Source: an uncultured Bacillota bacterium | GTDB lineage: Bacteria; Bacillota_I; Bacilli_A; Erysipelotrichales; Erysipelotrichaceae | Assembly (NCBI GenBank): GCA_949290085.1 | Contig: CASEQH010000005.1 | Location: 1-40,160 of the forward strand | DNA: 40,160 nt | Direction of reading: 5' to 3' | In this document: positions 1 to 40,160 of the stretch, one piece after another | Layout of the letters: the number at the start of each line of letters is the position of its first letter | How positions within the stretch are numbered: position 1 is the first letter of the stretch | Translations under genes and position numbers: made by a program | The notes under the pieces: model-generated | Databases searched by the model: none | What the model saw: only the letters and a program-made list of their open reading frames with translations | What the model was told of the DNA's origin: nothing

Positions 1-553
1 ATTCAATATTTATTTGAATATCTTGATCAGATATATTTTTGACCTTTAAGTCGAGATAACCTTCGGCTACCGTGGCATCAATACCTTTGATATGGGCATT
101 GGGGTCATCAAATTCTCTAACGTCATGGCCATGTCTTTCAACGATTTTAAATGGCCCATTTAAGAAGAGATAGAAAAGGATGTTGGAGAGTTGGCATAAG
201 CCACCACCTGGGACATAGGCCATCTCACCATTGATGATACATAGCCCATCTTTATAAGACTCTTCTTTTTGAGCATCTTTTAGGCAATACCAGAAAGAAA
301 AGACTTCATTTGCTTTGATGATGAGCTTATCTATCTTCTTACTGGCGAGTTTTAGATTAAAGACCTTGTTGTGTTGATATTCAATAGGGAAACCTGTTCC
401 ATCATTAATCATCACTTCTTCTTTGTGGGCTAATTCATATCTAAAAGGTTTACTTGCATATTCATTAGCGAATTTATGCGAAGACAATGACATTTTGGCA
501 TAGTATAATTTAGTATGTATTTCATCTTTGCATTTTCTTATTTCTTTTAACAT
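1..553 (-). CDS. VanW family protein, 3' end beyond window
   Basis: The minus-strand frame opens with ATG at 553 and stays open to base 1, so the C-terminus is missing. An AGGAGG Shine-Dalgarno lies just upstream on the minus strand. The translation carries the VanW-domain hallmarks in order: NEVFSFW near residue 90, an INGE stretch, the glycine-rich PGGGLCQLSN motif, VERHGHD, and then DATV and LDLKVKN. VanW was named from the vanB vancomycin-resistance cluster, but the family is widespread in Firmicutes without that cluster and its biochemical role is not established. No vanHBX-like neighbours are present, so this is probably a stand-alone housekeeping or envelope paralogue and not a resistance gene. 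It diverges from ogt. Family assignment is solid; function is unknown. Confidence 0.85.
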   Translation of the reverse strand, partial: MLKEIRKCKDEIHTKLYYAKMSLSSHKFANEYASKPFRYELAHKEEVMINDGTGFPIEYQHNKVFNLKLASKKIDKLIIKANEVFSFWYCLKDAQKEESYKDGLCIINGEMAYVPGGGLCQLSNILFYLFLNGPFKIVERHGHDVREFDDPNAHIKGIDATVAEGYLDLKVKNISDQDIQINIE

Positions 554-566
554 TTGTATATCCTCC

Positions 567-618
567 TGTCTTATTTGTATTAATTGTATTATCTGTATTA
601 TTTGTATCATGTGTATTA
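567..618. repeat. Six-copy 9-bp tandem repeat
   Basis: TGTATTA-type heptamers recur with an exact 9-base period at 567 (TGTCTTA), 576, 585, 594, 603 (TGTATCA) and 612. The array ends 13 bases before the vanW ATG on the minus strand, directly behind its ribosome binding site, so it forms the 5' leader or promoter of vanW. On the minus strand the unit reads TAATACANN. Confidence 0.8.
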
Positions 619-667
619 GTGCAATGTCAAGACCGGAAGATAATATTTATTTATCTTTTTTATCTAA

Positions 668-673
668 TATAAT
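668..673 (+). promoter_or_regulatory. -10 box of ogt, leaderless start predicted
   Basis: A perfect TATAAT is followed by six bases and the ATG at 680. The first transcribed base should therefore be at or next to the A of ATG. There is no Shine-Dalgarno. The -35 region is weak and AT-rich. Confidence 0.5.
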
Positions 674-679
674 TAATTC

Positions 680-1144
680 ATGGATTATTATTCTTACTAT
701 AAAGACGATATTGTATTAGTTGCAGACGAAAAGGGATTAAAGGCTCTCTATTTTAAAGATGATAATTTGATAAGTGGGCAATATAGAGATGACCTAGATA
801 TCTTTATAAAGACTAAGAAGTGGTTAGATGCTTATTTTTCAGGCCATAAAGATAAGTTTCCATGTCGGCTAAGCTTAAATGGTAGCGACTTTGATTTAAA
901 GGTGTGGGAAGCCTTATCAACGATAGAATACGGTAAGACTTTATCATATGAAAAAGTCGCTAATATGGTTGCATCTAAGCCACGAGCTACAGCTAATGCC
1001 ATAGGGCGAAACAAGTTATTAATTATCATTCCTTGCCATCGTGTAATAAGAAAAGATGGTAGCTTGGGTGGCTACCGAGGTGGCATAGAAAATAAAAAGA
1101 AGCTTCTAGAATTAGAAAAGAGATATAGAGATATCGATGAATAA
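680..1144 (+). CDS. ogt: Methylated-DNA--protein-cysteine methyltransferase
   Basis: This is a suicide DNA-repair enzyme that moves a methyl group from O6-methylguanine onto its own cysteine. The 154-residue protein has the C-terminal MGMT fold: KVWEAL near residue 75, YGKTLSY, an A-IGRN stretch in the recognition helix region, and the active-site motif IPCHRVI with Cys119, followed by GGYRGG. The N-terminal domain is short, as in the small bacterial Ogt forms. The start at 680 lacks a ribosome binding site and sits six bases after a TATAAT, which suggests a leaderless message. The gene overlaps the next by 8 bp, so the two are co-transcribed and probably translationally coupled. Family assignment is secure. 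Confidence 0.93.
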   Translation: MDYYSYYKDDIVLVADEKGLKALYFKDDNLISGQYRDDLDIFIKTKKWLDAYFSGHKDKFPCRLSLNGSDFDLKVWEALSTIEYGKTLSYEKVANMVASKPRATANAIGRNKLLIIIPCHRVIRKDGSLGGYRGGIENKKKLLELEKRYRDIDE

Positions 1145-2249
1145 TTGTAAGTATTTTAAACTCTGTGGAGCATGTAAATATCCGTTAGATGATTATGAAG
1201 CAGCTTTAAAATCTAAAGTAAAAGAGTATCAAAAGATTCTTAAAGATTTTCATATTGGCAAAGTTGTTGCCAATCCTTGTATATATCATTATCGCAATAA
1301 GATTACATATCGTTTCTTTATGCAAAAGGGCAAGTTATATGCTGGGTTTTATGAAGAAGGAAAGGCTAATCCTATAAGTATTGATGATTGTCTCATTCAA
1401 AAAGAAACAGCCTCTAAGATAATGAAAGATATCTTAGATTACTTGAATAGATATCATGTCGAAGCCTATAATCCCCTTACTAAAAGAGGTCTAGTTCGCT
1501 ATGTCATGTTTAGGGTATCTAGTGACGATAAAGTATCGATGTGCTTAATCTTAGGCAATAGAGAATTTAAAGGCAGCAATAACTTTTTTAAGACACTTAG
1601 AAAATTACATCCTGAGATAGTTAATATTGATATGTCAATCAACAGTCGCAATACTACGGTAGTGATGGAAGGAAGTATTACTAATGTCTATGGTTTAGGC
1701 TATCTTAAGGACAAGATGGGAGATTTTATCTTCAATATCCCCAATAATGCCTTTTATCAAGTCAATCACGACTGTGCCTTAAAGATATATGAGGATGTCG
1801 TCAAAAGATTGGATATCCAAAAAGATAATGTCATACTCGATGCCTATTGTGGAATTGGCACTATCAGTCTATTTTTAGCTACTAAGGCTAAAGAAGTAAT
1901 AGGAGTAGAGATTAATGGTCAAGCGGTTAAAATGGCTAAGATTAATGCTAGAGAGAATAATATCGACAATGTTTCCTTTATCACAAGTGATGTGAGTGAA
2001 TACATCTATGATAATGATTTTGATATCTTAGTCGTCGATCCGACTAGAAATGGCATGGATGATAGATTTATTAAGACTATACTAAATAAAAGACCTAAAA
2101 AGATAGCTTATGTCTCTTGTAATCCTGTGACGATGATTAGTGATTTAAAAAAGCTTAAAAATGATTATTTTATTGAAGATATAAGTCTCTATGATCAATT
2201 TGGTTTTACATCGCATTTTGAAGCTTTAACGATATTGCATCGCAAATGA
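1137..2249 (+). CDS. TRAM-less 23S rRNA (uracil-C5)-methyltransferase, RlmC/RlmD family
   Basis: This SAM-dependent enzyme should make 5-methyluridine in RNA. The 370-residue protein starts straight with an iron-sulfur-type cysteine cluster (C4, C10, C13) and has no N-terminal TRAM domain, an architecture like E. coli RlmC. The Rossmann motif is DAYCGIGTIS. The catalytic nucleophile is Cys328 in VSCNP, and a glutamate sits in SHFEAL near the C-terminus. The usual DPPRxG motif reads DPTRNG (residues 301-306), a Pro-to-Thr change. A second, TRAM-containing member of the family lies at 37668-38975. Target U747, U1939 or tRNA U54 cannot be decided from sequence alone. It overlaps ogt by 8 bp. Confidence 0.85.
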   Translation: MNNCKYFKLCGACKYPLDDYEAALKSKVKEYQKILKDFHIGKVVANPCIYHYRNKITYRFFMQKGKLYAGFYEEGKANPISIDDCLIQKETASKIMKDILDYLNRYHVEAYNPLTKRGLVRYVMFRVSSDDKVSMCLILGNREFKGSNNFFKTLRKLHPEIVNIDMSINSRNTTVVMEGSITNVYGLGYLKDKMGDFIFNIPNNAFYQVNHDCALKIYEDVVKRLDIQKDNVILDAYCGIGTISLFLATKAKEVIGVEINGQAVKMAKINARENNIDNVSFITSDVSEYIYDNDFDILVVDPTRNGMDDRFIKTILNKRPKKIAYVSCNPVTMISDLKKLKNDYFIEDISLYDQFGFTSHFEALTILHRK

Positions 2250-2255
2250 TATAAT
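2247..2255 (+). promoter_or_regulatory. Extended -10 promoter of the M18 aminopeptidase
   Basis: TGATATAAT (TG at 2247-2248, TATAAT at 2250-2255) overlaps the stop of the preceding gene and precedes the GGAGGA ribosome binding site and ATG at 2275. A clear -35 box is not visible, as is usual for extended -10 promoters. Confidence 0.5.
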
Positions 2256-2274
2256 GGAAATCAGGAGGAAGTTT

Positions 2275-3549
2275 ATGTTAGAAAAACTATGTGAATTTTT
2301 AAATGATGGCCGTACTAGTTACAATGCCACTGATAAAATTGTTGATATTTTAAATAAAGAAGATTTCATCGAATTAGATGAGCGTAAAGACTTTAATATT
2401 GAACTTGGTCATAATTATTATGTGAAAAGAAATGGCTCAAGTATCATCGCTTTTAAGATACCTAAAGAATTAAAAAGACAATCATTACTCATGACTTTGA
2501 GTCACAGTGATTGCCCATCATTGAAATTAAAACCTAATGCCATCATAAAAAATGGTAAGTATGTCAGATTGAATGTGGAAGTCTATGGTGGACCTATCTT
2601 AGCTTCATGGTTAGATAGACCTTTATCTATGGCTGGTCGCGTAATTATTAAAAGAGAAGATAGTCTTCAAGCCATAAATATTGATTTTAAAAAACCGATG
2701 TGCATCATTCCTAATGTCGCTATTCACATGAATCCATCTATTAATAAGGGTTATGAGTACAATCCTCAAGTAGATTTATTGCCACTTTGTAAAGAAGGTT
2801 TTGATATCAAAGAGATGATAGCTGATCATTTAGCTATTAATTCAGAAGATGTCTTGAATTATGATTTATATCTATATCCTGTAGCTGAAGCTATGATATG
2901 GGATGATTATATCTCTAGTCATCACTTAGATGATCTATCTTCTAGCTTTACATCTTTGATGGCTTTTATTAATGCTAAAGATGTAAAGCATATTAATTTA
3001 TATGCTTGTTTTGACAATGAAGAAGTTGGTTCACTCACAAGACAGGGAGCTGCCAGTGACTTCTTAAATCTTATCTTGCGCAAGATTAGTGAAGAACTAA
3101 ACTTCAATTACGAAAGAGCTATTGCCAATTCTATATCTCTATCTTGTGACAATGCCCACGCTGCTCATCCTAACCATCCCGAAAAAGCCGATGAGACTAA
3201 TAGACCATATATGAATGCTGGTATCGTAATTAAACATAATGCCAACCAATCTTATACTTCTGATAGTTTAGGCAGCGCCATCTTTACTCAGATTCTCGAT
3301 AGAGCTAAGGTGCCTTATCAATTCTTCACTAATCGCAGTGATATGCGTGGCGGCTCAACCTTAGGTAATATTTCTAATGCTCAAGTGTCACTTTTGTCTA
3401 TCGATATCGGCATGGCTGAGTTAGCTATGCATTCAAGTTATGAAACACAAGGTATAAAAGACATTCAATATATGATTGATGGTATCCAAGCTTTCTATGA
3501 GACAGAAATTTATTTTGATGGCGATCATATTCAAATCGAAAATAAGTAA
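2275..3549 (+). CDS. M18 family aminopeptidase
   Basis: This is a cytosolic di-zinc aminopeptidase of the aspartyl/aminopeptidase I family, which trims N-terminal residues from peptides. Visible motifs are LSHSDCPSLKLKPN near residue 80 (metal-ligand His and Asp), FDNEEVGS (catalytic glutamates), DNAHAAHPNH (metal-binding Asp and His), and DMRGGSTLG near the C-terminus. Length (about 424 residues) is normal for the family. An in-frame ATG at 2254 exists, but the ATG at 2275 has an ideal GGAGGA Shine-Dalgarno that itself lies inside the longer reading, so 2275 is chosen. The gene is followed by a strong hairpin terminator. Substrate preference is not predictable. Confidence 0.9.
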   Translation: MLEKLCEFLNDGRTSYNATDKIVDILNKEDFIELDERKDFNIELGHNYYVKRNGSSIIAFKIPKELKRQSLLMTLSHSDCPSLKLKPNAIIKNGKYVRLNVEVYGGPILASWLDRPLSMAGRVIIKREDSLQAINIDFKKPMCIIPNVAIHMNPSINKGYEYNPQVDLLPLCKEGFDIKEMIADHLAINSEDVLNYDLYLYPVAEAMIWDDYISSHHLDDLSSSFTSLMAFINAKDVKHINLYACFDNEEVGSLTRQGAASDFLNLILRKISEELNFNYERAIANSISLSCDNAHAAHPNHPEKADETNRPYMNAGIVIKHNANQSYTSDSLGSAIFTQILDRAKVPYQFFTNRSDMRGGSTLGNISNAQVSLLSIDIGMAELAMHSSYETQGIKDIQYMIDGIQAFYETEIYFDGDHIQIENK

Positions 3550-3552
3550 GAA

Positions 3553-3589
3553 AAAAGATAACTTTCTAATATAGGGGAAGTTATCTTTT
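3553..3589. terminator. Rho-independent terminator after the aminopeptidase
   Basis: Twelve-base perfect arms AAAAGATAACTT (3553-3564) and AAGTTATCTTTT (3578-3589) flank a 13-base loop. A/T tails on both sides mean it could act in both directions. Confidence 0.8.
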
Positions 3590-3601
3590 AATATTGCTGA
3601 T

Positions 3602-3757
3602 TTATTCAATGTCTATCCAGATGCCGATGTCTCTCATTTCGGAATTTGGGATGCTTCTATAAAAGTGTTGAGCTATACCTCTATGACTATAGCTAGGAAG
3701 GACGCAGATCCAATCTTGATATGCCTTTGCAGAAGCGTCAAAGTGACTATTGATCAT
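3602..3757 (-). other. Short open frame, possible gene remnant
   Basis: On the minus strand, ATG at 3757 opens a 51-codon frame ending in TAA at 3602-3604. It contains AYQDWICVLPSYSHRG and MRDIGIWIDIE, which read like real protein. I do not recognise the family. There is no Shine-Dalgarno, and the frame upstream is cut by a stop. The plus strand is also open across this stretch, so coding status is uncertain. The rest of 3590-3817 shows no other signal. Confidence 0.25.
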
Positions 3758-3817
3758 ACAAGAATCAATATTTATGGTAATTAATTATCTACATATTATC
3801 AAATCGAAGAAGAAAAA

Positions 3818-3849
3818 AATGGTTGATTAGGATAATTTAATCAACCATT
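3818..3849 (-). terminator. Terminator of the femAB-tRNA-Thr unit
   Basis: Perfect 12-base arms AATGGTTGATTA (3818-3829) and TAATCAACCATT (3838-3849) have an 8-base loop. On the minus strand the hairpin is followed by a run of T, so it ends the minus-strand transcript carrying the two femAB genes and tRNA-Thr. Confidence 0.85.
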
Positions 3850-3885
3850 AATATATAAGCTCGAGGGTACGAACTTGAATGAAAC

Positions 3886-3961
3886 TGGTGCCGACGATAG
3901 GACTTGAACCTACGACCTACGCGTTACGAGTGCGTTGCACTACCGACTGTGCTACGTCGGC
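3886..3961 (-). tRNA. tRNA-Thr (anticodon CGT), CCA encoded
   Basis: The reverse complement folds as a class I tRNA: acceptor GCCGACG with CGTCGGC, discriminator A, encoded CCA (3886-3888), anticodon loop CTCGTAA giving CGT, and T-arm GTAGG-TTCAAGT-CCTAT. The anticodon stem has an A-C mismatch at its innermost pair. It lies 11 bp after the stop of a femAB gene on the same strand, with no terminator in between, so it is probably processed from the same transcript. Confidence 0.95.
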
Positions 3962-3971
3962 ATAAATCCTT

Positions 3972-5240
3972 TTATTTAAAGGATTTAGTAAAATTGTATG
4001 CCTTTTTAGCTATATTGTAAATAGCTTTGAAAGCTGGTGAAATAGTATATTCAAATTGACCGATCAATTCAACTACTTCACCACCGTATTGCTTCTTATA
4101 GGTATAAAGGCCATAGAATTCATTACTAGGATTAAAATCGCCAGTAATACCATAAAAGTTATAATATTTAAAACCTTCTGCCTGAGACTTTTTGATAAGT
4201 TCAGTGACGATGATGTATGAAGTAGAAAAGTGTGTCATATATTTTTCATCATTTCCTGCCAAAAGCATAATAGCTTCATCGCCATAGGTGAGTAGAGCGA
4301 TGGCGCTCAAAGCTACTTTCTCACCATATTCGCTATGGGCTTCATCAATGATTTTAAGTAAAGTCAAGTTAGAATTTAAGACTATTTCTTCTTCAGCAAT
4401 AACATTTTCATTATGCTTAGAATTAGAACGTGCCTTAATCTTGGCGATATAAGCCTTATTCTTTTCGATGTCACGCAAGACATTTTCTCGACACTTGGCA
4501 AAATCTATTTCTGCCACATAGTAGTGTAACATATCATCTTTTCCTAACATGTCATACATTCTTTCGTAGTAAGAAAGGGGTCTATCGATAAAACCTCTAC
4601 GATCAGCTGTCTTTTCCATCAACTTTTTAAAGACAGGAATTTCATCTCTATTAAGTTCTCTTACATCGATGGCTAAATTATCCTTTTTCTTGATTCTGCG
4701 ACGAACTTCATAGCGGAAGTTTTTTTGCAGCTCATCATATGGACAATCTAGAGGCAGACGGAATAGCCAACGGGGTTGAAGATTTTCATAATAGAGGTTA
4801 AATCCTTTATGTTTATAACCTAAGGCTATTAAATCATCGACTACTTTTTTATGTTCAATGCCACCTTCGACAATATTACCATTGATATCTCTTTGCTGGT
4901 AGGAGAGATAGGGATCGATGATGAGTTCAAATGCCCCCTTGCCTTTTAAATATTTAACTAATTCTTCATTGAATGATTTAACTAATTCATTATTGTTAAA
5001 ATCGATTAGATAACCATGAGGTGAATAGAAGAGATATCGCTTAAAAAGTGGCATCTTCTTCGCCAGCAGCATGGCAAAAGCCAAATATTGCCCATTATCA
5101 TCGACATAGGCTAGATAGTAATCCTTCCAACCAGTACTTCTTTTGACATCAGCCCAATTAGAAGTCTGTTCAAAAGAGACTAGCGGATGATTTCTAGTCA
5201 ATGAATTGTAATCTTCTTTTTTTATTTCTATCAGTTTCAT
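3972..5240 (-). CDS. FemAB-family aminoacyltransferase (second of pair)
   Basis: Fem-type enzymes use aminoacyl-tRNA to add residues to the peptidoglycan stem peptide, building the interpeptide bridge. The 422-residue protein has the family layout: an N-terminal GNAT half opening with a QTSNWADVKRS stretch near residue 26, a charged helical insertion around residues 250-305 that matches the coiled-coil arm, and a C-terminal half with YYNFYGITGDF and the YKKQYGGEVVELIGQFE signature. It overlaps the upstream paralogue by 4 bp (ATGA), so the two are coupled. Which amino acid it adds is not readable from sequence. A tRNA-Thr gene follows on the same strand. Family assignment is strong. Confidence 0.9.
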   Translation of the reverse strand: MKLIEIKKEDYNSLTRNHPLVSFEQTSNWADVKRSTGWKDYYLAYVDDNGQYLAFAMLLAKKMPLFKRYLFYSPHGYLIDFNNNELVKSFNEELVKYLKGKGAFELIIDPYLSYQQRDINGNIVEGGIEHKKVVDDLIALGYKHKGFNLYYENLQPRWLFRLPLDCPYDELQKNFRYEVRRRIKKKDNLAIDVRELNRDEIPVFKKLMEKTADRRGFIDRPLSYYERMYDMLGKDDMLHYYVAEIDFAKCRENVLRDIEKNKAYIAKIKARSNSKHNENVIAEEEIVLNSNLTLLKIIDEAHSEYGEKVALSAIALLTYGDEAIMLLAGNDEKYMTHFSTSYIIVTELIKKSQAEGFKYYNFYGITGDFNPSNEFYGLYTYKKQYGGEVVELIGQFEYTISPAFKAIYNIAKKAYNFTKSFK

Positions 5241-6502
5241 TTATTCTTTTCTGCTTTTCTAATGTAGTATTTACGTCTAATATTTAATAAAGTCAATATT
5301 ATCTTATTCATGAGTGGTCTAACGATGAAGTCGAATTCACCAATAAACTCATCATAGTCACCACCAAAACGCATCTTAAATAAGGTTATACCATAGAGTG
5401 AAGATTTCTTATCGATGATGCCTTCAGCCCCAAAGAAGTCAACCCAACGATAGCCTTCATTTTTAGCATCTTTAATCACTTGATAGTATAGCTCATAGTT
5501 GGCGTTGACAAATTGTAGGATGTCACTGTTGCCGCCATGAACTACCCAAACCTTATCTTTAAATTTGGCAGTGATGACACTTGAAAGAACTAATTCATCT
5601 TCTTTAATATCTGCGACTAATTGAGCTTCTTTTTGAACTTTTTTAAGTTGATCATTTAAGTCATTGACTTTTTTCTTTTGACGAGAGCTAGCATTTTCAC
5701 TAGTACATATAGCTAATTCATCTAAAAGATTTTTTTCTTTTTGCCTATATACTTCTTTTAGATGTAAGACATCTAATTTAGCGACATAGATATCAGACAT
5801 GCCTTCTTCATTTAAGACGGTATAAAAGTCATCGAAGAAAGCATAGGGTTCTAAGACTATCTCTTTACGTTTAGAAGTCTCTTCCATTGTCTTATAGAAG
5901 TCTTTGACATCTTCTCTACTTCCTTTATATATCTTTAAATTATAAGGATTATTGCGCTTTAAGATATTCTTAGTAGTTGGATGAAAGTGACTAAAGATAT
6001 CATCTAAATCACTATCTAGATTTAAACGGAAGGTGAAGCGAGGATTAGATGAATCGGCAAAACGGATAGTAAAGCCCTTATGCCTTGCGCCTAAGGTTTT
6101 TAAATTATCAATTAGGCTTAAATTGTCTTCATCTTCATATATCACCTCAGCATTGTTATCTAACTTATGTAAGATTAAGTCTGGGTCGATGCGTAAGTAA
6201 AGGCCATGATGACTCTTAGTAAATTTCTTTATCTCTTCGACCATGATTTTTAAAAGCTTTTCATCTTGATAATCGATGATAAAACCACGGGGGCAGTAAA
6301 AGATAGAATAATATAATATCTTTTTTTCTAACACTAGGGCAGTAGCCTTAATTTCGCCATTATCCATTAGGGCTAGATGGTAAACTTTCTGTCTTCTTTT
6401 CATCGCCACTTTACCCCAAGCAGAGGTCTGCATAAAGTGGGCTCTTTCGTTATTATATGCAAATGAATCAAAGGATTCGTTGTCTATTTCTCTCAATTCC
6501 AT
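5237..6502 (-). CDS. FemAB-family aminoacyltransferase (first of pair)
   Basis: This is a paralogue of the next gene with the same architecture: MQTSAWGKVAMKR near residue 24, FTFRLNLD, a lysine/glutamate-rich coiled-coil arm around residues 255-300, and a C-terminal WVDFFGAEG and LFKMRFGGDYDEFIGEFDF signature. A tandem pair suggests two successive additions in bridge synthesis, as with FemA/FemB or MurM/MurN; that is inference. The ATG at 6502 has no Shine-Dalgarno. On the minus strand it is preceded by TTGTAA, 17 bases, TATAAT and then six bases, predicting a leaderless message. The promoter is back-to-back with that of perR. The neighbour's 4-bp overlap indicates one operon. Confidence 0.9.
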   Translation of the reverse strand: MELREIDNESFDSFAYNNERAHFMQTSAWGKVAMKRRQKVYHLALMDNGEIKATALVLEKKILYYSIFYCPRGFIIDYQDEKLLKIMVEEIKKFTKSHHGLYLRIDPDLILHKLDNNAEVIYEDEDNLSLIDNLKTLGARHKGFTIRFADSSNPRFTFRLNLDSDLDDIFSHFHPTTKNILKRNNPYNLKIYKGSREDVKDFYKTMEETSKRKEIVLEPYAFFDDFYTVLNEEGMSDIYVAKLDVLHLKEVYRQKEKNLLDELAICTSENASSRQKKKVNDLNDQLKKVQKEAQLVADIKEDELVLSSVITAKFKDKVWVVHGGNSDILQFVNANYELYYQVIKDAKNEGYRWVDFFGAEGIIDKKSSLYGITLFKMRFGGDYDEFIGEFDFIVRPLMNKIILTLLNIRRKYYIRKAEKNK

Positions 6503-6508
6503 GAAGCT

Positions 6509-6559
6509 ATTATATAAGACTTTTAATTCCTTTACAAATTTAAAATATCATTCTATAAT
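6509..6559. promoter_or_regulatory. Back-to-back promoters with overlapping -35 boxes (femAB and perR)
   Basis: Plus strand: TTTACA at 6531-6536, 17-base spacer, TATAAT at 6554-6559, driving perR. Minus strand: TTGTAA (complement of 6532-6537), 17-base spacer, TATAAT (complement of 6509-6514), driving femAB. The two -35 hexamers share five base pairs, so RNA polymerase could occupy only one at a time. Confidence 0.75.
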
Positions 6560-6573
6560 GAGAATAGTTCTCA
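6559..6573. promoter_or_regulatory. PerR/Fur-type operator at the perR start
   Basis: The perfect palindrome TGAGAA-TAG-TTCTCA begins at the last base of the perR -10 box and covers the predicted transcription start. Within the wider TATAATGAGAATAGTTCTCA it resembles Fur/PerR boxes. Autoregulation of perR and its downstream rubrerythrin is the simplest reading. Confidence 0.65.
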
Positions 6574-6584
6574 ATAAAGTTATT

Positions 6585-6974
6585 ATGCGACACACTAGAC
6601 AAAAAGAAAAATTACAGACACTCTTATTTGAAAAACCTCATCATTTTAAAGCTGAGGAGCTTTATAATCTCATCAATAAAGAGGACAAAATTATTTCTTT
6701 GGCAACCATTTATCGCCAACTAGATGGTCTTGTGAAAGAGGGCAAACTCAAAAAGATTAATATCGATAATACCTTCTTCTACGATTCGCGGATTGAAGCT
6801 CATGAGCATTTTTATTGCATTAAATGTAGAAGCGTCAGCGATGTCACAATAGATGATGGACTATTAGCTGAATCATTTAATGAGCATAATGAACATGAAC
6901 TCTTGTCGCAAGAAGTAATCTTTAGGGGAATCTGTAAAGACTGTTTGAAAAAGGAGAAAAAGAGATGGAATTAA
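6585..6974 (+). CDS. perR: Fur-family regulator, probably PerR
   Basis: This is a metal-dependent repressor with an N-terminal winged helix ([12 protein letters not shown] near residues 38-49 is the recognition helix) and a C-terminal metal and dimerisation domain. His73 and His75 in EAHEHFYC, and two CxxC pairs (C78/C81 and C117/C120) for structural zinc, are visible. Asp86, after the first CxxC, aligns with B. subtilis PerR Asp104, where Fur proteins have Glu; this favours a peroxide sensor. The ATG at 6585 is chosen because the longer in-frame reading to 6480 would include the promoter itself; this start gives a normal 129 residues. The gene overlaps rubrerythrin by 10 bp, which fits a peroxide-response operon. 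Confidence 0.8.
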
Positions 6975-7501
6975 AAGGTTCAAGAACAGAAAAAAATCTT
7001 CAAGAAGCATTCGCTGGTGAATCACAAGCACGTAACAAGTATACTTATTTCGCTAAGATAGCTCTAGATGCAGGTCTTGATCAAGTAGCTAAATATTTCT
7101 TAGAAACTGCAAGAAATGAACAAGAACACGCTCGTCTATGGTTTGAAGCATTAAATGGTGGTATGCCAGATGTTGCAACTGCTCTAAAGATGGCGGCTGA
7201 AGGTGAAAACTACGAATGGACTACTATGTACAAAGACTTCGCTGAAGTAGCTAAAGAAGAAGGTTTCACTCGTATCGCCGCTCAGATGAAGATGGTAGCC
7301 GATGTAGAAAAGTTACATGAAGAGAGATACTTAAACCTTCTATCAAATGTCGAAAATGCTCAAGTATTTGAAAAGGAACACGAAGAAGTTTGGGTATGTG
7401 CTGTATGTGGATACCGTCATGTAGGTAAAAAAGCACCTGTTGTATGTCCTTTATGTGGTTATCCTCAAAGCCAATTCTCACTTGAAAAGATTGACTACTA
7501 A
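6965..7501 (+). CDS. rbr: Rubrerythrin
   Basis: This is a cytosolic non-haem di-iron peroxidase that reduces hydrogen peroxide in anaerobes and microaerophiles. The N-terminal ferritin-like four-helix domain shows the iron ligands in [12 protein letters not shown] near residue 15, [11 protein letters not shown] near residue 50, and [10 protein letters not shown] near residue 110. The C-terminal rubredoxin-like domain has CAVCGYRH and CPLCGYPQ for the FeS4 site. At 178 residues it is close to the normal length. The start has the AGGAG-like sequence GGAGAAAAAGAG inside the end of perR. Translational coupling to perR and the shared operator argue for induction by peroxide. It ends at a strong terminator. 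Confidence 0.96.
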
Positions 7502-7511
7502 TATTAAAAGT

Positions 7512-7536
7512 GGCTTCCAAAATTGGAAGCCTTTTT
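7512..7536 (+). terminator. Terminator of the perR-rbr operon
   Basis: GGCTTCC (7512-7518) pairs with GGAAGCC (7525-7531), with a short A/T loop, followed by TTTTT. Confidence 0.9.
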
Positions 7537-7555
7537 AATTCTAATTAAGTCTAGT

Positions 7556-7753
7556 TTAGAGTTTTACGACATTTTTAGCCTGCGGTCCACGATCGCTTTC
7601 AACGACATCATATGTAACAGTTTGCCCATCTTCTAAAGTTTTATAACCATCGCAAATAATTCCTGAGAAATGTACAAATATTTCTCTGCCATCATCGCCA
7701 GTAATAAAGCCATAGCCTTTTTCAGAATTAAACCATTTAACTTTGCCGGTCAT
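7556..7753 (-). CDS. csp: Cold-shock protein (CspA family)
   Basis: This is a 65-residue single-domain nucleic-acid-binding OB fold that acts as an RNA chaperone. It begins [17 protein letters not shown] and carries the RNP1-like KGYGFI and RNP2-like IFVHF motifs, ending in [10 protein letters not shown]. The start is ATG at 7753, where a GGAGG Shine-Dalgarno lies just upstream; an in-frame extension to 7822 adds 23 residues foreign to the family and is rejected. Upstream is a leader of roughly 50 bases and a TATAAT. It runs convergent to the rubrerythrin operon and divergent from the ywiB-rpoE unit. Confidence 0.95.
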
Positions 7754-7810
7754 GATTCCTCCTTTTACTAGCGTTATTAAGTATTTGATATACTTCCTTA
7801 ACACACTTAA

Positions 7811-7816
7811 ATTATA
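7811..7816 (-). promoter_or_regulatory. -10 box of csp
   Basis: On the minus strand TATAAT (complement of 7811-7816) lies about 57 bases before the csp ATG, leaving a modest leader. A 17-base spacer leads to a weak TTTCAT. The spacer contains a near-repeat AAATGGCCTAAATGGC. Confidence 0.5.
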
Positions 7817-7859
7817 AGCCATTTAGGCCATTTATGAAAGCCTTTTCATACAATTGTTG

Positions 7860-7887
7860 TTGACAATAGATAAGATTTTTGTATACT
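7860..7887 (+). promoter_or_regulatory. Promoter of the ywiB-rpoE unit
   Basis: Consensus TTGACA (7860-7865), 16-base spacer, TATACT (7882-7887). The start codon at 7906 is only about 12 bases past the expected transcription start, leaving a very short leader without a good Shine-Dalgarno. Confidence 0.7.
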
Positions 7888-7905
7888 ACTATTTGAGTGT
7901 AAATA

Positions 7906-8238
7906 ATGGCTAAGATTACGGTTGAAAATAAAACGGATAAAAATTTGTCTGTTTTGTATATAGGTGAGCTTGAAGATGTTGGGAAGATTGCATATGTTGA
8001 AAGAGACACCAATGCTTTAACTACCATTTCTTATGACGAATCTGGCTTAGATATTACACGCTTATTTGATAGTAATAAGACGATACTACATCTATATGAG
8101 GAAGCTTATGGCAGTCTTCAATCCGAATATGGAATATTGCCTCTGGATGTCGAAGTCTTAAATTATCAAAAAGATGAACACAGAATTATAGTCGAATATC
8201 GTGTACAAGACACTTTTTTATTCACGATAGAATTTTAG
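7906..8238 (+). CDS. DUF1934/YwiB-like small beta-barrel protein
   Basis: This 110-residue protein has alternating short beta strands: MAKITVENKTD, SVLYIG, ALTTISYDES, DVEVLNYQKD and a C-terminal IIVEYRVQD-FLFTIEF. That pattern, together with its position just before the RNA polymerase delta subunit gene, suggests the DUF1934 (YwiB) family of calycin-like beta barrels. It is somewhat shorter than the family members I know. Its biochemical role is unknown. It is separated from rpoE by 12 bp holding a GGAG ribosome binding site, so the two are co-transcribed. I infer the family from fold pattern and neighbourhood, not from a diagnostic motif. Confidence 0.6.
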   Translation: MAKITVENKTDKNLSVLYIGELEDVGKIAYVERDTNALTTISYDESGLDITRLFDSNKTILHLYEEAYGSLQSEYGILPLDVEVLNYQKDEHRIIVEYRVQDTFLFTIEF

Positions 8239-8250
8239 GAGTTTTAAAAA

Positions 8251-8592
8251 ATGGCAAGTTTCAAATCAATGACAGATGTTGCTTATGATGTAATGTCAAA
8301 GAAAAAACATAGTATGGATTTTAGCAATTTATGGAAAGAAGTAGTTAATACTACCCACATTCAAGACGAGGATGAAGCCATTGCTCAATTCTATACTGAT
8401 TTAACTTTAGACGGACGTTTTGCTTCCCTAAAGGACAACAATTGGGATTTAAAAGAGCGCTATTCTTTTGAAGAGACCTACGTCGATTTAAGTGAATTAG
8501 ATACTGATGAAGATGAAGAATTAACTGAAGAAGTCGAAGAAGACGAAGACGGAGAGATTATAAAAAGCGAAGAAGACGAAGAAGATTACTAA
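8251..8592 (+). CDS. rpoE: DNA-directed RNA polymerase delta subunit
   Basis: The delta subunit is specific to Firmicutes; it modulates RNA polymerase recycling and sensitivity to the initiating nucleotide. The N-terminal HARE-HTH domain (residues 1-75) includes SMTDVAYDVMSKKK, SNLWKEVV, FYTDLTLDGRF and a conserved NNWDLK. The C-terminal tail from about residue 80 is almost entirely Asp and Glu (DTDEDEEL through SEEDEEDY), the disordered acidic region that displaces nucleic acid from polymerase. The length of 113 residues is shorter than B. subtilis (173) because the acidic tail is short. The terminator stem begins in the last codons. Confidence 0.93.
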   Translation: MASFKSMTDVAYDVMSKKKHSMDFSNLWKEVVNTTHIQDEDEAIAQFYTDLTLDGRFASLKDNNWDLKERYSFEETYVDLSELDTDEDEELTEEVEEDEDGEIIKSEEDEEDY

Positions 8593-8604
8593 TTCGTCTT
8601 TTTC
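8573..8604 (+). terminator. Terminator after rpoE, stem starts in the coding end
   Basis: AAGACGAA (8573-8580) pairs with TTCGTCTT (8593-8600), followed by TTTCTT. The stop codon lies in the loop. Confidence 0.7.
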
Positions 8605-8613
8605 TTATGAATT

Positions 8614-9231
8614 ATGAAATATATAGTACTAGATTTTAATGGCACCATAATCGATGATGTTGATGTATCACTAGAGTGTTTAAATAACTTAAGGGCTAGA
8701 TTATTAAATCTAGAACCTTTGTGTCTAGATGAATATCGCCATATCTTTACTTTTCCCATCATCGATTACTATAAGCGCGCAGGCTTTGACTTTAAGGATG
8801 TGAGCTTTGAAGAGGTGGGCAAGATGTGGGTTGATCTCTATCTTGAAAAAGTTAGGGATATTAATTTGATGGATGATATTCTTTCTTTCTTAAAGAAGTA
8901 TAAAGATAGCTATCACTTTATTATTTTATCGGCGTCGAAAAAAGAGATGATTATCGATGATTTAAATAGGCTTGGCATCATCGATTACTTTGATGAAGTT
9001 TTGGGTATTGATAATATATATGCTCATGGCAAACTAGAAATAGCCAAAGCATATTTTAAAGATAAGAAGCTTAGTGATTATCTTTTAATTGGTGATACCC
9101 TTCATGACGCCGAGGTCGCTAAGAGTGTTGGGATAAATTACAAACTGGTGGCTAAGGGTCATCAAGCTATTGATGTACTAGAAGAAGAAAGCACAGAGAT
9201 TTATCATAATATTTCCGATATAGTACTTTAA
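8614..9231 (+). CDS. HAD-superfamily hydrolase with DxNGT motif
   Basis: This 205-residue haloacid-dehalogenase-like phosphatase has a helical cap typical of subfamily IA. Motif I reads LDFNGTIIDD with nucleophile Asp7, but the second aspartate (acid/base, position 9) is Asn. Motif II is IILSASKKEM, the motif III lysine is likely in HGKLEIAKAYF, and motif IV is LLIGDTLHDAEVA. The rest of the catalytic set is intact. The Asn replacement could lower phosphatase activity or favour a different reaction. The start has no clear ribosome binding site and lies just after the rpoE terminator. The substrate is unknown; an unrelated second HAD gene occurs at 10888. Confidence 0.8.
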   Translation: MKYIVLDFNGTIIDDVDVSLECLNNLRARLLNLEPLCLDEYRHIFTFPIIDYYKRAGFDFKDVSFEEVGKMWVDLYLEKVRDINLMDDILSFLKKYKDSYHFIILSASKKEMIIDDLNRLGIIDYFDEVLGIDNIYAHGKLEIAKAYFKDKKLSDYLLIGDTLHDAEVAKSVGINYKLVAKGHQAIDVLEEESTEIYHNISDIVL

Positions 9232-9235
9232 AATG

Positions 9236-9264
9236 TTGAGAATAAGGCTAAAAAATATTAAAAT
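9236..9264 (+). promoter_or_regulatory. Promoter of fructose-bisphosphate aldolase
   Basis: TTGAGA (9236-9241), 17-base spacer, TAAAAT (9259-9264). It is followed by an AGGAGG ribosome binding site before the ATG at 9294. Confidence 0.7.
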
Positions 9265-9293
9265 AAGGGTAAATAATCTTAGGAGGAATTTAT

Positions 9294-10157
9294 ATGTTAG
9301 TTTCTGCAACAGAAATGCTTAAGAAAGCGCATGACGGGCACTATGCAGTCGCAGCTTTCAACATCAATAATCTGGAATGGACTAAATCTATCTTAAAGGC
9401 ATGTCAAGAGATGAATTCACCTGTCATCCTTGGTGTATCAGAGGGAGCTGCTAAATATATGTGTGGCTTTAAGACAGTTGCCGATATGGTTAGAAATGTT
9501 CATGACGCTATGGGAATTACTGTTCCTGTTGCCCTTCATCTAGACCATGGTAGTTTTGAAGGTGCTAAAGCCTGCATCGAAGCAGGATTCACATCTGTCA
9601 TGTTTGACGGATCACACTATCCAATTGAAGAAAATATCGAAAAATCAAAAGAGATTATCGCTTATGCTCATTCAAAAGGAATTTCTGTAGAATGTGAAGT
9701 TGGTGGTATCGGCGGTGAAGAAGATGGTGTTACTTCTATGGGCGAAGTAGCTGATCCTGAAGAATGCCGTCGCGTAAATGAACTTGGCGTTGACTTCCTG
9801 GCTGCTGGTATTGGTAATATCCACGGTAAATATCCTAGTAATTGGGCTGGCTTGAACTTTGATGTCTTAGCTGAAATTCAAAAAGTTACTAATGGACGTC
9901 CGCTAGTACTTCATGGCGGTTCAGGAATTCCAAGAGATCAGATTAAGAAAGCTATCTCTTTAGGTGTATCTAAAATTAATGTCAATACTGAACTACAACT
10001 TGAATTCCAAGCTGCTACTCGCAAATATATCGAAGAAGGAAAAGACTTACAGGGTAAAGGATATGACCCACGTAAACTCTTAGCTCCAGGTGCAGAAGCT
10101 ATAACTAACAAATGCAAGCTGATGATTCAAGAATTCGGTTCTGACAACAAAGCTTAA
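9294..10157 (+). CDS. fba: Class II fructose-1,6-bisphosphate aldolase
   Basis: This zinc-dependent glycolytic enzyme cleaves fructose 1,6-bisphosphate to dihydroxyacetone phosphate and glyceraldehyde 3-phosphate. The 287-residue TIM barrel shows AVAAFNINN near residue 20, the zinc and catalytic region ALHLDHGS (residues 80-87), SVMFDGSHYP, VECEVGGIGGEEDG (metal-ligand Glu), GNIHGKYP (metal His), LVLHGGSGIP (third metal His and phosphate loop) and KINVNTELQ. A strong promoter and AGGAGG fit high expression. The codon choices look more optimised than in neighbouring genes. A hairpin terminator follows. Confidence 0.96.
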   Translation: MLVSATEMLKKAHDGHYAVAAFNINNLEWTKSILKACQEMNSPVILGVSEGAAKYMCGFKTVADMVRNVHDAMGITVPVALHLDHGSFEGAKACIEAGFTSVMFDGSHYPIEENIEKSKEIIAYAHSKGISVECEVGGIGGEEDGVTSMGEVADPEECRRVNELGVDFLAAGIGNIHGKYPSNWAGLNFDVLAEIQKVTNGRPLVLHGGSGIPRDQIKKAISLGVSKINVNTELQLEFQAATRKYIEEGKDLQGKGYDPRKLLAPGAEAITNKCKLMIQEFGSDNKA

Positions 10158-10164
10158 TTAGTAT

Positions 10165-10187
10165 AGGCAGGCGGATAGCTTGCCTTT
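10165..10187 (+). terminator. Terminator or attenuator after fba
   Basis: GGCAGGC (10166-10172) pairs with GCTTGCC (10178-10184), including one G-U pair, with a GGATA loop and then TTTAATTT. The next ribosome binding site (GGAGG) starts immediately after, so read-through may feed the downstream gene. Confidence 0.65.
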
Positions 10188-10201
10188 AATTTGGAGGAAA
10201 G

Positions 10202-10870
10202 ATGACAAATAGTATCGAACTAGCATATAAATATCTAGAGAGCATCAAGGATGATGATGATAAAGAAACTATCTACAAGAAGGCAAGTGCAGCTTACAAA
10301 CTTGATGATGGATGTTTAGAAGCTCTTATCATCATGTCTAAGTGCCTTGATGATATCGAAGAAAAAGAAAAAATCTTAAAAGCAGGAATAGAGAAGAAGA
10401 AAGAACTCATAAACCAAGGAAATTATCGCCGATTAGTCTATGAATTAGCTAAGCTTTATGAAGATTATGGTAAAAATAAGGCGGCAATAGCTTATTTCAA
10501 TCTCTTAAATGAGCTTGATGTAAATAATGAATATCATAGCAATTATCATCTAGCTACGCTTTTTGCCTTATTAGAAGATGATAGGATACTATCTTTAGTT
10601 TCTATTGAAGATGATGAAATTAAATTATTATTTCCTTACATGATGTATTTATATAAGATAAACGAATATGCTAAAGCTATAGAAGTCTTTAAGAAGATAG
10701 ATAGCTTAAATCCTTATTTCTATAAGGTTTTAAGTGGTGAGAGTGATGAAGATAGTGAGATTAATGAAAACTTGTCTTTAGCTTTGAAGATTTTAAGTTT
10801 TAATAGTGTAGTGATTAATTCTTGTCAGGGTTTTATTTCTTATATTGTGAACAAGAGAGAAATGTTATAA
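10202..10870 (+). CDS. Helical-repeat (TPR-like) cytosolic protein of unknown function
   Basis: The 222-residue protein is almost wholly alpha-helical and acidic. Helical pairs such as LAYKYLESIKDDDD, YKKASAAYKLDDG, LVYELAKLYEDYGKNKAAIAY and YKINEYAKAIEVFKKID resemble tetratricopeptide repeats, at least three to four of them, spaced by roughly 34 residues. There is no signal peptide or membrane segment. TPR proteins act as protein-interaction scaffolds; a specific partner cannot be named. It has a GGAGG ribosome binding site and lies between fba and a HAD phosphatase, whose promoter overlaps its stop codon. I recognise no catalytic motif. Confidence 0.6.
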   Translation: MTNSIELAYKYLESIKDDDDKETIYKKASAAYKLDDGCLEALIIMSKCLDDIEEKEKILKAGIEKKKELINQGNYRRLVYELAKLYEDYGKNKAAIAYFNLLNELDVNNEYHSNYHLATLFALLEDDRILSLVSIEDDEIKLLFPYMMYLYKINEYAKAIEVFKKIDSLNPYFYKVLSGESDEDSEINENLSLALKILSFNSVVINSCQGFISYIVNKREML

Positions 10871-10871
10871 T
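10863..10871 (+). promoter_or_regulatory. Extended -10 promoter of the second HAD gene
   Basis: TGTTATAAT (TG at 10863-10864, TATAAT at 10866-10871) overlaps the stop of the preceding gene. A TTGTGA lies upstream at slightly short spacing. Confidence 0.5.
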
Positions 10872-10887
10872 TTATTAGGTGATGCGC

Positions 10888-11541
10888 ATGAAATTACAGG
10901 GAATCTTGTTTGACATGGATGGAACTTTGATCGATAGTGAGAAATATTATGTCGAAGGGACATATGAATGGATTCAAAGATATGGCTTTAATGGCGAGAT
11001 AGAGGAAGTCTATAGCATCATTGGCACTACGATAGATGTTACTTATGAAATATTAGCGAAACTCACAAATCTCAGCATTTCTGAGGTGGCCAAAGCTAAT
11101 GATGCCTACTTCAATAATGAAAACCCTCTAAACTATGCCAAGATTATCTATCCAGAAGTTAAAAAATGCCTAAAGGAATTTAAAGATATGGGTTTAAAGT
11201 TAGCTCTTTGTACCTCTAGTAGTCGCAAGGAAATCGAACGATTTATTAATGAATGTGGATTAGAAGGCATCTTTGATGTCACGTTAGGTTTTGAAGATAT
11301 TGTCTTAGCTAAACCCAATCCAGAAATATATTTAAAAGCCTTAGATAAATTAGACTTAGATGTCGATGAAGCCATCATCGTTGAAGATTCTAAAGAAGGT
11401 ATTAGGGCAGGCATCAATTCCAATGTCTATACGTTTGTCAGAAAAGATTATCGCTTTAATATCGACCAGAGTGCTGGCAATGCATTTATCGATAACTTAA
11501 ATGATTTGATTGAATGGGTGAGGAGTAATATAAATGGATGA
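10888..11541 (+). CDS. HAD-superfamily phosphatase, beta-phosphoglucomutase-like
   Basis: This 217-residue subfamily IA hydrolase has a complete catalytic set: ILFDMDGTLIDSE with Asp9 and Asp11, LALCTSSSRKEIE (motif II), LAKPNPEIYLKALD (motif III lysine), and AIIVEDSKEGIRAG (motif IV). The cap domain spans roughly residues 15-85. The pattern fits beta-phosphoglucomutase or general sugar and nucleotide phosphatases, and the substrate cannot be fixed. GTG at 10879 and ATG at 10882 are also in frame; ATG at 10888 is preferred because AGGTG lies six bases before it. The gene overlaps murA by 8 bp, so the two are co-transcribed. Confidence 0.85.
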   Translation: MKLQGILFDMDGTLIDSEKYYVEGTYEWIQRYGFNGEIEEVYSIIGTTIDVTYEILAKLTNLSISEVAKANDAYFNNENPLNYAKIIYPEVKKCLKEFKDMGLKLALCTSSSRKEIERFINECGLEGIFDVTLGFEDIVLAKPNPEIYLKALDKLDLDVDEAIIVEDSKEGIRAGINSNVYTFVRKDYRFNIDQSAGNAFIDNLNDLIEWVRSNING

Positions 11542-12778
11542 TAATATCAAAATACAAGGTGGACATAAATTAAATGGTGAAGTGCATATCAGCTCAGCTA
11601 AAAATGCTGCAGTAGCCCTAGTTCCGGCTGCTGTCTTAGCTAGTCATGTCGTCACATTTTTGGATATTCCTAATATTTCGGATATCGATTCACTAGTCCA
11701 ACTCTTAGAATTTTTAAATGTAAAAGTCTATCGTCGTCAAGATACTTTGGTTATCGACCCTAGTGAAATACAAAACAAGATGATGAACCATGAAGCTGTC
11801 AGCAAACTAAGAGCTTCATACTACTTTCTAGGAGCCTTATTAGGGCGCTTTAAAGAAGTTAAGATGAAGATGCCAGGAGGTTGTGACTTAGGCCCTCGAC
11901 CTATAAATTTACACCTCAAGGGCTTTGAAGCATTAGGTGCGACAGTTGATTATGAAAATGGTTATTATACGATAAAGGCTGAGGAACTAGTTGGGAATAA
12001 TATCTATCTAGATTTTGCTTCGGTGGGGGCGACTATCAATATCATGATGGCCGCTGTCTATGCCAAAGGTAGAACTGTAATAGAAAATGCTGCGAAAGAA
12101 CCAGAAATAATTGACGTAGCTACTCTTTTAAATAAGATGGGTGCAGAAATTAGAGGAGCTGGTACCGATACGATTACCATCGATGGCATTATGAAACTTG
12201 GTGGTTGTGTACATGAAATTATTCCTGATCGCATCGAAGCTGGTACCTATATCATCTTAGCGGCTGCTTGTGGTGAACATGTGAAGATTAATAATGTCAT
12301 TCCGCAACACCTAGAAGCTCTCTTATCTAAATTACAAGAGATGGGTGTCAACATGGAGATAGGTAGTGATTATGTCGAAGTTTTTGAAAGTCGTGAATTA
12401 AGAGCCATCGATGTGAAGACCTTACCATATCCAGGACTTGCCACTGACCTTCAACAACCCCTCACCGCCTTATTAACCCAAGCCATCGGTATCAGTAAGG
12501 TGACGGAGACGATATATCCAGAGAGATTTAAACATTGTCATGAGCTCAATAAGATGGGTGCAGACATCGAAATATATAATGGTCAAAGTATCATTAATGG
12601 CCCAACACCACTACATGGGGATGTGGTGACGGCTACCGACTTGCGTTGTGGGGCATCTCTCATCATCGCTGGCTTATTGAGTGATGGGGAGACAATAATC
12701 AAAGATGCTTATCATATCTATCGCGGTTATGATTCAATTAAAGAAAAATTAAAAGCTTTAGGTGCATGTATCGAATAA
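11534..12778 (+). CDS. murA: UDP-N-acetylglucosamine 1-carboxyvinyltransferase
   Basis: MurA transfers enolpyruvate from PEP to UDP-GlcNAc, the first committed step of peptidoglycan synthesis. The 414-residue protein carries the EPSP-synthase-like fold: SAKNAAVALV near residue 22 (catalytic Lys23), the mobile loop MPGGCDLGPRPINLHLKG with the active-site Cys117 that fosfomycin attacks, GATINIMMAA, PDRIEAGTY, PYPGLATDLQQP and TDLRCGASLIIAGL near the C-terminus. The Cys is present, so fosfomycin sensitivity is expected. The opening SAKNAA rather than GAKNAA resembles the MurZ/MurA2 paralogue group. A GAGGAG ribosome binding site lies inside the preceding HAD gene. Confidence 0.95.
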   Translation: MDDNIKIQGGHKLNGEVHISSAKNAAVALVPAAVLASHVVTFLDIPNISDIDSLVQLLEFLNVKVYRRQDTLVIDPSEIQNKMMNHEAVSKLRASYYFLGALLGRFKEVKMKMPGGCDLGPRPINLHLKGFEALGATVDYENGYYTIKAEELVGNNIYLDFASVGATINIMMAAVYAKGRTVIENAAKEPEIIDVATLLNKMGAEIRGAGTDTITIDGIMKLGGCVHEIIPDRIEAGTYIILAAACGEHVKINNVIPQHLEALLSKLQEMGVNMEIGSDYVEVFESRELRAIDVKTLPYPGLATDLQQPLTALLTQAIGISKVTETIYPERFKHCHELNKMGADIEIYNGQSIINGPTPLHGDVVTATDLRCGASLIIAGLLSDGETIIKDAYHIYRGYDSIKEKLKALGACIE

Positions 12779-12783
12779 TCGTA

Positions 12784-12812
12784 TTTACAAAGTAATCTTT
12801 ATTTGATAGAAT
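12784..12812 (+). promoter_or_regulatory. Promoter of rpmE
   Basis: TTTACA (12784-12789), 17-base spacer, TAGAAT (12807-12812). It predicts a leader of about 55 bases before the rpmE ATG, long enough for a ribosomal-protein leader structure. Confidence 0.65.
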
Positions 12813-12873
12813 TAGTGAGCACTTAGAACTTACTTTAGGTTGATAAGATACTTAAGGCAGAAGGGAGATTACT

Positions 12874-13086
12874 ATGAAAAAAGGAATTCATCCTGATTAC
12901 CATAAGGTAACAGTAACATGTGCAGGTTGTGGAACAACTTTCGAAGTTGGTTCTACAAAAGCTGGAGAAATTAAAGTTGATACTTGCTCAAACTGCCATC
13001 CATTCTATACTGGCAGACAACGTTTCGCAGCTGCACAAGGACGAATTGAAAAATTCAATAAGAAATATGGCTTAAATAAAAAATAA
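12874..13086 (+). CDS. rpmE: 50S ribosomal protein bL31, zinc-binding form
   Basis: This 70-residue large-subunit protein contributes to the bridge between subunits. It contains CAGC (C16, C19) and CSNC (C37, C40), the four-cysteine set of the zinc-containing type, which can serve as a cellular zinc reserve. The start [16 protein letters not shown] and the FYTGRQRF motif are characteristic. A GGGAG ribosome binding site precedes ATG. A consensus promoter and a leader of about 55 bases lie upstream. A terminator hairpin starts at the stop codon. Confidence 0.96.
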
Positions 13087-13108
13087 GGGTGCTAATCCTT
13101 ATTTTTTT
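13082..13108 (+). terminator. Terminator after rpmE
   Basis: AATAAGG (13082-13088) pairs with CCTTATT (13097-13103), with an 8-base loop, merging into a run of seven T. Confidence 0.85.
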
Positions 13109-13127
13109 AAAAGGAGATCAAATTAAT

Positions 13128-13724
13128 ATGTATCAAAGATATAAAGACGGATGGTTAGAGACAATATCTGGCTGCATGTTCGCTGGTAAGACTGAAGAAT
13201 TAATCCGCCGAATTAAAGTATTAGAATATGCCAAGAAGAGGATAATGGTCTTTAAACCAGCTATCGACAATCGCTATTCGGATACTAAAGTAGTTTCTCA
13301 TTGTGGAAGCTATGTTGACAGCTACGTGGTTACAAGTCCAAGAGAAATCTTAGAGATGGTCAAGGAGGACACCGATGTCGTTGCGATAGATGAAGTTCAA
13401 TTCTTTGACAACACTATTTGTGAAGTCTGCAATATTTTAGCCAACAAAGGTAAAAGAGTTATGGTAGCAGGCCTAGATACCGATTTTAGAGGGGAACCTT
13501 TTGGGCCTATGCCAACACTTATGACGCAGGCAGAATTTGTAACTAAGTTGACAGCGATATGTAATTCATGCGGAGCACCAGCTACTAGAACTCAACGCAT
13601 TATCAATGGTGAACCAGCTAAGTATGATGACCCTATCATTTTAGTAGGGGCTAGTGAGAGTTATGAAGCTAGATGCCGCCATTGTCATGTCGTCAAAGAC
13701 CGTCCTGATAAAATGGAGGGCTGA
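13128..13724 (+). CDS. tdk: Thymidine kinase, type II
   Basis: This enzyme phosphorylates thymidine to dTMP with ATP in the salvage pathway. The 198-residue protein shows the P-loop [14 protein letters not shown] near residue 14, Walker [13 protein letters not shown] with the catalytic Glu, [12 protein letters not shown] (nucleoside lasso region start), and a structural zinc site in CNSCGAP and CRHCH. ATG at 13128 is used because AAGGAGAT lies upstream; an in-frame extension to 13089 would run through the rpmE terminator. It is followed after 2 bp by prfA, whose ribosome binding site GGAGG is in the tdk 3' end, so the two form an operon. The tdk-prfA-prmC order is common in Firmicutes. Confidence 0.95.
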
Positions 13725-13726
13725 TT

Positions 13727-14797
13727 ATGGATGCAAAGATTATTAAATGTCAAGAAATCGAAAAGCGTTATAATGAGATATCTGATTTGATGTCGACGGA
13801 AGAAGTTGCATCAGATCCTAAGCAATTTACTAAATTATCTAAGGAACAAGCATCTATTAAAGGTGCTTTTGATGCTTATCAAGAATATAAAAAATTGACA
13901 TCTGCACTTAAAGATGCTGAAGAGATGTTAAATGAAGATGATGAAGAATTAAAAGCGATGGCTGCGCAAGAAATCCAAGAGCTTAAGGAAAAGATTGAAG
14001 CTATTGAAAAACATATCGAAGTCTTACTAATTCCTAAAGATCCTGAAGATGGCTATGATTGTATCGTCGAAATTAGAGGTGCTGCCGGTGGTGATGAAGG
14101 AAATATCTTTGCGGGCGATTTATTCCGCATGTATTCATATTATGCTGAAAGCCTAGGCTATAAGATTCAAGTCATGGAATCTTCTGAATCAGAAGCTGGT
14201 GGATACGCTTTGATTTCTTTCTTGGTTAAGGGACAAGATGCTTATCGCCACTTTAAGTTTGAAAGTGGAGCTCATCGCGTACAACGTGTTCCTAAGACTG
14301 AAACCCAGGGACGTATTCATACTTCGACTGCTACTGTCTTAGTGCTTCCTGATATTGAAGAGACAGATATTGAGATACCTGATTCTGATTTAACGATTGA
14401 AACTCATCGCTCATCAGGAGCTGGCGGACAACATATCAATAAGACAGACAGTGCTGTTCGCATTACTCACATTCCAACTGGTATCACTGTCAATTGTCAA
14501 GATGGTCGTAGCCAGATGGCTAACCGTGAGACGGCTTTAAAAATTATCCGTGCCCGTGTCTATGAAGAGATGGCTCGTCGCAAAGCCGAAAAAGAAGGGG
14601 CTATTCGTAAGTCTAAGATAGGTACTGGTGACCGCAGTGAAAAGATTAGAACTTATAACTATCCACAAAATCGTGTTTCTGATCACCGTATAGGTCTCAC
14701 AATTACCCAATTAGATCGCATCATGGAAGGCAAATTAGATGATATCGTAAATGCCTTATTAGCCAATGATGAAAAAGAGAAATTGTTAAATGAGTAG
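13727..14797 (+). CDS. prfA: Peptide chain release factor 1
   Basis: RF1 reads UAA and UAG stop codons and triggers peptide release. The 356-residue protein has the coiled N-terminal domain, the anticodon-like region near residues 180-195 (KTETQGRIHTSTAT; the PxT tripeptide is not obvious here), and the universally conserved GGQ at residues 233-235 in SSGAGGQHINKTD. IRTYNYPQNRVSDHRI near the C-terminus is diagnostic of RF1/RF2. The glutamine of GGQ is methylated by PrmC, whose gene follows with an 8-bp overlap. Normal length, no anomalies. Confidence 0.97.
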   Translation: MDAKIIKCQEIEKRYNEISDLMSTEEVASDPKQFTKLSKEQASIKGAFDAYQEYKKLTSALKDAEEMLNEDDEELKAMAAQEIQELKEKIEAIEKHIEVLLIPKDPEDGYDCIVEIRGAAGGDEGNIFAGDLFRMYSYYAESLGYKIQVMESSESEAGGYALISFLVKGQDAYRHFKFESGAHRVQRVPKTETQGRIHTSTATVLVLPDIEETDIEIPDSDLTIETHRSSGAGGQHINKTDSAVRITHIPTGITVNCQDGRSQMANRETALKIIRARVYEEMARRKAEKEGAIRKSKIGTGDRSEKIRTYNYPQNRVSDHRIGLTITQLDRIMEGKLDDIVNALLANDEKEKLLNE

Positions 14798-15632
14798 TTA
14801 TAACGATTTATTACATATTTATAAGAAAGACTTTGAACAAAAAGATATACCCATATCGACAATCAAAGCTTTTCTTTTTGAATTATGTACAGAAAAAGAT
14901 ATTGATTTATATACAAATTTAGATAACGATGCCGATAAAGAGATAGAAGATAAATTTCACAAAGGTATAGCTAAGATATTAGATGGTATGCCTATGAATT
15001 ATGTCTTGGGCTATTGTTGGTTTTATGGCTATCAATTTATTGTGAACGAAGATGTTCTCATACCTCGCTATGAGACCGAAGAATTAGTCTTGCAAGTCTT
15101 AAAGAAGATTGATGCTCTAGATAGAAAAGACATCGTCTTAGCAGATGTGGGGACTGGTTCAGGAGCTATTGCCATCAGTTTAAAAAAAGAGGCACCAGAA
15201 CTTAAGGTCTATGCCAGCGATATTTCAAAAGAAGCCTTAGAAGTAGCGAAGAAAAATGCTGAAAAACTAGATGCCGAAGTCGAATTCATGGCTGGCGATA
15301 TGCTAAAACCGCTGATTGAAAGAAATATTAAATTAGACTTTCTGGTTTCCAATCCGCCTTATATACCAAGCGAAGAGACGATGGAACATTCTGTCGTTGA
15401 TTATGAACCTCATGTAGCCTTATTTGGTGGTAAAGACGGCTTAAAATTTTATCAATCTATCATTAATGATGCCCCAAAGATTTTAAATAAGGGCGCATAT
15501 ATGGCTTTTGAAATAGGCTATAATCAAAAAGAAGCCTTGAGCGATTTGTTTGCCCAAGCCTTTGATGCCGATATTGATGTCATCAAAGATATCAATGGCA
15601 AGGATAGAATTTTGATGGTAAAATTACATTAA
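14790..15632 (+). CDS. prmC: Peptide chain release factor N5-glutamine methyltransferase
   Basis: PrmC methylates the glutamine of the GGQ motif in release factors using SAM. The 280-residue protein has an N-terminal helical domain, IPRYETEELV (substrate-binding element), the SAM-binding motif ADVGTGSGAIAISL near residue 115, and the catalytic NPPY at residues 188-191. FEIGYNQ near the C-terminus is also typical. The coding sequence overlaps prfA by 8 bp, giving translational coupling of enzyme and substrate. No Shine-Dalgarno better than GAGAAA is present, consistent with coupling. Confidence 0.96.
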   Translation: MSSYNDLLHIYKKDFEQKDIPISTIKAFLFELCTEKDIDLYTNLDNDADKEIEDKFHKGIAKILDGMPMNYVLGYCWFYGYQFIVNEDVLIPRYETEELVLQVLKKIDALDRKDIVLADVGTGSGAIAISLKKEAPELKVYASDISKEALEVAKKNAEKLDAEVEFMAGDMLKPLIERNIKLDFLVSNPPYIPSEETMEHSVVDYEPHVALFGGKDGLKFYQSIINDAPKILNKGAYMAFEIGYNQKEALSDLFAQAFDADIDVIKDINGKDRILMVKLH

Positions 15633-15724
15633 ATTTCACAGAATTTACACAAAGCTTTAGTTAAATATAGGTATAGATAATTTTTTCATGTTTTCTACCT
15701 CCCTATTTAGAGTTATCCTAATTT

Positions 15725-15752
15725 AACAAAAAGCCCATAAGGGTTTTTTGTT
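15725..15752 (+). terminator. Terminator before degV
   Basis: AAAAAGCCC pairs with GGGTTTTTT across an ATAA loop, with one G-U pair, and the stem extends to about 12 bp using AAC and GTT. It lies about 90 bases after prmC, so it probably ends the tdk-prfA-prmC transcript. 15633-15724 shows no gene; a ten-codon minus-strand frame with a good Shine-Dalgarno is noted elsewhere. Confidence 0.75.
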
Positions 15753-15795
15753 TTGACACTTATAGATGTATTATTTAATTTGAATGAATTATAAT
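15753..15795 (+). promoter_or_regulatory. Promoter region of degV
   Basis: Two options overlap. TTGACA (15753-15758) with a 17-base spacer leads to TAATTT (15776-15781). A perfect TATAAT at 15790-15795 has only a weak TGTATT 17 bases upstream. The second leaves a leader of about 18 bases with an AAAGGAG ribosome binding site. Confidence 0.55.
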
Positions 15796-15819
15796 AGCGA
15801 TTAGTTAAAGGAGATTATT

Positions 15820-16701
15820 ATGAATGATTATGTAGTAACTTGTTGTTCGACAATTGATATGAACTTAGATTTTTTTGCCAAAAGAGATATTCCTTTTATT
15901 CCATTTCACTTTCATATGGATGGACAAGAATATGCCGATGACTATGGCAAGAGTATTTCCATCGAAGATTTCTATAAGGCGATGGAAAATGGTGCTATGC
16001 CTACAACTTCGCAGATTACTATTTATGAATATACATCTTTTTTTGAACCATTCTTAAAAGATGGTAAGAGCGTATTGCACCTTGCGATGTCTAGTGGAAT
16101 TTCTGGCTCATGTAACTCAGCTATGCAAGCGGCTAGAGACCTCAACGAAAAATATGAAGCTAAGGTAGCTGTCATCGATTCATTAGCAGCATCTAGTGGC
16201 TATGGACTATTAGTAACCATGGCTAAAGATAATTATGATAAGGGCATGTCCTTTGAAGAAAATCATAAGTTTATTGAGGAACATAAATTAAATGTTCAGC
16301 ACTGGTTCTTCACTACCGACTTAACGACTTTCATCCGTGGAGGACGTGTATCTAAGACAGCTGGTTTTGTAGGAACAGCTCTTCACTTGTGCCCATTGCT
16401 TCATGTATCTTATGATGGCAAGCTAATTCCGATGGAAAAGATTCGTGGCAAGAAGAAAGTCATTAAAGAGATTGTCAATAAAATGGAAGAGCTAGCGGAC
16501 AATGGCTTAGATTATGATGGCTATGTCTATATTTCTAATTCAGCTTGTCTTGAAGATGCTTTAGCAGTAAAAGATGAGATACTAGCTCGTTTCTCAAAAG
16601 TTAATGATGTAGAGATTAATTCTATTGGTACTGTCATCGGTTCACATACTGGTGTAGGTACAGTAGCTTTATTCTTTACAGGCCAAAAACGAGTAGACTA
16701 A
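15820..16701 (+). CDS. DegV family fatty-acid-binding protein
   Basis: DegV (FakB-like) proteins bind a fatty acid and, in the Fak system, present it to the kinase FakA for activation as acyl phosphate. The 293-residue protein shows the family landmarks: an early CCSTIDMN (STxD-type), FPIIPFHF-like IPFIPFHF, TTSQIT near residue 65 (fatty-acid carboxylate contact), LAMSSGISGS, the conserved VIDSLAASSGYG, IRGGRVSKTAGF, and IGTVIGSHTGVGTVALFF at the end. No fakA homologue lies in this window. An AAAGGAG ribosome binding site precedes ATG. The family assignment is strong; the bound lipid is unknown. Confidence 0.92.
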   Translation: MNDYVVTCCSTIDMNLDFFAKRDIPFIPFHFHMDGQEYADDYGKSISIEDFYKAMENGAMPTTSQITIYEYTSFFEPFLKDGKSVLHLAMSSGISGSCNSAMQAARDLNEKYEAKVAVIDSLAASSGYGLLVTMAKDNYDKGMSFEENHKFIEEHKLNVQHWFFTTDLTTFIRGGRVSKTAGFVGTALHLCPLLHVSYDGKLIPMEKIRGKKKVIKEIVNKMEELADNGLDYDGYVYISNSACLEDALAVKDEILARFSKVNDVEINSIGTVIGSHTGVGTVALFFTGQKRVD

Positions 16702-16725
16702 AAGGCGAAATTAATCGCCTTTTTT
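16700..16725. terminator. Bidirectional terminator between degV and the P-type ATPase
   Basis: AAAAGGCGA (16700-16708) pairs with TCGCCTTTT (16715-16723). T follows on the plus strand and A/T-rich sequence on the minus strand. The hairpin sits between two convergent genes and abuts the ATPase stop codon. Confidence 0.85.
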
Positions 16726-19003
16726 AATACCATTCATCAATTCGGTTAGCTATCTTACTAGCGATATCCTTCTTTTGAAAAAAACGATAGAAGATGATGG
16801 ATATGGTAGATAAGATAAAGATGACTAAGATAATTTCGAAGTTTAGATTACTTAGATAAAAGAAGTCTCTAGCGATAAAATAGCTAGTAAAAATACCGAT
16901 AAAGGCAATGATTATTAAGGAAGTTCGAAGGTAATTAAGAGGTTTAGAGATATCATAAAGGACATAGACTAGAGTAAAGAAAGTGATAAAGACGATGATA
17001 GTCTGACTGTCATTTAGTGAAATGAGTGGGAATATGCGTGAGCATAGTTCGACGACCACAATAGAAATGATAATGCCTAAAGCTGAGGGTATAGCCCTTG
17101 ATAAGACATTGGCTAAGAAGTTGCCTTTGACGATTTCATAATTAGGTTCAAAGGATAAGATGAAGGAAGGGAAGCCTATACATAGAGTAGATAAGAGAGT
17201 TAATTGAATAGGGCTAAAAGGATATTCCTTGAATAAGAAGATGGTAAGTATTGATAATCCTATCGATAAGACAGTCTTAGACAAAAATAGGGTAGCTGTT
17301 CTTTGGATATTGTTGATAACTCTTCTTCCCTCATTAACTATTTTATGCATATGACTAAAATCATTATCTAATAATACGACATTGGCGACATTTTTAGCAC
17401 TATCTGCTCCTTCGTACATAGCTATTGAGAAATCAGCTTCTTTTAAAGCCATGACATCGTTGACACCATCGCCAACCATACCGACGGTATGACCATTCTC
17501 TTTGAGATATTCAATCATCATGCACTTTTGGTCAGGATTTACACGACCAAAGATATTATTGCATAGAAGTTTTTCTTTCAATTCTTCATCACTCAAGTTA
17601 GAACAATCCACATAGCGATCAGCCTTAGCGAAATTAACTTTCTTCAGGATGTTAGCGACAGTGAAGGCATCATCACCTGAGATGATTTTTAGTTCCACCT
17701 TCTGTTTTTCAAAATAGGCTAGGGTCTTTGCAGCATTATTTCTTATCTCATCTTGAATGATTACAAGAGCGATTATTTTATGATTTTTACTTAGAGCTAA
17801 GACGCGATTAGCTTTTTCGGCATTAGCCTTTATATCACTTTCAACTCTCGTATCTTTAAAGGCATCTAAGAATTCATAAGCTCCTAATTCATAACGTATA
17901 TCATTGCTTTCCATCACTGTCTTTTTGGTAGCTGATGAAAAAGATTCTATCCTAGTAGCTACGATATCTTTCGATAAGTGATAATAGTTTTTTAAAGCTA
18001 TGGCAGTCTGATTTTCATCTTTAGCCTTATCCATCATATTGGCGATAATATTATCGATGTCATCATCACTATATTTAATTGTATCGATGACTTTAAGTCG
18101 GCCACTAGTAATGGTCCCAGTCTTATCAAGGCATAAGACATCACAACGTGCCAAAGTTTCAAGTGAATACAATTCTTGAACCAAGGTATTTTCATTAGAT
18201 AACTTTAAGGCGCCTAAAGTCAAAGATACAGAAGTCAACAGGACTAAGCCCTCTGGTATCATACCTACTAAGGATGCTACGGTTTGTAGTATGGTCTCGT
18301 TTAAACTTATTTGGGAAATAAAATATTGTTTATAAAATAGAATGATACCTAGAGGAATGATGATGACTGAAACACTTTTAATGATAAAATCTAGAGCATC
18401 TTTTAATCTGGAAGGTTGCTTCTTCTCTCTTTTGACATTCTTTAAGATATGGTAGATATAATTATCTTGACCGACTTTAGTCACTTCCATATAGCAAGTG
18501 CCAGAAGTGATATAGCTACCGGCAAATAATTCATCACCGGCCTTCTTTTCGATGGTATCAGCTTCACCTGTAAGTAAAGATTCATTGACGCCGACATGGC
18601 CTTCAATCACTCTTCCATCACTTAAGATTTGATCTCCTAGTTTAAGTTTACAGATATCATTTAAGACTAGCTCCTCGCCATTAATCTTGGAAAGCTTATT
18701 ATTTCTAAGGACATTGGCATGTGGTTGAGATAACATTCTTAACTTATCTAAAGTCTTTTTCGCTCTGAGCTCTTGTGCGATACCGATGGCGGTATTAAAG
18801 ATGATTACCAACATAAAAAGGGCATTGCGAAAATGCCCAGTGATGAATACTAGGATGGCTAAGATGATATTGATGGCATTAAATAGAGTAAAGATATTAG
18901 ATGTGATGATTTGCTTGCTGTTACGCACAGTCACATCGGGATTGATATTGACTTGACCATTTTGTTTGCGAAGGGATACCTCAGTATCACTTAAACCTGT
19001 CAT
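16724..19003 (-). CDS. Cation-transporting P-type ATPase, CtpE-like
   Basis: This 759-residue integral membrane pump has all core P-type motifs: LTGEAD near residue 144 (actuator TGE), PEGL at 250-253 in transmembrane helix 4, the phosphorylation site [11 protein letters not shown] with Asp293, and the hinge GMVGDGVNDVMALKEADF. The soluble N-terminal region is short and there are no heavy-metal-binding domains or CPC motif, so it is not a copper or zinc pump. The MIPEGLVLLTS and LVQELYSLETLARCD signatures resemble Mycobacterium CtpE, which has been linked to calcium uptake; that specificity is inference. About ten hydrophobic helices are visible. It overlaps the upstream GNAT gene by 4 bp on the minus strand. 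Confidence 0.88.
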   Translation of the reverse strand: MTGLSDTEVSLRKQNGQVNINPDVTVRNSKQIITSNIFTLFNAINIILAILVFITGHFRNALFMLVIIFNTAIGIAQELRAKKTLDKLRMLSQPHANVLRNNKLSKINGEELVLNDICKLKLGDQILSDGRVIEGHVGVNESLLTGEADTIEKKAGDELFAGSYITSGTCYMEVTKVGQDNYIYHILKNVKREKKQPSRLKDALDFIIKSVSVIIIPLGIILFYKQYFISQISLNETILQTVASLVGMIPEGLVLLTSVSLTLGALKLSNENTLVQELYSLETLARCDVLCLDKTGTITSGRLKVIDTIKYSDDDIDNIIANMMDKAKDENQTAIALKNYYHLSKDIVATRIESFSSATKKTVMESNDIRYELGAYEFLDAFKDTRVESDIKANAEKANRVLALSKNHKIIALVIIQDEIRNNAAKTLAYFEKQKVELKIISGDDAFTVANILKKVNFAKADRYVDCSNLSDEELKEKLLCNNIFGRVNPDQKCMMIEYLKENGHTVGMVGDGVNDVMALKEADFSIAMYEGADSAKNVANVVLLDNDFSHMHKIVNEGRRVINNIQRTATLFLSKTVLSIGLSILTIFLFKEYPFSPIQLTLLSTLCIGFPSFILSFEPNYEIVKGNFLANVLSRAIPSALGIIISIVVVELCSRIFPLISLNDSQTIIVFITFFTLVYVLYDISKPLNYLRTSLIIIAFIGIFTSYFIARDFFYLSNLNFEIILVIFILSTISIIFYRFFQKKDIASKIANRIDEWY

Positions 19004-19491
19004 ATCTTCTTCTCCATGATGTAGTCATCCATTACATAGCCATGACCAATATCATTCATAACAGCATCAATAATATTGAAGCCCCAATGTTTATATATCT
19101 CTATAGTATTAGAATTATATTTATTAACTGTGAGATAGATACTTTTTAAATTATTCTTTTTAGCATAAGCTATCGCATCATTTAATAGTTTACCGGAGAT
19201 GCCAAGACCCCTTTTAGTCTTTAAGACATAGAGCTTGGATAAAAATAATCTATCGCCATCTATCTTATATTCAGTAAAGGCGACATTTTCGCCATCGATA
19301 GAAAACAATTTAAAGACGGTGCCCTGACTTAGCTCCTCTTCTATCGCTTTTGGCGATAAGAATAAGTTCACCATGTACTCAGCTTGATCAAGACCTATTA
19401 TATCTTTGAAGTGATCGATGAATATCGTTGAAGCGATTTCACTGGTTGGGTGTACTAATTTATCATCAACATTAATAATTTCATATTGCAT
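19000..19491 (-). CDS. GNAT family N-acetyltransferase
   Basis: This 163-residue single-domain protein has the acetyl-CoA-binding motif A visible as LSKLYVLKTKRGLGISGKLL (residues 87-106; an RxxGxxG/A-type loop). It is followed by AIAYAKKNNLKSIYLTVNKYNSNTIEIYKHWGF, the conserved motif B region. The substrate is unknown. A TTG at 19497 is in frame, but ATG at 19491 is favoured with an AGGAG about ten bases upstream. The 4-bp overlap with the P-type ATPase implies co-transcription; no functional link is evident. Confidence 0.85.
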   Translation of the reverse strand: MQYEIINVDDKLVHPTSEIASTIFIDHFKDIIGLDQAEYMVNLFLSPKAIEEELSQGTVFKLFSIDGENVAFTEYKIDGDRLFLSKLYVLKTKRGLGISGKLLNDAIAYAKKNNLKSIYLTVNKYNSNTIEIYKHWGFNIIDAVMNDIGHGYVMDDYIMEKKI

Positions 19492-19568
19492 AGACAAGAA
19501 ATCTCCTTAAAATATATTTTAGCATTATTTTAAACTTTGATATAGAATAGATGAAGAGGTGAACAATT

Positions 19569-20669
19569 ATGAGTTTAACAGCAGGTATTGTTGGATTGCC
19601 CAATGTTGGAAAATCAACTCTTTTTAATGCCATTACTAATAGTAAAGTAGAGGCTGCTAACTATCCTTTTGCCACCATTGAACCCAATGTCGGCGTCGTG
19701 GAAGTCAAAGATGAAAGACTTACCAATTTGAGTAATCTATTTCAACCAGAAAGAACAATATATACGACATTTGAATTTACAGATATTGCTGGATTAGTAA
19801 AGGGTGCCAGTAGTGGTGAAGGCCTAGGTAATAAATTCTTGGCTAATATTCGTGATGTGGATGCGATATGCCATGTCGTCAGATGTTTTGAAGATAATTC
19901 TATTACCCATGTCTACAATCGTATTGATCCTATTGATGATGTTGAGATTATCAATATGGAACTTATAATGGCTGATATGGCATCTTTGGAAAATAGAATG
20001 AGCAAGATAGCTAAGAAGGCTAAGACTAATGATGCTGAGGCCAAGGCCGAGATGAATGTCTTAAATAAGATTATGGATTGTTTAAAGGAAGGGAAATTAG
20101 TTTCTTCATTAGATTTCAGCAAAGAAGAAAAGGTTTTTGTCAAAGCATTTCAACTTTTGACATCTAAACCAGTTATTTATATTGCCAATATAAAAGAAGA
20201 AGAGATAAATGATCCTTCTATCAATGATAATTATAATAAGCTCAAAGCTTATGCTGAGGCTAATAAGGCTGAGGTAGTCGCTATATCAGCACGTATCGAA
20301 GAAGATTTATCTGGCATGGATAAGGAAGAAAAATTAGCTTTCTTAAATGATTTAGGTATTAATCGTTCTGGCCTTGATGAACTTATCTTAAAAGCTTATA
20401 AGACATTAGGTTTGAAGACTTTCTTTACAGTTGGTAAAGACGAGTGTCGTGGTTGGACATTCAAGGATGGCATGACAGCTCCTGAGTGTGCCGGTGTCAT
20501 TCATAGCGATTTTCAAAAGGGCTTTATCAAGGCTGAAGTCTTTACTTATGAAGACATCATGGAATATCAAAGCGAAGCTAAGTTAAAAGAAGCTGGTAAA
20601 TTGCGTCTCGAAGGAAAGGATTATATTGCTCAAGATGGCGATATCATGCATTTCAGATTTAACGTCTGA
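19569..20669 (+). CDS. ychF: Ribosome-associated P-loop ATPase YchF
   Basis: YchF is an Obg-like ATPase that binds ribosomes and is linked to stress responses. The 366-residue protein has Walker [10 protein letters not shown] at residues 9-17, the Switch I region [12 protein letters not shown], and the G3 element [10 protein letters not shown]. The G4 position reads IANIKEEE in place of NKxD, in line with the known preference for ATP. A coiled-coil arm spans roughly residues 125-205. The C-terminal TGS domain (from about residue 282) contains [14 protein letters not shown] and [19 protein letters not shown] ribosome binding site precedes the ATG. The 3' end overlaps the next gene by about 35 bp. 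Confidence 0.97.
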
Positions 20670-21327
20670 TAATCTTTCTTACTTGCAATATTATAGGAAG
20701 ATAGAAAGTGGCAAAATCATTTATAATGATGACAATACTGTCATTGTCTATGATGAAACGGAGAAACGTCTATATCTCAAAAGTGATGATATAGATATTG
20801 TCGATAAATATATCTTTGATTTTTCTTTTTATGATTCGATAGTAGTCTATAATGAGAAAATAGCTAAACTGATAAAGGATAGATATGAATTAGAAGAGAC
20901 CTATTCTTTTTATCTATATGCCTATTTAAGTAGAGATAAGATTAAATTGGATGACTATGATTTTCGTCTTATAGATATGCCTTATTATGATTTTATCAGA
21001 GCTAATTATCACTATTCTAGTGATGATGAATTAAAAGAAATTATCACTTCTAAGCATCTATTTGGCTTATTCGATAATGGTGAGATGGCTGGTTTTATCG
21101 GCATACATACTGATGGCAGTATGGGACTACTTTTAGTATTTGAAAAGTTTCGTGGCAAGCATTATGGCTATATTCTAGAAGCTATGCTCATCAATTATTT
21201 ATTGGATAATGGCGAACTTCCTTATTGTGATGTCATGGATGATAATTATTATTCCATGCATATTCAAGACAAGCTCAAGATGACAAGAAGTGCTGGTAAG
21301 AAGTATTGGTTATTTAAAAATGAGTAG
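20635..21327 (+). CDS. GNAT-like acetyltransferase
   Basis: This roughly 230-residue protein has a weak first half and a C-terminal GNAT-like domain. LLLVFEKFRGKHYGYILEAMLINYLLDN (residues near 175-202) resembles the acetyl-CoA binding loop (RGKxxG) and following helix, and AGFIGIHTDGSMGLL supplies the preceding strands. The catalytic substrate is unknown. The start is uncertain: ATG at 20635 lies inside ychF and lacks a convincing Shine-Dalgarno, and a TTG at 20626 is also possible. Overlaps on both sides (about 35 bp with ychF and 8 bp with tilS) place it in one operon with them. Confidence 0.65.
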   Translation: MAISCISDLTSDNLSYLQYYRKIESGKIIYNDDNTVIVYDETEKRLYLKSDDIDIVDKYIFDFSFYDSIVVYNEKIAKLIKDRYELEETYSFYLYAYLSRDKIKLDDYDFRLIDMPYYDFIRANYHYSSDDELKEIITSKHLFGLFDNGEMAGFIGIHTDGSMGLLLVFEKFRGKHYGYILEAMLINYLLDNGELPYCDVMDDNYYSMHIQDKLKMTRSAGKKYWLFKNE

Positions 21328-22504
21328 ATATTTAGTAGCTGTATCAGGAGGGCCTGATTCGATGGCCCTTTTAGATAGTTTAAAGAAGAAAAATTATGAT
21401 TTGATTGTCGCCCATTGTAATTATAATAAGCGCGATAGTGCTCTTAGAGATATGCAGATAGTTAGTAGATATTGTACTTCACATGGCATACCCCTAGTGA
21501 TTAAAAATGCCTTTAAAGATGAGGTTAAGGGCAACTTTCAAGCTTGGGCCAGAGATTTCCGCTATCATTTTTTTAAAGAAGTCTATGATAGATATCATTG
21601 TGAAGGTCTTTTGATAGCTCATCAAGAAGACGACTTGATTGAGACTTATCTCATGCAGAAAGAAAAAAATCTCACTCCTTATTACTATGGTTTAAAAGCT
21701 AAGGCTAGACTATATGGCATGGATATCTATAGACCTTTTTTAAAACTTAAAAGGTCAAAGATCTTAGAATATCTAAATAGATATCATATTGAATATGGCA
21801 TCGATGAATCTAATTTAAGTGATGACTATCGTCGAAATGTACTGAGACATCAATTTGTTGAGAAGATGAGGGATGATGAAAGAGAACTTATCTTGCAAGA
21901 GATTGAAATTAAGAATCAAGAACTAAAAGTAATTAAAGAAAAAATAAAGAAAGTATTAAAAGGTCAAAGAAAAATAAGCCTTAAAGACTTTGAAGAATTT
22001 GATGATAAAGTAGCTCTATTAAGATATCTTCTATATCCGGATATGGCAAAGACTTATATCGATAGCTTAATCGACAGTATTAAAAGTGCTACTAATTTTG
22101 AAATTTTAATACGAGATAAATATCTAGTATCTGAATATGGCTATCTTGAAGTCTATGATAAGGTCGAAGAATATTCTTATAGCTTTAATAAACTTGAATT
22201 TGTCAAAGAAGATTATTTTAAAATATGTACTAGCGGCAATAGTAAACAGGGCGTATTGCTTAAAGATAGTGATTTTCCTATCACTATCAGAACCTTTAAA
22301 GCTGGTGATAAAATAAGACTACCTTATGGCACAAAGAAAGTTTCGCGCTTTTTTATCGACAATAAGATACCTCGCAAATATAGAAGGATATGGCCTATTG
22401 TCGAAAACAGTTCTAATGAGATAATACTGGTTCCGGGAATTGGACCAAATATTAATCATTATTCTATAAAACCAAACGCATTTGTGGTAGAATTGCTATA
22501 TTAA
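21320..22504 (+). CDS. tilS: tRNA(Ile)-lysidine synthetase
   Basis: TilS converts cytidine 34 of tRNA-Ile(CAU) to lysidine, so that it reads AUA and is charged with isoleucine. The 394-residue protein has the PP-loop SGGPDSMALL at residues 9-18, HCNYNKRD, the conserved AHQEDDLIETYLM (HxxDD), YRPFLKLKRSKI, and GIDESNLSDDYRRNVLR. The C-terminal domain includes FKAGDKIRLPYGTKKVSRFFIDNKIP. ATG at 21320 is chosen because the longer reading to 21290 lacks the family start and the methionine just before SRYLVAVSGG matches known TilS proteins. The gene overlaps the preceding one by 8 bp, and tilS-hpt-ftsH is the classical Firmicutes order. Confidence 0.95.
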   Translation: MSRYLVAVSGGPDSMALLDSLKKKNYDLIVAHCNYNKRDSALRDMQIVSRYCTSHGIPLVIKNAFKDEVKGNFQAWARDFRYHFFKEVYDRYHCEGLLIAHQEDDLIETYLMQKEKNLTPYYYGLKAKARLYGMDIYRPFLKLKRSKILEYLNRYHIEYGIDESNLSDDYRRNVLRHQFVEKMRDDERELILQEIEIKNQELKVIKEKIKKVLKGQRKISLKDFEEFDDKVALLRYLLYPDMAKTYIDSLIDSIKSATNFEILIRDKYLVSEYGYLEVYDKVEEYSYSFNKLEFVKEDYFKICTSGNSKQGVLLKDSDFPITIRTFKAGDKIRLPYGTKKVSRFFIDNKIPRKYRRIWPIVENSSNEIILVPGIGPNINHYSIKPNAFVVELLY

Positions 22505-22514
22505 GGGGGCTTAT

Positions 22515-23045
22515 ATGCATACAGATATTGAATCTATCTTAATTAGCGAAAAAGAAATTAATTTAAAATGTAAGGAGCTAGCTAAGAAAATCAGCGAAGA
22601 CTACGAAGGTTTAAAACCTGTCTTTGTCGGCTTACTTAAAGGCTCAGTACCCTTTATGGCTGAACTCATGAAATATGTCACAATTGATATATATATCGAT
22701 TTTATGGATGTTTCTAGTTATAGTGGAACCGAATCTGTAGGTGATGTAAGAATTAATAAAGACCTAGATTCTTCTATCCAAGGAGAGGATATCATATTGG
22801 TAGAAGATATTGTCGATACAGGGAAAACACTGGAAAGAGTGCGCTCAATGATGTTTCAAAAAGGTGCTAAGAGTGTTAGAATTGTATCATTATTGGATAA
22901 ACCAGACCGTCGAATTGTCGAGATAAATGCCGATTATGTCGGCTTTACTATCCCTAATGAATTCGTTGTGGGATTTGGTTTAGATTTTAATCAAAAATAT
23001 CGTAATTTGCCTTACATCGGCATATTAAAGAAAGAGTGTTATTAA
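22515..23045 (+). CDS. hpt: Hypoxanthine phosphoribosyltransferase
   Basis: This is a purine salvage enzyme converting hypoxanthine or guanine with PRPP to IMP or GMP. The 176-residue protein has the PRPP-binding motif ILVEDIVDTGKTL near residue 93, VGLLKGSVPFMAEL near residue 36, and a late flexible loop SSYSGTES. A VGFGLDFNQKYRNLPYIG signature near the C-terminus is typical of Hpt. A GGGGG ribosome binding site lies 10 bp after tilS. Position between tilS and ftsH matches B. subtilis, so membership of a conserved operon is expected. Confidence 0.96.
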   Translation: MHTDIESILISEKEINLKCKELAKKISEDYEGLKPVFVGLLKGSVPFMAELMKYVTIDIYIDFMDVSSYSGTESVGDVRINKDLDSSIQGEDIILVEDIVDTGKTLERVRSMMFQKGAKSVRIVSLLDKPDRRIVEINADYVGFTIPNEFVVGFGLDFNQKYRNLPYIGILKKECY

Positions 23046-23060
23046 AGGAGATTGTAAAAC

Positions 23061-24974
23061 ATGCAAAACCCCAACAACAAGAATCGATTGATGTATAGTT
23101 TGCCATATCTTATTGTGCTAATTTTCATCATATCGATGTTATTTCAAAATCCTTTATCTTCACGCACAGTGACATTGGGATATAAGGAATTTGAAGAGGC
23201 CTTGACACAGGATAGAATCAGTACGGTAACTGTTTCAGTTGACTATAATACAATTGCTATTTCTGGTATTTATGTTGACGACCAGGGTACTTCTTATGAA
23301 TTTGTTTCGGTTGTGCCAAATACTGAAAGTGAATCAGAAGCTCTATTTAGTCAACTCAAAGAAGTCAATAGTGTCAGTGTCATAGATGCAAATCAATCAA
23401 GCATATGGATTGAATTATTAGGTAGCATTTTGCCATTAATTATTTTTGTCGGTTTCGCTTTCTTTATGCTTACAAGAATGGGTGGCTCAAATGCGAATAA
23501 ACAAGCCTTTGATTTTTCTAAGTCTAAAGCTCGTTTAGAAAATGATATTAAAGTGCGTTTCTCTGATGTAGCTGGTGCTGATGAAGAAAAAGAAGAGATG
23601 GCAGAAATTATTGAATACTTAAAGACGCCTAGAAAATTCGCTAAGATGGGTGCTCGTATCCCTAAGGGAATTTTGATGGTCGGTTCACCTGGTACTGGTA
23701 AGACCTTGCTAGCTAAGGCGGTAGCTGGTGAAGCTAATGTGCCATTTTATTCTATCTCTGGTTCTGACTTCGTCGAAATGTTCGTAGGTGTCGGTGCCAG
23801 CCGTGTTAGAGATATGTTCAAGACAGCTAAGCAGACTGCTCCATGTATGATCTTTATTGATGAAATTGATGCCGTAGGTCGTCAACGTGGTGCTGGTATG
23901 GGCGGCGGCCATGATGAAAGAGAACAGACCTTAAACCAATTGTTAGTTGAAATGGATGGTATGGCTGATAATAGCGGCATTGTCGTTATCGCTGCTACTA
24001 ACCGTCCAGATGTACTTGATCCTGCCTTATTGCGTCCTGGTCGTTTTGACCGTCAAATCACTGTATCTTTACCTGATGTAAAGGGGCGCCAAGAAATATT
24101 GAAGGTTCACGCTCGCAATAAGAAAATTGCTGATGATGTAAATCTAGAAGCTTTAGCTAGAAGAACACCTGGTTTCTCGGGCGCTGACTTAGAGAATGTC
24201 TTAAATGAAGCAGCAATTCTATCAGTTAGACAGAATAAAGATGTCATCACTACTGAACAGATTGATGAAGCTATTGACCGTGTTATGATGGGACCAGCTA
24301 AGAAGTCTAGAACTTATGATGAAAAAACTAAGAAATTGGTTGCCTATCATGAAGCTGGACATGCCATTGTCGGTTTGAATTTGCCAGATGGTGCAGTAGT
24401 GCAGAAAGTTACTATCATTCCACGTGGTAATGCGGGTGGATATAACTTGATTACGCCAAGAAAAGAAAGAATTCTAAATACGAGAAAGGAATTGACCGAC
24501 ACCATCACTTCTTATATGGGAGGCAGATGTGCTGAGGAATTATTCTTTGATGATATTTCTACCGGTGCTAGTAGTGATATTCAACAGGCAACCAGAATCG
24601 CCAAGGATATGGTTACTATCTATGGTATGTCTGAGTTAGGGCCTGTTCAATATGACAGTGGTAGTCATTCTGTATTCTTAGGTCGTGACTACAATTCACC
24701 AAGTAATGCATCTAGCCAAGTCGCTTATGAGATTGATATCGAAGTGCGTAAGATTATTGATCATTGTCATGAGTATGCCAAGGAAATTATTGAAGCTCAT
24801 CGCGATGAACTCATTAAAATAGCCGAGGCATTAATCGCTAATGAAACTTTGACTGCCGAAGAGATACAAGATGTCTTAGATGACAAGCTAGTGGTTCGTG
24901 ATGGTAAATTAGTTTCTTCTAAAGAAGAGATTGTAACTGATATCAATACTGATGATACAAATAAAGCCGAATAA
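23061..24974 (+). CDS. ftsH: ATP-dependent zinc metalloprotease FtsH
   Basis: FtsH is a membrane-anchored AAA+ protease that degrades misfolded membrane proteins and regulators. The 637-residue protein has a transmembrane segment at about residues 11-28, an extracytoplasmic domain, and a second transmembrane segment at about 115-138. In the ATPase domain, Walker A is GSPGTGKT from residue 208, Walker B is CMIFIDEID, and the second region of homology includes [20 protein letters not shown]. The protease site is [11 protein letters not shown] near residue 430, with a downstream zinc-ligand Asp in the [11 protein letters not shown] region. The C-terminal tail is acidic. A terminator-like hairpin forms around the stop codon. 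Confidence 0.97.
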
Positions 24975-24986
24975 TGCTCGGCTTTT
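24963..24986 (+). terminator. Hairpin with T-run at the end of ftsH
   Basis: AAAGCCGA (24963-24970) pairs with TCGGCTTT (24978-24985) with the ftsH stop codon in the loop, and TTT follows. The GGAGG of hslO begins five bases later, so it may attenuate rather than fully stop transcription. Confidence 0.65.
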
Positions 24987-25000
24987 AAATTGGAGGAAAG

Positions 25001-25888
25001 ATGAATAAGATACTTAAAGCCACAGCCAACTCTGGCAAGATTAGAATTTATATTTGTGATGTCAAAGAGATGGTTGAAAAAGCGAGAATTATCCATGACT
25101 TATATCCGACATCTTTAGCAGCTTTAGGAAGGGTGATGGCTGTCAGTTCCATCATGGCTTCCATGCTCAAAGGTGAAGAAGAGAGCTTAACAGTAACTAT
25201 CAATGGTGGAGGGCCATTAGGAACTTGCCTTGTGAATGCGAAGGCCAATGGTGACATCAAGGGATTTGTGGGTGATAATAAACTCCATATGACCTATAAC
25301 GATAGCGGCAAATTGGCAGTTGGTCTAGCTGTGGGTAATCAGGGTTATTTAAAGGTGACCAAAGACCTGTCTATGAAACAAAACTTCACCAGCCAAGTTG
25401 CTTTACAAAGTGGAGAAATAGGCGATGATTTTGCATATTACTTCGCTCTTTCTGAACAGATTCCTTCGCTTGTGTCCGTCGGTGTCTTAGTTGATGTCGA
25501 CTACTCTTGTAAATCAGCTGGAGCTATGATTATCGAATTGATGCCAGGACATGATGAAGAAGATATTTGTAAGGTAGAAGAGATTCAAAAGATTATTCGC
25601 CCCATCTCTGAACTATTAGCCGAAGGTTTCAGTGTCAATGAGATATTAAAGATGTATTTTGAAGATGCTGAAGTTCTAGAGATGACAACTTGTGATTATA
25701 TATGTGATTGTAATAGAGAAAGATTTATTCGAGGACTATTTACTCTACCTCTTGATGAACTTAAGGAATTATCGCAAGAAGATATCAGTGTCAAATGTGA
25801 ATTTTGTAATAAGGAATACAAGTTTACTAAAGAAGAGATGAAGAATTGGATTGATTATGTTCAAAGTCAAAAATATCACAATAAATAG
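25001..25888 (+). CDS. hslO: 33 kDa redox-regulated chaperone Hsp33
   Basis: Hsp33 is a holdase chaperone that becomes active when oxidation releases zinc from its C-terminal domain. The 295-residue protein has the N-terminal substrate-binding domain (NGGGPLGTC near residue 68, and a GxxGDD-type loop SGEIGDDFAYYFALSEQIPS). The redox switch is C235-D-C237 and C266-x-x-C269, exactly the CxC and CxxC spacing of the family. A GGAGG ribosome binding site follows the ftsH hairpin. The 3' end overlaps the dihydrouridine synthase gene by about 32 bp. Placement after ftsH is conserved in many Firmicutes. Confidence 0.97.
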   Translation: MNKILKATANSGKIRIYICDVKEMVEKARIIHDLYPTSLAALGRVMAVSSIMASMLKGEEESLTVTINGGGPLGTCLVNAKANGDIKGFVGDNKLHMTYNDSGKLAVGLAVGNQGYLKVTKDLSMKQNFTSQVALQSGEIGDDFAYYFALSEQIPSLVSVGVLVDVDYSCKSAGAMIIELMPGHDEEDICKVEEIQKIIRPISELLAEGFSVNEILKMYFEDAEVLEMTTCDYICDCNRERFIRGLFTLPLDELKELSQEDISVKCEFCNKEYKFTKEEMKNWIDYVQSQKYHNK

Positions 25889-26858
25889 TCCAGTCATCAT
25901 TGCTCCTATGGCAGGAGTATCCGATGAATCATTTAGGGATATAGCTTTTGAAAATGGCGCAGGACTTGTTTATACCGAGATGGTATCTGATAAAGCCATC
26001 TTCTATAATAATCAAAAGACTTTAGATATGATGAAGATTGATAATACATATCATCCCATCAGTCTTCAAATCTTTGGTAGCGACGTCAAAACTATGGTAT
26101 ATGCTGCTAAGTATGCCGATAAAAATACTAATGCAGACATCATTGATATCAATATGGGTTGCCCGGTCAATAAGGTTATCAAGACTGGGGCTGGCAGTGC
26201 CTTGCTCAAAAATCCCGATAAAGCAATAGAGATTGTCAGGGAGGTAGTAAAAAATGTTGAAAAGCCTGTGACGGTCAAGATGCGAGTAGGTTTTCATGGT
26301 CAAGACTTAGACTATGTAAACTTTGCACTAAAACTAGAAGAAGCCGGTATAGCTATGCTGGCGGTACATGGTCGCACACGCAGTCAGATGTATGAAGGTA
26401 AAGCTGATTGGTCAAAAATTAAGGAGATAAAAGAGAACTTACTCATCCCTGTAGTTGGTAATGGTGACATCAAGACGATAGATGATTTTATTAGATGCAT
26501 GGACTATGCCAGAGTTGATGGCATCATGATAGGTAGAGGGGTAATAGGTAATCCGTTTCTCATCAAGGAAATCAATAACTATCTGGCTGGTAAAAAGTCT
26601 TATGAGGTGAACTATGAAGAACGTTTCGATGTCTGTCTTAAACATTTTAAACATCTCATAGACTTATATGGTGAAAAGATTGCTACTGGTAAAATGCGAG
26701 GTTTAGCACCGCACTATATAACGGGTTTACCATATAGTGCCATGTATAGGTCCAAGTGCAATACAATTGATTCTTATGCAGATTTAAATGATATCTTGAT
26801 TAATTATCATAAGTTTTTGAAAAACTATTGCCAAGAGATAAATAATAATATACAATAA
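25857..26858 (+). CDS. dusB: tRNA-dihydrouridine synthase, DusB-like
   Basis: This FMN-dependent enzyme reduces uridines in the tRNA D-loop. The 333-residue TIM barrel shows IAPMAGVSDESFRDIA near residue 16, VYTEMVSDKAI, LQIFGSD (FMN phosphate contacts), DINMGCPVNKVIKTGAGSALL containing the active-site cysteine, TVKMRVGFHG, VHGRTRSQMYEGKADW, VVGNGDIKT and GIMIGRGVIGNPFLI. The start codon is ATG at 25857 (a TTG at 25851 is possible); both lie inside hslO, so expression is coupled. Dus-after-hslO order is common in Firmicutes. It is followed directly by the SAM riboswitch promoter. Confidence 0.93.
   Translation: MFKVKNITINSPVIIAPMAGVSDESFRDIAFENGAGLVYTEMVSDKAIFYNNQKTLDMMKIDNTYHPISLQIFGSDVKTMVYAAKYADKNTNADIIDINMGCPVNKVIKTGAGSALLKNPDKAIEIVREVVKNVEKPVTVKMRVGFHGQDLDYVNFALKLEEAGIAMLAVHGRTRSQMYEGKADWSKIKEIKENLLIPVVGNGDIKTIDDFIRCMDYARVDGIMIGRGVIGNPFLIKEINNYLAGKKSYEVNYEERFDVCLKHFKHLIDLYGEKIATGKMRGLAPHYITGLPYSAMYRSKCNTIDSYADLNDILINYHKFLKNYCQEINNNIQ
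26828..26856 (+). promoter_or_regulatory. Promoter of the SAM riboswitch-metK unit
   Basis: TTGCCA (26828-26833), 17-base spacer, TACAAT (26851-26856). The predicted start near 26863 lies about a dozen bases before the aptamer. It overlaps the end of dusB. Confidence 0.65.
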
Positions 26859-26874
26859 TCAAGCAATAAAAAAC

Positions 26875-27012
26875 CTTATCAAGAGTGGTGGAGGGAATAG
26901 GCCCGTTGAAACCCGGCAACCTGTTATGCAAGGTGCTAAGTCCTACAGATTAATTCTGAAAGATGAGGGAATAGATTATCAAATCAACCTCTTCTTTATG
27001 GAGAGGTTTTTT
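26875..27012 (+). ncRNA. SAM-I (S-box) riboswitch
   Basis: The aptamer begins with CTTATCAAGAG and continues with GGTGGAGGGA, GGCCC, GAAACCCGGCAACC and AAGGTGCTAAGTCC, the canonical S-box core. P1 closes with GATGAG at about 26962-26967, pairing with CTTATC. The expression platform is a terminator at 26986-27012. GATGAGG of the aptamer 3' strand can pair instead with CCTCTTC of the terminator 5' arm as antiterminator. SAM binding should therefore shut off metK. Confidence 0.97.
26986..27012 (+). terminator. Riboswitch-controlled terminator upstream of metK
   Basis: AACCTCT (26986-26992) pairs with AGAGGTT (27002-27008), followed by TTTTTT. It is the off-state hairpin of the SAM riboswitch. 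Confidence 0.93.
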
Positions 27013-27029
27013 AGAAAGTGAGGAAATAT

Positions 27030-28178
27030 ATGGATACAATTTTTACTTCCGAATCAGTTACAAAGGGTCATCCAGATAAAGTATGTGACCAAGTATCTGA
27101 CGCTATTCTTGATGCTATTTTGGCTCAAGATCCTAAGGCTCACGTCGCTTGCGAAACAGTTGCTTCAAAAAATCTTTTATTGATCACCGGAGAAATCAGC
27201 ACTAGCGCTGATATCGATATCGAAAAAATAGCTAGAAAAACAGTAAAAGAGATTGGCTATGACAGACCTGAATGGGGTTTTGAATGCGATAAGATTGATG
27301 TTGATATTCGTTTGGTTAAACAGTCTAGTGATATCAATCAAGGTGTTTGTTTAAATGATGGTGAGATGGGAGCTGGTGACCAAGGAATGATGTTTGGTTA
27401 TGCTTGCAATGAGACTGAAAATTATATGCCTCTCTCATTTGAACTCGCTTCTCGTTTGACTAAGAAACTTGATGAAGTTAGAAAGAATAAAGTCATCGAT
27501 TATCTCGGACCTGATGGTAAGTCACAAGTCAGTGTAGAATATGCCGGTGGCAAAGTAAAGAGAATCGATACCATCGTTGTATCTAATCAACACTTAGCTA
27601 CAGTTGATATTGAAACAGTTAGAAAAGATATTAGAGAAAAAGTTATCAATACAACTATCGATCCTGAACTCATGGATGATAACACTAAGATATTGATCAA
27701 TCCAACTGGTCGTTTTGTCATTGGCGGACCTATTGGTGATGTCGGTTTGACTGGTCGTAAGATTATCGTTGATACCTATGGTGGATACGCTCCACACGGT
27801 GGTGGCGCTTTCTCTGGCAAAGACCCAAGTAAAGTTGACCGCAGCGCTGCATATTATGCTAGATATGTCGCAAAGCACATCGTCGCTAGTGGCTTAGCTG
27901 ATAAAGCGATGGTTGAGGTTTCTTATGCGATTGGTATTTCTGCTCCAGTTTCTATCTATGTCGATTGTTATGGCACTAACCATACAGCGATGGAAAATAT
28001 TTATCAAGCCATTGACGAATGCTTCGATATGCATGTTAAAAACTTGATTGATGAATTAGATCTATTGAAGCCTATCTATAAGAATCTAGCTAGCTATGGA
28101 CATATGGGTAGAGAAGATTTAGATGTTTCTTTTGAAAAACTAAATAAATTAGATAGAGTTAAAAGCTATCTTAAATAA
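27030..28178 (+). CDS. metK: S-adenosylmethionine synthetase
   Basis: MetK makes SAM from methionine and ATP in the cytosol. The 382-residue protein contains TSESVTKGHPDKVCDQVSDA at the N-terminus (ATP-binding His and Asp), GEMGAGDQGMMFGYAC (conserved hexapeptide region GAGDQG), the lysine-rich phosphate region, and GGGAFSGKDPSKVDRSAAY near residue 254. DIRLVKQSSDINQGV is also characteristic. ATG at 27030 is chosen with AGGAAA upstream; the GTG at 27018 in frame would include the ribosome binding site. It is controlled by the SAM-I riboswitch just upstream, giving end-product repression. It is followed after 11 bp by coaX. Confidence 0.97.
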   Translation: MDTIFTSESVTKGHPDKVCDQVSDAILDAILAQDPKAHVACETVASKNLLLITGEISTSADIDIEKIARKTVKEIGYDRPEWGFECDKIDVDIRLVKQSSDINQGVCLNDGEMGAGDQGMMFGYACNETENYMPLSFELASRLTKKLDEVRKNKVIDYLGPDGKSQVSVEYAGGKVKRIDTIVVSNQHLATVDIETVRKDIREKVINTTIDPELMDDNTKILINPTGRFVIGGPIGDVGLTGRKIIVDTYGGYAPHGGGAFSGKDPSKVDRSAAYYARYVAKHIVASGLADKAMVEVSYAIGISAPVSIYVDCYGTNHTAMENIYQAIDECFDMHVKNLIDELDLLKPIYKNLASYGHMGREDLDVSFEKLNKLDRVKSYLK

Positions 28179-28189
28179 GAAATATAATT

Positions 28190-28954
28190 ATGTTTCTAAC
28201 AGTTGATATAGGTAATACCAATATAAAAATAGCTGTCTTTGAAAAAGAGAAACAGATATGTTTCAAACGTTTTGAAACAAGACAAGCCAATTATCGATAT
28301 TATTTCGAAGAACTTTTTAAAGAGAATAACCTTTATGGATTAGTTAAAGATGCGATAATTTCTTGTGTAGTTCCCGAACTCAAAGATGTAAGTCTAAAGA
28401 TTATTGATGAGTTTATTGATGGCGATTGTGTCATTGTTGACCATAACCTCGATTGTGGCATCAGCATTGATACAGATTATCCAGAAGGTGTGGGCAGTGA
28501 TTTAATTGTCATGTGTGCTTATGCTTATCATCTAACTCATTCCGCTACAATTGTCATGTCTTTTGGAACGGCCAATGTTATGTGTTATATCGATAATGAT
28601 GCCTGTTTCAAATATTGCATCATCGCTCCAGGCCTATTAATGCAGGTACAAGCCTTGTTCTCTAATGCTGCTAAACTTCCACCTTTCAAATTAGAGAAAC
28701 AGGATTCATGTCTCACCAATCAAACAATAGCAGCTATGAATATCGGCGTTATCGACGGCAGTATAGGAGCTTGTAAATACTTAGTCGACAAGATGAAGAG
28801 CGAACTTGGCATAAATGAAGTAAAGATTATAGCTTCAGGAGGCCTTGGTAAAGTATTAATTGATGATTTATCATTTGTTGATGACTACATTCCTGATTTA
28901 GTAACCGAGGGTTTAAAATACATTTATCTTAGAAAGAAGGATACAAATGAATAA
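28190..28954 (+). CDS. coaX: Type III pantothenate kinase, divergent
   Basis: CoaX phosphorylates pantothenate in the first step of coenzyme A synthesis. The 254-residue protein has the ASKHA-fold phosphate loop VDIGNTNIKIAVFE at the N-terminus with Asp6, YPEGVGSDLIVMC (the expected catalytic Asp of the GADR-type motif), IIAPGLLMQVQALFSNAAKLPP, and GGLGKVL. The family motif DxGTATTxD reads SFGTANVMCYID, with the first Asp replaced by Ser and the TTFD segment altered. It may be less active or have a different substrate. It follows metK closely and overlaps maf by 8 bp, with no clear Shine-Dalgarno of its own. Confidence 0.82.
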   Translation: MFLTVDIGNTNIKIAVFEKEKQICFKRFETRQANYRYYFEELFKENNLYGLVKDAIISCVVPELKDVSLKIIDEFIDGDCVIVDHNLDCGISIDTDYPEGVGSDLIVMCAYAYHLTHSATIVMSFGTANVMCYIDNDACFKYCIIAPGLLMQVQALFSNAAKLPPFKLEKQDSCLTNQTIAAMNIGVIDGSIGACKYLVDKMKSELGINEVKIIASGGLGKVLIDDLSFVDDYIPDLVTEGLKYIYLRKKDTNE

Positions 28955-29504
28955 AGTTATATTAGCTAGTGGATCTCCACGTAGAAAAGAATTATTATCT
29001 GGTCTTGGCATCCCTTTTGAAGTAATAGCTAGTGATATAGATGAATCAATAGACATCAATGCCAATTTGGTAGATGAGATTGAGAGTTTATCATTCAAAA
29101 AAGCTCTTGCCGTATTTAAAGACCATAAAGATAAGATTGTCATTGGTGCAGATACTATTGTCGTCTATCAAAATGAAATCTTAGGTAAGCCTCAGACAGA
29201 GATAAAAGCTAAAGAGATGTTGATGAATATTCAAGGTGATTGGCATGAGGTAATCACTGGTGTAACTATCATTTCATCAAAGCAGAGCGAAACATTCTCG
29301 GTTGTATCTAAAGTTCATTTTTATCCGATGACAGTCGAAGAGATTAATTATTACATAAGCACAAAAGAGCCTTTGGATAAGGCTGGTGCTTATGCCATTC
29401 AAGGAATAGGAAGCCGTTATATCAAAGAGATAAAAGGCGACTATTATTCCATTATGGGTTTGCCAATTGGCGAATTATATCATAGAATAGTAAAGTACCT
29501 GTAA
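28947..29504 (+). CDS. maf: Maf-family nucleotide pyrophosphatase
   Basis: Maf proteins hydrolyse dTTP, UTP and modified nucleotides to monophosphates and influence septation. The 185-residue protein begins VILASGSPRRKELLSGLGI, the signature phosphate-binding motif, with SFKKALAV (conserved ExxxxxKA-like element), VIGADTIVVYQNEILGKP (catalytic Asp of GADT), WHEVITGVTI, and GAYAIQGIGSRYIKEIKGDYYSIMGLPI at the end. An AAAGGA ribosome binding site lies within coaX. The stop codon lies in a small perfect hairpin that immediately precedes tRNA-Thr. Confidence 0.95.
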   Translation: MNKVILASGSPRRKELLSGLGIPFEVIASDIDESIDINANLVDEIESLSFKKALAVFKDHKDKIVIGADTIVVYQNEILGKPQTEIKAKEMLMNIQGDWHEVITGVTIISSKQSETFSVVSKVHFYPMTVEEINYYISTKEPLDKAGAYAIQGIGSRYIKEIKGDYYSIMGLPIGELYHRIVKYL

Positions 29505-29512
29505 AGGTACTT
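29493..29512 (+). other. Perfect 8-bp hairpin between maf and tRNA-Thr
   Basis: AAGTACCT (29493-29500), loop GTAA, AGGTACTT (29505-29512). The loop contains part of the maf stop codon and the tRNA begins three bases later. There is no T-run, so it looks more like an RNA-processing or mRNA-stabilising stem than a terminator. Confidence 0.6.
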
Positions 29513-29515
29513 CTT

Positions 29516-29589
29516 GCCGGTATGGTATAATGGCAACACAAATCCATGGTAAGGATTAGCTCTCAGTTCAATTCTGGGTACCGGCACCA
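29516..29589 (+). tRNA. tRNA-Thr (anticodon GGT), CCA encoded
   Basis: Acceptor GCCGGTA with TACCGGC, discriminator A and encoded CCA. The anticodon stem AATCC/GGATT encloses loop ATGGTAA, giving GGT. The T-arm is CTCAG-TTCAATT-CTGGG. It follows maf by 11 bases with no separate promoter visible, so it may be processed from the metK-coaX-maf transcript. Confidence 0.95.
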
Positions 29590-29609
29590 TTAAAGTTACA
29601 AATTTATTA

Positions 29610-29638
29610 TTGTATTATTTAAAAGCTTGTAGTATAAT
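29610..29638 (+). promoter_or_regulatory. Promoter of tRNA-Leu
   Basis: TTGTAT (29610-29615), 17-base spacer, TATAAT (29633-29638). The expected start falls about five bases before the tRNA. Confidence 0.7.
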
Positions 29639-29649
29639 AATAAAGCAAT

Positions 29650-29732
29650 CCGGGCGTGGCGGAATTGGCAGACGCACCAGACTTAGGATCTGGCGGGTAA
29701 CCGTGGGGGTTCAAGTCCCTTCGCCCGGACCA
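29650..29732 (+). tRNA. tRNA-Leu (anticodon TAG), CCA encoded
   Basis: Class II tRNA with a long variable arm. Acceptor CCGGGCG with CGCCCGG, discriminator A at 29729, CCA at 29730-29732. The anticodon stem CCAGA/TCTGG encloses CTTAGGA, giving TAG. The T-arm is GGGGG-TTCAAGT-CCCTT. Confidence 0.97.
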
Positions 29733-29744
29733 TATAGATTGTTT

Positions 29745-29768
29745 AAAGTCCTTATTTAAGGGCTTTTT
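29745..29768 (+). terminator. Terminator after tRNA-Leu
   Basis: AAAGTCCTT (29745-29753) pairs with AAGGGCTTT (29758-29766) with an ATTT loop, including one T-G pair, and merges into TTTTT. Confidence 0.85.
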
Positions 29769-29848
29769 ATTATACCTAAATAGAAAATGGCAACAGTTAA
29801 CGATTTTTAATAGCTTTTTTCATGAGTTCTTATCAACATTGTTTGTAA

Positions 29849-29983
29849 TTAAATCAGCAGAAAACTATAAGCTCTAAATTCTATATTAGCCTTCTTACAG
29901 ACGTGACTAATAAAATCGGGATAATGATTAGAAGATATCACTCCACCATCAGCTTTAGCGAATATAAGCTCGCTTGATTGCAT
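29849..29983 (-). pseudogene. Possible remnant of a tyrosine-recombinase C-terminal region
   Basis: The minus-strand frame from 29983 to the TAA at 29849-29851 reads SSELIFAKADGGV, then HYPDFISHVCKKANIEFRAY. The spacing (ELIF, DGG, a helix ending in KKA, then IEFR) resembles integrase sequence just before the catalytic RHT box. The expected RFH-LRHT continuation is replaced by RAYSFLLI and a stop, so any such gene is broken. It lies 117 bases past a tRNA-Leu gene, a usual attachment site. 29769-29848 shows nothing else. Confidence 0.35.
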
Positions 29984-30312
29984 ATTCAATAATTATGCAT
30001 GGTATGAGTGCTGTGAAAATGGCTGGTTATGAGGCTGTTCCAGATGTATTGCAAAAAGGACTAATTACTGACATTCAAGATTCATATAAAGGAAAAGATG
30101 AAAATCGATTGATAGTATCTGCTCCAGTTACAATCGATGGTGTAAGCTATATCGAAAATGTTGTGTTGAGGCAAACCATAGGTATACAAGGTGATTATAT
30201 CAATAGACTATACTTGCATGATTTAGCATTGATAAAGCAAGGTAATAACGTCAGTACATATAAAGACTCTTTTTTAAGCATTGAAGGTAGCTTAGAATTA
30301 GATAATAAATAG
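29974..30312 (+). pseudogene. Remnant of a mobile-element polyvalent protein (nuclease-like C-terminal domain)
   Basis: The 112-codon frame lacks a natural start: it opens at TTG 29974 (ATG at 29995) right after a stop, with no ribosome binding site. HGMSAVKMAGYEAVPDVLQKG, then SAPVTIDGVSYIENVVL and NRLYLHDLALIKQG, resembles the small beta-rich domain common at the ends of large polyvalent proteins and MuF-type phage or ICE proteins, where I recall HG-SAIKM-GYEAVPDVLKNG and APV-I-GE-Y. It is taken as the C-terminal stub of a much longer protein that has been lost. The neighbourhood (two tRNA genes, a possible integrase stub) supports a decayed insertion. Domain identity is from memory and should be verified. 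Confidence 0.5.
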
Positions 30313-30343
30313 TTTGAACAGTTGGTATAGAAGTTCAAATAAA

Positions 30344-30373
30344 AAGAAGTGATTATGGGATAAATCACTTCTT
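30344..30373 (-). terminator. Terminator of the nucleotidyltransferase gene
   Basis: AAGAAGTGATT (30344-30354) pairs perfectly with AATCACTTCTT (30363-30373). On the minus strand it is followed by TTTTATTTG, so it ends the gene at 30382-31293. It may also work on the plus strand. Confidence 0.85.
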
Positions 30374-30381
30374 GATATTAA

Positions 30382-31293
30382 TTATTTCTTCCACAAATCG
30401 AATGGATATAGTCCTGCATCTTTATAACTTTGTATCTTAGCGACTACTTTAGGTTTGTCTTCTCTGTATGTTACACCAAACCAAGGGTCATCACTAGTGA
30501 GGACCTTAACTTCACATTCATTTCTTCTGATTAAGTCACCGACATTATTTGGTAATAATGCTTCGTATTTTAATGGATTCTTTTCAATTCCTGATGGTAA
30601 TTGTTCTTCAAAAATAGACATCATTTTATCCATGATATCAGGATAGAAACCCCAGAAGTTCATAGATACTACTGTATCATTACTTACTTCATATTCTTTG
30701 CCATCTTCTTCAACAACGGCTTGACCGTCAACTTTTTTAATCTTCATGACTTCTTTAATATCACTTAAGTTATGATTTTCATCAGTTTGGCAAAAGCCCC
30801 TAGTAACTGTTCCGTTATCTGATAGAGTATTGGATAACTTATAGCCAACCATACAATAATGTTTTTCAGATACATTATTCTCTAGATAAGTAATTATCTT
30901 ATTAAAAGCGTCTTTGCCATAGAAGTCATCGGCATTACAAATCACAAATGGATCGTCTTTTAAAATATGACGGCAAGCTAGTAGAGCGTGAGTAGTTCCC
31001 CAAGGTTTTTCTCTTCCCTCAGGGACTTTAACTCCTTCAGGAATATCGTTTAAATCTTGGTAGGCATACTCAACTTCAATAAAAGGTCTAATTTTAGAGA
31101 CAAGATTCTGTTCGAATGCTTCCTCATGTTCCTTACGAATAATTAGTACAAGTTTTTTAAATCCTGCTTGAATGGCATCATAGATGGTAAAGTCAATAAT
31201 ACATTCATTATTATTTCCCACTGTATCTATCTGTTTTAGGCCACCATATCTTGAACCCATTCCAGCAGCTAATATTACAAGTGTTGGTTTCAT
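30382..31293 (-). CDS. Sugar-1-phosphate nucleotidyltransferase-like protein
   Basis: The 303-residue protein has the NTP-transferase fold. VILAAGMGSRYGGLKQ at the N-terminus is the nucleotide-binding signature (GxGxR-x-K), followed by KLVLIIRKEHEEAF, KPWGTTHALLACRHIL (uridine or guanine contact region), and FVICNADDFYG with the metal-binding Asp. A long C-terminal part has no left-handed helix repeat. It may make an NDP-sugar or activated alditol for a cell-wall or surface polymer, but the sugar cannot be named. A GGAGAAG ribosome binding site and TATAAT on the minus strand lie upstream. It has its own terminator and stands alone. Confidence 0.85.
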   Translation of the reverse strand: MKPTLVILAAGMGSRYGGLKQIDTVGNNNECIIDFTIYDAIQAGFKKLVLIIRKEHEEAFEQNLVSKIRPFIEVEYAYQDLNDIPEGVKVPEGREKPWGTTHALLACRHILKDDPFVICNADDFYGKDAFNKIITYLENNVSEKHYCMVGYKLSNTLSDNGTVTRGFCQTDENHNLSDIKEVMKIKKVDGQAVVEEDGKEYEVSNDTVVSMNFWGFYPDIMDKMMSIFEEQLPSGIEKNPLKYEALLPNNVGDLIRRNECEVKVLTSDDPWFGVTYREDKPKVVAKIQSYKDAGLYPFDLWKK

Positions 31294-31359
31294 TTCTCTT
31301 CTCCTTCTTCTTAATTATATTATCTATATGCCGCAAATTAAAATAATAAAAATAAGAGT

Positions 31360-31387
31360 TTGACAAAATAGTGCAATGTGGTATTAT
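31360..31387 (+). promoter_or_regulatory. Promoter of the ABC exporter operon
   Basis: TTGACA (31360-31365), 16-base spacer ending in TGG, TATTAT (31382-31387). A GGGGG ribosome binding site precedes ATG at 31416. Confidence 0.7.
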
Positions 31388-31415
31388 CAAATTGTAGTTA
31401 TAGGGGGTTATTTAT

Positions 31416-32135
31416 ATGATTACATTAAATTCAGTCTCAAAATCCTACCATAAAGGAGTAAAATCAGTCGACAATGTATCACTAGAAATCAGAAACGGTG
31501 AAATATTTGGCTTTTTAGGTCCTAATGGCGCAGGAAAAACAACTACAATTCGTATGATTACAGGAATCTTGGCACCAGATGAAGGATCTGTCATTATTGA
31601 TGGTTATGATATTGAAAAGAATCCTTTTGAAGCGAAGAGGCAATTTGGTTTTGTGCCAGATAGTCCTGATATGTTCTTAAATTTAAAAGCGATTGAATAT
31701 CTGAATTTCTGTGCTGATATCTATGATGTCAAAGATAGACAGAAAAAGATTGAAAGCTTAACTAAGAAATTTGAGATATATGATAGTTTAAATAATCAAA
31801 TACAAAGCTTTTCTCATGGTATGCGCCAAAAGGTAGTCATCTGTGGAGCTTTGTTGCACAGTCCTAAAAACTGGATTTTGGATGAGCCAATGACAGGTCT
31901 AGATCCAAAGTCATCATATGACTTAAAAGAGATGATGCGCGAACATGCTCATAACAATAATTGTGTCTTTTTCTCTACCCATGTCTTAGAAGTTGCAGAA
32001 AAGCTATGTGATAGAGTTGGTATCATTTCAAAAGGTAAACTATTATTTGTGGGAACACTAGAAGAGATGCGTGAACATTTCAAGGAAGAGGGAACATTAG
32101 AAGAATTATTCTTGGAGATGACCGAAAATGCTTAA
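31416..32135 (+). CDS. ABC transporter ATP-binding protein
   Basis: This 239-residue nucleotide-binding subunit has Walker A GPNGAGKTT near residue 36, a Q-loop within FGFVPDSPD, the ABC signature SFSHGMRQK (variant of LSGGQ), Walker B KNWILDEPMTGLDP, and the switch His in FFSTHVLE. The DrrA/CcmA-like organisation suggests an export ATPase paired with the ABC-2-type membrane subunit encoded next (8-bp overlap). The substrate is unknown. The upstream -35 and -10 are near consensus, so expression is probably constitutive. Confidence 0.93.
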   Translation: MITLNSVSKSYHKGVKSVDNVSLEIRNGEIFGFLGPNGAGKTTTIRMITGILAPDEGSVIIDGYDIEKNPFEAKRQFGFVPDSPDMFLNLKAIEYLNFCADIYDVKDRQKKIESLTKKFEIYDSLNNQIQSFSHGMRQKVVICGALLHSPKNWILDEPMTGLDPKSSYDLKEMMREHAHNNNCVFFSTHVLEVAEKLCDRVGIISKGKLLFVGTLEEMREHFKEEGTLEELFLEMTENA

Positions 32136-33789
32136 TCGTATCTCTCAATTGACTAAATTATATTTAAAATCTTCTTTTTCTAATACTACCGATACTGGAA
32201 GCAAGAAAAAGAAAATAACTTATATTCTTCTATATGCCTTTCTCTTTGTCTACTTGGCTTGTTTTACAGGATTTTTATCTTACGAGATGATTAATGTCTT
32301 ATTGCCACTTAGACAAGAAGCGGTATTTATTGGTTTACTATTACTGGTTAATATTTTTCTCACATTCTTTGAGACCATTATTTCTAGTATGAATGTCTTA
32401 TATTTCGCTAAGGATAATGAATATATCTTGCCTATGCCTATTAAAGCGATTGAGATAGTATCAGCTAAGATTAATAATCTCTTGATTTATGCTTATGCTA
32501 CTGAACTGTTATTTGGCCTCATACCTTTTATCATCTATGGTGTTTTAACTGCTGCATCATGGTACTTCTACTTATTTAGCTTACTAGTATTAATCATCTT
32601 GCCAATATTCCCAGTTTTATTAGCTTCGCTTATCATGATGATTTTAATGGCCTTTACCAAAGCAATTAAAAACAAATCATTAATTCAGATTCTGGGTATT
32701 ATTGTAGTATTTGTATTTACTTTCGCTATTTCTACATTCTCATCTAGCTCAACTAATATTGAAACAGCAGAGATGTTGGCGATGTTATTTCAAGCTAATG
32801 GTTTAGTTAATGCCTTAAGAGGTTACTTTCCTACTTTAGGTTTTGCCATCGATGCTCTTTGCAAGACTAATTTCTTAGATGCTCTTATAGCTTTAGTCAT
32901 TCTTATCGCCATGAGTGTCGCTCTATATTTTATCTTTGTGATATTCTGCCAGAAATTATATTTCCGTGGAGTAGTGGGATGTCTATATTCTTCAAGTGGA
33001 ACTTCCAAGAAGAAGATAAATGTTAAGACGGCATATCGAAGAAGTGGAGTGGCTAAGTCTTATATCTTAAAAGAGTTTAAAATATTATTCCGTAAGACAA
33101 CATTCTTAACTCAGTCAGCATTGCCTTCAATCATTGTTCCAGTCATGATGTGTTTAGTCTTCTACTTCTCTTTAGGTAGAAGCTTAGACGAAAGTGGTTT
33201 AGGTATGGCTGTCATTAGTACTTTTATGCAAGACCAAGAATATTGGACCATCATCTTGTGTGTTATTCTAGCAGTATCGATGTTTGATTCTATGTATGTC
33301 TATACAGGCATAACTTCAATCTCTCGTGATGGAGAGAATGCAGTATTCATGAAATATATTCCTGTATCATTCGCATGGCAATGTGTATATAAATCAGTGC
33401 CTAACTTTGCACTATTGATATTGTCAGAAGTATTTGTCGTCATTTTATGTCTGATGTTACAAGTACCAGTTGTGCTTATTGTCTTGGCTTGTTTAATATT
33501 TATTCCTTATTCAATTATTCATAGCCTCATATCTATCATATTAGACCTTCGCAAACCTAAGTTACATTGGTCTAATGAATATCAGGTAGTTAAGAATAAT
33601 ATGCGTATATTCTTAATCATGGTAATTGCTTTGCTAAGCATGATTATCACTTTATTGCCATTATTTATTTCGACCGTATCTGTTTACTATGTAGCAGGAA
33701 TTCTCTTTATATTCTATTTAATTATCGCTATTATTTTGATATATTATGTCTTTAAAAAGGACTTTGCCCTAAGCAAGAATATCTACTAA
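32128..33789 (+). CDS. ABC-2-type exporter permease
   Basis: This 553-residue integral membrane protein has many hydrophobic helices: residues about 33-52, 65-82, a cluster from 115 to 205, another from 245 to 272, and six or so between 335 and 545. A cytoplasmic loop with YILKEFKILFRKTTFL (about residues 313-328) is typical of ABC-2 permeases that repeat the N-terminal half. It is coupled to the ATPase gene by an 8-bp overlap. No periplasmic-binding protein is nearby, so export is expected. The exported molecule is not inferable. Confidence 0.88.
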   Translation: MLNRISQLTKLYLKSSFSNTTDTGSKKKKITYILLYAFLFVYLACFTGFLSYEMINVLLPLRQEAVFIGLLLLVNIFLTFFETIISSMNVLYFAKDNEYILPMPIKAIEIVSAKINNLLIYAYATELLFGLIPFIIYGVLTAASWYFYLFSLLVLIILPIFPVLLASLIMMILMAFTKAIKNKSLIQILGIIVVFVFTFAISTFSSSSTNIETAEMLAMLFQANGLVNALRGYFPTLGFAIDALCKTNFLDALIALVILIAMSVALYFIFVIFCQKLYFRGVVGCLYSSSGTSKKKINVKTAYRRSGVAKSYILKEFKILFRKTTFLTQSALPSIIVPVMMCLVFYFSLGRSLDESGLGMAVISTFMQDQEYWTIILCVILAVSMFDSMYVYTGITSISRDGENAVFMKYIPVSFAWQCVYKSVPNFALLILSEVFVVILCLMLQVPVVLIVLACLIFIPYSIIHSLISIILDLRKPKLHWSNEYQVVKNNMRIFLIMVIALLSMIITLLPLFISTVSVYYVAGILFIFYLIIAIILIYYVFKKDFALSKNIY

Positions 33790-33806
33790 TAATTTAAAAA
33801 TAAAGG

Positions 33807-33812
33807 TATAAT
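33807..33812 (+). promoter_or_regulatory. -10 box of the EamA gene, leaderless start predicted
   Basis: TATAAT is followed by ATTATC and the ATG at 33819. An AAAGG lies at 33802-33806 but is too far away for a normal Shine-Dalgarno. The -35 is weak. Confidence 0.45.
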
Positions 33813-33818
33813 ATTATC

Positions 33819-34673
33819 ATGTTCAAAAAAGGGGAAGTATTACTTTTATTCACAGCAATTATCTGGGGAACTGCTTTTATCTTCCAAAGTATATCAGCAG
33901 AGCTCATCGGACCATTTCTCTTTAATGGTTCAAGATTTTTCTTAGGTGGACTAGTGATCCTTCCTTTTTTATTTAAAAAAGATCCTAACAATGATTTTAA
34001 AAAGGAGATTCAAAGCGGCATAATCCTTGGAATTATCATGTTCATCGCACCCAATCTCCAACAATTTGCCATGGCTAATACCAGTGCCGGCAAGGCTGGC
34101 TTTATGACCTCGTTATATATTATCTTAGTTCCGATCTTATCATTTATTTTACTCAAGAAGAGAATTTCTAAAAGAATCTTTATTTCTTTAGTATTAGCGA
34201 TGATAGGTTTATATCTTCTTTGTGGAGCATCACTTGACTTTAGATTTAGCGATATTTCACTCATCTTATGTGCCTTTTTCTTTGCTTTACAGATAATTGT
34301 CGTGGAACATTATGTTAAGTGGGTCAATCCTTTAAAAATGTCATGTCTTCAATATCTAATCGCTGGAGGGCTATCACTGATATGTGCCTTCATCTTTGAA
34401 GATTTTAACCTCACTAATTATGCTAGTGCCTTGCCATCTATACTCTACACTGGCATATTCTCAACTGCTGTCGCTTATACTTTACAAATTATCGGTCAAA
34501 AGACTGTCGATGCAACTGTTGCCTCTATCATCATGTCTTTAGAGTCAACTATCGCCGCACTAAGTGGTTATATCTTCTTACATCAAAGTTTGAGCTTATA
34601 TGAATTAGAAGGTTGTATCTTGATGTTCTGCGCGGTGATATTATCACAATTACCTAGTCGTATTAAGGAGTAG
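33819..34673 (+). CDS. EamA family (DMT) transporter
   Basis: This 284-residue drug/metabolite transporter has ten predicted transmembrane helices in two repeated EamA halves (residues about 5-130 and 145-280). Landmarks include LLFTAIIWGTAFIFQSIS at the N-terminus, FLGGLVILPFLF, MANTSAGKAGFMTSLYIILVP, and in the second half TGIFSTAVAYTLQIIGQK followed by SIIMSLESTIAALSGYIFL. These are characteristic of RhaT/YdcZ-like permeases that move metabolites. The solute cannot be identified. The gene is followed by a chorismate mutase 3 bp later, suggesting a common transcript. Confidence 0.93.
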   Translation: MFKKGEVLLLFTAIIWGTAFIFQSISAELIGPFLFNGSRFFLGGLVILPFLFKKDPNNDFKKEIQSGIILGIIMFIAPNLQQFAMANTSAGKAGFMTSLYIILVPILSFILLKKRISKRIFISLVLAMIGLYLLCGASLDFRFSDISLILCAFFFALQIIVVEHYVKWVNPLKMSCLQYLIAGGLSLICAFIFEDFNLTNYASALPSILYTGIFSTAVAYTLQIIGQKTVDATVASIIMSLESTIAALSGYIFLHQSLSLYELEGCILMFCAVILSQLPSRIKE

Positions 34674-34676
34674 AAA

Positions 34677-34952
34677 ATGTTTGAAAAAGAAAGAGAAAGC
34701 ATCAATAAGTTAGATGAAGAAATGAAAAGGCTCTTTATAGAAAGACAAGAGACCGTAGCTAAGATAGCTAAGATTAAGTATGAGAATGATATGCCTATCT
34801 TTGACTCTAAAAGAGAAGAAGAATTAAAGGCTAGACTCTCTAGAGATTTAAATAATAACGATAAAAAGTATTATCTAGCTTTTTTAGAAAATATCTTAAA
34901 ACTTTCTAAAGAATATCAAAAAGAACTGATAGACAAAATTAAATGCGAGTGA
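34677..34952 (+). CDS. Chorismate mutase type II (AroQ-like)
   Basis: This small, all-helical 91-residue protein matches the AroQ fold. The first helix INKLDEEMKRLFIERQETVAKIAKIKY carries the conserved Arg and Lys contacts, followed by PIFDSKREEELKARL (the I-D-xxREE turn) and the last helix. It would convert chorismate to prephenate for phenylalanine and tyrosine. No other aromatic-biosynthesis gene is in the window, so it may be a stand-alone enzyme or serve another pathway. GGAG lies inside the end of the EamA gene. Its stop overlaps a bidirectional terminator shared with csoR. Confidence 0.82.
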   Translation: MFEKERESINKLDEEMKRLFIERQETVAKIAKIKYENDMPIFDSKREEELKARLSRDLNNNDKKYYLAFLENILKLSKEYQKELIDKIKCE

Positions 34953-34962
34953 CCTCGCATTT
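34941..34962. terminator. Bidirectional terminator between chorismate mutase and csoR
   Basis: AAATGCGAG (34941-34949), loop TGAC, CTCGCATTT (34954-34962), a perfect 9-bp stem that includes the stop codons of both convergent genes. T/A-rich flanks exist on both sides. Confidence 0.8.
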
Positions 34963-35218
34963 ATATTTGCTTCTCTAAAGCTTTAATTATTTCATCTACC
35001 TTTGCATCATCACCTTTGATGATGGCTTCTTTGACACATTCATCGATATGCGTCTTGAGAATTTGATTGTTGGCCTTTCTTATTATAGCTCTTGAGGCCA
35101 TGAGTTGATCAGATATATCTAGGCAATAGCGGTCTTCTTGTATCATCTTTAAGACGCCTTCTAGTTGACCAATTGCGATATTGATATATTTGATTACTTG
35201 ACTGCGATCTTTAGACAT
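34961..35218 (-). CDS. csoR: Copper-sensing repressor CsoR
   Basis: This is a DUF156-family, all-helical repressor that leaves DNA when Cu(I) binds. The 85-residue protein has the Cu ligands C32, H57 and C61 (spacing Cys-x24-His-x3-Cys), as in Mycobacterium and Bacillus Cso[19 protein letters not shown] at the N-terminus is the typical first helix. It overlaps copA by 8 bp at its 5' end, so it is translated from the copA message and autoregulated through the operator at 37596-37612. It ends in a shared terminator. Confidence 0.93.
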
Positions 35219-35417
35219 TTTTAATTTCTGTCACTTCATAGCCAGCATCAGCTACAGCCTTTTTAATCAATTCGTCATCGATGTCCGTATTTTTAATATA
35301 TGCTTGTTTATCCTCTAGAGATACTTCGACATCAAGATGTAGTTTTTCTAGAGCATCTTTGACATGTTTTTGGCAATGGGAACACATCATACCCTCGATT
35401 TTTACAATTTTATCCAT
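35211..35417 (-). other. Possible internal start for a free CopZ-like chaperone
   Basis: Inside copA, in the same frame, AGGAAGG lies about nine bases before ATG 35417. Translation from here would give a 68-residue protein starting [16 protein letters not shown], the size and motif of the copper chaperone CopZ. The spacing from the Shine-Dalgarno is normal. Both fused and free forms may be made. Confidence 0.5.
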
Positions 35418-37577
35418 GTGTTTAATTCCTTCCTTTTTAATTTTTTTAATTCTTAAAGCGTTGCTCAAGACAAAGATTGATGAAATAGACATTGTGAATG
35501 CACCTATCATCGGATTTAGAGCTAAGCCGAATGGGTAATAGAATACTCCGGCTGCTACAGGGATGAAGATGGCATTGTAGAATAGAGCCCAGAATAGATT
35601 TTCTTTAATAATTCTAATTGTCTTTGTTGAGATTTCAATTAAGAATGGTATATCAGTTAAATCATTTTTAATCAGAATTACATCACTAGAGGCATAAGCT
35701 ATATCACTGCCCGCAGCGATGCCAAATGATACATCAGCGCTACTTAGGGCAATGGCATCATTGATACCATCACCAACCATGGCTGTAATACCACTTTCTT
35801 TTTTCTTTTCAACTAATTGATATTTATTTTCTGGTTTGATGCCAGCGACATAGTCATCGATACCAACTGTTTCAGCTATCTTTTTAGCAGTTATCTCGTT
35901 GTCGCCTGTACACATTGTAACATGTATTCCTTTTTCTTTTAATTTACTGATGGCAGATTTAGATGTACTTTTAATCACATCAGCTAGATAGACAATACCA
36001 AGTAGTTTATCATTCTTTGCCACAGCGATAAATGACCATTTATTATCTTTAGCTTTATCGACCATTTCTTGGGATAATTCTATACCATTTTCTTTTAGCC
36101 ATAGTTCGTTGCCAGCTAAGTAGATACTATCTTCATCTTTACCGATGATACCACGCCCACTGATTTCATTAAATTCCTTAAAATCTTTACTAAAAGGAGT
36201 ATATTTAGAGCTGATGGCTTTGGCGATTGGATGATTAGATTTAGCTTCGAGTGCATAAGCAACTTGATAGAACTCTTGGTCATATACTATTTCATCAATA
36301 ATTTCTACTTTATTTTCTGTGATAGTTCCAGTCTTATCTAAGATGATATTTTTGATTTTATAAGCTACTTCTAAGATACCGGGATTCTTGATTAGGATAC
36401 CGTTTTTGGCACTTAGACCAGTAGCTACCATGATGGCGCTAGGTGTAGCTAAGCCTAGAGCACAAGGGCAAGAGATGACTAGAACACTAAGCGCAAAGTT
36501 TAAGGACATTTCTAGATTGCCGCTAAAGAAATACCAGATGATAAAGGTAAGCAAAGATATGATGAGAACACCTGGCACGAAGTAAGAAGATACCTTATCG
36601 GCAAATCTTTCAATAGGAATTTTCTTTAAAGTAGCCTCTTTAGTAAGCTCGATAATACTATTCAAAACCGAATCTTGACTAGAACTACTTACTTCAACTT
36701 TAATACTGCCATCAAGATTGATAGTTCCACCGATTACTTTAGAGCCTATTATCTTTTCAACTGGCAATGATTCACCTGTTAACATCGATTCATCGACAGA
36801 TGATGTGCCGTTTATGATAATACCATCTTGCGGAATACTCTCTCCTGCCTTAATCAGGAGAATATCTCCAACTTTTACTTCATCAATGGGTGTGATTACT
36901 TCTTCGTCATCCTTTAATACTCTAGCCTGCATTGGTCTTAATGTCGCCAGAGCTCTGATGGTCTGAGTAGTCTTTTTCTTATTTTCTCCTTCGATATATT
37001 TGCCTATTGAAACGATAACTAATATCATAGCTCCTGTTTCATAGTAGAGATGATAAGTCATATCGCCCATAGCTATCTTATAAGTGGCAAAAAGCGAATA
37101 TAAGAAGGAGACAGAAGTAGATAGGGCCACTAGGGCATCCATATTAGGGCTTAGATGAACTAAAGATTGGATACCACTTTTAAAGTAGTGAAAATTAAGA
37201 ATATATATAATAATAGTCAATCCCAATTGAATAAGAGCCAAGATTAACTCATTATGAGTAAACATCGGTAGATTGAACATGTGACCCATTGAAAAATACA
37301 TCAGTATTAGCATCAAGATAATAGAGGCTATAAATTTAATCTTGGTAGCATCGATTTGTTTAGCCTTTTGACCTATTACTAGTTCATAGCCTAAGTCTTC
37401 CACATTTTTAGCTAAGTTCTCTTCGCTGAGCTTAGTTTCATCATATTCGATGCTCATCTCATTCTCTAAAAGATTGATATTGCATGATTTAACAGCATCT
37501 AATTTGCCGATATTCTTTTCTATGGTATTCTTGCATATTGCACAGGACATGCCTTTAACTTCATAGTTTTTTTTCAT
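35211..37577 (-). CDS. copA: Copper-exporting P-type ATPase with a fused C-terminal CopZ-like domain
   Basis: This pump exports Cu(I) across the membrane. The 788-residue protein has an N-terminal HMA domain (MSCAIC, C12/C15), eight membrane helices, the CPC metal site at 370-372, DKTGTIT with Asp414, the actuator LTGES, and [10 protein letters not shown]. Residues about 721-788 form a second HMA domain (MMCSHC, C732/C735) at the C-terminus, an unusual place, preceded by a good ribosome binding site and ATG at 35417. The start at 37577 is preferred over ATG 37595, which sits directly against the operator, and over upstream in-frame codons inside the promoter; this remains uncertain. It forms an operon with csoR and diverges from rlmD. 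Confidence 0.92.
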
Positions 37578-37595
37578 CCTTTTGCATCCTTTCAT

Positions 37596-37612
37596 ATACC
37601 CCCATAGGGTAT
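37596..37612. promoter_or_regulatory. CsoR operator upstream of copA
   Basis: On the minus strand it reads ATACCCTATGGGGGTAT, a near-palindrome that matches the CsoR box known upstream of Bacillus copZA (ATACCC-TA-GGGGGTAT). It lies 19 bases before the chosen copA start, over the probable transcription start, so bound CsoR would block copA-csoR transcription. Confidence 0.8.
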
Positions 37613-37655
37613 TTAAAATGTAACACATTTTTTATAATTACTCAAGATTTGTGCT

Positions 37656-37661
37656 TATAAT
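37656..37661 (+). promoter_or_regulatory. -10 box of rlmD, leaderless start predicted
   Basis: TATAAT is followed by ATGGTT and the ATG at 37668. An earlier in-frame ATG at 37662 starts inside the predicted promoter spacing. There is no Shine-Dalgarno. The -35 is weak (TTATAA with an 18-base spacer). Confidence 0.5.
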
Positions 37662-37667
37662 ATGGTT

Positions 37668-38975
37668 ATGAAGTTAGAAATTAAAAAATATGGCATCAAT
37701 GGTGAAGGGATTGCTTATGATCATTCTATACCAGTCTTTATTAAGGGAGCTCTTGTAGGTGAGATAGTTGATGCAAGCATCGTTGAAGATAAGCGAAAAT
37801 ATAAGATAGCTAGAATAAATAAGTTAATAAAAACTAGCTCAAAAAGAGCTAAGGTGCAGTGCAAATATTATAAAAAGTGTGGAGCTTGTGCCTTATTGCA
37901 TGTCGATTATGCTGAACAATTGAATTGCAAAAAGGCAATTTTAGAAGAGTCTTTAGCGAAGTATGCTAGTGTAGATATCGATGTGAAGATTGAAACCAGT
38001 CCTAAAACTGAGCATTATCGCAACGCCTTAAAACTACCAATTAAGAAGATAGCTAATAGACTAGTAGCAGGTTTGTATGAAGATGGCACTAATCGCTTTA
38101 TCAGGATAGATAATTGTCTAAACCATGATGTAAAATTACAAAGAAACCTAAATATCGTTTTAGAGATCCTGAATAAACATCATTTAGATGCTTATGACCA
38201 TAAGGCAAAAAGAGGAATCAGATATATCACACTTCGCCTACTCGATGGTAAATGTGCTTTATGTTTGGTGAGTGGAAGTGATGAGATAGATGAAGCCATA
38301 GTTCAAGAAATGCTTTTAAATAGTGATATCGTCAGCATCTATCAATCTATCAATACTAGTAAAAGTCATGAGATATACGGTAAAAATATGCGACATTTAG
38401 GTGGCAGTAAAGCTCTTGTTTTTACGTATAAAGATATGAAGATGGAAATATCAATCAGATCTTTTATGCAACTAAATACCCAAGCAGCATTTAAGCTCTA
38501 TGACTATGTATATAACTTAGTTGATGATGATAATAAATTGCTAATAGAAGCCTATTCTGGTTTAGGACTCATGTCTTTCTTGTTGCATGAAAAAGCTGAA
38601 GAAGTTGTAGGCATAGAGATAATTGAAGATGCGGTACACAATGCCAATGCCAATGTAAAAAGAAATAAAATAGATAATATCACTTTTATTACTGGCGATT
38701 GTGCTGATGTCTTATATCATAAATATCGTAAGACCCACATAGACACATTGATTGTCGATCCACCTAGAACTGGGCTTGATGATAGAATGTTAGAATGTTT
38801 ACTTAAAGCTAAGCCCGATAATATTATCTATATCTCATGTAATCCATCTACTTTAAGCAAGAATATCCATACTTTATTAAGACATTATAGTATTGAGTCT
38901 ATAAGAGCCTTTGACCTATTCCCAAATACCCAACATGTAGAGACAGTAGTACTGCTTTCCCACAAAAAAACCTGA
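37668..38975 (+). CDS. rlmD: 23S rRNA (uracil-C5)-methyltransferase RlmD/RumA family
   Basis: This SAM-dependent enzyme makes 5-methyluridine in 23S rRNA. The 435-residue protein has an N-terminal TRAM domain (KKYGINGEGIAYD through RKYKIARINKL), an iron-sulfur-type cluster CKYYKKCGAC, the SAM loop LIEAYSGLGLMSFLL, DPPRTGLDD, and the nucleophile Cys in ISCNPSTL. It ends normally in QHVETVVLLSHKKT and a TGA at 38973-38975. An A7 run (38964-38970) sits just before the stop; with one A fewer the frame would continue into the tail at 38971-39285. This is the second family member in the window. The 3' end of rumA genes is a known insertion site for conjugative elements. Confidence 0.92.
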   Translation: MKLEIKKYGINGEGIAYDHSIPVFIKGALVGEIVDASIVEDKRKYKIARINKLIKTSSKRAKVQCKYYKKCGACALLHVDYAEQLNCKKAILEESLAKYASVDIDVKIETSPKTEHYRNALKLPIKKIANRLVAGLYEDGTNRFIRIDNCLNHDVKLQRNLNIVLEILNKHHLDAYDHKAKRGIRYITLRLLDGKCALCLVSGSDEIDEAIVQEMLLNSDIVSIYQSINTSKSHEIYGKNMRHLGGSKALVFTYKDMKMEISIRSFMQLNTQAAFKLYDYVYNLVDDDNKLLIEAYSGLGLMSFLLHEKAEEVVGIEIIEDAVHNANANVKRNKIDNITFITGDCADVLYHKYRKTHIDTLIVDPPRTGLDDRMLECLLKAKPDNIIYISCNPSTLSKNIHTLLRHYSIESIRAFDLFPNTQHVETVVLLSHKKT

Positions 38976-39285
38976 CAGCTCAATCAGCGTAAAAGTCGAG
39001 TTTGGCGAGGGAGAAGGCAAAGTGCCGCTTGATAACATCGCTAAAAGAGCCGAGGCGTATAAGCCGAAAGAGCGAGTTACCTACAAAATGATAAAGGAAT
39101 ACATAGAGGCTAAATATGGCTTCAAGGTACATACCGCTTATATAGCAGAGGTAAAAAGAAGTTTTGGCTTGTCAATGTATGATGCCCCTAATGCGGTAGA
39201 AGAATTGAAACAGCCGAGAAAACATCCGACAGCAGAGAAAGTGGAAGCCATAAAGGATGCGTTGAAGCATTTTAAAATGATTTGA
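38971..39285 (+). pseudogene. Out-of-frame C-terminal tail of an rlmD-type gene
   Basis: In the frame +1 to rlmD, the sequence is open from before the A7 run to the TGA at 39283-39285. It reads PDSSISVKVEFGEGEGKVPL, then RVTYKMIKEYIEAKYGFKVH, TAYIAEVKR, and HPTAEKVEAIKDALKHFKMI. I recall this type of tail on RlmD/RumA proteins and on DNA methylases of Clostridia. 31 of 60 bases in 39001-39060 are G or C, against 22 of 60 in 38881-38940. A GTG at 39022 could start an 87-residue product, but no ribosome binding site is convincing. It looks like a donor gene end brought by an element and left one base out of frame. Confidence 0.7.
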
Positions 39286-39291
39286 GTTAAG

Positions 39292-39326
39292 AAGTTACCT
39301 GGTTATTATAGCTAGGTAATTTTTTA
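39292..39326 (+). terminator. Terminator after the rlmD tail
   Basis: TTACCT (39295-39300) pairs with AGGTAA (39314-39319), extended by flanking wobble pairs on both sides, followed by a run of T at 39320-39326. Confidence 0.7.
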
Positions 39327-39330
39327 TATT

Positions 39331-39374
39331 TCTGTCCCAAAACTATATATCTTTGTCCCGAAATGTGATATGAT
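39331..39374 (+). promoter_or_regulatory. Promoter with a 21-bp-spaced direct repeat before the AAA+ gene
   Basis: TCTGTCCCAAAA (39331-39342) and TTTGTCCCGAAA (39352-39363) recur 21 bases apart. The second copy abuts an extended -10 TGATATGAT (39366-39374). A GGAGGTG ribosome binding site follows before ATG 39401. The repeat is a candidate regulator-binding site spaced by two helical turns. Confidence 0.55.
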
Positions 39375-39400
39375 GTATAAAATGATGGAGGTGTTCTCTT

Positions 39401-40160
39401 ATGAAAAAACAAAATATATTAAATTTGATAAAATATCATGTTGAAAGAAATGAGAGTGCATTTAGAAATGAAGCAGTAAATATAGCTAAATATTTTGATG
39501 CTAATGGTGATTATCAGTTAGCAGAATATATAATGGGATTAATAGCAGAATCTAACTTGTATGTTCCGCAAGCAAGCGATTTTGAAAGTGAATTTTTAAA
39601 ACAAATAGATATTAGAGAATTGCAGCCTCTAAATTTACCTATAGAGATTTCTAATGACATAAAAGGAGTGATTAATGCTGTAAATCATAATGTTGGTATA
39701 AATAAATTTTTGTTTGAGGGATTACCTGGAAGTGGAAAAACGGAAGCAGCAAAACAAGTAGCAAGACTACTTGACAGAACTTTATATCTTGTTGATTTTG
39801 AACATTTGATTGATAGTAAGCTAGGTCAAACCAATAAAAATATTGCCGGTGTATTTGCAGAAATAAATAGGATTCCATGCGCTAATAAAGTCGTTATTTT
39901 GTTTGATGAAATAGATGTAATTGCTTTAGACAGGGTTAATAGAAATGATGTACGTGAAATGGGGCGTGTGACTTCCACTATTTTAAGAGAACTTGATAGA
40001 TTAACAGATTTAAACAAAGAAATAGTGATTATTGCAACTACAAATTTATACGCTAACTTCGACAAAGCTCTGATTAGACGTTTTGAGGCAGTGATTAATT
40101 TTAATAGATACAGTAAAGAAGATTTGATGGAAGTTGCTGAGCACTACTTTACCTCTTTCG
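39401..40160 (+). CDS. AAA+ ATPase, C-terminus beyond window
   Basis: The frame is open from ATG 39401 to the window edge, 253 codons. A short helical N-terminal region (NLIKYHVERNESAFRNEAVN and DYQLAEYIMGLI) precedes the ATPase domain. Walker A is GLPGSGKT at residues 107-114, Walker B VVILFDEID has Asp169/Glu170, sensor 1 is IIATTN, and the arginine-finger region is ALIRRFEAVI. The N-terminal helices and single AAA domain resemble ATPases I recall next to subtilisin-like S8 peptidases in variable genome regions, proposed as defence pairs; the partner would lie beyond base 40160. Antisense frames over this gene are shadows. It has its own promoter and GGAGGTG ribosome binding site. Confidence 0.88.
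   Translation, partial: MKKQNILNLIKYHVERNESAFRNEAVNIAKYFDANGDYQLAEYIMGLIAESNLYVPQASDFESEFLKQIDIRELQPLNLPIEISNDIKGVINAVNHNVGINKFLFEGLPGSGKTEAAKQVARLLDRTLYLVDFEHLIDSKLGQTNKNIAGVFAEINRIPCANKVVILFDEIDVIALDRVNRNDVREMGRVTSTILRELDRLTDLNKEIVIIATTNLYANFDKALIRRFEAVINFNRYSKEDLMEVAEHYFTSF

Follow-up and report, generated by a model that had tools for sequence, protein, structure and literature searches.

A truncated ietA gene behind an integrase-tailed rlmD marks a divergent IetAS clade with a probably self-regulating ATPase

The window, meaning the whole stretch of 40,160 nucleotides analysed here (contig C5 of a draft genome of 1.12 Mb in 72 contigs), breaks off inside an ATPase gene whose product, as judged by its profile matches, is IetA, the ATPase partner in IetAS, a known anti-phage and toxin-antitoxin pair. 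The system as such is already known, and the clade found here is, from its sequences, a divergent variant whose ATPase apparently regulates itself and whose vehicle is a serine-integrase element at rlmD. It is considered likely that a serine-integrase element sits in rlmD, that its cargo is IetAS, and that IetA both restrains the peptidase IetS and represses its own operon. To our knowledge, there is no settled account of how IetAS senses infection or is kept quiet; the operator, the DNA-binding domain and one residue within it co-vary in this clade, which makes control of the system testable by gel shift and point mutants. The features that carry this reading are collected in Table 1, in which L005 is the related locus in the isolate genome of Catenibacillus scindens.

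Table 1. Features at the rlmD-ietA boundary of the window and within the truncated ietA gene.
Feature	Position	Strand	Basis
rlmD, host gene struck by the element	37662..38975	+	TIGR00479 rumA, E 3e-92
rlmD / serine-integrase junction (attachment-site region)	38934..38970	+	DNA identity to L005 starts at 38934; junctions compared
Element-borne tail, 3' end of a large serine integrase gene	38965..39285	+	92% identity to L005 tail
Terminator-like short hairpin and T run (TTACCT...AGGTAA, then TTTTTT) in the tail-to-operator gap	39295..39325	+	direct reading
Putative operator half-site 1, TGTCCC	39333..39338	+	conserved in homologues
Putative operator half-site 2, TGTCCC, inside the -35/-10 spacer	39354..39359	+	conserved in homologues
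-10 box TATGAT (TATAAT in most relatives)	39369..39374	+	aligned upstream regions
GGAGG	39387-39391	+	direct reading
ietA, first 253 codons of about 355	39401..40159	+	PADLOC IetA, phrog_3757, 98% identity to L005 ietA
Walker A, GLPGSGKT	39719..39742	+	direct reading and homologue alignment
Walker B, VVILFDE	39890..39910	+	direct reading and homologue alignment
Sensor 1 (IATTN, 40031-40045) to arginine-finger pair (RR, 40076-40081)	40031..40081	+	direct reading and homologue alignment

The reading frame that begins with the ATG at 39401 stays open up to the contig end, and because the contig is exactly 40160 bases long, ietA is cut after residue 253 and the following gene is unreadable here. 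The product matches PADLOC IetA over residues 4-251 (E 9e-35), which covers both the helical N-domain and the motor, Pfam AAA over residues 104-235 (E 6e-24), and phrog_3757 (E 1e-57), a phage protein family with no assigned function; a search of viral contigs for relatives found none. The protein is 98% identical to the full-length IetA of the Catenibacillus locus, and the DNA of the tail and ietA together is 96% identical to it. The AAA+ ATPase of the original prediction was described as having intact Walker A, Walker B and sensor motifs behind a small helical N-terminal region. All of these motifs are present and, with the arginine pair, are invariant or nearly so across 26 aligned homologues, and in the complete Catenibacillus protein three N-terminal helices are predicted (residues 3-15, 19-34 and 38-48). 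The best fold matches of the predicted IetA structure are to the proteasomal ATPases PAN and Rpt, to Vps4 and to FtsH (E about 1e-9). Proteasomal ATPases, Vps4 and FtsH are protein-unfolding motors, and IetA would likewise be an unfolding motor able to work with a protease, but it differs from them in its own helical N-domain, its C-terminal helix-turn-helix and its S8 partner, in place of a 20S core or a metalloprotease. A housekeeping AAA protein of the FtsH, CDC48 or PAN type was considered and rejected because those models match the AAA core only, whereas the IetA models extend across the N-domain.

The partner gene has to be read from relatives, of which one scan of genome contigs returned 42 loci. 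In the Catenibacillus locus, ietA has 355 codons and is overlapped by a downstream gene of 744 codons, and a Peptidase_S8 search of that gene matched (Pfam, E 1e-26), as did PADLOC IetS (E 4e-59). An S8 peptidase gene (ietS) overlaps or abuts ietA in the same order in 40 of the 42 loci, two of them with an incomplete ietS (L045, at a contig end, and L035, with a frameshift); two loci depart from this, L046 because only 90 bases of its ietA precede the contig end, and L010 because no more than the last 71 codons of ietS are left there. The suggestion that the gene after the ATPase may be an S8 peptidase was therefore right in relatives, including the 98% identical locus, and comparison of neighbourhoods placed the homologues with this partner and among defence genes rather than beside unrelated functions. 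The peptidase triad D276, H308 and S481, along with N407, is invariant among 24 aligned IetS proteins. The structure model of IetS has a mean pLDDT of only 58, and no conclusion is based on it. A separate sample of 392 genomes from the phylum of the window contained 25 full-length IetS, each with an IetA in the same genome, and 29 IetA, of which 25 were accompanied by IetS and 4 were alone. The source assembly itself, searched for PF00082, gave no S8 peptidase match; a break of the assembly within ietA would account for this, and the absence could also be real. On the pattern among relatives, ietS is presumably present in the source genome. As for variation within the pair, in L010, L097 and L098 an intact ietA stands next to a short C-terminal piece of ietS, which looks like loss of the peptidase with the ATPase retained, and L101 (G123:C1:667535-669718) carries two tandem ietA genes before ietS, the first keeping the DNA-binding domain and a partial operator and the second having no such domain.

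Upstream, ietA follows a host gene that bears a foreign end. The foreign rlmD tail noted in the original prediction is real, spans 105 residues and, from its sequence matches, is the C-terminal end of a large serine integrase. Intact large serine integrases that end in this same tail occur in L011 (213-2213) and L012 (5792-7864); they have Resolvase, Recombinase and zinc-ribbon domains and lie directly upstream of ietAS. In L005 the tail is fused in frame to the RlmD of Catenibacillus itself. In the window, RlmD stops at 38975 and the tail continues in a different frame; the A run at the junction counts seven (38964-38970), RlmD ending in KKT, against six in L005 and others, so that the tail is out of frame and untranslated from rlmD. 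The extra A is either biological or an assembly error. The junction sequence has a single match in the window. The site is empty in a genome of the same genus (G001), where rlmD ends in HVETVVLMSRVKGE and a stop, with no tail behind it; in that genome the tail is found on another, rlmD-like gene. More widely, the tail, rlmD or a serine recombinase lies just upstream of ietA in 17 of the 42 loci. rumA is the older name of rlmD. In streptococcal ICEs, single serine integrases target rumA, which on insertion trades its 3' part for that of the integrase gene (PMC4701971), and this exchange accounts for the order rlmD, tail and ietA at the junction. Both kinds of element insert in rumA (rlmD) with exchange of 3' ends, but the cargo at the edge is ietAS here, and the integrase and conjugation genes of the element, as well as its other att site, would fall beyond the contig end. 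Use of this site explains the movement of the pair between Erysipelotrichaceae-like and Lachnospiraceae hosts, as well as the odd tails on RlmD proteins.

Several further tails and junctions were seen. A comparison of the source genome with 4.4 kb of L005 gave no further match except for 59 bp at another rlmD-like gene, which lies on contig C7. That gene (L069, G000:C7:26000-30115) has an internal stop, with a RhuM-like gene behind it where the contig ends, and probably marks a further insertion at a site of this kind. A second copy of the tail follows ietS in L005 (5886-6239), L008 (11451-11798) and L013 (11450-11797); in L005 and L008, ietAS lies between two integrase tails about 3.9 kb apart with no integrase between them, an arrangement that looks like stacked element ends.

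The ATPase was also proposed to have its own promoter, which is real and more structured than was claimed, comprising two TGTCCC boxes, TATGAT and GGAGG. The two boxes lie 21 bp apart in the window, or two helical turns, and aligned ietA upstream regions contain TGTCCC twice at a distance of 20-21 bp, with the second copy between -35 and -10. Across 148 half-sites, positions 2-4 (G, T and C) are invariant and position 5 varies twice, while the flanks drift. The window has a single such pair, against none in 100 shuffles, and in the subset of loci counted, 56 perfect pairs were observed against 0 in 50 shuffles of 80 upstream regions. The rest of the 1.12 Mb genome has no other such pair, and hence no hint of a wider regulon. 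The boxes were found in genomes ranging from Clostridia and mycoplasma-like bacteria to Campylobacter, Actinobacillus and Saccharibacteria.

The candidate reader of these boxes is IetA itself. Proteins of the clade end in GFTVREIEKLKGESKSxVSRKL, within which helices 319-324, 329-336 and 340-353 are predicted to form a helix-turn-helix, and the Pfam match of this C-terminus to HTH_38 is weak (E 7e-4, below the cut-off). This part of ietA lies past the end of the window and is known here from relatives that are up to 98% identical; presence of the domain and the state of residue R345 were read from alignments. The box pair at 20-21 bp occurs in 74 of 75 homologues with the domain and in none of the five without it (Fisher 2.5e-7, kinship ignored). 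At least one TGTCCC is found in 70 of 72 homologues that keep R345 and in none of three in which it is replaced (Fisher 1.5e-4, kinship ignored); these three have L or F at R345 and only TGTCCT and TGTCCA, with T or A as the sixth base. On a tree built from IetA residues 1-315, that is, without the DNA-binding domain, the three losses of R345 are separate and the five domain losses amount to at least three changes. Pair tests on this tree rest on two to four independent pairs; every pair points the expected way, and their number is too small to reach 0.05. Two exceptions occur, L028, which keeps R345 yet has TGTCCT twice, and the Macrococcus locus L121, which keeps a diverged helix-turn-helix and has no such box. 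The relatives with changed or lost domains are mostly mycoplasma-like, with TGA as a sense codon and A+T-rich, fast-evolving genomes.

As the boxes co-vary both with the domain and with R345, it is very probable that IetA of this clade binds the promoter of its operon, and controls it, through its own DNA-binding domain. The sign of this control would be repression, since the second box sits between -35 and -10. Self-regulation is not general in the family, given that two alphaproteobacterial IetA proteins (L157 and L159) have C-termini with no recognisable helix-turn-helix; a C-terminal domain of this kind together with a TGTCCC operator sets the clade apart from the alphaproteobacterial IetA examined. 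About as likely as not is a fuller version of the idea, by which the ATPase itself would be the DNA-binding regulator, its helix-turn-helix reading the two boxes and R345 the last C:G pair, so that sensing or restraint of the protease would be linked to transcription, and phages would counter with a solo IetA devoid of the domain. No published account of IetA self-regulation, of the TGTCCC box or of a link between rlmD and defence was found in the literature searched, which covered few subscription journals.

These observations can be combined into a working model. A large serine integrase would insert the element into rlmD, and the window would end inside the left edge of that element. On integration, rlmD and the integrase gene would trade their 3' ends, so that rlmD would bear the integrase tail with the cargo adjoining it, and the cargo would begin with the IetAS module, made up of IetA, a classical AAA unfoldase motor, and IetS, a subtilisin-type (S8) peptidase whose reading frame overlaps that of IetA. 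As long as the cell is at rest, IetA would restrain IetS, as may be supposed by analogy with SgiAT and the IetAS pair of pTiC58, and its C-terminal helix-turn-helix would sit on the two TGTCCC boxes over the promoter, holding the operon down. The trigger may be infection by a phage, entry of a replicon or the loss of the element itself, any of which would disturb IetA by engaging or depleting it, whereupon the peptidase would be freed or fed substrates and the operon derepressed. The cell would then be protected, arrested or killed.

PADLOC and NCBIfam list IetAS as anti-phage (NCBIfam NF042959 and NF042956), and the clade shares with that system an AAA ATPase followed by an S8 peptidase, its mobility and its place among defence genes; in the relatives, the PADLOC models match IetA over its full length and IetS over a long stretch. 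The NCBIfam equivalog cut-offs are not reached, either for IteA (where the truncated IetA scores 98.8 bits and the full-length relative 101.3, against 510) or for IteS (148.9 against 900 bits), and the clade is accordingly filed as a divergent IetAS subfamily. SgiAT of Salmonella Genomic Island 1 (SGI1), which has been likened to IetAS of pTiC58, is a toxin-antitoxin pair with a subtilisin-like toxin and an ATPase antitoxin (PMC5006074). The likeness to these two pairs is by description and extends to gene order, domains and a mobile carrier; toxicity was tested for SgiAT and the pTiC58 pair, whereas the present clade is known from its sequence. A role in phage defence may be supposed for this copy and its clade by analogy with those known systems, IetAS and SgiAT.

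Whether defence is the main role is a matter of weight, for the module could chiefly keep its mobile element in place through addiction or incompatibility, a view that is possible though on balance doubtful. The first members described were a stability and incompatibility pair of a Ti plasmid and SgiAT as a maintenance pair of SGI1 (PMC5006074), the genes adjoin an integrase or its rlmD scar in 17 of the 42 loci and also occur on plasmids, and operator-based autoregulation is typical of toxin-antitoxin pairs. However, neighbours of the relatives include type I restriction, GmrSD-type and CBASS genes, and the anti-phage listing in both databases points the same way. The two roles are compatible, and defence and element maintenance both fit the evidence. 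It is unlikely that another regulator binds the TGTCCC boxes, or that these are mere promoter marks and the IetA C-terminus has some other role. Binding of the boxes by IetA is a prediction and the Pfam match to the domain is weak, but the boxes persist across distant taxa, vanish when the domain is lost and change with R345, and their single occurrence as a pair in the genome gives no sign of a wider regulon.

Two other readings concern this particular copy. The source genome might carry ietA as a solo or decaying gene with no working ietS, consistent with the negative PF00082 search and with solo or ietS-truncated ietA genes in L010, in G170 and G171 (L097 and L098), in G145 and G240 and on a Ligilactobacillus salivarius plasmid (L120). 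This is rather improbable: the contig merely ends inside ietA, in a stretch that is near-identical between species and where assemblies break, the operator is intact here while three of the five ietA genes without the DNA-binding domain also have no ietS, and close relatives nearly always keep the partner. The junction of rlmD, tail and ietA might even be an assembly chimera formed at sequence common to several species, as the near-identity to Catenibacillus in a 72-contig draft and the break soon after the ietA start in L046, another uncultured Erysipelotrichaceae draft, would allow. Such an artefact is very improbable, however, for the joint falls exactly where serine integrases recombine (PMC4701971), and the Catenibacillus isolate genome has the same tail in frame on its own RlmD.

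Among relatives, the genes around the pair, which are often other defence genes, and a solo IetA in a prophage give further context. In L008, ietAS is accompanied by type I restriction, GmrSD-type and RhuM proteins, and in the Gemella locus L023 (11324-14339) a CBASS cyclase and a SMODS-associated NUDIX effector come directly after ietAS; L025 and L027 have genes similar to this CBASS set in the same place. In a prophage of a mycoplasma-like genome, a solo IetA (L162, 9938-11023, on G145:C1) lies between the terminase large subunit and portal genes, and it has lost both the DNA-binding domain and the operator. On these features, it could be a phage-borne antitoxin that disarms the IetS of the host, and a solo phage-borne IetA without the domain hints at a natural inhibitor. 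On the L. salivarius plasmid, a solo IetA without a DNA-binding domain (L120, 4001-5005) lies near an annotated IscB gene.
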